From positions 1 to 39,701 of IMG/VR virus record IMGVR_UViG_3300029286_000109: a stretch of 39,701 nt of DNA. The stretch is one strand, 5' to 3'. Origin of the DNA: a virus. Positions 1 to 39,701 of the stretch are shown here, piece after piece (position 1 is the stretch's first letter; every line of letters begins with the position of its first letter). A program made the translations under genes and the position numbers. Below the pieces are notes generated by a model that saw only the letters and a program-made list of their open reading frames with translations, was not told the origin of the DNA and searched no databases.

Positions 1-96
1 TCGAGCGTGACAACGAAGGGGTATCAGCATCCCGACGATGAGACGGTGAGGCTCTCGGGGGAAGGGATACAGAAGAAGCTTGACGATGCCCGGTAA
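1..96 (+). pseudogene. Integrase 3'-end fragment (duplicated by att repeat)
   Basis: The reading frame is open from base 1 to the TAA at 94-96 and is identical to the last 31 residues of the integrase at the right end. It includes the catalytic tyrosine context TKGYQHP. No start lies in the window, so this is either the tail of a host or resident integrase used as attB, or the end of an adjacent prophage copy. As seen here it is a C-terminal fragment without a complete catalytic domain. Confidence 0.7.
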
Positions 97-144
97 TTAC
101 CCCAAAAGCCGGGTCGCGCCTTGCGCACGGATAGACTTCTGACG
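1..144. repeat. attL: Left copy of 144-bp terminal direct repeat (probable attL)
   Basis: This segment matches 39556-39699 at 142 of 144 positions. The first 126 bases are identical and the two differences fall in the last 20 bases. The repeat holds the last 31 codons and stop of the integrase plus about 48 bp downstream. Long direct repeats bounding an integrase-encoding phage are normally att sites. Crossover would fall in the identical part. An overlap from linearising a circular genome is an alternative, but the two mismatches and the different sequence immediately after the repeat argue mildly against it. Confidence 0.7.
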
Positions 145-158
145 TTCTAGGTGAAATA

Positions 159-174
159 GTACCCAAATAGGGAC
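159..174. promoter_or_regulatory. 16-bp palindromic operator-like site 2
   Basis: The sequence GTACCCAAATAGGGAC is an imperfect palindrome related to sites at 1117, 13072 and 19958 (shared form GTnCC-N6-GGnAC). It is preceded by AAATA, as are the two late sites. No clear promoter abuts it. It lies between the left att repeat and the end of the lipoprotein gene, so it could control leftward transcription toward the att junction. Confidence 0.45.
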
Positions 175-190
175 AAACGCAGCCAAGGGG

Positions 191-208
191 CAGGAATCGC
201 GGTTCCTG
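191..208 (-). terminator. Hairpin after lipoprotein gene
   Basis: Perfect 6-bp arms CAGGAA/TTCCTG are separated by six bases and lie 7 bp beyond the stop of the minus-strand lipoprotein gene. No U-tract follows on the minus strand, so this is at best a weak terminator or an mRNA-stabilising hairpin. Confidence 0.3.
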
Positions 209-214
209 GGCTTG

Positions 215-688
215 TCACCAATTGCTCGATTTTGAAGATAGTGCAGCTTCCAAATTAGAAAACATCTTTTCAGCAGCTGGCCTTAAGCATTCATTTATCG
301 TGAACTCATTGTCCAATATTTGCTGGCTGCTGTGCCCTGCCACTGAAACGACAACATAGGCGTCCTCGACGCTGGCCCTCACCTTATTATCCTTAACCTC
401 GATAGTGAGCGTAAAATGGGTATTCATTGGAACCCCCATTCCGTACTTCACCGGCATTACGGCCTTGCCAACAATTCTTCCGGTTGTCATATCCTGATAT
501 TCAATAACAGCCTTTGCCGAATTGAAGTTTTTGGCTATCCAGTCCATGCTCAATGAAAATAGAACATCTTTAGGTTTTTCAACTTCAATAATTTTTTGGA
601 TGATTCGATCTTCATAGGATACTATCCTCGGCGATGACGCACACCCCAGCAACACAACCACTAGAAAAGCTATTATTAGCTTTTTCAT
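215..688 (-). CDS. Exported lipoprotein, DUF4468-like
   Basis: A 157-residue protein with a short lysine-rich start, a hydrophobic core and a lipobox (LLGC, Cys16 followed by ASS). This predicts signal peptidase II processing and lipid anchoring. Residues about 50-110 resemble the DUF4468 (TBP-like fold) domain of bacterial lipoproteins (WIAKNFNSAKAVIEYQD, then alternating strands). A strong AGGAGG sits 11 nt upstream of the ATG. The gene is transcribed against the lytic genes at the prophage edge, the usual place for genes expressed in the lysogen. A role in lysogenic conversion or superinfection exclusion is inferred from position only. A G11 tract lies 38 bp upstream of the start codon. 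Confidence 0.8.
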   Translation of the reverse strand: MKKLIIAFLVVVLLGCASSPRIVSYEDRIIQKIIEVEKPKDVLFSLSMDWIAKNFNSAKAVIEYQDMTTGRIVGKAVMPVKYGMGVPMNTHFTLTIEVKDNKVRASVEDAYVVVSVAGHSSQQILDNEFTINECLRPAAEKMFSNLEAALSSKSSNW

Positions 689-726
689 ATATCTATTGTC
701 CTCCTAAAAACTCCTAAACCTTATTG

Positions 727-737
727 CCCCCCCCCCC
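727..737 (-). promoter_or_regulatory. Poly-G11 tract upstream of lipoprotein gene
   Basis: Eleven consecutive C on the plus strand (G11 on the coding strand of the lipoprotein gene) end 38 bp before its ATG. A -10-like AATAAG (720-725, minus strand) lies just downstream, so the tract would fall in the promoter spacer. No convincing -35 is visible. Homopolymeric G tracts in promoter spacers are known phase-variation switches in other bacteria. Tract length may also be uncertain because of sequencing. Confidence 0.45.
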
Positions 738-832
738 GAAATTCCATCCTGATACATCCTTGAACATAACTATTTTGCCATTATTATGATTTTGCGCGCC
801 AGTGATGCTCGATGGCTTCGCCAGAAAGGTGA

Positions 833-1099
833 TTACTCTCCCGCAGCCTGGCTGTTTAATTCCCCAATTCGTCTATCGAGTCCAGAAATCTTTGGAGCCT
901 TTTCATTGCGAAGCTCGACATCAATTATTTCGGATTCATAGCAGTTTGTCCCGAGCCATATCATATATGTCCAGAACTCTGATTCGTACTTATCGGCATA
1001 ATAGCCCAAGTCTTTATCCGCCATACCGCGCTGGTATAATTCATCACTGATATTGAATTTTAGTTGCCGGTTCAGCGTTACTTTCTTCTTCCTCCCCAT
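833..1099 (-). CDS. Small basic protein, possible lysogeny regulator
   Basis: An 88-residue protein beginning MGRKKKVTLNRQLKF. I chose the second in-frame ATG because a GGAGG lies 9 nt before it, whereas for the upstream ATG (1108) it directly abuts the codon. The N-terminus is highly basic and followed by LKFNISDELYQRG, which loosely resembles the strand-helix start of ribbon-helix-helix proteins. No family is recognised with confidence. It is the first gene of the leftward unit, divergent from the early operon. A good leftward promoter and palindromic operator site 1 lie just upstream. This is where a phage repressor would be expected, so it is a candidate regulator by position. Confidence 0.6.
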   Translation of the reverse strand: MGRKKKVTLNRQLKFNISDELYQRGMADKDLGYYADKYESEFWTYMIWLGTNCYESEIIDVELRNEKAPKISGLDRRIGELNSQAAGE

Positions 1100-1116
1100 T
1101 TTGTCCATCCTCCGTT

Positions 1117-1132
1117 GTCCCTATTAAGGGAC
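1117..1132. promoter_or_regulatory. 16-bp palindromic operator-like site 1
   Basis: GTCCCTATTAAGGGAC has perfect 6-bp arms around ATTA. It lies between the predicted leftward -10 (1142-1147) and the Shine-Dalgarno of the 833-1099 gene, so a bound protein would block leftward transcription. It belongs to the same motif family as sites at 159, 13072 and 19958. Confidence 0.6.
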
Positions 1133-1141
1133 TATGAACGA

Positions 1142-1170
1142 ATAATCGTCTATTTGAAAATAAAATGCAA
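1142..1170 (-). promoter_or_regulatory. Leftward promoter of the lysogeny-side genes
   Basis: On the minus strand, TTGCAT (1165-1170) is separated by 17 bp from GATTAT (1142-1147). This gives two 4-of-6 matches to sigma70 elements at ideal spacing. The start point would be near 1135, just ahead of operator site 1 and about 35 nt ahead of the start codon of the 833-1099 gene. Confidence 0.5.
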
Positions 1171-1174
1171 GTAT

Positions 1175-1229
1175 TATTTCATAAAAGTGAAATAACCACT
1201 TTACAAGTACCTATTCATCGTACTACTAT
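1175..1229 (+). promoter_or_regulatory. Rightward early promoter with overlapping inverted repeats
   Basis: TTTACA (1200-1205) and TACTAT (1224-1229) are spaced by 18 bp and would start transcription near 1236. Two overlapping inverted repeats precede or cover the -35: TATTTCA-N6-TGAAATA (1175-1194) and AAGTG-N7-CACTT (1186-1202). They are likely operators for one of the small regulators encoded on either side. Confidence 0.45.
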
Positions 1230-1236
1230 TCACGTC

Positions 1237-1407
1237 ATGGAAGCAAAAGGAAAGTACGCCGTCGCCGATATCGACGCGAAGTTAAGAAAGCGAGTGGCGA
1301 GGATCGCCAAGCGGGAGAAGCTAGGGAAGGCCGTCATGGCCGGGAAGCTCATAGAGCGTGGCCTTGCCGAGTATGAGCGGACGCTCGCCGAGGGCAAGGG
1401 CAAATGA
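1237..1407 (+). CDS. Ribbon-helix-helix (CopG/Arc-like) regulator
   Basis: A 56-residue protein starting MEAKGKYAVADI. It has the compact strand-helix-helix pattern of CopG/Arc DNA-binding proteins: a short strand, helix DAKLRKRVARIAKRE, a turn at KLGK, then helix AVMAGKLIERGLAEYER. An upstream in-frame ATG at 1165 would put the operator-like repeats inside the gene, so 1237 is preferred. No Shine-Dalgarno precedes 1237 and the predicted transcription start lies at the ATG, so the mRNA may be leaderless. It is the first gene of the rightward early operon and overlaps the next gene by ATGA. Likely a Cro-like or autoregulatory repressor (inference). Confidence 0.65.
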   Translation: MEAKGKYAVADIDAKLRKRVARIAKREKLGKAVMAGKLIERGLAEYERTLAEGKGK

Positions 1408-1742
1408 TCGACGCACGGGACAACATGGCCGGCGCCGTGAACGAGCAGGGCGCCCTTCTTCATTCCCTCGCGGAGAGTTTGCGCATCGCCCTGGGCGAGC
1501 TGACCTTAAGCCTTGCCGACATCGGACAGCGCCAGAGCGTATCCAGGACAACCCTCGCCCGCGAGCCTTGGCGGGTCCCTGGCTTTGGGGCGTCCTGCGA
1601 TGCCAGCTCTCGCCCCTGGCGCTGCTACGCCTCGACCTATGCGGCATGGATGGCGATCCCTGAGAACAAGCGCCGGACGGATTGGGATCTTCTCCCCGTG
1701 CGCGAGCGCCGGAAGGTCAGGGCAACAGCGAGGGCGGTATGA
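1404..1742 (+). CDS. Small protein with possible helix-turn-helix
   Basis: A 112-residue protein overlapping its neighbours by ATGA at both ends, which shows translational coupling. The segment SLADIGQRQSVSRTTLAREP (about 36-55) has the spacing of a helix-turn-helix. The C-terminal part (WDLLPVRERRKVRATARAV) is strongly basic. It lies between an RHH regulator and a RusA resolvase. I do not recognise a family. A DNA-binding role is inferred from the basic tail and the HTH-like stretch. Confidence 0.55.
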   Translation: MIDARDNMAGAVNEQGALLHSLAESLRIALGELTLSLADIGQRQSVSRTTLAREPWRVPGFGASCDASSRPWRCYASTYAAWMAIPENKRRTDWDLLPVRERRKVRATARAV

Positions 1743-2152
1743 GCTGGAACCTTTACGCCTGTCTGTATGCCATAGGGACACCAAAACCACAGCCGAGGGT
1801 AAAGGCCTTTTCGCGGGGCGGCCATGCCGGGGTGTACACGCCACTGACGGCGAGGGGATGGAAGGAAATTGTAATGCTCGAAGCAGCCCCGATTGCCGGC
1901 CGACAGGTCGAAGGCCCAATAGCCCTCAAGATCGGATTTATCCTCCCCCGCCCTAAAGCCCACAAGAAAGAGAATTTTGTCACCGTAAAGCCCGACCTCG
2001 ACAACCTTCTCAAGTCTACCATCGATGCCCTTACGGATCGGGGGGTATGGCGCGATGACGCGCAGGTCGCAGAGATCCACACGACCAAGCAATACGAAAC
2101 GGCCAATGTTGCCCCTGGGGCGACGATCAGTATTTACGCATGGAGGGAATGA
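1739..2152 (+). CDS. rusA: RusA-type Holliday junction resolvase
   Basis: A 137-residue endonuclease that cuts four-way junctions formed during phage recombination and replication. The RusA signature KPDLDNLLKSTIDAL gives acidic residues D86 and D88 and lysine K92. WRDDAQV supplies D107, 21 residues after D86. This matches the spacing of catalytic D70, D72, K76 and D91 in E. coli RusA. Length is typical for the family (about 120-140). The start ATG overlaps the preceding stop, and the stop overlaps the next start. Confidence 0.92.
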   Translation: MSWNLYACLYAIGTPKPQPRVKAFSRGGHAGVYTPLTARGWKEIVMLEAAPIAGRQVEGPIALKIGFILPRPKAHKKENFVTVKPDLDNLLKSTIDALTDRGVWRDDAQVAEIHTTKQYETANVAPGATISIYAWRE

Positions 2153-2775
2153 TGAACGAAGTTGATTGCCTGGAACTTATCGTCCGAAGGGCTTTATTCG
2201 AGAAGCAGCAAGCCCTCAATAAGCTCGAGATCGAAGAAAGCGGCCGTGTCGTCGCTTCACTCCAGGGGCATATCGCCGGATATAAGCAGATCGTCCTTAT
2301 CATTTCCAAGGAATTTCTATTCACCCCTGGCTATATCTCCATGCTCTTAGACAACAGCGAGAAGGATTTTTTTCTTTCTGACCTTGATGATGATTCTTTC
2401 CTTGAGCTCGCCGAGAGCGCAAAGGTTCTGATCGATTCAGAGCTTTGGACGAACGTCATGGAGATCGTTCAGGAAAGAACGGAAGAACTGAAATCCTTCC
2501 TGCTTTTCAAAGCCGAGAAGTCCCGCGATCTGGACGTCGGCCAAGGCACCTATCACGGCATGACCGTATACGAAAGTTTCTTCAAGGCTATCGACAACGA
2601 AGCGGAACGCAGGGAAAAGGAGAAGAAGGGCAAGAAAGAAGAACTGCCCTTCGATAGCGATGGTCCTGCAGGCGATCCTGGCGTGTCCTCGGAAGAACTC
2701 GGCCAGATGGATGAAGACGAGAGCGAAAGCGACGAAGCTATCGCCACAGGCAATACTGTAGCATTCACATTGTAA
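2152..2775 (+). CDS. Hypothetical early protein with acidic tail
   Basis: A 207-residue protein of unknown family. Tandem ATGs occur at 2149 and 2152 behind GGAGGG. The second has the better spacing. An N-terminal helical region (LELIVRRALFEKQQALNKLE) is followed by a central helical part. After residue 150 comes a lysine-rich segment and then a very acidic, serine-rich C-terminus (SSEELGQMDEDESESDE). Such tails suggest a disordered or protein-binding end. It lies in the early operon after rusA and is followed by an intrinsic terminator-like hairpin. Confidence 0.65.
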   Translation: MNEVDCLELIVRRALFEKQQALNKLEIEESGRVVASLQGHIAGYKQIVLIISKEFLFTPGYISMLLDNSEKDFFLSDLDDDSFLELAESAKVLIDSELWTNVMEIVQERTEELKSFLLFKAEKSRDLDVGQGTYHGMTVYESFFKAIDNEAERREKEKKGKKEELPFDSDGPAGDPGVSSEELGQMDEDESESDEAIATGNTVAFTL

Positions 2776-2780
2776 CCGCA

Positions 2781-2807
2781 AGGCCGCTCGATAGGGGCGG
2801 CCTTTTT
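2781..2807 (+). terminator. Intrinsic terminator or attenuator within early operon
   Basis: AGGCCGC (2781-2787) pairs with GCGGCCT (2797-2803), followed by a run of T. It starts 5 bp after a stop codon and precedes more early genes, so it probably reduces transcription or is overcome by antitermination. Confidence 0.6.
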
Positions 2808-2821
2808 CATTGGAGGCAGGA

Positions 2822-3010
2822 ATGGAAAAATTAAAAGCAATAATTGGCCGTATTTTCTTAGACCAGCACCCTGAGCATGACGAAACGCACTCCGCCACCC
2901 GAGAGGCCATGATGTGCCCGCCGTATCTGTGCAAGGGGGCTAATGTAAGGCTTTGCGATTCGTGCAAAGAAGCCAGGAAGCCGCTCGATGCAGTGAGGTA
3001 TGGGAAATGA
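2822..3010 (+). CDS. Small cysteine-rich protein
   Basis: A 62-residue protein starting after GGAGGCAGGA. Its C-terminal half has four cysteines in the pattern CPPYLC...CDSC, which could bind one zinc ion with the help of nearby histidines (HPEHDETH). The stop overlaps the next ATG (ATGA). Function unknown. A small zinc-binding early protein is the most that can be said. Confidence 0.55.
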   Translation: MEKLKAIIGRIFLDQHPEHDETHSATREAMMCPPYLCKGANVRLCDSCKEARKPLDAVRYGK

Positions 3011-3327
3011 ACAATCATCCTGTCACGATCAACGGCGTAAAGTATTCCCGGCTTGTCAATGCCATGAAAGCCCTCGGGATTCCGGCTTCTGAATACGATC
3101 ACCTTTATTATGCCTTATCAAAAAAGACGGCTTTCAGCCATTCGGGAATGACGATCTACTTCCGGGGCGATGAAATTTTCTCAAGGCGGTCACGCTTACG
3201 GAAGATCAGGGACGAGCTTCCCGAGATAAGGGAACGCGCCGAGCGTCGATTCGGTGACAGAAAGCCGCTCATGCGCGGGATCTGCACGAGCTTTCTGGGC
3301 GTGGACCATGGGGAGCATTGGCTTTAG
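3007..3327 (+). CDS. Hypothetical early phage protein
   Basis: A 106-residue protein whose ATG overlaps the preceding stop. The N-terminal part (PVTINGVKYSRLVNAMKALG, then a basic helix RRSRLRKIRDELPEIRERAERRF) looks like a small nucleic-acid-binding protein, and the opening resembles DNA-binding modules of homing endonuclease-type phage proteins. No catalytic motif is visible. It is cotranscribed with the antirepressor that follows. Confidence 0.55.
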   Translation: MNNHPVTINGVKYSRLVNAMKALGIPASEYDHLYYALSKKTAFSHSGMTIYFRGDEIFSRRSRLRKIRDELPEIRERAERRFGDRKPLMRGICTSFLGVDHGEHWL

Positions 3328-3350
3328 AAAAGTAGGGAGGACATAAAGTA

Positions 3351-3758
3351 ATGAACAATCAGGCAATCGCGGTACTACTCCAAAATTCGACCGCCGTCAT
3401 TGAGAGGATGCAGGCGGCGCTTCATGAATTACAGCCATACGCTGAATTCGGCATGGCTGTCATGGAGGACGAGCGATCCTTTTCCATGAACGATGCGGCC
3501 AAGTCCCTGCATGATGCGGTGAAGCGGGAAACCGGCTTCGATATGGGCCAGAAGAAAATGTTTTCCGCGCTGCGCGATATGGGAATCCTTTCAAACTACG
3601 GATCGAACTATAACGAACCCTATCAGCAATACATCAATTCCGGTTTCTTTCGCGTCACGAAGCACGAAACCGAAGTCGGCATTAAATCGGTGACAAGGAT
3701 CACCGGCAAGGGCATGGCGTGGGTGCTGCCTAAACTCTTGGAGTACTACCGTGGATAA
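3351..3758 (+). CDS. KilAC-domain antirepressor-like protein
   Basis: A 135-residue protein matching the C-terminal KilAC domain of phage antirepressors: a long helix (NSTAVIERMQAALHELQPYA), MEDERSFSMNDAAKSLHDAV, GQKKMFSALRDMGIL, then a terminal tail (VTRITGKGMAWVLPKLLEYY). Full antirepressors carry a Bro-N or Rha domain in front. Here only the KilAC part is present and the gene begins behind its own GGGAGG. It probably binds DNA in the lysis-lysogeny decision or in early gene control (inference). Confidence 0.8.
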   Translation: MNNQAIAVLLQNSTAVIERMQAALHELQPYAEFGMAVMEDERSFSMNDAAKSLHDAVKRETGFDMGQKKMFSALRDMGILSNYGSNYNEPYQQYINSGFFRVTKHETEVGIKSVTRITGKGMAWVLPKLLEYYRG

Positions 3759-4500
3759 TTACCCCGCCATCACCATAGACACCGCCGCCGACGAGCTGAA
3801 TCGCCTTCATGCAGGGATTGAGGGGAAGATGCGCTCCACCGTCCAGGACGCTATCCGCGCCGGAGAGATTCTAAGCCAGGTCAAGGAACGGCTACGGCAT
3901 GGGGATTTTTTGCCGTGGATAACTGCTAATTGCAGGTTCAGCAATAAAACCGCCGAGAAATATATAGCGGTCAATAAGTATGCCCGCAAAATCGAATCAA
4001 GTTCGAATTTGCAAGAAGCCTACGCCCAGATAGAAACCCTCGAGGCCCAGGCTAGGCAATCAGAAGAGCAGCGGGCGAGGGCTCGTATTGATGAATTCAA
4101 GCGCACAGGAACGAAGCCTGAGGGCTGGCGGCGCGGGACAGATGACAACATCGCCCAGGACGAGATAGGGCGCGATGCAAGGGTCAAGAAGATGCAGGCC
4201 GATCTACTGGCCGAGCATGAAACGCTTGAACGCTCAGCACCTAAAAAACGAATCAATATAGGCGAATCCATCCAGTCAATAAACGAGCTTGTCGGGGCGA
4301 TTGCCGAGCATACGAAAAAGCGCGTTGCCTTCAAGGAACGTATCCGCATTTCATCGGAGGGCGAAAAGGATGCTTTTATCGATGCCCTTATGGACTACCT
4401 CGACGAGCTGGACGATGACAACCGCCGAATCGAAGCCTGCTACAACATTATAAAAGTCTGCAAAAACATCGCCATTGAAATCCAGGGCTCAAACACATGA
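3751..4500 (+). CDS. DUF3102-family protein
   Basis: A 249-residue protein with a GTG start inside the end of the preceding gene, and GGAG 7 nt upstream. Residues 1-90 match the DUF3102 pattern of phage and plasmid proteins: a helix with AIRAGEILSQVKERLRHGDF, then LPWITANCRFSNKTAEKYIA with an HTH-like end. A glutamate- and arginine-rich coiled segment follows (about 90-170), then a helical C-terminus with many acidic residues. The family is thought to bind DNA. Its exact role is not established. Confidence 0.75.
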   Translation: MDNYPAITIDTAADELNRLHAGIEGKMRSTVQDAIRAGEILSQVKERLRHGDFLPWITANCRFSNKTAEKYIAVNKYARKIESSSNLQEAYAQIETLEAQARQSEEQRARARIDEFKRTGTKPEGWRRGTDDNIAQDEIGRDARVKKMQADLLAEHETLERSAPKKRINIGESIQSINELVGAIAEHTKKRVAFKERIRISSEGEKDAFIDALMDYLDELDDDNRRIEACYNIIKVCKNIAIEIQGSNT

Positions 4501-4685
4501 CCCGCCTCGACCAGGAAGCCGACATTATCTCCGCGCTCCGCGAGACTGATGGCTATTTCACGATCTATTGGGCAATGCAGACGCAGTACAGACAGGCGGC
4601 GATTGAACGACTAGAAGCCCGCGGGGTGATTGTTCCCGACATAGAACTACCCTTCCCATCTCGCCATGTAAGGATTAAAGCATGA
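4497..4685 (+). CDS. Small hypothetical protein
   Basis: A 62-residue protein with ATGA overlaps at both ends, so it is firmly embedded in the operon. The sequence (DQEADIISALRE, then IYWAMQTQYRQAAIERLEARGV) looks like a small winged-helix-type fold with a final beta hairpin ending in basic residues. No family recognised. Confidence 0.6.
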   Translation: MTRLDQEADIISALRETDGYFTIYWAMQTQYRQAAIERLEARGVIVPDIELPFPSRHVRIKA

Positions 4686-5500
4686 TAGTTGACGATTGCA
4701 CGAAGGACGTTGCGCCAAGGCATACTGTTGAGTCGCTTTATACTTTGAAACTAAGGACATTGACCAAGATCGCTGCATTTTTAGAATTGGAGGGGGAAGT
4801 CAGAGATCTGTTCCGCCAGATGGACGGCTATACTCCTTTTGATTTACAAGATCGAACACGGGCGAGCGGCGACAACAAAGACGAGCAGTGCATTGATAAA
4901 TATTGTTGGAGCTACTTAGTCAATCTTTTTCACCTTCACCGTTATATGCTTTGCACTGAGTATGAGAAGCTCAAAAATGATATCGAGAATTTTAATACTC
5001 CGATATTTTCACCAGATACTGCTCGGGCCTGGCTTGCTGGCCTTTCCGACCTCATCAATGACAACGTAAAAACCCTGATACACCAGGTATTCACTTCGAT
5101 CACCGAAGGAACCTATCACACCGGAAGCAGCTACAACGCGCCCAGGAAGAAGCGGAACAATAATGGCATCGACAAAATGTTTATCCTCAATACAGGCGAT
5201 TGGTCTTCATTGTTTGGCTATTGGTCGAATCGTCCTACAATTACCGATGACCTGGAAAAGGTCTGCTATATCATCGCTGGGCGCCCTTTGCCTGAGAGAA
5301 CTGCAAAAGAAACAATGTTTGCAAATAAGTCTCAAGCGTATGATGGTGAATTTTTCACGCTCAAAATATATCAGAACGGCAACACCCATTACACCCTGAA
5401 CGACGAGATACGCCAGAAGCTGAACCTATATGGCCCGACCGGGGCGATCATTGGGGAAGACGTGAAAATAAAAATCCTTGAGGATCGCTGGAGATGGTAG
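4682..5500 (+). CDS. DUF4942-like protein
   Basis: A 272-residue protein. The C-terminal part (EFFTLKIYQNGNTHYTLND, then RQKLNLYG) matches the end of DUF4942, a domain found in phage, plasmid and genomic-island proteins, sometimes fused to a DNA methyltransferase. Residues about 110-200 carry the helical core and a conserved-looking WLAGLSDLINDNV segment. No methyltransferase motif (DPPY or NPPF) is present, so this is a stand-alone form. It is the last gene of this overlapping block. The next 200 bp hold only a minus-strand remnant and an untranslated stretch. Confidence 0.7.
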   Translation: MIVDDCTKDVAPRHTVESLYTLKLRTLTKIAAFLELEGEVRDLFRQMDGYTPFDLQDRTRASGDNKDEQCIDKYCWSYLVNLFHLHRYMLCTEYEKLKNDIENFNTPIFSPDTARAWLAGLSDLINDNVKTLIHQVFTSITEGTYHTGSSYNAPRKKRNNNGIDKMFILNTGDWSSLFGYWSNRPTITDDLEKVCYIIAGRPLPERTAKETMFANKSQAYDGEFFTLKIYQNGNTHYTLNDEIRQKLNLYGPTGAIIGEDVKIKILEDRWRW

Positions 5501-5620
5501 CTAGGACTTCGGAAACAGCTCGGGGTGATGCTCTCGGGTATACAGGATCGCGCAGCGCCGAATATACGCCGCTACTTCCAGCCCTTCGGCCTTGGCCGCA
5601 TCTTCCATCACCTTGTCCAT
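5501..5620 (-). pseudogene. Remnant of a ribbon-helix-helix gene
   Basis: On the minus strand a 39-codon frame (MDKVMEDAAKAEGLEV, then AAYIRRCAILYTREH) ends at the TAG on 5501-5503. Its helix-turn-helix spacing is typical of CopG-like proteins. The in-frame codons just upstream encode SIRFDKD, the expected RHH strand, but a stop precedes them with no ATG, GTG or TTG between. The gene therefore appears to have lost its start. It could still be a very short protein from 5620. Confidence 0.4.
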
Positions 5621-5705
5621 GTCTTTATCGAATCGAATGCTTCTTTGTCTATTGACTAGCGGTTAAAGGTGCTTTATTATGGGTTATGCAAGGGGGAAAG
5701 AATCT

Positions 5706-5861
5706 ATGGATCAATATTTAACTAGAAAGGAAGTTGCCGAGCGCTTACGCGTAAAGCCGGAAACGGTTTCCGATTGGGTGAAGGCTGGCAAGCTCACAGC
5801 GAAGCGGATAGGGAAAAAGCTATTAATTCCCGAAAGCGCAATCAAGGAGGCGGTGAGGTGA
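5706..5861 (+). CDS. Excisionase-like HTH protein
   Basis: A 51-residue protein starting MDQYLTRKEVAERLRV behind a GGGGGAAAG element. It is a complete MerR-like winged HTH of the excisionase (HTH_17) type: YLTRKEVAERL, then VKPETVSDWVKAGKL, then a wing KRIGKKLLIPESAI. Such proteins bind att arms to direct excision or act as small regulators. It is distant from the integrase on the linear map, so an Xis role is plausible but unproven. The stop overlaps the following GTG start. Confidence 0.75.
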   Translation: MDQYLTRKEVAERLRVKPETVSDWVKAGKLTAKRIGKKLLIPESAIKEAVR

Positions 5862-6112
5862 GCGAGAATTTCGACATTGAAGGGACGTTCAAAGGAGAAC
5901 CCGGATATTACCTGTATCTGGATTTTCCCGCCGCTTCACGGCTCGAAGCAATGGTCAGAGGGCGGCACATGGTTGAGCGAAACAATCCTGGGCATGCCGT
6001 GGAAAAGCTGAAAGTAACGCCATCGACCAAGCGCATCGACGACGAAAGAAAAGAGGCAGCCAGCAAAGCCGCGCTCGCCAGCCAGTCGCTCGTGTTTGGA
6101 GCAGGCCAATAA
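5858..6112 (+). CDS. Hypothetical early protein
   Basis: An 84-residue protein with a GTG start (GTGA overlap) and AAGGAGG 7 nt upstream. It begins SENFDIEGTFKGEPGYYLYL and ends in a lysine- and alanine-rich helix. No motif was recognised. Tight overlap with both neighbours supports that it is real. Confidence 0.6.
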   Translation: MSENFDIEGTFKGEPGYYLYLDFPAASRLEAMVRGRHMVERNNPGHAVEKLKVTPSTKRIDDERKEAASKAALASQSLVFGAGQ

Positions 6113-6348
6113 TGACCCGTAAGAGGATGGAGAGGCGCCAAGGATCGGCACCTTCGGCGACCGTCAAAGAAAGCAAGCGTACCACGAAGATGGAGTTTTC
6201 TATGAACGCCAGGGGAAAGGTTCCTCTCGTCGTGGTTGCCGAGTATTCCACCCCCGAAGAATCAGCCAGAAACGCAAAAAGGGCGATTCAGCTTTTCAAG
6301 GAAATTTGCAAAGACGAAGAACTCAGCCTCGGCGACAAGCCGTTCTGA
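6112..6348 (+). CDS. Hypothetical early protein with basic N-terminus
   Basis: A 78-residue protein whose ATG overlaps the preceding TAA by one base. The first 30 residues are very basic and low in order. The rest forms a small alpha-beta unit (VPLVVVAEYSTPEESARNA, then a helix). It precedes the Sak4-like ATPase by 34 bp. Unknown function. Confidence 0.55.
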   Translation: MTRKRMERRQGSAPSATVKESKRTTKMEFSMNARGKVPLVVVAEYSTPEESARNAKRAIQLFKEICKDEELSLGDKPF

Positions 6349-6382
6349 GCATCAAACAGATCATCATTTTTTGGAGGTATTT

Positions 6383-7051
6383 ATGGGCGTCCCCGTAATG
6401 ATCTTGGGAACCTCGGGAACTGGGAAAAGCGCCTCGATGCGCAACCTTGATCCGGCTAAGTTCGGCCTGATTAACGTTGCCTCGAAACCGCTCCCGTTCA
6501 AGAACAGCAAAAAGTCGTTTGATTCGGACGACTATGCGGCAATCACGGCGCTTATAAAGAGAGCCGCGAGCGACATCATCGTGATAGATGACGTGCAGTA
6601 TCTTATGGCGAACGAATACATGCGCCGCGCCAAAGAAACAGGCTATCAGAAGTTCACTGATATTGGCCTTTCCTTCTGGAACCTGGTGCGCGAAGTCGTG
6701 AATCTTCCTCCTCAGAAAATCGTCTACTTCCTCGGGCATACGGAAATAGATGCCTTCGGAAATACGAAGTTCAAAACCATCGGAAAGATGCTGGACGACA
6801 AAATCACCGTCGAGGGCATGTTCACCATCGTTCTCCGAACCTTCGTACAGGATGGACGGTTCTACTTTTCCACCCTCAATGATGGAACCGATACCGTGAA
6901 AACTCCTATCGGAATGTTCACGGAAAGGTTCATCGACAACGACCTCGCCATAGTGGACGCGGCAATCCGCGACTATTACGGCCTGGTCTCAGCTCCTGCC
7001 ACGGCTCAAGCCGCCCATAAGGAACCCGCACATGCGAACTCTCTCGTTTAA
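6383..7051 (+). CDS. Sak4-like AAA/RecA-fold recombination ATPase
   Basis: A 222-residue ATPase starting 6 nt after GGAGG. Walker A is GTSGTGKS (residues 9-16). Walker B is IIVIDD (D69, D70). Then come a sensor-like YFLGHTE and a conserved C-terminal region. This is the AAA_24 or Sak4 class of phage proteins, RecA-related ATPases that assist single-strand annealing together with an SSB. The next genes encode a nuclease and a DUF669 SSB, the expected partners. It overlaps the nuclease gene by 20 bp. Confidence 0.8.
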   Translation: MGVPVMILGTSGTGKSASMRNLDPAKFGLINVASKPLPFKNSKKSFDSDDYAAITALIKRAASDIIVIDDVQYLMANEYMRRAKETGYQKFTDIGLSFWNLVREVVNLPPQKIVYFLGHTEIDAFGNTKFKTIGKMLDDKITVEGMFTIVLRTFVQDGRFYFSTLNDGTDTVKTPIGMFTERFIDNDLAIVDAAIRDYYGLVSAPATAQAAHKEPAHANSLV

Positions 7052-8459
7052 TAAGGAAAACCAGACCTATACGGTTGATGGGAATATCGTGCCGAGAGTG
7101 ACGCAAATCGTGGCGGCGGTAACGGGCAAGGATATGCTCAAAATTCCGCCGAAGTATTTGCAGGCTGCCAGGGAGCGGGGTGATGCGATCCATAAGGATG
7201 TCGAGGACGGAAAGTTTGAGACAGCCGAGGGAAAATGGATTAAGGCACAACTTCGCGGGCCAGCCAAGTTCGAGGTTAAGGGCTCAGGGATCGTGAACGG
7301 CCTACTGTTCGCTGGAACCTGCGACATCCTATATGACGATCAGATGATCGACGATATCAAGAGCCAGGGCGAGCGCGACATTCTTGGATGGACACTGCAA
7401 CTCAACCTCTACAGGGCGATCTTCAAGAGCGCTGGTGCTTTGCGCGTCTTGCATTGCCCTAAATCAGGCGACTTTCATGTCGTGCCGGTCGTCACGCTTC
7501 CCGATGAGAAAATCGCCGAAGTGATCGACGCCTATAATGAAGGCAGGATCCTCGATGATTCTTTCCTGTCCGTGGTTGAGAAGCCGCAAAGCGAAAGCCT
7601 TGAGCTGGTTGTTTCGCAGTACACCGTCGGCCAGCTGACGACAAACGCAAAGGCGATTCTGGAATCAGTAAAGCGGAACCTTGCTAACTACAAGGCCGAG
7701 AACTATTCAGAAGAGAATATCCAGGACGCGAAGCGCGACAAGGCGGAGCTCAATGCCGCGGCTAAGAAGCTGAACGATAAGCGCATCGAGCTTGAGCGCG
7801 AATTCGTAAAGCCTCTAAATGAGTTTAAGGATACCGTCAGCGAGACATGCGCGATGATTAAAACCGCTTCCACGCAGATCGATTCTGTAGTCAAGGCGGT
7901 CGAAGAGCGCGAGAAGGCTGAGAAGAAAAAACTACTCACTGAATCCTGGGACGCCTTGGACTTTACCCTTGTCCCGTTCTGGAAAATCTGGAACCCGGCC
8001 TGGTTGAATAAGACCGCGAAGAACAAGGACACCGTCCAAGAAATGGCCCGGATCATCGACAAGATTAAGCAGGACTTAATCGTTCTCGACCGCATCGGCG
8101 AACCCGACGCCAAAGCCCATTATCTTGACACCCTCAACCTCGACTCTGCGCTGCAGGAAGCCGACCGCATCAAGGCTAACCGCGAACGGCTAGCGAAGAT
8201 TGATAAGGAACGCCAAGAGAAAGAAGAGGCAAGGAAGCTCGAAGAAGCCAAGCCCGTACCTGCCCCTGCCCCTGTAGCCGCTCCCGAGCCGGTTGCCGAG
8301 GTAATTCCCCAAGAAGCACCCCTGGAGCCCGCCATCGAAGAGACTGCCATGGAGCCAGTCCTCCTTGAGCGCACGATGTGGGTACGCGGAACCTATGAGC
8401 AAATAGTTGCCCTCGGCAACTTCATGAACGAACACGGAATAGAATTCCGGAAGATGTAA
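7032..8459 (+). CDS. PD-(D/E)XK exonuclease fused to DUF1351
   Basis: A 475-residue two-part protein. Residues 1-180 form a RecB/Cas4-like nuclease: H54, D98 in GTCDIL, D108-x-K110 in DDIKS, and the QxxxY motif Q123-Y127, matching the PD-(D/E)XK metal site. Residues about 195-475 match DUF1351: a long coiled coil (KRDKAELNAAAKKLNDKRIE, then EFVKPLNEFKD), a proline-alanine linker (about 410-440) and the closing GTYEQIVALGNFMNEHGIEF. In other phages these are usually separate neighbouring genes. It likely resects DNA ends for annealing with the adjacent Sak4-like ATPase and SSB. Confidence 0.8.
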   Translation: MRTLSFNKENQTYTVDGNIVPRVTQIVAAVTGKDMLKIPPKYLQAARERGDAIHKDVEDGKFETAEGKWIKAQLRGPAKFEVKGSGIVNGLLFAGTCDILYDDQMIDDIKSQGERDILGWTLQLNLYRAIFKSAGALRVLHCPKSGDFHVVPVVTLPDEKIAEVIDAYNEGRILDDSFLSVVEKPQSESLELVVSQYTVGQLTTNAKAILESVKRNLANYKAENYSEENIQDAKRDKAELNAAAKKLNDKRIELEREFVKPLNEFKDTVSETCAMIKTASTQIDSVVKAVEEREKAEKKKLLTESWDALDFTLVPFWKIWNPAWLNKTAKNKDTVQEMARIIDKIKQDLIVLDRIGEPDAKAHYLDTLNLDSALQEADRIKANRERLAKIDKERQEKEEARKLEEAKPVPAPAPVAAPEPVAEVIPQEAPLEPAIEETAMEPVLLERTMWVRGTYEQIVALGNFMNEHGIEFRKM

Positions 8460-8469
8460 GGAGACACAG

Positions 8470-8988
8470 ATGGACGAATTTCAGGATGGATACCAGCCGG
8501 ACGAGAACTATGGGGGTCAGCAGTTAGTCGAGGGTGACTATGCCGTAAAGATCCACAACATCACCTTCAAACCGACCAAGAATGGTGATCCCATGATGAC
8601 GATAGACCTCATCACGAAAGACTCGCCGATAGTGTTCAAACATCGAATCGTGAAGAATGATTATTTCAACTCGAACATGACCAAGTTCTTCGACTGCTTC
8701 AAAATCCCTCGCGGAAATTTCGAGTATCAGCGTTGGCTTGAGCGAGTGGGTAAATGCCACATTGCCAAAGGAGAGCCGAACGCCGAGGGCAAGGCGTACA
8801 TGGAAATAAAGTACTTGATTGTGGACGCCAAGGCCGCTTCTCCTACCCCCCAGGCCCAAGTACAGCGCCCAGCGGCTCCAGCCCAGCAGTTCCACACCAC
8901 GGCGCCCCAGCAACCTCTCGCAAGGCAGACAGAGCCGGCCGGATCGGCCTCATTCGATGACGACATTCCTTGGAAAGGGACATTCTAG
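8470..8988 (+). CDS. Single-strand DNA-binding protein (DUF669)
   Basis: A 172-residue protein behind AAGGAGAC. Residues 1-115 match DUF669, an OB-fold phage SSB family (LVEGDYAVKIHNITFKPTKN, then MMTIDLIT and YFNSNMTKFF). A proline- and glutamine-rich linker (120-160) follows. The end FDDDIPWKGTF resembles the acidic tip DDDIPF with which bacterial SSBs recruit repair proteins. Acts with the Sak4-like ATPase and the nuclease. Confidence 0.85.
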   Translation: MDEFQDGYQPDENYGGQQLVEGDYAVKIHNITFKPTKNGDPMMTIDLITKDSPIVFKHRIVKNDYFNSNMTKFFDCFKIPRGNFEYQRWLERVGKCHIAKGEPNAEGKAYMEIKYLIVDAKAASPTPQAQVQRPAAPAQQFHTTAPQQPLARQTEPAGSASFDDDIPWKGTF

Positions 8989-8990
8989 CC

Positions 8991-9440
8991 ATGACGAAAT
9001 TCAAGCTCCCGAATGCAAAGCGAATTCCAACCGGAACGTTAGAAATTGTCTCGTTTCAGATTCCGAGAATCTACCAGGCTGAGTATCGGGAGCTTGTGCT
9101 TAAGAGCCCTGACCAGCTGGATCTGGAATTGTCCATACACAAGAAAATGCGCTCCACGGGTCCGTACAGCCAGGGCAATCACTTCAACGGCCACGTCCAG
9201 CAGATATGCGCGGAAACCGGGAACGAGTTCAACGATGTAAAGCTCTACATCAAGCGCCAGGCTATTAAGCACGGCCTCAGATTCGCAACAAAGGACTCGG
9301 GCGAAATCGTCTATTCCCTGATTGATCTTGAACCGCTTCCCATTTCCGAATCCTTAATGACGAGCGAGGAATGTGGTTGGTGTATCGAGGAAGCGCATAT
9401 CCTGGCAGCCGATCTCGGGATCATCTTACATGAGGAATAA
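8991..9440 (+). CDS. NinB/Orf-like recombination protein (probable)
   Basis: A 149-residue protein starting 2 nt after the SSB stop. The central QGNHFNGHVQQICAETGNEF and the ending LPISESLMTSEECGWCIEEA...LGI follow the general pattern of NinB/Orf-type phage recombination mediators (a Q-N-H-x-x-G-type helix, then a final helix pair after a P-x-S-x-x-x-L-x-T motif). The match is by pattern only. Its place in a recombination cluster supports it. A replication accessory protein is an alternative. Confidence 0.5.
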   Translation: MTKFKLPNAKRIPTGTLEIVSFQIPRIYQAEYRELVLKSPDQLDLELSIHKKMRSTGPYSQGNHFNGHVQQICAETGNEFNDVKLYIKRQAIKHGLRFATKDSGEIVYSLIDLEPLPISESLMTSEECGWCIEEAHILAADLGIILHEE

Positions 9441-9463
9441 GACAAAGTTTTCTGGAGGGCTAC

Positions 9464-10273
9464 ATGGCTAGACCGCTAAAAACAGGAATTGATTACTTCC
9501 AACATGACACCTCCATGAGTAGCGATGAAAAGATCGAAGCTCTTGAATCGATCTACAAGAATGATGGGTATGCTGTCTATTGTAAAATCCTCGAAAGAAT
9601 CTACCGGAACAGGGGAGAACTTGATCTTACCGATCCCGTCCAGCACCTTTCGATAGCAAAAAAATGCAACGTCTCGGCGGATAAATTCGACAAGATTATT
9701 GAGGATGCTGTCAGGTTCAAATTGTTCGATCCTGACGTATGGGCGACCGACCACCGGCTGTCTTCTGCCCGTATTGAACGACAAATCGACATGGTTGAAT
9801 CAGAAAGAATCGACGGAAGAGTACGGAAAAACAACATTTCCACCCGGAAAACTCCTGAAATTGGGGGTTTTCCACCCGGAAAACTCGACACTCAAGGGGG
9901 TTTTCCACCCGGAAAAGTACACAAAGGAGAGGAGAGTAGAGGAGAGAATATAAGAGAAGAGATAAGAGAGCCGCAAGCGGCCACAGAGCAACCTTCGGGA
10001 GAGGGAGAATTACCTAGGGGGAAGAGAAAGATTTTCATTCCCCCGACTCTTGAGGAAGTTCGAGAGTATTGCCTGGCGAACCACTACAGCATCGACCCGG
10101 AAAAATTCATCAAGTTTTACGAATCCTCAGATCCTCCCTGGCATGACTCGAAGGGAAATAAGGTGAAGAACTGGAAGGGCAAGGTCATCACCTGGGCGGG
10201 GCGAGAAAAAGAGAACCAGTCAAAAGGCCTTTCTACCCGAAGCGGCGCGATGCTCGACATGCGGGAGGCTTGA
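9464..10273 (+). CDS. Replication initiator, DUF4373/Lin1244-like
   Basis: A 269-residue protein behind a GGAGGG. The N-terminal 100 residues (MARPLKTGIDYFQHDTSM, then an acidic helix, YAVYCKILERIYRN) match the DUF4373 domain of phage replisome organisers. The middle (about 123-175) contains a repeat GGFPPGK and a charged, disordered linker. The C-terminus (IFIPPTLEEVREYCLANHY, then FYESSDPPWHDSKGN) resembles DnaD-like helicase-loader-binding ends. The next gene is a DnaC-like loader. The DNA for the linker forms palindromic iterons, so the gene probably carries the origin, as lambda O does. Confidence 0.75.
   Translation: MARPLKTGIDYFQHDTSMSSDEKIEALESIYKNDGYAVYCKILERIYRNRGELDLTDPVQHLSIAKKCNVSADKFDKIIEDAVRFKLFDPDVWATDHRLSSARIERQIDMVESERIDGRVRKNNISTRKTPEIGGFPPGKLDTQGGFPPGKVHKGEESRGENIREEIREPQAATEQPSGEGELPRGKRKIFIPPTLEEVREYCLANHYSIDPEKFIKFYESSDPPWHDSKGNKVKNWKGKVITWAGREKENQSKGLSTRSGAMLDMREA
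9837..9974. other. Candidate replication origin (iterons plus purine-rich tract)
   Basis: Three copies of the palindrome TTTTCC-ACCC-GGAAAA occur at 9837-9851 (first T replaced), 9868-9883 and 9901-9916. Their spacing is about 32 and 33 bp, near three helical turns. They are followed by a purine-rich, AG-biased stretch from 9917 to about 9970. Iterons plus an unwinding region inside the initiator gene is the arrangement of lambdoid origins. Confidence 0.55.
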
Positions 10274-10274
10274 A

Positions 10275-11018
10275 ATGCTGGCACATTGCCCGATCCACGA
10301 TATCGACTTTGAGAACCAGCCTGGGGGAACCCGATTCTACGAGCACTGCCCTGAATGTCAGAAAGAGGCCAAAGCGCGAGAGGTGTCCAGGGAGCTTGAG
10401 CGGGTCAATGAGAATATGGCTGCTGAATTAAAAGCCATGAATATTGAGCCAGAGTACCGTCATGCAACCCTGGGGAACTTTTACGCGGCGACGTCTGAAC
10501 TTAAAAAGAACGTCGAGCAGGTTCAAAAGCTCATTGAGGGGAAAATACGCGAGCTTGTTATGATCGGGAAAAATGGAACCGGGAAAACGCATCTTGCGGT
10601 AGCCGCGGTGAAGGATTTTCGCGGGAAGATTTTTTCGATGTATGAGATTTCGACACGCATCAGATCAACGTACACACAGCGAGCGAAAGAGGACGAGCTT
10701 TCTGTTGTGGATGAGCTGGCGCGGACTCCTCTTCTTGTCATTGACGAGATAGGCCGGACAAAGGGGTCTGGCGCGGAGCTTGATTGGCTATCCTACATCA
10801 TCGACAAGCGGCATGTGCGGAATATACCGACAATCCTGATAAGCAATAAGCACCTGAAAAAGAACTGCCCGGAAGGCGGATGCCTGAATTGCTTTGACAA
10901 TTATATCGGCGAGGATGTCATGTCCAGGCTTTTCGAGGATGGTCTCGTCCTTCACTTTTCAGGCGACGATTACCGAAAGAAAAAGGCCGGCGCGCGGCTG
11001 GCCAAGGAGCATGTATGA
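10275..11018 (+). CDS. dnaC: DnaC-like helicase loader
   Basis: A 247-residue AAA+ ATPase that would load the host replicative helicase at the phage origin. A putative zinc site at the N-terminus uses C5, H8, C25 and C28. Walker A is GKNGTGKT (98-105) and Walker B is LLVIDEIG (D157, E158). ILISNKH matches sensor I, and the C-terminal EDVMSRLFEDG matches the DnaC arginine-finger region. It follows the replication initiator by 1 bp. A GGGAGG lies just upstream of the ATG. Confidence 0.88.
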   Translation: MLAHCPIHDIDFENQPGGTRFYEHCPECQKEAKAREVSRELERVNENMAAELKAMNIEPEYRHATLGNFYAATSELKKNVEQVQKLIEGKIRELVMIGKNGTGKTHLAVAAVKDFRGKIFSMYEISTRIRSTYTQRAKEDELSVVDELARTPLLVIDEIGRTKGSGAELDWLSYIIDKRHVRNIPTILISNKHLKKNCPEGGCLNCFDNYIGEDVMSRLFEDGLVLHFSGDDYRKKKAGARLAKEHV

Positions 11019-11182
11019 GCGATCAGTTGGAAATTGTCCCTTCGGATATCGACTACAAGCAGACGAAGAATCTCGCCCAGGAAGCAAGGGAGCGGGGTAT
11101 CGACCCGACAAAACAGGGCTGGATGTCTCGACTCATTATAGCAAGGCAGAAAGAAAATCAGAAAAAGGCGGTAACGGTATGA
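11015..11182 (+). CDS. Small hypothetical protein
   Basis: A 55-residue protein with ATGA overlaps at both ends (dnaC before, exported protein after). The sequence (MSDQLEIVPSDIDYKQTKN, then ARERGIDPTKQGWMSRLIIA) is amphipathic with a basic C-terminus. Coupled overlaps with both neighbours are the main evidence that it is real. No family recognised. Confidence 0.6.
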   Translation: MSDQLEIVPSDIDYKQTKNLAQEARERGIDPTKQGWMSRLIIARQKENQKKAVTV

Positions 11183-11463
11183 AAATAAAGACATGGCGAA
11201 TAATGCTTTTTGCGGCCGTTCTCGTCCTGTGCGCTGGCGTAAACCTCGCGCAGATCACCGGGAACAGGTTCACAATGGGCCAGCCCTTGAGCTTGGGCGG
11301 AAAGAACTTTGTCGCGCAGCTCTATTTCCCCGGCGGTTATGGCGCCATTGCCTTTGACTCGCCCGAGGCTGTAGTGCGCTTCGCACGGCTTCCGAACGTG
11401 GAGATTATCAAGAAGGTGGTGAAAATGGCGAGGGGCGATGTGGTGGTGGAGGCTTTAGAATAA
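11179..11463 (+). CDS. Small exported or membrane-anchored protein
   Basis: A 94-residue protein with a typical N-terminal signal or anchor (MKIKTWRIMLFAAVLVLCAG). The AQ after the hydrophobic stretch suggests a signal peptidase I site, with the remaining ~65 residues exported. A cysteine occurs at residue 18, but the context (LVLCAG) only loosely fits a lipobox. No family recognised. The stop shares a base with the next ATG (TAATG). Confidence 0.6.
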   Translation: MKIKTWRIMLFAAVLVLCAGVNLAQITGNRFTMGQPLSLGGKNFVAQLYFPGGYGAIAFDSPEAVVRFARLPNVEIIKKVVKMARGDVVVEALE

Positions 11464-11873
11464 TGGACAAGATCGAAACGCCGGAAGAGTTTGACGTGCA
11501 TGCTTTTGATGCACGAGTTTGGGCTAAGGCATTTTGTGATCGTTTTCCGGGCCATGATGAAGGACTTATGCTTGGCTGGTTCGCAAATGCAATTATGGCT
11601 GGGTATGATCATGCTGGCTTTGATAGCACTGCAATCCGCGCCGATGAACGACAGAAGGCGGTAGAGTGGATCAGCGTCAAGGAACGGTTGCCAGAGGAAA
11701 ACCATGCCGTGTTGATTTATTATGACAAACACATAACAGAAGCGATGTTTTTTGATGGCGATTGGGGGCTTCCTAATGGGGATTGGATTATGGGGCACAC
11801 TGTTTCTTTTTGGATGCCCCTACCATTCCCGCCCGCAATCATGGCCAAGCCAGAGGAGGCTACGAAATGCTAA
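11463..11873 (+). CDS. DUF551-containing early protein
   Basis: A 136-residue protein. The second half matches DUF551, a small domain common in phage accessory regions: it opens WISVKERLPEENHAVLIYY and closes HTVSFWMPLPFPP. The first half contains AKAFCDRFPGHDEGLMLGWF followed by ANAIMAGYD, a segment often found in front of DUF551. The role of this domain is unknown. Cotranscribed with the membrane and small proteins around it. Confidence 0.75.
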   Translation: MDKIETPEEFDVHAFDARVWAKAFCDRFPGHDEGLMLGWFANAIMAGYDHAGFDSTAIRADERQKAVEWISVKERLPEENHAVLIYYDKHITEAMFFDGDWGLPNGDWIMGHTVSFWMPLPFPPAIMAKPEEATKC

Positions 11874-11968
11874 TAGATTTTGCCATTGAAGTGGGTCTTG
11901 TGTTTGTGCTGATAGCCATCCTGTTGGAACTCGACGAAATCAGGAGAATACTAAGGAGGACGAAATGA
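11867..11968 (+). CDS. 33-residue single-span membrane protein
   Basis: A very short protein, MLIDFAIEVGLVFVLIAILL followed by a charged tail (ELDEIRRILRRTK). A GGAGG lies 8 nt before the ATG, and both ends overlap neighbours (ATGA with the next gene), which supports translation. One transmembrane helix with a basic cytoplasmic tail is predicted. Function unknown. Confidence 0.55.
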   Translation: MLIDFAIEVGLVFVLIAILLELDEIRRILRRTK

Positions 11969-12375
11969 GCATACTAAGCGACGCGCTCAAGGCAAGAGAC
12001 AAGGCAACAAAGGGAAAGTGGTATAGACAAGAAACGATCCAGCCCGGAGAAGGCATCCGAACAAAAAACGGGTTTATCTGTTTCATGTTCAACCCTGCAC
12101 ACTATCCCATGCAGGACGAAAGATATGCACAGGAAATAAGACAAGCCGACGCAGATGCCACACTTATCGCCGCTGTTCCCGATGCCCTCGACTGGATCGC
12201 CAAGGCTTTGCCGTGGATTGAGTGGTCGAAAGAAAAGTACACATCAGAGATTAGGGATATGCGGATAGCCGCCGGACTTACTGGGGATGATGTAAATATA
12301 CCGAACGTAAAAATGAGAATACTCACCGACCTTATTGCCCAGGCCGAAGGGACGGAAAAAGAAGGGGTGAAATAA
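11965..12375 (+). CDS. Hypothetical early protein
   Basis: A 136-residue protein with overlaps at both ends. It opens SILSDALKARDKATKGKWYR and contains DADATLIAAVPDALDWIAKA, a motif widespread in small phage proteins of unknown role (an aspartate-rich turn, then AAxP). The C-terminal third is helical. No catalytic residues seen. Confidence 0.65.
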   Translation: MSILSDALKARDKATKGKWYRQETIQPGEGIRTKNGFICFMFNPAHYPMQDERYAQEIRQADADATLIAAVPDALDWIAKALPWIEWSKEKYTSEIRDMRIAAGLTGDDVNIPNVKMRILTDLIAQAEGTEKEGVK

Positions 12376-12812
12376 TGCCGTACACGCAAGAGCAGATTCA
12401 TGACATCGCGCAGGCGCTTTATGGCTGGACAGCCCTGCCGCGCATCTTGCCGTCAGCTCCTGGCACTGGCCCCGATTGGGACTTGGGCGCAGACATCAGA
12501 ACGATCCTCGCCGCACTAAAGGACGCCGAGAACTCCCGCGCAAATGCGTTTGGACTTTTAGCCTCTATTGGCATACCAAAATCAAGAGCAGGGACAGTAA
12601 CTAACGGTATCATGGTATACGAGGGCAGGATGAAACGCGAGATTAACACCCTAACAGCCCGCGCCGAACGTGCCGAAGCCTACGCCGCGAAGCTGGAAAA
12701 GGTGGGAGATGGGATACGCAACTACAAACCCGACAGCAACCCACTACAGGCAGAGACGGATATCGAGGAACTATTCGACAAGTGGGACGCTGTGCGAAAG
12801 GAAAAGCCATGA
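12375..12812 (+). CDS. Hypothetical protein with coiled coil
   Basis: A 145-residue protein. The ATG shares the last A of the previous stop, and the end overlaps the next gene. The N-terminus (PYTQEQIHDIAQALYGW) is followed by a proline-glycine linker, a helix and a coiled coil (REINTLTARAERAEAYAAKL). No family recognised. Confidence 0.6.
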   Translation: MPYTQEQIHDIAQALYGWTALPRILPSAPGTGPDWDLGADIRTILAALKDAENSRANAFGLLASIGIPKSRAGTVTNGIMVYEGRMKREINTLTARAERAEAYAAKLEKVGDGIRNYKPDSNPLQAETDIEELFDKWDAVRKEKP

Positions 12813-12985
12813 CCAGGCAACACTTTTTCATGCAAGAACTAGGCTACTCAAAGCGCGAGGCGCGGAAGCTACTGCGCGAGGCTGACCGGGCGTATCGCTG
12901 GCAAGGAAGCAAAACCATAGCGAAGATCCATAAGGCCGAGCGCGTGAGGCATTGCCTTTTCGACTCACGAAGTATTCTCGAATAA
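12809..12985 (+). CDS. Small basic protein, last gene of early operon
   Basis: A 58-residue protein with an ATGA overlap at its start. It is rich in arginine and lysine (YSKREARKLLREADRAYRW). Possibly nucleic-acid-binding. An intrinsic terminator follows 22 bp after the stop, so this closes the early unit. Confidence 0.55.
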   Translation: MTRQHFFMQELGYSKREARKLLREADRAYRWQGSKTIAKIHKAERVRHCLFDSRSILE

Positions 12986-13007
12986 CAGCAGCCCCCTGAT
13001 GGCCCAT

Positions 13008-13032
13008 GCCCCGCACTTCGCAGGGCTTTTTT
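13008..13032 (+). terminator. Terminator of early operon
   Basis: GCCC-C-GC-ACTTC-GC-A-GGGC forms a hairpin with one internal mismatch, followed by six T (13027-13032). It separates the early operon from the late promoter at 13088. Confidence 0.65.
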
Positions 13033-13071
13033 ATGCCTTTGCGCCCGTATTGCAGATAACAGATGCAAATA

Positions 13072-13116
13072 GTCCCCTTTTAGGTACTTGCCAGAATGCT
13101 TTCAGTGTGCATTAAG
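13072..13116 (+). promoter_or_regulatory. Late promoter 1 with palindromic activator-type site 3
   Basis: GTCCCCTTTTAGGTAC (13072-13087) abuts TTGCCA (13088-13093). After 17 bp comes ATTAAG (13111-13116), preceded by TGC as an extended -10. The region aligns with 19952-20002, including CAAATA ahead of the palindrome and GTGCAT at the -10. The palindrome centre is about 43 bp before the likely start, the class II activator position. The transcript begins with a ~115-nt leader that contains 7-bp arms AAGCCAG (13136) and CTGGCTT (13189). Confidence 0.6.
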
Positions 13117-13237
13117 TAAATATATAAGCATTGAAAAGCCAGCCACACTATGAGTCTACTGCCTGCCTGTTTTGCCTAACTGCTTGTACTGGCTTGAATT
13201 ACTTCGGAGCGCGAAAACTTGAGAAAAAGGGGATTAC

Positions 13238-13933
13238 GTGGACGAAGGCCGGAATTCAGATTTCAAGCAAATTAAAATCGCTTGCCGTGGCGCTGAAAGC
13301 CTGCCTATCGAGGCCATTCAAGAACTTCAAGGGAACCTAAAAAAGCGGTCGAAGAAAGATATCGAGCTGATTATTACGTCGATCCATCGATTCGGGTTTT
13401 CGTTTCCATTTTTTGTCTGGCAGAGCGAGGGGAAGAACCTTTGTCTGGACGGACACGGAAGGCTTCAAGCCCTTGCGGAGCTCAGGCGTAGGGGAATTGC
13501 CCTGCCCGCCTTCCCGGTCGTGTTCGTCGATGCCGTCGATTTGCCCGAGGCCAAGCAGAAGTTACTCAGGCTCAACAGTCAGTACGGCTCGATGACAAAG
13601 GCGAGTGTCCTGGAGTTTGCTTCCGGGCTTACACTCGACGAGAGCGAAATACAGCTTCCTAGCGGGTGCTTGAACCTTGAGGAAGGCCAGGGGCGAGAGT
13701 ACGGCGACATTCCCTTCTCCGAGATCCTTGGGGAAGAAAATAACTACATCGTCTTGAAGTTCAATACTGACATTGATTTCCTCAACGCGCAGACCTTATT
13801 CGGCTTACAGTCCGTTAAGGCTTTTTCAACAAGCCAGAACAAGGATAATTCTGATAAAAATTCCCACAAGGGCATAGGACGAGTAGTCGATGGTCCCACA
13901 GCTATCCGGATGATTCAAGGAGAAAGGGCGTGA
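13238..13933 (+). CDS. ParB N-terminal-domain protein
   Basis: A 231-residue protein with a GTG start behind AAAAGGGG. It has the ParB/Srx fold signature: SLPIEAIQELQGNLKKRSKK, a helix, PFFVWQSEGKNLCL, then DGHGRLQAL (D71-G-H-G-R75, the nucleotide-binding GHxR region), followed by VVFVDA and LRLNS. There is no HTH of the plasmid-partition type, so segregation is unlikely. Phage proteins of this kind often occur with terminase or base-modification genes. It overlaps the glycosyltransferase that follows by 4 bp. The biochemical role is not established. Confidence 0.8.
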   Translation: MDEGRNSDFKQIKIACRGAESLPIEAIQELQGNLKKRSKKDIELIITSIHRFGFSFPFFVWQSEGKNLCLDGHGRLQALAELRRRGIALPAFPVVFVDAVDLPEAKQKLLRLNSQYGSMTKASVLEFASGLTLDESEIQLPSGCLNLEEGQGREYGDIPFSEILGEENNYIVLKFNTDIDFLNAQTLFGLQSVKAFSTSQNKDNSDKNSHKGIGRVVDGPTAIRMIQGERA

Positions 13934-14688
13934 ATGTCATTGTGTGTTGCCCTTCGTACCGCCGTCCGAAGGTGGAAACGCTCGATTATTTGCCTTTTTG
14001 TCGAGTGTACGTCGATCACAACGAAGCCTTGGCGTATCGAGAGAAAAACCCCGGTGCTGACATTGTTTCATGCCCGGAAGGTATTCAGGGGAATTTGTGC
14101 CGAGTTAGAAATTATATGCTTGACCGTGAATTTAAGGATGGGGCTGATGTGGTTTGCATTATCGATGATGATATGCGCCTGGTTTCTAGATATGAGCCGG
14201 AGGGATTTTACGGATACAACCGCATCCCGGTAACACAAAGTGAATTTGTGCCCATGATTCAAGAGTATAGCCGGCTGTGTAGGGAGTGGGGATTCTATTT
14301 TTGGGGAATCAACTGCAATTTTGATCCGCTTAGCTATAAGCATTACACACCATTTTCGACCGTCGCATACATTGGCGGGCCTTTTCAGGTTCACCTTAAT
14401 AATCCAATTCGATATGACGAATCTTTGCCTTTGAAAGAAGATTATGACATAAGCCTACAGCATTGCTGTCGTAACCGTGGCGTATTGAGAGTTAATAAAT
14501 ATCATTACCTAGCCAAGCAGGCGACCCAAATAGGCGGGTGTGCAACCTATCGAACCAATGATCGGGAAAAGGAACAATTCGCGCTTTTACAGCGGAAATG
14601 GGGAACGCGGATAGTCAAGACCGATAAGCAGAGCAAGCGAGAATTTGACTTTAATCCGATCCTCTTCATTCCGATCCGAGGGCTTTGA
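13930..14688 (+). CDS. TET-associated-type glycosyltransferase (GT-A fold)
   Basis: A 252-residue protein with a GTG start overlapping the ParB-like gene, and AAGGAG upstream. The N-terminus (NVIVCCPSYRRPKVETLDYL) and the motif VVCIIDDDMRL (D79-D81, the metal- and nucleotide-sugar-binding DxD) follow the pattern of the TAGT family. That family was described computationally with phage TET/JBP oxygenases and ParB proteins in predicted DNA hypermodification systems. No oxygenase is visible in this window. It could glycosylate modified bases or a virion protein. Base use is slightly more AT-rich than in its neighbours. Confidence 0.7.
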   Translation: MNVIVCCPSYRRPKVETLDYLPFCRVYVDHNEALAYREKNPGADIVSCPEGIQGNLCRVRNYMLDREFKDGADVVCIIDDDMRLVSRYEPEGFYGYNRIPVTQSEFVPMIQEYSRLCREWGFYFWGINCNFDPLSYKHYTPFSTVAYIGGPFQVHLNNPIRYDESLPLKEDYDISLQHCCRNRGVLRVNKYHYLAKQATQIGGCATYRTNDREKEQFALLQRKWGTRIVKTDKQSKREFDFNPILFIPIRGL

Positions 14689-14691
14689 GTT

Positions 14692-15039
14692 GTGGCAAAT
14701 CCATGGCCGAAAGGGACTTCGGGAAACCCGCGCGGGCGGCCGAAAAAAGCGGATTCTTTTACTGAAATACTCAAGACAGTCCTCAAAGAAAAAACGGTCA
14801 AATGGAAAGACAAGAACGGCAAGGAAAAACTCATATCAGGGAAAGAGGCGGCCGCGCGCAAACTTACGGAACTTGCGGTCAGGGGCGATGTCGGGGCGCT
14901 TAAGTACATTGGCGACCGCATTGATGGGAAGCCCGCCCCGAATGAATCTCAGAAGGGTCCGGACAATAGCCAGGCCACGGCAGACGAGAATCGGGCGCGG
15001 TACGATGCGCTCTTTGGGGCGTATGGAGGGAAAGAATGA
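14692..15039 (+). CDS. Small terminase-associated protein (DUF5681), probable TerS
   Basis: A 115-residue protein with a GTG start 3 bp after the preceding stop. The opening PWPKGTSGNPRGRPKKADSF is the DUF5681 signature. The rest is a helical, lysine-rich segment (KEAAARKLTELAVRGDVGAL). DUF5681 proteins commonly occupy the small-terminase position, and this gene overlaps the large terminase by ATGA. DNA recognition for packaging is therefore likely. Confidence 0.7.
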   Translation: MANPWPKGTSGNPRGRPKKADSFTEILKTVLKEKTVKWKDKNGKEKLISGKEAAARKLTELAVRGDVGALKYIGDRIDGKPAPNESQKGPDNSQATADENRARYDALFGAYGGKE

Positions 15040-16349
15040 TACTTCCCTTCCGTGAGAAGTCCCTGGAAGCCTTACGCCTTGGGCATCAAGCCCCGGTTGA
15101 AATGACGGTATACGAGGGCTCAATCCGAAGCGCCAAGACCTTTACCAGCCTTCACCAGTGGAATGACTTCATTCTGCATTCCCCGAGCGATGCTTTCCTG
15201 ATGTCAGGGAACACGCTCGGTAGCCTGTCAAGGAACTGCCTGGACGATCCGGAGTATGGATTCATTGCCATCACTGGCGGGGCGGCTGCCCAGGCTACAG
15301 ACCGGGACGGTTCGCACTTCCTGAACTATCTCGGGAAGCGTCTTTATCTCATGGGCGGGAATGATGCGGCCAGCTTCAAGAAGTTGCAGGGCTTGAGCAT
15401 TGGCGGTGCGTACAATGACGAAGGGAACCTGCAGCACATAGATTTTATCAAGACGGCGCTCGGGCGTTCCGTGGCGTCGCCCATGATCTGCAATATCCAA
15501 ACCATAAATCCGGAAGCCCCGACGCATTGGTATTATTCCGATCCGAGCGTCGGTATTGATCGCTGGGGGAAGGACTTCGTACCGGATCATTATCGCCGAT
15601 TCCATTTCACCCTTGATGATAATCCGGCAATATCGGATGAACGAAAGAAGCGCCTGGCCGAGTCCTACACCGGAGTATTTTACAAACGCTACATCCTCGG
15701 GCTTCGCGTTCGCGCTGAGGGTGGAATCTATACGAGCTTCGTCAACAATAAGCAAGGCGAGCCGGGGAATGTGCTGTACGAGCTTCCTGGGATGCAGCTA
15801 GGCCAGGAAAAGCATCGAATATTCAGGATCACCCTCGGGGCAGACTTTGGAGGCTCCAAGAGCGCAACCACGTTCAACGCCACCGGCTGGTTCGTCAACA
15901 ACGAGGGAAAACTGTCTATTGTCACGGTGAAAGAGCATTACGACTCGCTGAACAAGTCTGTCGAATCAATCCTTTCGGCTTGGAAAACCTTTGTCATGAA
16001 GGCCAGAGAGGTAGGGCCGCTTGATCGAGCGTTCGGGGATTCAGCCGAGCAACTAATTATCAAGTCCATGAACTCATGCGGGGCGGGGGTTCATGTGGAA
16101 AACGCCTGGAAGCGCCCAATCATCGACCGAATAAGGCTTTATGACGTGCTCTATAGCCAGGGCCGGGCGTTCATCATGCACGACTGCACTAAGACCATTG
16201 AGGCCGTGGAGAATGCCATCTGGGATAGTAAGAAAAACGATGAACGGCTCGACGATGGATCAACGAACATCGACAGCTTGGATGCGATGGAATACGCGGT
16301 CGAAAGAGACGCAAGCCAATTACTTGAATCAATGAGAGGTGCAGCATGA
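15036..16349 (+). CDS. terL: Terminase large subunit
   Basis: A 437-residue packaging motor and nuclease. The ATPase half carries a deviant Walker A GSIRSAKT (28-35), as in A118-like terminases, and a Walker B-type GGAYNDE (D128, E129). The nuclease half has D270 in LGADFGG, D335 in FGDSAEQ and a late acidic residue in IDSLDAMEY, matching the RNase H-like metal site. Length is typical. It overlaps both the DUF5681 gene and the portal gene by 4 bp. Confidence 0.92.
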   Translation: MILPFREKSLEALRLGHQAPVEMTVYEGSIRSAKTFTSLHQWNDFILHSPSDAFLMSGNTLGSLSRNCLDDPEYGFIAITGGAAAQATDRDGSHFLNYLGKRLYLMGGNDAASFKKLQGLSIGGAYNDEGNLQHIDFIKTALGRSVASPMICNIQTINPEAPTHWYYSDPSVGIDRWGKDFVPDHYRRFHFTLDDNPAISDERKKRLAESYTGVFYKRYILGLRVRAEGGIYTSFVNNKQGEPGNVLYELPGMQLGQEKHRIFRITLGADFGGSKSATTFNATGWFVNNEGKLSIVTVKEHYDSLNKSVESILSAWKTFVMKAREVGPLDRAFGDSAEQLIIKSMNSCGAGVHVENAWKRPIIDRIRLYDVLYSQGRAFIMHDCTKTIEAVENAIWDSKKNDERLDDGSTNIDSLDAMEYAVERDASQLLESMRGAA

Positions 16350-17788
16350 AATCATTTTGGGCGAAGGTAATCAAGTTTTTCGTGGACATATTGAAGCTCT
16401 CGACGATCCCCCCGGAAGTGAACGGCGCGGATGAGAACATCCTGCGATGGTGGGAAGTGTATCGCTCGAAGTCACCCTGGCTTTCGTATGACTACATCAC
16501 GGCTGCGGGCAAGAAGCGCAACCGAAGGCGCTTGTCCTTGAACATGGCGAAAGTGGCGTGTTCGGAGATGGCCGGCCTGGTACTTGCCGAGCCTCCGGTA
16601 GTCGAAGCAGGGGCGCTTGTCGAAAAGCTCATCGAGAAAGAAAAGCTGTGGGACAACCTTCGCCGGAACCTAGAATGGCAGGGCGCGACAGGCGGCCAGG
16701 TGCTCAAAGTCTGCATTGGCTCCGAGGGCGAGGGAGTAGAGAAAAAGAACGTCCTTTCCTTGGACTACATTAAGGCTATGAGTTTCATCCCCCTTGCCTG
16801 GGACAATACCGAGATAACCGAGGGATCGTTCCTTGACCGCCGGGTGATTAACAAAAAGACGCTGGTACGCGTTGAAACCCATAAGAAAGGCGTAGGCGGA
16901 AAAGGCTATGTCATCACGCAAAAAGTATTCGACGAGCAGACAGGGCTAGAAGTTCCGCTTTCTCAGTTCAACGCAAACCTTGAGGAAGAAACAATTCTTC
17001 CGAATCTGTCAATGCCGCTTTTCGCCTATGTCCGGAACCCGGAAGCCAACAACATTGAACCGGAAAGCCCCCTGGGGATGTCCCTCTTTGCCAATGCGAT
17101 GGATACCCTTCAAGCCCTCGATATCGCGTTCGATGGCATGAACTCTGACGTGATATTCGGCAAGCCTCGCGTTGCCCTGCCTGGTACGGTTATGCGTGGC
17201 TATTTCGACCAGGACGGCATAAAACAGGTCGGATTTGACCCGAACGAGGAAATATTCTTGCGGCTCGAGGGCGACGATGCCGACAAAATGAAGCCGGTTG
17301 ATCTATCAACCACGCTTCACCCCGAAGAATACTTAAAATACATCAACGGATACCTGAACATCTTCGCCATGCAGACCGGATTTGATGCCGGGTACTTCAC
17401 CTTCGATGGCGTGAGCGTAAAGACGGCAACCGAGGTCATTTCCGACAATTCCCACACCTTTAAGACCATGCAGGGCTTCCGGGCGAACCTGTCCGAGGGG
17501 CTTATTAAGATTTTCAAGGTCGTCAACGAACTCGGGGCGTTCTACAAGATCGAGGGCGCGGACAAGTCTAAAATCCCGGCGATTACCTGGGACGATTCCG
17601 TAATAGAAGACAGGAATTCTAAGGCGACCTATTGGACTGACCTTGTGAACAGCAAACTCGTGGACAAGGCGACCGCGCTTATGAAGATACACGGCCTCGA
17701 TGAGACGAAAGCCGCCGAAATGGCCGAGAAGATCGGCAAGGAAACGGCCACCGTGACAGCTGATTCCATATTCCCCAGGGAGGTATAA
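16346..17788 (+). CDS. Portal protein (A118/SPP1 gp6-like)
   Basis: A 480-residue protein forming the dodecameric portal at one capsid vertex. The N-terminus (FWAKVIKFFVDILKLSTIPP), SLNMAKVACSEMAGLVLAEP, and later FAMQTGFDAGYFTFDG with VKTATEV fit the SPP1/A118-type portal family. Start coupled to terminase. The end is 4 bp from the next gene. Confidence 0.88.
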   Translation: MKSFWAKVIKFFVDILKLSTIPPEVNGADENILRWWEVYRSKSPWLSYDYITAAGKKRNRRRLSLNMAKVACSEMAGLVLAEPPVVEAGALVEKLIEKEKLWDNLRRNLEWQGATGGQVLKVCIGSEGEGVEKKNVLSLDYIKAMSFIPLAWDNTEITEGSFLDRRVINKKTLVRVETHKKGVGGKGYVITQKVFDEQTGLEVPLSQFNANLEEETILPNLSMPLFAYVRNPEANNIEPESPLGMSLFANAMDTLQALDIAFDGMNSDVIFGKPRVALPGTVMRGYFDQDGIKQVGFDPNEEIFLRLEGDDADKMKPVDLSTTLHPEEYLKYINGYLNIFAMQTGFDAGYFTFDGVSVKTATEVISDNSHTFKTMQGFRANLSEGLIKIFKVVNELGAFYKIEGADKSKIPAITWDDSVIEDRNSKATYWTDLVNSKLVDKATALMKIHGLDETKAAEMAEKIGKETATVTADSIFPREV

Positions 17789-17792
17789 GGAC

Positions 17793-18236
17793 ATGAGGTT
17801 ACACGAAAAAGGAGTGAAGGCCGGGCGGGATCGCCAGCACGTGCTCATCGAGTACGACAAGCTGGTGAAGTTCTTCAAGCTCAAGGCCCTGCCCGCGAAG
17901 GAACTGGCGGGCATGACGGCAAACCAGCTCTACCAGCTCTGCGAGGACACCTGGAACCGCCAGCCGACCCGCAGGAAGCTCGACTACCAGGAAGCCGCGG
18001 GCTTAAGCCCTCGCCGGAAGCCGATGGCGTTTAAGTGGTTCGTGCTGGACATCCTGAACATTAAGCAGCCGAAGGATTTGGCCGAAAAGCTGATCCTCTA
18101 TGTCCAGATGCCCTTCCGGTATCCGGGCTTTGTGAGGCGCAAAAAGGCCAGGATGGCCGCAGAAAAGGCCGCCCTCACAAATCAGGTGCAGGAAGCGATG
18201 GCAAAGGCTCCAAAATTGGAGATTGTGGAGAAATGA
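17793..18236 (+). CDS. Hypothetical protein between portal and minor capsid genes
   Basis: A 147-residue basic protein behind AGGGAGG. Mostly helical (KLVKFFKLKALPAKELAGMT, WNRQPTRRKLDYQEAAGL). The C-terminus is lysine- and alanine-rich and coiled. It overlaps the minor capsid gene. No family recognised. Position suggests a head-associated or portal accessory role. Confidence 0.65.
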   Translation: MRLHEKGVKAGRDRQHVLIEYDKLVKFFKLKALPAKELAGMTANQLYQLCEDTWNRQPTRRKLDYQEAAGLSPRRKPMAFKWFVLDILNIKQPKDLAEKLILYVQMPFRYPGFVRRKKARMAAEKAALTNQVQEAMAKAPKLEIVEK

Positions 18237-19300
18237 ACCCCGCTGATCTTCTCTACGCTGTCGAAAGCGAAATCCTCGCCGATATTGCCCGGCTCTTACG
18301 GAGCGGGGCTATCGCTTCGGCAGACTGGAAGATCGAGAAGATGCGGAAGCTCGGAGTCTTGAACGAAAAGGCGGCGGCGGTCTTGAGGAAGTATCGGGAC
18401 GCTATCCAGGCCGGGGCCATGTCCGAGGTCGAAAAGGCCGCGATGGATGCGCTTCTCACGAGCGAGGCGACGTTCAAGAGAGCGAAGGACGCGGGGGCTA
18501 CTCTACTCGATGCGCTCCCCCTGGAAGCCGATTCAGGCATAAAGGCCACTATCGCGGCATGGCAGAAAAACGCCGTGAAGCAGACAAACCTCGCGATGGC
18601 AACGATGCTCGAGAACTCGGGGCCGCTCTATGTGCAGACCATCAACCGGGTCACGGCGCAAGTACTCTCGGGCGCCATGTCCGGGCATGAGGCGCTTGTC
18701 CGGGCGGTCAGGGAGTGGAGCGATTCAGGGATACCCTCGATCGTGGATAATGCGGGCCGCCAGTGGACGACCGAAGCCTATGCAAACATGGTCATCCGGA
18801 CGAACACCCGCAAGGTAACGACCGAGGTACAGATGGAGCGCGCGCAGGAATTCGGCGCTGATCTTATCGAAGTATCGGCCCACGCAGGGGCAAGGCCGCT
18901 CTGTGAACCCTACCAGGGCAAAATCTTCTCGCTCTCGGGCAAGTCCGAAAAGTACCCTGCCTTTTCATCAACGTCCTACGGCGAACCAGCTGGCCTTTTC
19001 GGGATCAACTGCGGACATGTCCAATATCCATTTTTTGAGGGAATCAGCCGCCAAACCTACGCCCCTACCAAGGACAAGGCCGAGAATGACGAGGCGTACC
19101 AGGAGAGCCAGAAGCAACGCAGATTCGAGCGGAGTATCCGGGCGGCCAAGCGAGAACTGGCCGTCATGGAGTCGCTTGGAGAGGCTAAGGGAATTAAAGA
19201 GGCCAAGGGTCTCGTACAGGATCGCCAGGCCGCTATGCGGGCGTTCATCGAAGAAACTGGCCGTACCCGCCAACGCGGGCGAGAACAGATATACGATTGA
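18233..19300 (+). CDS. Minor capsid protein (A118 gp4 / minor capsid 2-like)
   Basis: A 355-residue protein. The central part (SGIPSIVDNAGRQWTTEAYA, NMVIRTNTRKVTTEVQMERA) and the end (VSAHAGARPLCEPYQGKIFS, then FGINCGHVQYPF) match the phage minor capsid family that follows the portal in A118-like phages (minor head or ejected protein, MuF-related position). Two cysteines (in LCEPYQG and INCGHV) and a histidine could bind metal. Confidence 0.85.
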   Translation: MNPADLLYAVESEILADIARLLRSGAIASADWKIEKMRKLGVLNEKAAAVLRKYRDAIQAGAMSEVEKAAMDALLTSEATFKRAKDAGATLLDALPLEADSGIKATIAAWQKNAVKQTNLAMATMLENSGPLYVQTINRVTAQVLSGAMSGHEALVRAVREWSDSGIPSIVDNAGRQWTTEAYANMVIRTNTRKVTTEVQMERAQEFGADLIEVSAHAGARPLCEPYQGKIFSLSGKSEKYPAFSSTSYGEPAGLFGINCGHVQYPFFEGISRQTYAPTKDKAENDEAYQESQKQRRFERSIRAAKRELAVMESLGEAKGIKEAKGLVQDRQAAMRAFIEETGRTRQRGREQIYD

Positions 19301-19325
19301 GAATTAAGACCAAGGAGGTCAAATA

Positions 19326-19958
19326 ATGTTTCCAGAAAGAAGGTTTCCGACACTTATCATGGCACCCGATGGAGCAGGTGGCGGCGGTACGCCCCCGGCC
19401 ATTCCCCCCGCTACCCCTCCCGCGACTCCGCCAGCAACGCCCCCGGCAACCCCGCCAGCGGCCGATGAAGGCAAAACCTATACCAACAAAGAGCTCAACG
19501 ACATCATCAAGGGCAAGCAGACCGAGCAGGTCGATAAGCTCTTGAAGGATCTCGGCATCGAGTCCACCGGAACGCTCAAGGAAAGGATCGCGGCCTTAAA
19601 GAAGTACGAGGACGAGCACAAGACCGAACTCGACAAGGAAAAGGAAGGCCGGACGGCGGCTGAGACTGCCAAGACCGCTGCCGAAACCAGGGCGGACAAA
19701 GCCGAGGCCAAGGCCGAAGCTCTCGGGCTAGGCGTTCCTAAGGACAAGGTTGATGACTTCATTATCCTTGCGATGGGTGAGGAAGGCGACACTATGGCCG
19801 CGAAGGTGGCGAAGGCGTTGGAGAAAAGGCCTTATTTTAAGGATGTGGCAGCCCCGGTAGCCCCGAACCTGAATACAAAGATCAGGTCTCAGGTAACGCC
19901 GGAAGCCCAAGCGGCTACGGACGCCTTCAATGCCGCCCTCGGAATAAAAGTCAAATAG
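19326..19958 (+). CDS. Capsid scaffolding protein
   Basis: A 210-residue protein behind AAGGAGG. After a short start it has a run of PATPP repeats (about 27-47), then a coiled coil (KELNDIIKGKQTEQVDKLLK; AETAKTAAETRADKAEAKAE) and a globular end. This layout and its position before the major capsid gene are typical of DUF4355-type scaffolds. The unusual proline-rich N-terminal repeat is probably disordered. Confidence 0.85.
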   Translation: MFPERRFPTLIMAPDGAGGGGTPPAIPPATPPATPPATPPATPPAADEGKTYTNKELNDIIKGKQTEQVDKLLKDLGIESTGTLKERIAALKKYEDEHKTELDKEKEGRTAAETAKTAAETRADKAEAKAEALGLGVPKDKVDDFIILAMGEEGDTMAAKVAKALEKRPYFKDVAAPVAPNLNTKIRSQVTPEAQAATDAFNAALGIKVK

Positions 19959-20002
19959 TCCCGAATAAGGTACTTGACGGATCGTTTGAGCCGTGCATAA
20001 GG
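19958..20002 (+). promoter_or_regulatory. Late promoter 2 (capsid) with palindromic site 4
   Basis: GTCCCGAATAAGGTAC (19958-19973) abuts TTGACG (19974-19979). After 17 bp comes ATAAGG (19997-20002), preceded by TGC. The geometry is the same as at 13072-13116 and much of the intervening sequence is the same. The palindrome begins at the last base of the scaffold stop codon. It would give the capsid gene its own transcript. Confidence 0.65.
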
Positions 20003-20013
20003 TATAAGAGAAC

Positions 20014-20220
20014 GAAGGGGAAACCCCTCAAGCATTTAATTTTATAGCGGATCAGACCTCCACTAGAGCGCCCGCCCTCTCAATGGCGGGGTTGCCGGTT
20101 GCCGACACCGGATAAAGTCGGGGTGAGGAACTTGGTCCTTTAACCAAGATTTGGCTGTCCGTATGGGCAGTTTAGATCAGTTAAGGGCCAGCGGGATCAC
20201 CCCGGCTTTTTCTTTGGCCC
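20014..20220 (+). other. Structured untranslated leader of the major capsid gene
   Basis: The 275-bp gap before the capsid gene has no gene. It contains several hairpins: AGGGG-AAA-CCCCT (20016-20028), CCCGCC-N8-GGCGGG (20071-20090), CCGG-N9-CCGG (20095-20111), CTTGGT-N6-ACCAAG (20131-20148) and GGGCCA...TGGCCC (20185-20220). The last encloses a terminator-like GC hairpin followed by T5. This suggests an mRNA leader controlling capsid expression or stability. Confidence 0.45.
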
Positions 20221-20233
20221 GAAGGCAATCACA

Positions 20234-21427
20234 ATGTCTACTGCGAACGTCTTGTCTTACGCCGAGATATTCCAGGCGGGCCTCGATCTCCAGTTCATGG
20301 AAGTGTCCACGACCGCATGGATGGAGGCGAATGCTTCCCAGGTACGCTATAACGGCGGCTCCAAAGTCCAGATTCCCAAGCTCGTCCTCGAAGGGCTCGG
20401 CACCTATTCCCGATCCTCTGGATTCCCTGACGGCGCGGCTACTCTCACTTGGGAAGAGCGCACCCTCACCCAAGATCGCGGAAAGGAATTCAACCTCGAT
20501 GCGATGGACTACGACGAAACCAATTTCGTCGCCGGTGCCGGAACGCTCCTTGGAGAGTTCCAGCGTACCAAGGTAGTTCCTGAGGTCGACGCTTACCGCT
20601 ACAGCCAGATATTCACCCTCATGAATCCCCAGCTTAAGACCGGTGCGTATACTCCTGCCGCAGGCACGGTGTACACCCAGCTCAAGACTGACATCCGGGC
20701 GATTCAGGACGTGATCGGCGAGAATGAACCCCTCGTCATCGCTATTTCTCATAGCGCTGCGGCCACCCTCGATGCTTCCACTGAAATCACTAAGTCTATC
20801 AATATCACCCAGGTTGACTTTGCGAATGGCGCCCTGGCAACCAAGACCCAGGCCCTCGATGGAATCCCCATGTTCCGCATTCCTTCAGCAAGGTTCAAAA
20901 CTGCTTTCACTTTCTCGGCCACGAATGGCTTTACCGCTGCCGCCACCGCTATGAACATCAACTGGATCATAGCAGCTCGCTCTGCGATCATCGCCATCGT
21001 CAAAACCGATAAAGTGCGCGTGTTCGAGCCTGGCACGAACCAGAGCATGGATGCCTGGAAGATCCAGTACCGCAAATTCCATGATCTGTGGATCAAGGAA
21101 AATGCTTACGATGCCGTGTATGTCTCGTATACCGCCATCGCCGCGCCCGCTTTGGTCACTACGGTTGCCGCTGGCTCTGCTGCTGGAACCAAGTTCACCG
21201 CAACCGCTGGAACAGGGAACACTCTGGCGTACAAGCTGACCGCTGGCGACGTGGCCGCCCCGAATTTCAACGATATTCCCACTGGCCTCACTGCGTACAC
21301 CTCGGCATCGGATATCGCCGCGGCTATCGCTACGAACAGGCTGCACATGTACAAGCTCGACGCCACCGGCCATGTGCTTCAGTACACGGTCGAAACCCTC
21401 GCTACTAACGATATCTACGGCGGCTGA
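20234..21427 (+). CDS. Major capsid protein with C-terminal accessory domain
   Basis: A 397-residue protein. Residues 1-300 are a probable HK97-fold capsid subunit of the A118/Firmicutes type (SYAEIFQAGLDLQFMEVSTT; WEERTLTQDRGKEFNLDAMD; IAARSAIIAIVKTDKVRVFE). Residues about 306-397 form an extra domain (GTGNTLAYKLT, AYTSASDIAA, MYKLDATGHV) that is also found at the end of the tail tube protein. It would be displayed on the capsid surface. The gene has its own upstream promoter and downstream terminator. Confidence 0.88.
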   Translation: MSTANVLSYAEIFQAGLDLQFMEVSTTAWMEANASQVRYNGGSKVQIPKLVLEGLGTYSRSSGFPDGAATLTWEERTLTQDRGKEFNLDAMDYDETNFVAGAGTLLGEFQRTKVVPEVDAYRYSQIFTLMNPQLKTGAYTPAAGTVYTQLKTDIRAIQDVIGENEPLVIAISHSAAATLDASTEITKSINITQVDFANGALATKTQALDGIPMFRIPSARFKTAFTFSATNGFTAAATAMNINWIIAARSAIIAIVKTDKVRVFEPGTNQSMDAWKIQYRKFHDLWIKENAYDAVYVSYTAIAAPALVTTVAAGSAAGTKFTATAGTGNTLAYKLTAGDVAAPNFNDIPTGLTAYTSASDIAAAIATNRLHMYKLDATGHVLQYTVETLATNDIYGG

Positions 21428-21439
21428 GAAACGTCATAA

Positions 21440-21470
21440 AGGCCGGTCCTTAAGCGGGCCGGCCTCTTTT
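21440..21470 (+). terminator. Terminator after major capsid gene
   Basis: AGGCCGG (21440-21446) pairs with CCGGCCT (21459-21465). Three further inner pairs give a 10-bp GC-rich stem, followed by CTTTT. It lies 12 bp after the capsid stop. Partial readthrough would lower expression of the following genes relative to capsid. Confidence 0.8.
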
Positions 21471-21483
21471 AAGGAGCAGATAC

Positions 21484-22842
21484 ATGCTTTACAAAATGAC
21501 GAAAGCGCCAGTATCAAGAATCGTCAATTCCACAGCGCTAGTTGCGACGTACTTGTCGGCTGGATATACCTTCGACGGCATTTGCGATGCAAACGGCGTG
21601 CTTACGCTGGCCGAGGATCTGGATGTCAGGAAAGACCTGGCCGCGAATTGGGCTCTGCTCAATCCCGTCCTCGCCCTCGGAGAGCCTGGTCTTGAAACCG
21701 ATACCCGCATCCTGAAAATGGGCGATGGCATTACGGCATGGAATAGCCTTTCCGGATTGCTTGTCGGCCAAGACGCAACGCAAGATTTTACTACCTTGCT
21801 CGGGGCTACCTTCGCCGATGAAATGGGCGCCGTCGTAGGCGTTGCGGTGAAGGCTCAGGCCACCATCGTATCGGACACTAACCCTGTCAACGTAGCCGCC
21901 ACCGGGAAACTCACCACGGATGCAAGCGTTCCTGTCGATCAGTCCACCGTGACCATCGGCGAGACCGTGTACAAGTTTGTTGCTGGGGCGCCCGCCGCTG
22001 AAGGTGACGTCAAGATCGAGGCGACCGTAGCCGATACGCTCACCAACCTCAAGAATGCCATCGCCGCTGATGCCGACTCCAAGACCGCAGGGAAGCATTT
22101 CTGCGTCGTTGCTCATCCCCTTGTCACCGCCGCTGCCAGCGCCACCGTCTTGACCGTTACCGCGAAATTGCGCGGAGCTCTTGGCAACGCTTACGCATTA
22201 GCAGCTTCCACTGATCCTGCTTCGCACTTCACGGTCAGCGCAGCCACCATGGGAACCGGAGCCGGATGTACGCTCGGTGTAAACCATACGGTCATCGCCG
22301 GAGCAAAGACCTATACCTTCGTGGGCGACACCCCGAACGCAGAAGGCGAAGTTCTGGCTGGTGCGACCGCTGCCGATGCCTTGGATAACTTCAAGAGCGC
22401 AGTCAATGGAGAAGTGGCGACCAAGGGAACAAAACACTTCTGCACGGCCAATGCGACCATTGAAGCTACCACGAATACGAACACGACTCAGCTTCTAGTC
22501 GCTCGAACCGCCGGAGCCCTGGCGAACACCTATCCGGTATCAGGAACAGCGCCGGCGCTCACCGTCCTTGGTGGGAGAGCCTACCTTTCCGGCGGGTACA
22601 ACGTTTCTGCCGCGCAAATCATCAATGCCGTGGCTGGCGTGATACTCGAAAAAGCCGAAGTCTACGCAGTCGCCAGTGGGGCCTCAGTGGTAGGGCTCAC
22701 GGCGGGGCTTCTCTATAAATTCATGGTTCTGACCTATGGGACGACCTACGGATCGGCCTTGGGCGGAACTGGAACCGGGACAAGTATCATGGCACTTACT
22801 GCAAGCGCCAATCTCCACCTGCTCATTGTCCCGATCATGTAA
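21484..22842 (+). CDS. Capsid-associated fibre or decoration protein
   Basis: A 452-residue protein behind AAGGAG. Residues about 55-92 (LALGEPGLETDTRILKMGDG, then ITAWNSL) match the short fibre motif seen in Mtd N-terminal-type and phage_fibre proteins. Two repeats follow, at about 152-250 and 262-365. Each begins TVTIGETVYKFV or HTVIAGAKTYTFV and contains PxAEGxV, a helix (ADxLxNxKxA), KHFC and a final GALxNxY. The C-terminal ~90 residues are glycine- and alanine-rich. The gene follows the capsid, so a head fibre is likely. The same repeats also occur in some tail proteins. Confidence 0.65.
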   Translation: MLYKMTKAPVSRIVNSTALVATYLSAGYTFDGICDANGVLTLAEDLDVRKDLAANWALLNPVLALGEPGLETDTRILKMGDGITAWNSLSGLLVGQDATQDFTTLLGATFADEMGAVVGVAVKAQATIVSDTNPVNVAATGKLTTDASVPVDQSTVTIGETVYKFVAGAPAAEGDVKIEATVADTLTNLKNAIAADADSKTAGKHFCVVAHPLVTAAASATVLTVTAKLRGALGNAYALAASTDPASHFTVSAATMGTGAGCTLGVNHTVIAGAKTYTFVGDTPNAEGEVLAGATAADALDNFKSAVNGEVATKGTKHFCTANATIEATTNTNTTQLLVARTAGALANTYPVSGTAPALTVLGGRAYLSGGYNVSAAQIINAVAGVILEKAEVYAVASGASVVGLTAGLLYKFMVLTYGTTYGSALGGTGTGTSIMALTASANLHLLIVPIM

Positions 22843-22851
22843 GGAAAAGCT

Positions 22852-23058
22852 ATGATGTATTTATTGGTTAAGGGGTCGGTTTCAAAAGTTCGCAATGACG
22901 CCAAGGGCATAGAAGAAGCCGAGAAGGCAGGATTCGTGCTCAAGGGATCTTGCGATGAGAACTACAACATCATCGACCCGAACGCAAGGCCGGAACCCCT
23001 GGCCGAGCTTCCTGAGCTTCCCGCGCCTAAAAAGGCCTCGCCAAAGAAGGCGAAATAA
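22852..23058 (+). CDS. Small hypothetical protein, head region
   Basis: A 68-residue protein behind AAGGA. It has an N-terminal domain (MYLLVKGSVSKVRNDAKGIE) with an FVLKGSCDEN turn, then a proline- and lysine-rich tail ending PKKASPKKAK. Unknown. It may be a small head accessory protein. The next gene starts 2 bp after its stop. Confidence 0.55.
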   Translation: MMYLLVKGSVSKVRNDAKGIEEAEKAGFVLKGSCDENYNIIDPNARPEPLAELPELPAPKKASPKKAK

Positions 23059-23060
23059 TT

Positions 23061-23459
23061 ATGTCATACATCACTCAAACCTACTACGACGACACCTATT
23101 TCGGGGTCGATGCCGGGACGGAGTTCAACCGCCTGGCAGCGCGGGCGAGTGATGATATCGACATCGCCACTAGATACCAGATCGTCGTCGCCGACCTTAC
23201 GGCTGCCGAGCTTGCGATGGTTCAAAAGGCTACCGCTGCCCAGCTAGAGTTCTACGTTCAGAATGGCGATCCGTACAATGAGCCTGAAAGCGCAGGGAGC
23301 GAGCAGATAGGCAGCTTCCAGCGATCCACTGGCTACCAGCAAAGAAAGAGCCCTGCGGCGCTATGCCCCAGGGCTGTGGCGTATCTTGAACAGTCGGGAT
23401 TTATGAACCGCGAGGTGGCGAACCTTATGGGCGGCATTCCTGAGGATGATGATGAGTAA
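23061..23459 (+). CDS. Head-tail adaptor (gp6-like)
   Basis: A 132-residue protein matching the head-tail connector family: YYDDTYFGVDAGTEFNRLA, RASDDIDIATRY, a helix around AAELAMVQKATAAQLEFYV, and a C-terminal helix with LCPRAVAYLEQSGFMNREV. It would form the ring below the portal. First of a run of connector genes with overlapping ends. Confidence 0.8.
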   Translation: MSYITQTYYDDTYFGVDAGTEFNRLAARASDDIDIATRYQIVVADLTAAELAMVQKATAAQLEFYVQNGDPYNEPESAGSEQIGSFQRSTGYQQRKSPAALCPRAVAYLEQSGFMNREVANLMGGIPEDDDE

Positions 23460-23787
23460 CCCCATTCCTCGCCGCCTTCTTGTGCATTCCGGAACGCTTG
23501 CTCCGTATGCCGGAACTGTGAATAGCATAAAAACCTATGGCACGGCCGTTGCGCTCTCTTTTGTTCGGTTCGAGCCGGTGAAGCAAAACGCAATGACGAG
23601 CCTTGGTGAAATGAAAAGCGACCGCTTCATTATGTTCTTTGACTGCAAAAATTCCCTACCGGCCGGAACCGTCCCAGCCATAGGCGACAAGATTACCTTC
23701 GGCGCCCTCGTGCTATTTGCGCGCAAAGTCACCCCCTGCTATGGATCAGCCGCAGCCGTGCACCATTTCGAGGTGTCTTGTGTCTAA
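23452..23787 (+). CDS. Head closure/stopper-type protein (minor capsid 1-like)
   Basis: A 111-residue beta-rich protein. Three tandem ATG codons occur at 23446, 23449 and 23452. I chose the third because GAGG lies 6 nt before it. The sequence (IPRRLLVHSGTLAPYAG; YGTAVALSFVRFEP; ITFGALVLFARKVTPCYG) fits the small beta-barrel closure proteins that follow the adaptor in A118-like phages. Confidence 0.75.
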   Translation: MSNPIPRRLLVHSGTLAPYAGTVNSIKTYGTAVALSFVRFEPVKQNAMTSLGEMKSDRFIMFFDCKNSLPAGTVPAIGDKITFGALVLFARKVTPCYGSAAAVHHFEVSCV

Positions 23788-24127
23788 GTTTGCCGATGTC
23801 GAGATGGATGTGCTCAAAGTGGCGGGGAGGCTATCGGGTCGGCTAAGCCTTGCCCAGGCCGCGCTCGATGAGCAAGTCCTGAAAGACTCCAACTACTTTT
23901 GCCCTCAGGCCGAGGGAACGCTGCAATCGTCCGGCGTTCTGGCAACGAAGATCGGTACCGGCGAGGTGATATGGGATACGCCCTATGCTCACCGGCTCTA
24001 TGTCCACCCCGAGTACAACTTCTCAAAAGACAAAAACCCGAACGCGCGCGGGAAGTGGTTTGAAGAAGCGAAGGCGCGGCACCGCGACGAATGGATCGTA
24101 AAAGCCCAAGGGGCCATCAATGTATGA
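23780..24127 (+). CDS. Minor capsid 2-type / tail completion protein
   Basis: A 115-residue protein with a GTG start, GAGG 6 nt upstream, overlapping the previous stop. It matches the Minor_capsid_2 (PF11114-like) pattern: QVLKDSNYFCPQAEGTLQSS, WDTPYAHRLYVHPEYNFSKD, then RGKWFEEAKARHRDEW. In siphophages this is the neck protein between head and tail. Confidence 0.85.
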   Translation: MSKFADVEMDVLKVAGRLSGRLSLAQAALDEQVLKDSNYFCPQAEGTLQSSGVLATKIGTGEVIWDTPYAHRLYVHPEYNFSKDKNPNARGKWFEEAKARHRDEWIVKAQGAINV

Positions 24128-24581
24128 GCTCATGTCAACGATCAACGCCTATCTCATATCCGAATTTACGCGGATAAAAGGATTCCCTACAGGGCAGCGC
24201 CTTCCTGCAGGGCATGATTTCCCCGGCGTTACCTTTCCTTCCACGATCAACGAAGACAGCTTTTCCGGAGATTCCCAGGAAGAGCTTATATGCCGCCATG
24301 ATGTCAGCCCCCTCGTCGTAAGGCGCTATCTCACTGGCGGGTTCTGGGCGCAATTCTCCTTTTCTTATTACTGCAAGTCGATGGAAGTCATTCTCGCGCG
24401 GCAGACGCTTGAAGCAATCGAGGCCGTGCTTTTCATCGACAATTTCACGGATCTTCTCGGCCTACCCAAGGGCCGTTTGGATGTGGTTGCCCGCCCCACC
24501 TTCGTGTCGAAGGAAGAGAGCGGAGCAAGTATTTATACCAGCTCGTATAGGCTGGTCTATTTCCAGGAGGTGTCAATATGA
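24120..24581 (+). CDS. Minor capsid 3-type / tail terminator protein
   Basis: A 153-residue protein overlapping the previous gene by 8 bp. The ending (YTSSYRLVYFQEVSI) and KSMEVILARQTLEAIEAVL fit the Minor_capsid_3 family, which corresponds to tail terminator proteins. Overlap with the tail tube gene (ATGA) places it at the end of the connector block. Confidence 0.8.
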   Translation: MYELMSTINAYLISEFTRIKGFPTGQRLPAGHDFPGVTFPSTINEDSFSGDSQEELICRHDVSPLVVRRYLTGGFWAQFSFSYYCKSMEVILARQTLEAIEAVLFIDNFTDLLGLPKGRLDVVARPTFVSKEESGASIYTSSYRLVYFQEVSI

Positions 24582-25294
24582 GCGCTCCCCTAAACTTCCA
24601 GGCCCTCTTCGAGCTGGATATCAACCCCGGCGGCACGGCGAACTATGTCCGTCTTGGCGATGGCCTCGCGTCCTCGCAGCCGAACAACAATGAGAAGGTG
24701 GACAAAAAGTCGTACCTCGATGACAACGGGGGCAATACCTCCGAAGTTACCGGGTTCGATTATGTCGTGTCCTTCTCGGGCGACAGGATCGCGGGCAACT
24801 CGGCCCAGGACTGGATCTTCTCCAAACTGTTCGCAGTCGGCGCGTCCAGGCACACGAATTACCGATCCACCGGCCCCGATGGAACGGTGATATCCGGCCC
24901 CTGCACGGTCGTCATCACCGGCGTTCCTGGCGGAGAAGCCGGATCGGCACAGGCTATCAGCTTTGACCTTTGCATGAACGGCAAGCCGACGAAGGTTGAC
25001 CCCGTCGCGGCCACCGCTCTCACCACCACCATTGCGGCGTCCCTTGTCACAATCGGATGCACGAAGGCTACCGGAGCACCGGGTTCCGGGAATCATCTCG
25101 GCTACAAGCTCACGACCGCCGCCCTCGTTGTGAAGGATCGGCAGTATGCAGACGACTATGTCGCCTACACCTCTGGCGCCGACATCGCGGCTACGGCTGG
25201 GCAGTTCCTCAACGTCTATGAACTCGATGCTTACGAGCATGTCGTGAAGTTCGTAGCCCAGGAACTCGCTGCCGGAGACATTAAAGCGGCTTAA
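24578..25294 (+). CDS. Major tail tube protein with capsid-shared domain
   Basis: A 238-residue protein behind AGGAGG. Residues 1-145 are a typical siphophage tube subunit (LNFQALFELDINPGGTANYV; EVTGFDYVVSFSGDRIAGNS). Residues about 147-238 repeat the extra domain found at the end of the capsid protein: GSGNHLGYKLT, AYTSGADIAA, VYELDAYEHVV, LAAGDI. The domain would project from the tail. A terminator follows. Confidence 0.85.
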   Translation: MSAPLNFQALFELDINPGGTANYVRLGDGLASSQPNNNEKVDKKSYLDDNGGNTSEVTGFDYVVSFSGDRIAGNSAQDWIFSKLFAVGASRHTNYRSTGPDGTVISGPCTVVITGVPGGEAGSAQAISFDLCMNGKPTKVDPVAATALTTTIAASLVTIGCTKATGAPGSGNHLGYKLTTAALVVKDRQYADDYVAYTSGADIAATAGQFLNVYELDAYEHVVKFVAQELAAGDIKAA

Positions 25295-25342
25295 GGCCCA
25301 TCCTCCTTGCCTCTCGCCTGCGGAGGTCATAGCAGGCCGGCC

Positions 25343-25365
25343 AGCCGCGCCGTACGCGGCTTTAT
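25343..25365 (+). terminator. Terminator after tail tube gene
   Basis: AGCCGCG (25343-25349) pairs with CGCGGCT (25355-25361) around a five-base loop, followed by TTATTT. Partial termination here would keep tail tube mRNA more abundant than the chaperone and tape-measure mRNA. Confidence 0.6.
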
Positions 25366-25384
25366 TTCCAACAAGGGGGGAATA

Positions 25385-25786
25385 ATGGCCGAGTTCAGAT
25401 TCAAAGAAAGAAAAAACATTCTCGAATTGAAGATATGCGGGAAAGACTACAGCTTCGACGTTTCTCCGACGAATTACAGCTTCGTGAAGAAAGTGGCAGG
25501 GCTGTGGCATGAAGTGAAATCTGTCATGGATCGCTTCGCCGATGCTAAGGGAAAGCCTTTCGAGGACATGGAGAAAACCTTCGACTACATCAAGGAGAAG
25601 GAACAAGAGATTGTCGAATTTCTGCTCCCTGGCGCGTGGGATGAGCTATTCGCGCTGGCGGGGAACGACCTCATGAATATTGTCGACCTTATCGGATTCA
25701 TCGCTGGCGAAATCAAGGGCGCTGGCGTGAAGGCAAAGATCGAGGCTATTGAGCCTTCCGAGCCGAAAGGAACGGATGAAATTTAA
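25385..25786 (+). CDS. Tail assembly chaperone 1 (gpG-like)
   Basis: A 133-residue protein behind GGGGGG. It opens AEFRFKERKNILELKICGKD and has a helical middle (KKVAGLWHEVKSVMDRFADA; FDYIKEKEQEIVEFLLPGAW). Small acidic-helical proteins between tail tube and tape measure are chaperones for tape measure. The last 11 bp overlap the Gp15-like gene in another frame. Confidence 0.7.
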   Translation: MAEFRFKERKNILELKICGKDYSFDVSPTNYSFVKKVAGLWHEVKSVMDRFADAKGKPFEDMEKTFDYIKEKEQEIVEFLLPGAWDELFALAGNDLMNIVDLIGFIAGEIKGAGVKAKIEAIEPSEPKGTDEI

Positions 25787-26345
25787 CATCCTGATCGATG
25801 ACCCGCCCGAGATCGCTGAGGTCAACGGGCGGGAATACGCGATCAAGACCGATTTCAAGAAGGTGCTCTCGTACCTTCAGATGCTCCACGAAAAAGCGGA
25901 GAGCGACCCCGACGACACCGTATTTGTCCTTGCCATGTTTTTTGGCAAAGAGATACGGAAGGACGATATCCAAGGGCTCATCGACTTTTTGAAGTGGTAC
26001 ATCAACCGTGGCGAGGAACCCAAGGAAGAAAAGAAGCGAAAGAAAGAACCGCTATTCGATATTCTCATCGATTCCGGCCGTATCTATTCGGCCTTTTTTC
26101 AGGTCTACCACATCAATCTCAGGAAGGTCCAGCTTCACTGGTGGACGTTCATGGAGTTGCTTGAGGGGCTCCCGAAGGGGACACACCTCGCGGAAGTGAT
26201 CGATATCCGAGGCCGTAAGTTTGAAAAATACATGAAGGCCGCAGAAAAAAACGAACTCGCGGAATTGAAAAAGCACTATGCAATCGGCGAGCAGAAAGAT
26301 ACCTCGATGGGGCTGTTTGAAAGCCTGAAAGGGATAACCGGATGA
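25776..26345 (+). CDS. Tail assembly chaperone 2 (Gp15-like)
   Basis: A 189-residue protein. It opens KFNILIDDPPEIAEVNGREY followed by AIKTDFKKVL, the Gp15 (A118) family pattern, and has WWTFMELLEGLPKGTHLAEV and an R-x-R-KFEK end. The ATG at 25776 has no strong Shine-Dalgarno of its own, so coupling to the upstream gene or frameshifting is possible. It overlaps tape measure by 4 bp. Confidence 0.8.
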   Translation: MKFNILIDDPPEIAEVNGREYAIKTDFKKVLSYLQMLHEKAESDPDDTVFVLAMFFGKEIRKDDIQGLIDFLKWYINRGEEPKEEKKRKKEPLFDILIDSGRIYSAFFQVYHINLRKVQLHWWTFMELLEGLPKGTHLAEVIDIRGRKFEKYMKAAEKNELAELKKHYAIGEQKDTSMGLFESLKGITG

Positions 26346-29300
26346 GTGGATCGTATGACGGAATGGTTCGAATAGGAACCAAAATCGATGACTCTGACAT
26401 AAATTCCCAGATTGAAGGGCTGAAATCCCGGCTCCAATCCTCTTCCGCAAAACTCCGCGATGTCATGCAGGGGCCTATTGCCGCCGTCAAGGATCTTGGC
26501 CGCGCGTTTCAGCAGATCGGGCAGGCAATAAACGGCGTCGAATCCGATTGGGCGGGGCAAGAGAAGGCCATCGCCATCAATAAGGCGACGTTGAAGGCCA
26601 CCGGCGCGGAAGCGTGGACGACCGCCGACGCCATGCAAGCCCTGGCAACCAAATTACAGAAAATAACCGGCTATGCCGACGAAAATATCCTTTCCATGCA
26701 AAACGTTCTCCTCGGGTTCAAGAACATTAAGGGCGACAACTTCGACCAGGCCGCGACCCAGATCCTCAACATGTCGAAAGTCATGGACATGGATCTTACA
26801 AGCGCGGCGCAGGCCGTAGGGAAAGCCCTCGATGATCCTATCGCCGGAGTGGACAGCCTTACCCGCCAGGGGTTCAGGTTCTCGGCCGCGCAGAAAGAAG
26901 TCCTGAAAGACCTTGTCAATACCGGTCAGATCGCCAAGGCCCAGGGGATCATCCTCGACGAGCTGGCGACAACCTATGGCGGGGCGGCTGCGGCGGCCAA
27001 TGAGACCGGATCAGCCATCAAGGATAAGCTCGGAAACGCGATATCCGAACTCAAAGAAGGCATCGGCCGATTCACGACCGACGCCCTCGCGCCGTCCAGA
27101 AAAGGCCTCATCGACCTTGTTGACGGCCTTGCAAAGACCTTTGATGTCATCAACCGAAACGGCAACGCCCCGGAGATACTTACGAGGCTGGCGACAGGGC
27201 TAGGCGCCGCTACAGCAGGCGTTGCGGCCTTTGTGCTGGTATCTAAGAGCGCTGCGATCATCGACGCCTTGGCGCTGGCAATACAGGGGCTCAGTAAAGC
27301 GCTTTTTGCTGGGCTTGGCCCTTGGGGTATCGCCGCCGGCGTCATCGCTGCCCTGGTTGTCGCTATTATGGGGGCGAAACAGGCCGAGGATGAGCATGCA
27401 GAAGCATTACGGAAAAAACTAGAAAAGTCAGAAGAAGCCGTTACCGAGGCAAAAGCCCTCGCCGATGAGTACCAAGCCCTTTCTGAAAAGTCGAAACTCA
27501 CCACTGACCAGCAAGACCGCATGAACGAAGTGGCGCGGCTTCTCCATGAAAAGTATCCCGGCCTGACTACTGATACGATCAATCTCGCTGCGGCGAATGG
27601 GACGCTGGCCGAAGAAACCATGAAGGCAGCCAAGGCCCAGGAAGCGCAGAATCTCGCAAACTTCAAGAAGGCGAAAGAAAAGCAGATTATCGGGCTATCG
27701 GCGGGTGTAAACGAAAAGACGCTCATGATGACAGAGTTGAAAATCGAAATGGCTAAGGAATCAGGGAAGCCCTTTATTCCTCAGACTGAAGATGAAAAAG
27801 CTGTTGTCGCAATTAGGCAAATAAGGGCAGAAGTCGCCGCGGCCGAACTGAAATTCAAAAATGACTGGGCAAGCGGGACACCTCCCGCGCCGGCAAAGAC
27901 CCCCCTCGCGGGTGGCTCCGGTACAACCCCCGATGCCGACGCTCTCGCCAGAGCAAAAGCAAACTACAAGACTGCAGAAAGCCTCCTTGAGAAGATCACC
28001 ACCTTCACAACCAGAAACGCGCTTCACCCCTATTCTGATGAGGAAGTATCGTCATTCTGGGAAAGTTCCCTTCAAGGTTTCTTTGACATTGACGCCCTCG
28101 ACCTTGGCCCGGAAGCGACCGCGCTCAAGGGGAAAATACTCGATGCACTCAGGGTAGCGTTTACGCCAGACTGGAATGGTGAGGTTGCACCGGGAGCGGG
28201 AAGGACAAGCCCTGACGAAAAATCTCCAAGTGAAATTCTCGACGAGATGGTTACCGAGTATGCCAAGAAGCCTGGCGCGAGAGGTCAGTCCGGTATTGTC
28301 CCCGAAGGGTACGCCGCGGGCCGCGAGGACTTCCTGGCTCAGCTCGTCCTTATGATGGAGGCCGAACTCAAGGCCAAGGCTTCAGTATTCGGGCAGTCAA
28401 CGCTAACCCCGGAAGGGCTCGGAGATGGGCAGTCTATCGCCGACCAAATGGAAGCCATAGCAGCCGAAGCGGAAGCCCAGAGCGCGGCAGCCATCGCGGC
28501 GCTTGAGTCAGAGTTTAGAGCGAAGACGGGATCAGCCGGACAGTCGGGATTAACCCCGGAAGGCATGGCGGCGGGCCGTGAGGACTTCGCCGAGCAACTT
28601 GTCGCTGATATTGTCATCCCGGCTTCCCTTGAGGCCGCCCAGACCGGGGCCGTCGCGTATGGGCAGGCGTTCAGGGATGGGCTCGAGAATTGGAAGAAAG
28701 AGCAGGGCGTAGAAACGGCTCTCTCGGAAGTTATGAATGCCGCGCTCGATGCGCTCGCCATAGAATTTAAGAACAAGCCAGGAGCGATGGGGCAATCAGG
28801 GGTGGCCCCGGTTGGGAATGCGCCCAGGAGCGACTTCACCGAGCAGCTTAACGACTTGCCGACGTTTGAAGACACTATTTCAAATATTAAAGTTGCATGG
28901 AAAGAACTTATTGAAGGCATAAAAAAAGATGCCGAAGATTGGAGCGATGTTCTCGGAACTGTAGCCGTAGCTGTTGAAGATTCGGTAGGCAGCGCCTTCG
29001 AAACGCTCGGCCAGTCGATAGTCACCGGTGATGCGGATTGGACAGGCTGGGGAAATTCAGCGCTCAGAGCCCTTGCTGGCGTTCTTCGCTCTCTCGGCCA
29101 TCAATTACTCGCCCAGGCCGCCTATGTCGCCATCCTTGGGATTACCCACCTCCTCGTGCTGGACTTTGCCGGGGCTGCCGCTGCAGCCGCCGGAGCCGTT
29201 GTGGCATTGGCGGCCGCTGGGGCTGCCTTTGTAGGGGCTGGGTATATCGAGGGCATGGTGAGCGCCGAGGAAGCCGCGCATCGATTCAATGACGCCCTCG

Positions 29301-30004
29301 ATGAACAAAACGAAGCCCTGAAAACAAATAGAGAATTGTGGACGAAATCGGGCAAGGCGAGCGAAGCCTACGCGGCAGTATTCGGGAAGATAAAGTCTCA
29401 AGCGGCCTCGTTCTATGAATCCTTACAGAGCCTCGGGAAAGACATAACCGACGCCATAATCGACAACCTTGTAAACGGTTTCTCCCAGGATGATTTCCTC
29501 TACGCAATGGAGGAATACATCCGGAAGTCCGTCATCCAGGCGGCAGTCTATACCGAAACCTTCATGGCGTCTGTCGCCACCATTGGTCAGCAGATCGCTA
29601 CCGGGATCGCTAATGGATTCTCAGCCGGGCAACTTGAATCGCTTGGAACTCAGTTGGCCGCTCTCTACGCAAGCGCCGCGAATGCCGCGCAGATCGCCAC
29701 GGAATTGGTTGAAGGCGCGTTCTCCTACGATATTGGTTCTCTCTCGGTGCGTGGCGACCAGTACGCAAAGATTCACGATTCCGAAATGATCTTGCCCGCC
29801 GGCATTGCCCAGGAAGCTCGAGAACAGGGAATTTCCATCGGGCCAGTGAATGGGCTTCGAGATATCGGGATGGCGGGGCGCGTGGCGGGCGTGCAGACGA
29901 TCAACGTCAACACGCAGGGAATAATCCAGATCGATGGGCGCGAGATTGGCCGCGTAGCTTTCCAGTACAGCGATGATTTCGCAAAGAGCGCGTATGGCAA
30001 CTGA
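26342..30004 (+). CDS. Tail tape measure protein
   Basis: A 1220-residue protein that sets tail length and passes into the host envelope during DNA entry. The N-terminal third is helical (NSQIEGLKSRLQSSSAKLRD). Two hydrophobic regions lie at about 280-345 and 920-965 (VAAFVLVSK; AGAVVALAAAGAAFVGAGY). Between about 640 and 840 the motif GQSGxxPEGxAAGREDFxxQL recurs four times, some copies degraded. The end (SYDIGSLSVRGDQYAKIHDS) is a common C-terminal part of this family. No lytic transglycosylase or peptidase motif is visible. Confidence 0.92.
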   Translation: MSGSYDGMVRIGTKIDDSDINSQIEGLKSRLQSSSAKLRDVMQGPIAAVKDLGRAFQQIGQAINGVESDWAGQEKAIAINKATLKATGAEAWTTADAMQALATKLQKITGYADENILSMQNVLLGFKNIKGDNFDQAATQILNMSKVMDMDLTSAAQAVGKALDDPIAGVDSLTRQGFRFSAAQKEVLKDLVNTGQIAKAQGIILDELATTYGGAAAAANETGSAIKDKLGNAISELKEGIGRFTTDALAPSRKGLIDLVDGLAKTFDVINRNGNAPEILTRLATGLGAATAGVAAFVLVSKSAAIIDALALAIQGLSKALFAGLGPWGIAAGVIAALVVAIMGAKQAEDEHAEALRKKLEKSEEAVTEAKALADEYQALSEKSKLTTDQQDRMNEVARLLHEKYPGLTTDTINLAAANGTLAEETMKAAKAQEAQNLANFKKAKEKQIIGLSAGVNEKTLMMTELKIEMAKESGKPFIPQTEDEKAVVAIRQIRAEVAAAELKFKNDWASGTPPAPAKTPLAGGSGTTPDADALARAKANYKTAESLLEKITTFTTRNALHPYSDEEVSSFWESSLQGFFDIDALDLGPEATALKGKILDALRVAFTPDWNGEVAPGAGRTSPDEKSPSEILDEMVTEYAKKPGARGQSGIVPEGYAAGREDFLAQLVLMMEAELKAKASVFGQSTLTPEGLGDGQSIADQMEAIAAEAEAQSAAAIAALESEFRAKTGSAGQSGLTPEGMAAGREDFAEQLVADIVIPASLEAAQTGAVAYGQAFRDGLENWKKEQGVETALSEVMNAALDALAIEFKNKPGAMGQSGVAPVGNAPRSDFTEQLNDLPTFEDTISNIKVAWKELIEGIKKDAEDWSDVLGTVAVAVEDSVGSAFETLGQSIVTGDADWTGWGNSALRALAGVLRSLGHQLLAQAAYVAILGITHLLVLDFAGAAAAAAGAVVALAAAGAAFVGAGYIEGMVSAEEAAHRFNDALDEQNEALKTNRELWTKSGKASEAYAAVFGKIKSQAASFYESLQSLGKDITDAIIDNLVNGFSQDDFLYAMEEYIRKSVIQAAVYTETFMASVATIGQQIATGIANGFSAGQLESLGTQLAALYASAANAAQIATELVEGAFSYDIGSLSVRGDQYAKIHDSEMILPAGIAQEAREQGISIGPVNGLRDIGMAGRVAGVQTINVNTQGIIQIDGREIGRVAFQYSDDFAKSAYGN

Positions 30005-32549
30005 AGTAAAAATAGGCGGTGTCACCTATAGGGCCGTGACTGATTCTGTCCGGATCACGGAGCAGGCGCGCGCAGTCTCGAGCACAATGATCCAGGTCAA
30101 GCTCGATGCCTTGCCAATCCCCGTATCTTTGCAATCGGTTGAAATCCTTATCGATTCCGTGGCGGTTTTTTCGGGGCATATTGAGAATGTCAGTACGCCT
30201 GAATATGAAACAGGGTTTGAGACAAGGGTGTGTACGATCTCGATCCAGAGCCTTGAAGCTATCCTGAACCGCAGACTTGTGTCGGCGAATTGGTATAATA
30301 AATATGTTCATGAAATTGTGCAGGATATTTTCGACGATTATCTCGCTGAGGAAGGCCTTACTCTCGGAAGCATTTCAACCACAACCGTCCAGATCGACAG
30401 CTATAAGAAGTCCTATGAACAGGCCGGGACGATCCTCGAAGACTTGGCGCGGCGATGCGACGGGGCGAGCTGGTACATAGCACCGGATAAGAAATTTTAT
30501 TTCCTTCTCTCGACCGACTTCCCTCAGGTGACGGCACCAACGCGCATCACTGGCCTCAGGCGCGTAGACGCGTACAAGGATCTCCGAACTGTCCAGATCA
30601 TGAAGGGCGCGAGCTCAAGGATTATCGGCACGGCGACCAATGCCACCTTATTGGCCGAGATTGCAGCACTTTCCGGGACTTCCGGGAAGATTGAAAAGGT
30701 CGAATCCGATGGCTCGATCCATAACCCCACAAAGGCGGGAACGGAAGCCTCTGCGCGGCTTGCCCAGTATGCCGAGAGGGAAATCACCCTTACGTGTACC
30801 TGCCATGATCTTGTAAAATCCGCGCTCTATCAGACATGGGAACTCTATTCCGGCCATTTCCCAACCGATGTGGCCTTGCCGACCGATGAAGCCGTGCCAG
30901 GAACGCCGAGCAATTACCCCGCTGGCATGACTGGGCTCTATACGGTTATTCAGCGGACAATTACCTGTTTCGGAGTCGATCAATTCCGCATTTTTGTGAC
31001 GTTGAAAAACCGGAATTACTTCGCGCGATACGGCTATTCTGTCCGGCAAGCCCTCGAAGATGCTTGGAAAGTTTCGCGGGAAGTAAGCAACATCAACTCA
31101 GAAGACCAGTTCACTCCGGACAAAAAGATCGCAGCGCGTGAAGCGTGGAATATCATCGCATCCGAGAAGGATGTCCTCGATAGCCGAGCGGACACTTATT
31201 CGGTGACGACAGAGAAAACGGCCTATGACGCGGCATTTACCGCCTTGGCCAATTATCTTAATGCTGGGGTGGCGTGGGCTTCAGGATACCCTTCATGGAT
31301 TGCTGACGCTTTGCTCTCGGAAACAACTGATATCGTTGGGGTGGATTATCAGGCGACATGGCGGGCGTACTATGATGCGAAGGAAGCGCTCAACGCGGCG
31401 ATCTTGCTTGCCTATAAGGCTGCCATTGAAGCAGAGGCGGCCGCCGCCGTCCCTGCCCTTGTATCTCGTTTCCGTGGCTCGTTCCTTTTTGTTTCGACAA
31501 CGACAGAATATTATACCGCCCCTATCGTCAATGACTGGATTCTCCTTTTTTCAGCAACGCCGGGAACCTCGGAGCGAGGAATTTATAAATGGACAGGGAC
31601 GGTCTGGCAAAGGCAAAGCGCCCTCAGTGAAGAGATTGTCGCCTCGTGTGCTTTTTCTGTCCTTGCTGCTGTTGATGCAGGATATGGGCCATCTACGGAT
31701 TATCTCAGCATTGGGGAAAGTAGCCAGGCTGTTGATTTATTGATTGCTAAAAGAGTATTCGCGCAAGATGTTACGGCAACAGGAACCATTACCGGGGCTG
31801 TGGTGCAGAGCAATGACAAAAGAGTCATCATAAGCAATGACGGCTCAGATTCCGTTGCGAATGAAGGAATTTGTGTAGGCACTCATGACCTTACCGGTAC
31901 TCCAACCGGCGACAAAATACAGATATCAAAAGCCTCCACGCTACTTGGAGATGTTGAAGTTATCGCCCTAAAATATGCATCCGGCGGGGCCTGGGTCGAT
32001 AGATTTCTAATTTATCTCGCTGGAACAACCCAGCCTGTTCTTAGGGATCAAAAATATGGGCTCTATTTGCTTTTTGCAAATAATGTGCTCTATCTCACCA
32101 AAGTTGCCACACCTTCAAGCAGCAGTGAAACCTCGTCCTTCTGGGCGGATTATCTTCATTCGCTAAGTTGTAGCCTTGGGGCTACGACGGTTAGCACGCT
32201 TAGCGCGACAGGGGCAATCACCACCGATGTTGCGATAAATTCCTACAAAATAGATGACGATTCAACCCCAATAGCGACCAAAGCCAGCGGAGGATTATCG
32301 GAGGAAGAATCTAGTGCCATATTTTACGTGTATAAGCCCATATCTTGTATTTTTATTTTCTCGAACAACCTAGCACTACAGGCATACTACAACGGTTCAT
32401 ATTATACAGTAGAAAACGGTACGGGACGATATGTGGCACTCAATCCTGGTAGATATAGGTTTATTAACTCAGGGGTGAACGCTGCATCAGGAACCCTTTA
32501 TTGCATTGGCGTCTACGGCTCCACGGATGGATCGGCTATATGGTCTTAA
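29994..32549 (+). CDS. Tail tip/hub protein with fibre-like C-terminus
   Basis: An 851-residue protein whose ATG lies inside the end of tape measure. Residues 1-340 form a hub similar to gpJ or gp27-type proteins (EVKIGGVTYRAVTDSVRITE; ILEDLARRCDGASWYIAPDK). Residues about 345-480 match the connector seen in J-like tail proteins (EDQFTPDKKIAAREAWNIIA; KEALNAAILLAYKAAI). The rest is beta-rich, with a short KWTGTVWQR carbohydrate-module-like stretch. No separate distal tail protein is seen between tape measure and this gene. Confidence 0.75.
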   Translation: MATEVKIGGVTYRAVTDSVRITEQARAVSSTMIQVKLDALPIPVSLQSVEILIDSVAVFSGHIENVSTPEYETGFETRVCTISIQSLEAILNRRLVSANWYNKYVHEIVQDIFDDYLAEEGLTLGSISTTTVQIDSYKKSYEQAGTILEDLARRCDGASWYIAPDKKFYFLLSTDFPQVTAPTRITGLRRVDAYKDLRTVQIMKGASSRIIGTATNATLLAEIAALSGTSGKIEKVESDGSIHNPTKAGTEASARLAQYAEREITLTCTCHDLVKSALYQTWELYSGHFPTDVALPTDEAVPGTPSNYPAGMTGLYTVIQRTITCFGVDQFRIFVTLKNRNYFARYGYSVRQALEDAWKVSREVSNINSEDQFTPDKKIAAREAWNIIASEKDVLDSRADTYSVTTEKTAYDAAFTALANYLNAGVAWASGYPSWIADALLSETTDIVGVDYQATWRAYYDAKEALNAAILLAYKAAIEAEAAAAVPALVSRFRGSFLFVSTTTEYYTAPIVNDWILLFSATPGTSERGIYKWTGTVWQRQSALSEEIVASCAFSVLAAVDAGYGPSTDYLSIGESSQAVDLLIAKRVFAQDVTATGTITGAVVQSNDKRVIISNDGSDSVANEGICVGTHDLTGTPTGDKIQISKASTLLGDVEVIALKYASGGAWVDRFLIYLAGTTQPVLRDQKYGLYLLFANNVLYLTKVATPSSSSETSSFWADYLHSLSCSLGATTVSTLSATGAITTDVAINSYKIDDDSTPIATKASGGLSEEESSAIFYVYKPISCIFIFSNNLALQAYYNGSYYTVENGTGRYVALNPGRYRFINSGVNAASGTLYCIGVYGSTDGSAIWS

Positions 32550-32582
32550 TTTAATGAACATTGAAAGCAATAAGGAGTAAAT

Positions 32583-34892
32583 ATGTCGAGACCAGCATCG
32601 ATCAATTACAGTTCTCCAGGAACATACGCGATAGGTGTCCTTCCCGCCTATGATGACATTTCAGACATGAACGCCAGGGAAGCGGCGCTCGTGGCCGTGT
32701 GCGAGTTTGCCGACCTGTTCAATGAGGCGGCGAGCGCGGCTCCTGCCGATGCCGACCTCATCACATTCTGGGATGTTACCGGATCGGTATTCCAAACGAT
32801 GACGTGGGCAACGATTACGGGACTTTCTTCCTCCGCCCAGGCCGCCGCCGAAGCAACCGCCGCCGGGGCGCTGGCTGGCCATGTGGCCGATCTCGACCCG
32901 CATGCGCAGTACCAAAAAGAGGAGGCCGGAAAAGGGCTCTCAACCAACGATTTCGACGACGCCGCTGAAATAAAGCTCGGAGGCATCGAGGCCGCTGCCG
33001 ATGTCACCGACGAGGCCAATGTCACCGCGATTGCAAACGCCACCGCAGAAGTCGCCGCCGCGCCCGATCATATCTTGGTGCTTGTCGGTGGAGCGTTGAA
33101 ACGCTGGACAAAGGCAGGGTTTGAAGCAGTTGTTAAGGCGCTTTTCCTCGCAACAGTCGAGGCCGGTGCGGAAACCGCTACGCCTGCCGACGCTGATGTG
33201 TTCCCAAGCGTATCAGCCGCCCATGCCGCGCAGAAAAGCACATGGGCACAGGTAAAGGCAGCTCTCGCTATCGCGTTTAAGCATGGCGGAAGTAATGAGC
33301 TTGGTACCGCGACCCCTGCCGCGAATGCGCTGTCGAAAGCTAATGCTTCCGGGAAGCTTGATGCGTGGATAAGTGACGCAACGACCGCTGTAAAGGGTAT
33401 AATGATGCTTGCCACTAGGGGGGTGGAATCCGCCGCAAAGGCAGTCCCTGCCGTCGGAGCAGACGTGGCGGCATTGCTGGCGGCTGGCGGATATTTGACA
33501 GAATTTGATGGCGTAACCTGGGACGAATCGACTGACACCTACACGACTTTTGGTCGCGCCTCTACTCATCCAAATTATCTTAAAGTACAGAAAGGGATGC
33601 GCCGATGCGTGGTAACTGACGCTGGTGTCGTCGCGTATTATCTACATCCTACAAATTCAGCGCTCAAGGAAGACGGTGTCACCGCCTCGGTGCTTGATGG
33701 TACCGATGGTCAAGTGATGGTTGAAATCCCGAAGTTCTATTACTCATATTCATACGTCGGTACTCTGCACACATGGAAAATATCAGAATACCAGCTTCCT
33801 GGCTTTGAACTCCATCCCATGTTTTTACAGGGTACGACAGAAATGTCGAAGGCTTTTATTGGAGCTTACGAGGCATCGTATTATGATGTTTCGGCATCGA
33901 AAGCATCTGGTGGTGCTGGGGTTTTATCACAGGCTGTGTCTTTTGTGGCATTGACAAAAACCATCACTTCGACAGCTTCTACGGCACCGTTCAAAAATTG
34001 CGTGATTGGCTCAAAAATGGTCATCACAGGGACGACGCTCAATAATGCAACGGTGACGGTGGCTACGGTTTCCGATCAAAGCATTACCATAGACGAGGTG
34101 ATTACCGATGAGACAGCAGCTAGCGCCTCGGTGCTCCCTCAGGTTGACACTACTGCCACGACAGGCGACAAGCTCTCCTCGGTATCGGGTCTTGCTCCGC
34201 TTACCTATAAAACAAGGGCGGGATTCAGACAGCTTGCCAAGAATAGGGGGGCAGGATGGACACAGCAGACTTACGACATGGCGTTTGCTGTGCAGATTTT
34301 GATCCTTGTTGAATATGGAAGTTTCTATTCTCAAAATAAAATTGGCGCGGGAATTACTAATGTAAGCAACTGGCTTGCATATAATAATTACTTCCCTATC
34401 GCTAAAGCTGGAAACTCAAACGCTATTGGAAACGTGACAGGGAACAACGCAGGGGCAACAGCCGCCGCCACCGAGGAATCGAAATACTTATCATATCGAG
34501 GTATTGAAAATTTCTTCGGGCACGTCTGGAAGTGGGTTGATGGATTTAACATTAACGCTAATGCGGCCTATGTTAATAACACAATCGCAACGATGGCCGA
34601 CGATACAGCGTCAGGCTATACGTTGCTCGGGTCGATGCCAGCTGCAAATGGATACATCAGCACATTGCTGGCAATAACAAGGGGGTTTTTACCGAAAGCC
34701 GTTGGTTCTCCTGCCGATGGTTCACATAAAATAACTGACTATTATTATCAGTCAACCGCCTGGCGGGTGGCTTCGCTCGGGGGTAGTTCGGCTGATGGGG
34801 CTAATGCGGGGGCTTGGTCTTGGTATTGCAATGCTTCCTCGGCCTATGCGGATCAGGATTTCGGCGCTCGGGTTGGTTTATTAAAGCAGTAA
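32583..34892 (+). CDS. DGR target: receptor-binding tail protein with variable C-terminus
   Basis: A 769-residue protein behind AAGGAG. An N-terminal tail-attachment part and an alanine-rich shaft (about 70-300) precede a beta-rich region. From about residue 530 comes a C-type-lectin-like domain typical of DGR targets (RAGFRQLAKNRGAGWTQQTY; YRGIENFFGHVWKWVDGFN). The last 45 residues (WRVASLGGSSADGANAG, then AWSWYCN) are encoded by VR. The fixed W, G and C residues keep the fold, while codons that read AAT in TR are A, D, S, Y or N here. It is predicted to be the host receptor binder. Confidence 0.93.
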   Translation: MSRPASINYSSPGTYAIGVLPAYDDISDMNAREAALVAVCEFADLFNEAASAAPADADLITFWDVTGSVFQTMTWATITGLSSSAQAAAEATAAGALAGHVADLDPHAQYQKEEAGKGLSTNDFDDAAEIKLGGIEAAADVTDEANVTAIANATAEVAAAPDHILVLVGGALKRWTKAGFEAVVKALFLATVEAGAETATPADADVFPSVSAAHAAQKSTWAQVKAALAIAFKHGGSNELGTATPAANALSKANASGKLDAWISDATTAVKGIMMLATRGVESAAKAVPAVGADVAALLAAGGYLTEFDGVTWDESTDTYTTFGRASTHPNYLKVQKGMRRCVVTDAGVVAYYLHPTNSALKEDGVTASVLDGTDGQVMVEIPKFYYSYSYVGTLHTWKISEYQLPGFELHPMFLQGTTEMSKAFIGAYEASYYDVSASKASGGAGVLSQAVSFVALTKTITSTASTAPFKNCVIGSKMVITGTTLNNATVTVATVSDQSITIDEVITDETAASASVLPQVDTTATTGDKLSSVSGLAPLTYKTRAGFRQLAKNRGAGWTQQTYDMAFAVQILILVEYGSFYSQNKIGAGITNVSNWLAYNNYFPIAKAGNSNAIGNVTGNNAGATAAATEESKYLSYRGIENFFGHVWKWVDGFNINANAAYVNNTIATMADDTASGYTLLGSMPAANGYISTLLAITRGFLPKAVGSPADGSHKITDYYYQSTAWRVASLGGSSADGANAGAWSWYCNASSAYADQDFGARVGLLKQ
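34757..34875 (+). repeat. VR: DGR variable repeat (VR)
   Basis: A 119-bp segment ending 14 bp before the target's stop codon. It aligns without gaps to TR at 34921-35039. 26 positions differ, every one an adenine in TR, and no other base differs. After the last aligned base VR has an extra G relative to TR, suggesting different initiation-of-homing ends (IMH and IMH*). Encodes about residues 725-764. Confidence 0.97.
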
Positions 34893-34920
34893 TGTAAATT
34901 TTAAGGGACTATGGATTGAG

Positions 34921-35039
34921 CGCATAGCAGGTAGCTAAACTCGGAGGTAATTCGAATAATGGAGCTAATGCAGGGACTTGGTATTGGAATTGCAATAATT
35001 CCTCAGCCAATGCGAATCAGAATATCAGCGCTCAGGTTG
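34921..35039 (+). repeat. TR: DGR template repeat (TR)
   Basis: A 119-bp template containing 37 adenines. Read in the VR frame it has ten AAT codons, the favoured substrate for making many amino acids, and a TAG that becomes TGG in VR. It begins 45 bp after VR and ends 125 bp before the reverse transcriptase. The transcript would be copied with errors at A and transferred to VR. Confidence 0.97.
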
Positions 35040-35164
35040 TTTAATAGTGTTTTCTTGCTTTTATCCATAGTTCCTCACCTCTTGGTGAAAAATAACAATT
35101 CCAAAATACGTGCTGGTAGGGCTAGACCGAACGCTCGTTGGAGAAATAAACAAAAGGGCTTTGT
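35040..35164 (+). ncRNA. TR-RT spacer RNA
   Basis: A 125-bp AT-rich non-coding spacer between TR and RT. In the Bordetella phage DGR, spacer RNA downstream of TR is needed to prime and bind the RT complex. This spacer is of comparable length and includes a small hairpin TCACC-TCTT-GGTGA (about 35075-35088). The functional role is inferred. Confidence 0.5.
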
Positions 35165-36205
35165 ATGAAACGCTTCGGGAATCTTTACGACAAAATATAT
35201 GATCTCGAAAATATACGCTTAGCCCACAAAAACGCAAGAAAACACAAAACTAAATATAAAGAAGTCAGAATGGTTGATAAAAATCCAGAGTTTTATTTTA
35301 AGCAAATACAGGACATGCTAAAAAATAAAACCTTCAGGAATGGCGAATATAGCATATTTACAAGGAAGTTTTATTCAAAAGAGCGTGTCATCTATAAGCT
35401 TCCATATTTTTCAGATAGAATTATTCATCATTGCATCTTGCAGGTTATAGGCCCGATATGGAATTCGGTATTTATAAGAAATACTTTTTCATCAATCAAG
35501 AATCGCGGTATAAAAGATGCTGTATTGAGAATAAAGAAAACTTTGCATGAACATCCTGATCTTGACTATTGTCTTAAAATTGACATAAAGAAATTTTATC
35601 CATCAGTAAATCATGATATCTTGAAAGGTATAATCGCAAAAAAAATTAAGGACAAAGATCTTTTATGGCTATTGAATGAAATAATAGATTCGGCGAGCGG
35701 TGTTCCTATTGGTAACTATTTATCGCAGTATTTTGGAAATTTATACTTGTCGTATTTCGATCATTACTCAAAGGAAATATTAAAAGCAAAATACTACTAT
35801 CGTTATTGTGACGATATTGTCGTACTGAGCAATAGTAAAGAAAAGCTTCGAGAATTACTTAAGGCTATGCGGATTAAGGTTGACCCGCTTCGAGTAACAA
35901 TAAAAGAAAATTGGCAAATATTCCCCATTGACAAACGAGGGATTGATTTTCTTGGTTATGTATTTTTCAAGAATCATATTCTTATTCGAAAAGCGATTAA
36001 ACAGAGATTCATCAAAAACCTTATAAAAATAGCTAAATCAGACATTCTTCCTTCTACGAAAGTAACGAGCGGCTCAATGAGTTTTGTCGGTTGGATGAAA
36101 TTGGCAAATACTAGAAATTTGGTAAAAAAATACTTCACGAAGAATGTCCAATCATTAGTGATTAAATACGGAGTTTCTAAAAGGAGTGTTAAAAATGCTG
36201 CATAA
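35165..36205 (+). CDS. rt: DGR reverse transcriptase
   Basis: A 346-residue enzyme. Motif A has D140 in LKIDIKKFYPSVNH. The domain-4 motif GVPIGNYLSQ (179-188) with SQ is typical of DGR and related RTs. Motif C is YCDD (214-217), where most DGR RTs have YMDD. A C-terminal thumb (about 240-346) follows, with GIDFLGYVFFK. It copies TR RNA with adenine misincorporation. The gene is far more AT-rich than the phage around it. No avd-like gene is adjacent. Confidence 0.95.
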   Translation: MKRFGNLYDKIYDLENIRLAHKNARKHKTKYKEVRMVDKNPEFYFKQIQDMLKNKTFRNGEYSIFTRKFYSKERVIYKLPYFSDRIIHHCILQVIGPIWNSVFIRNTFSSIKNRGIKDAVLRIKKTLHEHPDLDYCLKIDIKKFYPSVNHDILKGIIAKKIKDKDLLWLLNEIIDSASGVPIGNYLSQYFGNLYLSYFDHYSKEILKAKYYYRYCDDIVVLSNSKEKLRELLKAMRIKVDPLRVTIKENWQIFPIDKRGIDFLGYVFFKNHILIRKAIKQRFIKNLIKIAKSDILPSTKVTSGSMSFVGWMKLANTRNLVKKYFTKNVQSLVIKYGVSKRSVKNAA

Positions 36206-36530
36206 CAGCTCTGCTGATTTTGTGCCGGCTCTCGTAGTACAGACCAATGGGATGTATCAGGTGCGTTTTAATGTAACAGAGCGCACTTTCGATGACCAAG
36301 GCATCGCGCGCCAAGCGTGGGATTACGAGTATGCCGAAACGGCAACGCTCGATTATGGGGCTTTTGTTGATGCGATTATCGGAACGCATTATGGCAAAGA
36401 TGCTGAAATTGCAATGCTTAATAAAGCATTTGCCGATCCTGCTGATATAGATTATGCCGAATACAATGCCTTCCGCGCAGAGGCAAAGATAGCAGCCAAA
36501 GCAGCGATTGAATGGTGGGGATCCTGCTAA
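36186..36530 (+). CDS. Small protein after DGR, possible fibre accessory
   Basis: A 114-residue protein overlapping the RT end by 20 bp, with AAGGAG 8 nt upstream. The sequence (YQVRFNVTERTFDDQGIARQ; DYGAFVDAIIGTHYGKDAEI; AEYNAFRAEAKIAAKAAIEW) resembles small proteins that follow tail fibre genes. It is too unlike Avd (no basic four-helix pattern) to be called one. A fibre chaperone or accessory role is inferred. Confidence 0.6.
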   Translation: MLKMLHNSSADFVPALVVQTNGMYQVRFNVTERTFDDQGIARQAWDYEYAETATLDYGAFVDAIIGTHYGKDAEIAMLNKAFADPADIDYAEYNAFRAEAKIAAKAAIEWWGSC

Positions 36531-36578
36531 TGTAATGTTTCGCGGCAACGCGATAAAAGCTAAAAAATTGGGGGCAAT

Positions 36579-36902
36579 ATGGAGATTCATAATCTTGCAC
36601 AACTTACCGCTTTCGTGACCGAGCTTGCTACGGCCTTTTGGGGCGACGACCGGACGCGTGACAATGGAATTAGGTCGCAGGTTCGAGATCATGATAAACG
36701 CATTGATGATACCGAAAAGGTAGCTTGTGGCGCCTCCGACAAGATCAACGCGCATCTTGAAGCCCATGCCAAAATGAAGACAGCGACAACAGAGCTAAAA
36801 ATAGCAATCGCTGTCGCCATCATATCATCGGCAGGTTCGTTGCTTATGGGCGCGGCAAAGCTAATCGAAGTGGCGAAAATCGTCCAGGCGGTGCCAAAAT
36901 GA
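36579..36902 (+). CDS. Membrane-anchored lysis-region protein (XhlA-like)
   Basis: A 107-residue protein with an acidic coiled N-terminus (VRDHDKRIDDTEKVACGASD) and one C-terminal transmembrane segment (LKIAIAVAIISSAGSLLMGA). This layout fits haemolysin XhlA-type proteins found beside endolysins and holins. GGGGG precedes the ATG. It overlaps the endolysin gene by 4 bp. Confidence 0.65.
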   Translation: MEIHNLAQLTAFVTELATAFWGDDRTRDNGIRSQVRDHDKRIDDTEKVACGASDKINAHLEAHAKMKTATTELKIAIAVAIISSAGSLLMGAAKLIEVAKIVQAVPK

Positions 36903-37468
36903 ACGTCATCAAGGGCGGAACCATAACCGCAGGATTCAGCGACCCACGCCCCCTATCAAACCCCGGCCAGCATATTCATGGCGCCCTCGATATCGCCGGG
37001 GGCGACGGCCTCTCGCGAAGCCCGGTCAAGGGAGTCGCGCAGGGCTTCGTCATCATCCGGGGCGACGGCTGGGACAAGAACGAAAAGCCGACCATCCTCG
37101 GCTTTCCCTGGCACGACTATTTCGAGGACGTTTTTGGCGGCATCATCGTCATCGAGGAAACGCAACACGCCCGCCTGCATATCCTTGCCCACTTTTGGGC
37201 AGACATCATCCTCGACGGATCGGCCAAAGCGTCGGTCGATATTCACTACAAGGACCATTTTGAGACGATCAAGAAAACGCGCTTCCCGGCAAGGATTCTC
37301 CGGTCGATCAGGGTGCCAGTCGAAGCCGGGGACATTCTCGGCCCTGTCGGGAACGCAGGCTTTGTCTCAGGCGCGACCGGCCTTCATGTCCATTGGGAGA
37401 TCCACCACAGCGTAAAGCGGCTGGATGACTACGCCGCGCGGATAAATCCCGAGGAGTATATGCGATGA
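36899..37468 (+). CDS. M23 (LytM-type) endolysin
   Basis: A 189-residue zinc peptidase that would cut peptidoglycan cross-links. The two M23 motifs are HxxxD at H27-D31 (HGALD) and HxH at H163-H165 (HVHWEIH). No signal peptide, so release depends on the holin encoded next. The final GDILGPVGNAGFVSGATGLH is the usual M23 beta hairpin before the second motif. Overlaps both neighbours by ATGA. Confidence 0.85.
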   Translation: MNVIKGGTITAGFSDPRPLSNPGQHIHGALDIAGGDGLSRSPVKGVAQGFVIIRGDGWDKNEKPTILGFPWHDYFEDVFGGIIVIEETQHARLHILAHFWADIILDGSAKASVDIHYKDHFETIKKTRFPARILRSIRVPVEAGDILGPVGNAGFVSGATGLHVHWEIHHSVKRLDDYAARINPEEYMR

Positions 37469-37698
37469 AATTCCAGGGCTTGAAGAAAGCGGCTGCATTC
37501 TGGGCCGCGTACTGGGGCCTTTTGGCCGTCTATTTCGTCACTCTCGCCGTCGATTCGGTAGGGGCAAGGACTATCGCTGTCCCGGTAGTTGCTGCGCTTG
37601 TCTCGCTTTCCGGCATATCGCAGGGCTGGAACGTTGCCGAGAGCGTCAATGTGTCGAAGAACTATCGGGTGGAACTCACTAAAGAAGGGAAAGAATGA
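37465..37698 (+). CDS. Holin-like protein
   Basis: A 77-residue protein with two hydrophobic segments (about 10-30, AAFWAAYWGLLAVYFV; about 36-52, IAVPVVAALVSLSG) and a charged C-terminus, directly coupled to the endolysin by ATGA. Two-helix, short, beside lysin: a holin is the natural reading. No family is recognised with certainty. Confidence 0.7.
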   Translation: MKFQGLKKAAAFWAAYWGLLAVYFVTLAVDSVGARTIAVPVVAALVSLSGISQGWNVAESVNVSKNYRVELTKEGKE

Positions 37699-38015
37699 AA
37701 CTCAAGCCCCTCACCATAGCCGCCCTCGCCCTCATCGCCATCCTGGCCATCACTTCCTGGATCTCAATTTCCATCGCCAACCAGCAAGGTAAAAGGCTCG
37801 AGAGAATAGATACAGAGCTGGCGGCCGCCGGCAAAGCCGACGAAGTAAAAAAGGAGGCTACCGATGCGATCAAGAATGCAGATCCTGCTGATCTTGTGGA
37901 CGCTTCTCCTCGTTCCAATGAGGTTACTGGCGCAAGAGACGCCATCATCCAAAGCCTCCCCGGAGATGTACGGGCTAGAATCCGGGCAATCCTCTCCGAA
38001 CGAACTGGTCGCTGA
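37695..38015 (+). CDS. Inner-membrane spanin-like protein (i-spanin)
   Basis: A 106-residue protein with an N-terminal transmembrane helix (about 7-28) and a charged helical periplasmic part (NQQGKRLERIDTELAAAGKA), as in Rz-type i-spanins. ATGA overlap with the holin. Its last 152 bp are shared with the next gene in another frame. Confidence 0.6.
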   Translation: MKLKPLTIAALALIAILAITSWISISIANQQGKRLERIDTELAAAGKADEVKKEATDAIKNADPADLVDASPRSNEVTGARDAIIQSLPGDVRARIRAILSERTGR

Positions 38016-38268
38016 ACTCCTCGACGCATCGGTAGACGAAGGACAAGAGGCTGCGGAGAAGTCTTTCAATGAAGGCTACAGGCAGGGGCTCCTCGACGGC
38101 CAGCCTGACGCGGCGTGGTGGGAAAGCTTTTATCGATCGATGCATGAAACGATGGAGAAAGAGCAACACGGGCCAACCTGGGGAACGGTGGCGATTGCAG
38201 GTGGGGCTGGGCTTCTTTTAGGGGTTTCAATATCGAGCATTTTGGCGATCGTATTCTTGGGGCAATGA
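37864..38268 (+). CDS. Overlapping membrane protein, possible spanin partner
   Basis: A 134-residue protein starting inside the preceding gene, with an excellent AAGGAGG 6 nt before its ATG. It has a signal-like N-terminus (MQILLILWTLLLVPMRLLAQ), a hydrophilic middle (DEGQEAAEKSFNEGYRQGLL) and a C-terminal transmembrane segment (AGGAGLLLGVSISSILAIVF). The embedded start recalls Rz1 inside Rz. However, there is no lipobox cysteine and a second membrane segment is present, so it is not a classic o-spanin. Confidence 0.65.
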   Translation: MRSRMQILLILWTLLLVPMRLLAQETPSSKASPEMYGLESGQSSPNELVAELLDASVDEGQEAAEKSFNEGYRQGLLDGQPDAAWWESFYRSMHETMEKEQHGPTWGTVAIAGGAGLLLGVSISSILAIVFLGQ

Positions 38269-38393
38269 TTCACTTTGCGTGGCGATATGCGTTCAAAAAC
38301 CCTAACACTATTGAAATATACTTATCAAAAACCATGTCGGGCGGTTAAGTAATTCCACATTCTTACACGATACGGTACCCGTAGGGGCTATTT

Positions 38394-38443
38394 AAGCGGC
38401 TTATATTTCGTTACCAAATAACGATTTATAAGCCGCTTTTTCT
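38394..38443 (+). terminator. Strong terminator at end of late genes
   Basis: AAGCGGCTTAT (38394-38404) pairs perfectly with ATAAGCCGCTT (38428-38438). An inner CGTTA/TAACG stem is also present, and TTTTTCTTTT follows. It ends the late unit 126 bp after the last gene and insulates the integrase. The rest of 38269-38496 holds no gene. Confidence 0.85.
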
Positions 38444-38496
38444 TTTACGTGGCGTTATCCGTGGCGCTATCTCCAAAACAGGGCTATTATTGCCCT

Positions 38497-39651
38497 ATGC
38501 CAAGAACAAAACAGCCTATCCGCGCTGAGCGAGTATCGCCACGCGATCACCGCTTCCGCGTCTCTTTTCTGGGCTTTGATGGAACCTTCTTTTCCCCTTA
38601 CGAAGACCGTGACCGGGCGATTGCCTGGGCGGAAAGGAACCGGGAAGCCCTTCTATCTACTCGATCCAAGAGCCATAGTTTCCAGGAACTCTCGCAGGGC
38701 TTCTTTGGCCGTGGCGGCGCCTGGGATAAGGATCAGGAAAGCATGGGATGGACGAGAACCGACGCCACACTCTCTATCTATTCCGGATTCCTTAAAAACA
38801 ATTTCCTTCTACTGTTCGGGGATTATGACATCAGGCTCATCGATGCCCCGATGCTCAAGCTCGCCCTGGCTGGCTTTATGAAGATCAACGGCAAGCCTTA
38901 TGCCAGAGGGACGCGAAATAAAATGCGGTATGCCCTCGGCCTCATGTTCGATTATTGGCTATCGGTAGGGTTGCTTCATGGATCAAATCCTGTCGGCCTC
39001 GTCGGGAAGTATAACAAGGCCCCTGAGAAGCCTAGAAGCGCCCTGCCTCGCGATGTTCTCCTGAAGCTCTGTCCGAAGTCTCACCCAGCCGCGGTAAAGC
39101 TCTACGGATCGTCGATGTATGTCTGCTTCTTTTTCTGCATGAATGACACCGGGGCGCGTCCAGGTGAACTGCGGGCGCTGCGCTGGGGGCAGATCGACTT
39201 TGATAAAAGGTTCGTCGCCATAAGGACGGCGATCGAGGCGGGGAAAAGTGACAAGGTTAAGGGAACAAAGACGAACATCGTCCGCCCTGCATATTTTTCC
39301 GAGAGGACGATTCAGGAATTGCGGATCTGGCGGGAGGAAACACACCTCCCTGACGATATGGATTTTATCTTTGTCGCGCCGCACCGCAGAAAGCCGGTAT
39401 CGCAAGGCCCGACCGAAAACGCCTTCAAGCGCGCGCTGGTTCAGCTGGGCTATGAAGGCAAGGACTGGACGCCCTACTACATCCGGCACAGCTTCGGGAC
39501 GTACAAGATGGAGATACTAGAGCAGCCGGATATCGAGAAGCTCATGGGACACGCATCGAGCGTGACAACGAAGGGGTATCAGCATCCCGACGATGAGACG
39601 GTGAGGCTCTCGGGGGAAGGGATACAGAAGAAGCTTGACGATGCCCGGTAA
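38497..39651 (+). CDS. int: Tyrosine-recombinase integrase
   Basis: A 384-residue integrase. I start at MPRTKQPIRAERVS. An ATG 48 bp upstream is possible, but its extra residues show no domain. The N-terminal arm-binding part is followed by a SAM-like core-binding domain (about 80-175). Catalytic residues are R221 (TGARPGEL), a lysine in KGTKT, R330 and H331 (YYIRHSFGT), H352 (MGHAS) and nucleophile Y361 (TKGYQHP). The usual first H of HxxR is Y327, a known variant. The last 31 codons lie in the att repeat. No strong Shine-Dalgarno precedes it. Confidence 0.92.
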   Translation: MPRTKQPIRAERVSPRDHRFRVSFLGFDGTFFSPYEDRDRAIAWAERNREALLSTRSKSHSFQELSQGFFGRGGAWDKDQESMGWTRTDATLSIYSGFLKNNFLLLFGDYDIRLIDAPMLKLALAGFMKINGKPYARGTRNKMRYALGLMFDYWLSVGLLHGSNPVGLVGKYNKAPEKPRSALPRDVLLKLCPKSHPAAVKLYGSSMYVCFFFCMNDTGARPGELRALRWGQIDFDKRFVAIRTAIEAGKSDKVKGTKTNIVRPAYFSERTIQELRIWREETHLPDDMDFIFVAPHRRKPVSQGPTENAFKRALVQLGYEGKDWTPYYIRHSFGTYKMEILEQPDIEKLMGHASSVTTKGYQHPDDETVRLSGEGIQKKLDDAR

Positions 39652-39699
39652 TTACCCCAAAAGCCGGGTCGCGCCTTGCGCCCGAATAGACTTCTGACG
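39556..39699. repeat. attR: Right copy of terminal direct repeat (probable attR)
   Basis: Matches 1-144 at 142 of 144 positions. It starts inside the integrase, before the catalytic tyrosine, and extends 48 bp past the stop. The two mismatches sit near the distal end, consistent with a host-derived arm beyond the crossover. The short inverted pair CCCGG...CCGGG in the downstream part may be a weak integrase terminator. Confidence 0.7.
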
Positions 39700-39701
39700 A
39701 T

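Follow-up and report, generated by a model that had tools for sequence, protein, structure and literature searches.

A diversity-generating retroelement of the avd-less type predicted to vary the tip of a phage tail protein

Analysis of a 39,701 nt stretch of viral DNA (IMG/VR record IMGVR_UViG_3300029286_000109, positions 1 to 39,701; this whole stretch is hereafter the window) indicates that it carries a complete avd-less diversity-generating retroelement (DGR) of a temperate phage, working by the mechanism proposed below, a reading to which we assign a probability of about 0.95. The target gene with its variable repeat (VR), the template repeat (TR) and the reverse transcriptase (RT) are all present, with open and intact reading frames, as a preliminary description of this DNA had claimed. 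Support at the level of sequence comes from the restriction of TR/VR differences to adenines, a DGR-type RT, a fold match for the target, VR variation between relatives, covariation in a structured RNA and the lack of a detectable Avd. The features of the locus and its immediate neighborhood are as follows:

32583..34892, + strand: DGR target, a putative receptor-binding tail protein of 769 aa (PHROG 5302 tail protein, 1.1e-83; fold match to TaqVP)
34757..34875, + strand: VR, codons 725-765 of the target, differing from TR at 26/119 positions, all at TR adenines
34861..34875, + strand: 3' end of VR, candidate initiation-of-mutagenic-homing (IMH) segment, where the differences from TR look fixed in relatives
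34921..35039, + strand: TR, non-coding, with ten AAT codons and a single TAG when read in the frame of VR
35025..35039, + strand: 3' end of TR, IMH* candidate, the positional counterpart of 34861-34875
35071..35154, + strand: structured spacer RNA (Rfam RT-17, RF03020, 41.6 bits; 36-locus covariation; model R1)
35165..36205, + strand: DGR reverse transcriptase, 346 aa (motifs IGNYLSQ and YCDD; RVT_1, PHROG 1423, 8ub7, tree)
36186..36530, + strand: small conserved ORF overlapping the RT end, with a homolog in MetMV (33-35%); a probable companion of the tail protein and not part of the DGR

In the proposed mechanism the TR-spacer region would be transcribed, and the structured RNA just 3' of TR would recruit the RT, which would make a cDNA copy of TR, beginning close to its 3' end, and misincorporate opposite adenines. 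With the IMH-like 3' end as its anchor, the cDNA would then take the place of VR in the 3' part of the tail-protein gene, such that up to 19 (probably ~15) residues might change in the C-type-lectin-like tip that is predicted to recognize the host. The steps of transcription, RNA-RT binding, priming, retrohoming and receptor binding are modeled on BPP-1. A DGR acting on a phage host-binding protein is a known theme, and the present element is an ordinary member of a well-described kind. Its value is that of a clean, complete and small avd-less example, with relatives that display natural A-only variation, and of a lead tying an orphan RNA family to cDNA priming in avd-less DGRs, current understanding of priming coming mostly from BPP-1, which depends on Avd.

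VR and TR align over 119 bp without gaps, exactly at the coordinates first proposed for them, with a gap of only 45 bp between the repeats and 14 bases from the 3' end of VR to the stop codon of the target. As had also been claimed, 26 of the 37 TR adenines are changed in VR (17 A>G, 5 A>C and 4 A>T) as against 0 of the 82 other bases, and the chance of all 26 differences falling on A is ~7e-18; the pair thus combines near-identity with differences confined to TR adenines, as is characteristic of DGRs. The ten AAT codons of TR were likewise confirmed, as was the conversion of its TAG to TGG in VR, which falls at codon 727. Neither a BPP-1-like hairpin 3' of VR (z = 0.66) nor promoter-like sites beyond chance level were found.

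Following TR is the RT, which the preliminary description had taken to be of DGR type. It matches the profiles of RVT_1 (5.2e-19) and of PHROG 1423 reverse transcriptase (1.7e-102), and its IGNYLSQ and YCDD motifs conform to the IGxxxSQ and YxDD of the DGR clade; six group II RT controls have QGxxxSP. The closest solved structure is 8ub7 'Reverse transcriptase' (7e-33), with group II-like and other enzymes at 1.4e-16 or weaker. We take 8ub7 to belong to the BPP-1 bRT series, with which its length of 328 aa agrees. In a tree of 61 RT sequences the group II RTs form one side of a branch with an SH-aLRT of 100, and the window RT is recovered in a 51-row set (support 89) along with the RT of the crAssphage LMMB DGR and those of Perkons and E. 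eligens. The phylogenetic check suggested earlier therefore groups the RT with documented DGR RTs and away from group II, the basal part of the tree, where BPP-1, Nostoc and two further RTs lie, being unresolved.

Related RTs occur in about 70 viral loci (35-100% identity), in most of which a restricted scan for TR/VR pairs identified a TR preceding the RT together with a VR differing from that TR only at A. An alignment of relatives, the other check that had been suggested, reveals VR variation almost entirely at TR adenines. For instance, 1) L052 and L054 have 14 VR differences, every one at a TR adenine, and are identical at the 2212 other bases; 2) L033 and L035 have 19 at A, with 1 of 1487 bases differing outside; 3) L024 and L032 have 12 at A and 1 at a non-A position, with 0 outside VR; 4) L012 and L013 have 20 at A and 0 at non-A positions. 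Six groups with clearly distinct VRs show 12-20 changes at TR adenines versus 0-4 at other VR positions; non-A VR changes number 0 in L012/L013, L033/L035 and L052-L055, and some other relatives have a few (up to 4). Flanks and TR remain nearly constant among relatives while VR varies, and such confinement of the natural variation to TR adenines is a further property of DGRs. These results bear on the alternative that the repeats are merely an ordinary diverged tandem repeat beside an unrelated RT, from a group II intron or a defense system, with no DGR at all. While the best NCBIfam model for the RT is that of a group II RT, its score is below the cut-off (102.8 bits versus 300), and the unchanged non-A positions, the RT's motifs, nearest solved structure and position in the tree, and a spacer RNA located where a DGR would have one all speak against this alternative; the A-only pattern in independent loci in effect refutes it, and we consider its probability negligible.

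On one point the DGR reading needs to be scaled down from what was first envisaged, namely that the phage should vary its adhesin at 20 or more residues. Counting codons wholly inside VR, the TR adenines could alter a maximum of 19 residues, and comparison with relatives makes ~15 the likelier figure. Across six groups of relatives only 1 of 24 adenines 3' of the AATATC motif varies between VRs, compared with 117 of 184 upstream of it (p = 1e-8); most of these 3' adenines nevertheless differ from TR, although they are nearly invariant among the VRs of the relatives. Several groups also show no variation at the initial few adenines of VR, on its 5' edge. Because the A-mismatches at both edges of VR do not vary among relatives, those at the edges are probably constant and not sites of mutagenesis, and the residues truly diversified are probably ~15 (codons 731-760) instead of all 19. 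By extension from the relatives, codons 727-728 and 761-763 of the window are probably fixed. The fixed mismatches at the 3' edge are consistent with what would be expected of the candidate IMH and IMH* segments. At the 5' edge, the probably fixed segment includes the TAG of TR, and the same TAG to TGG (Trp) change is seen in L003, where identity to the window RT is only 57%; its occurrence in both would fit a rarely copied segment.

The C-terminal half of the target (aa ~310-769) is common to other DGR targets, and its last ~245 aa are C-type-lectin-like, a feature noted earlier that fold comparison now backs, first with TaqVP and then with Mtd. An AlphaFold model of aa 300-769, built from a 28-sequence alignment of the C-terminal part, has a mean pLDDT of 76.6 and a pTM of 0.79, with an insert at aa ~445-523 being poorly predicted. 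The best fold match of this region is the DGR variable protein TaqVP of Thermus aquaticus (5vf4; 8.5e-9, 13% identity over the fold alignment), which, unlike the window target, is not described in its record as a phage tail protein. In a Foldseek search of the PDB, three TaqVP chains are the only matches at E <= 0.001, followed by Mtd variants and then the formylglycine-generating enzyme, and TM-scores between the target and solved proteins are modest (0.4-0.5). A sequence profile also links the target to TaqVP (8.6e-10). Among viral models, the named Foldseek matches are mostly tail collar fiber proteins, including proteins of crAss-like phages. A Pfam search of the target gave no match, FGE-sulfatase being matched by just 1 of the 28 members of the alignment, and a search of viral contigs with the target recovered no phage other than the window's own. 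VR hence lies, as in DGRs, at the 3' end of a gene whose product is predicted to have a C-type-lectin fold, and the family, position and fold of this protein suggest that it binds a receptor.

The preliminary description had overlooked a structured RNA at 35071-35154. This RNA exceeds the gathering cut-off of Rfam RT-17 (41.6 versus 40.4 bits), and reaches 30.2 bits with RT-18 (RF03021), below the cut-off of 41.3; RT-17 is found at or above its cut-off in the same place in five other loci tested. Its start is 31 nt past the end of TR in the window, and throughout the aligned loci it is situated between TR and RT. In the window it consists of a hairpin at 35076-35087 (CACC/GGUG) and a helix at 35109-35137 with a U.U mismatch and an inner UGGUAG...CGAA loop. 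A 36-locus alignment backs three helices, namely a hairpin of 4 bp, a helix in which a U.U mismatch is common and, inside, one of 2 bp enclosing a strongly conserved GGUAG...GAA loop, with compensatory changes in 10 of the 10 base pairs. Pairing cells amount to 96.1%, versus 73.2% in shuffled alignments, and the covariation score is 0.740, versus 0.274 for shuffled alignments (reached in 0 of 500 shuffles) and a maximum of 0.153 for slid versions. Since a search for the first hairpin contributed to the selection of the loci, helix 1 is biased towards pairing; helices 2 and 3 played no part in that choice. An inner GGU/ACC pairing was rejected, as it covaries poorly; columns 57-58/84-85 covary instead. 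A covariance model of the RNA, R1, scores 66.3 bits on the window, which is one of its own rows, and finds avd-less DGR loci outside the model, including those of crAssphage LMMB (58.8 bits), cr52 (50.1), Perkons (47.1) and E. eligens (30.8). An R1 search of BPP-1 and Nostoc (both Avd-type), group II loci and MetMV gave no match.

In BPP-1 the bRT-Avd complex is recruited by the spacer RNA, an adenine of which primes cDNA synthesis (PMC12875486). By analogy, the RNA at 35071-35154 is probably the avd-less counterpart of this spacer RNA, and we infer the same recruiting and priming role for it here, without Avd. It might alternatively be a leader that regulates translation of the RT, in which case the DGR itself would stand. 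Its position directly upstream of the RT start codon and the Rfam label of RT-17 as merely an RT-associated RNA would suit such a leader; however, it begins close behind TR, keeps its place between TR and RT throughout the aligned loci, and occupies the very slot of the BPP-1 spacer RNA (Rfam Phage_DGR) with the functions just mentioned, and we regard a leader as unlikely. Extending the template-RNA spacer reading, we propose that RT-17/RT-18-type RNAs are the spacers of avd-less DGRs in general, and that their compact hairpin and internal-loop helix (UGGUAG/CGAA) let the RT work without Avd, replacing the Avd and larger spacer fold of BPP-1 in recognition and priming; we hold this to be slightly better than an even bet. 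If true, an orphan Rfam family would become an identified component of a large branch of DGRs. Rfam describes these families just as RT-17/RT-18 RNA, whereas we locate the RNA in avd-less DGRs, as the spacer between TR and RT. The term 'RT-17 RNA' is mentioned nowhere in the literature searched, the defining paper presumably being outside that search; RT-17 was reportedly defined in Weinberg 2017, and we do not claim the RT-17-DGR link as new.

The Avd model NF033474 had no match in the window and none in nine related records, and detected the positive controls BPP-1 (2.2e-32) and the Nostoc plasmid DGR (2.6e-42). The window thus has neither the Avd accessory protein nor the Phage_DGR spacer RNA (RF03022) of BPP-1-like DGRs, matching RT-17 instead. 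The crAssphage LMMB DGR is of the avd-less target-TR-RT type and has been assigned to lineage 3 (PMC7290462). Like the window, it has the order target-VR-TR-RT, no avd and a tail-collar fiber target; its RT is 44% identical to the window RT, in the same 51-row tree set, and it has the same spacer RNA. Because no Avd was found, and with this gene order and an LMMB-related RT, the window DGR is by its sequence of the avd-less, crAssphage-LMMB type, and would belong to lineage 3 by likeness to LMMB. The two differ in that LMMB is a 98-kb crAss-like phage and the window a 39.7-kb record with an integrase, in the N-terminus of the target, and in the far stronger GC contrast of the RT module in the window. 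The BPP-1 DGR (mtd-avd-TR-brt) shares with the window A-specific TR/VR differences, a C-type-lectin-like tail protein, an RT beside TR and a structured spacer RNA between them, but has Avd, a spacer RNA of another family (Rfam Phage_DGR, 104.7 bits; no R1 match) and an only distantly related RT.

As judged from its sequence, the avd-less DGR is very likely functional. We infer the activity of the window's own element, since L002, the sole other copy found of this phage, is identical, VR included. The identical VRs of both available copies might be taken to mean that the DGR is now a fossil, with its parts persisting after retrohoming ceased, and the GC content of the RT (31.8% versus 53.0% for the rest of the phage, the largest contrast among 69 loci) also suggests a recent, maybe unadapted import. 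Yet the two identical records may be one population; all four parts (RT, target, TR and spacer RNA) remain intact, the catalytic YCDD and the IGNYLSQ motif are retained, and VR has diverged from TR at 26 adenines and is open where TR has its TAG. Inactivity is accordingly even less probable in our estimation than the leader function considered above.

The small ORF at 36186-36530 also has homologs after the RT in L003, L005-L007, L010 and L011. In the Methanosarcina virus MetMV, a homolog of this ORF (59.7 bits, 2.6e-14 in a sensitive tblastn search) comes 21 bp after a homolog of the target C-terminus (47%), and no RT is detectable in MetMV. The ORF was considered as a substitute for Avd and rejected, as MetMV carries its homolog without an RT. 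An ORF at 34959-35168 was rejected as a gene, given that it overlaps TR and matches other loci solely where it copies TR/VR. The TR-spacer-RT segment of the window is placed exactly between the two genes that are adjacent in MetMV, which would fit both its gain in the window's ancestor and its loss in MetMV. An archaeal host, as might be surmised from the tail-protein match, is unsupported, since only the target and its small neighbor match MetMV; the head genes of the window resemble those of phages of Bacillota and Stenotrophomonas.

In the Methanosarcina virus MetMV (L098, 7905-9833), a homologue of the C-terminus of the target tail protein adjoins a homologue of the small conserved ORF at 36186-36530 of the window, and no RT is detectable. 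In the window (32583-36530), the TR-RT module sits exactly between the target and the small ORF. The GC content of the RT (35165-36205) is 21 points under that of the rest of the phage, the biggest such contrast among the 69 loci, which suggests that the RT is a recent import.

Positioned between TR and RT, the segment at 35071-35154 matches the Rfam RT-17 RNA, and covariation is seen at 10 of its 10 pairs across 36 loci. In avd-less DGRs, we assign the RT-17 RNA to the spacer between TR and RT. A second strong copy of this RNA (48 bits) occurs in the related locus L065 (4244-4332), approximately 1.9 kb 3' of the RT, with no second RT match in that locus to accompany it.

Stop codons in the VR frame are present in the TRs of the window (34925-34927) and of two relatives, L003 and L063, while their VR counterparts read Trp or Leu; the TAG is common to the window and L003. 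In two further loci (L021, 69-523; L043, 5202-5700), a single TR is combined with two VRs, which lie in two small tandem ORFs lacking the appearance of tail proteins. The repeat pair of L067 (1098-1208 and 2554-2664), with changes at just 3 of 24 adenines and no AAT/AAC-rich template, possibly represents two VRs.

A perfect 126-bp direct repeat occupies both window ends (1-126 and 39556-39681), and the final 20 bases are likewise a near-repeat (3 mismatches). L002, the other copy of this phage, spans the junction of these ends; therefore, the junction reflects either a circular genome or an att site located at the 3' end of the integrase. Elsewhere, the phage encodes a possible DNA or surface modification gene:

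13930-14688, glucosyltransferase, PHROG 842 (beta-glucosyl-HMC-alpha-glucosyltransferase type)

In the region 20234-22842, the major head protein extends about 100 C-terminal residues past its matched part. Next comes a 452-aa protein, possibly a decoration protein, whose N-terminal matches are tail-fibre-like.
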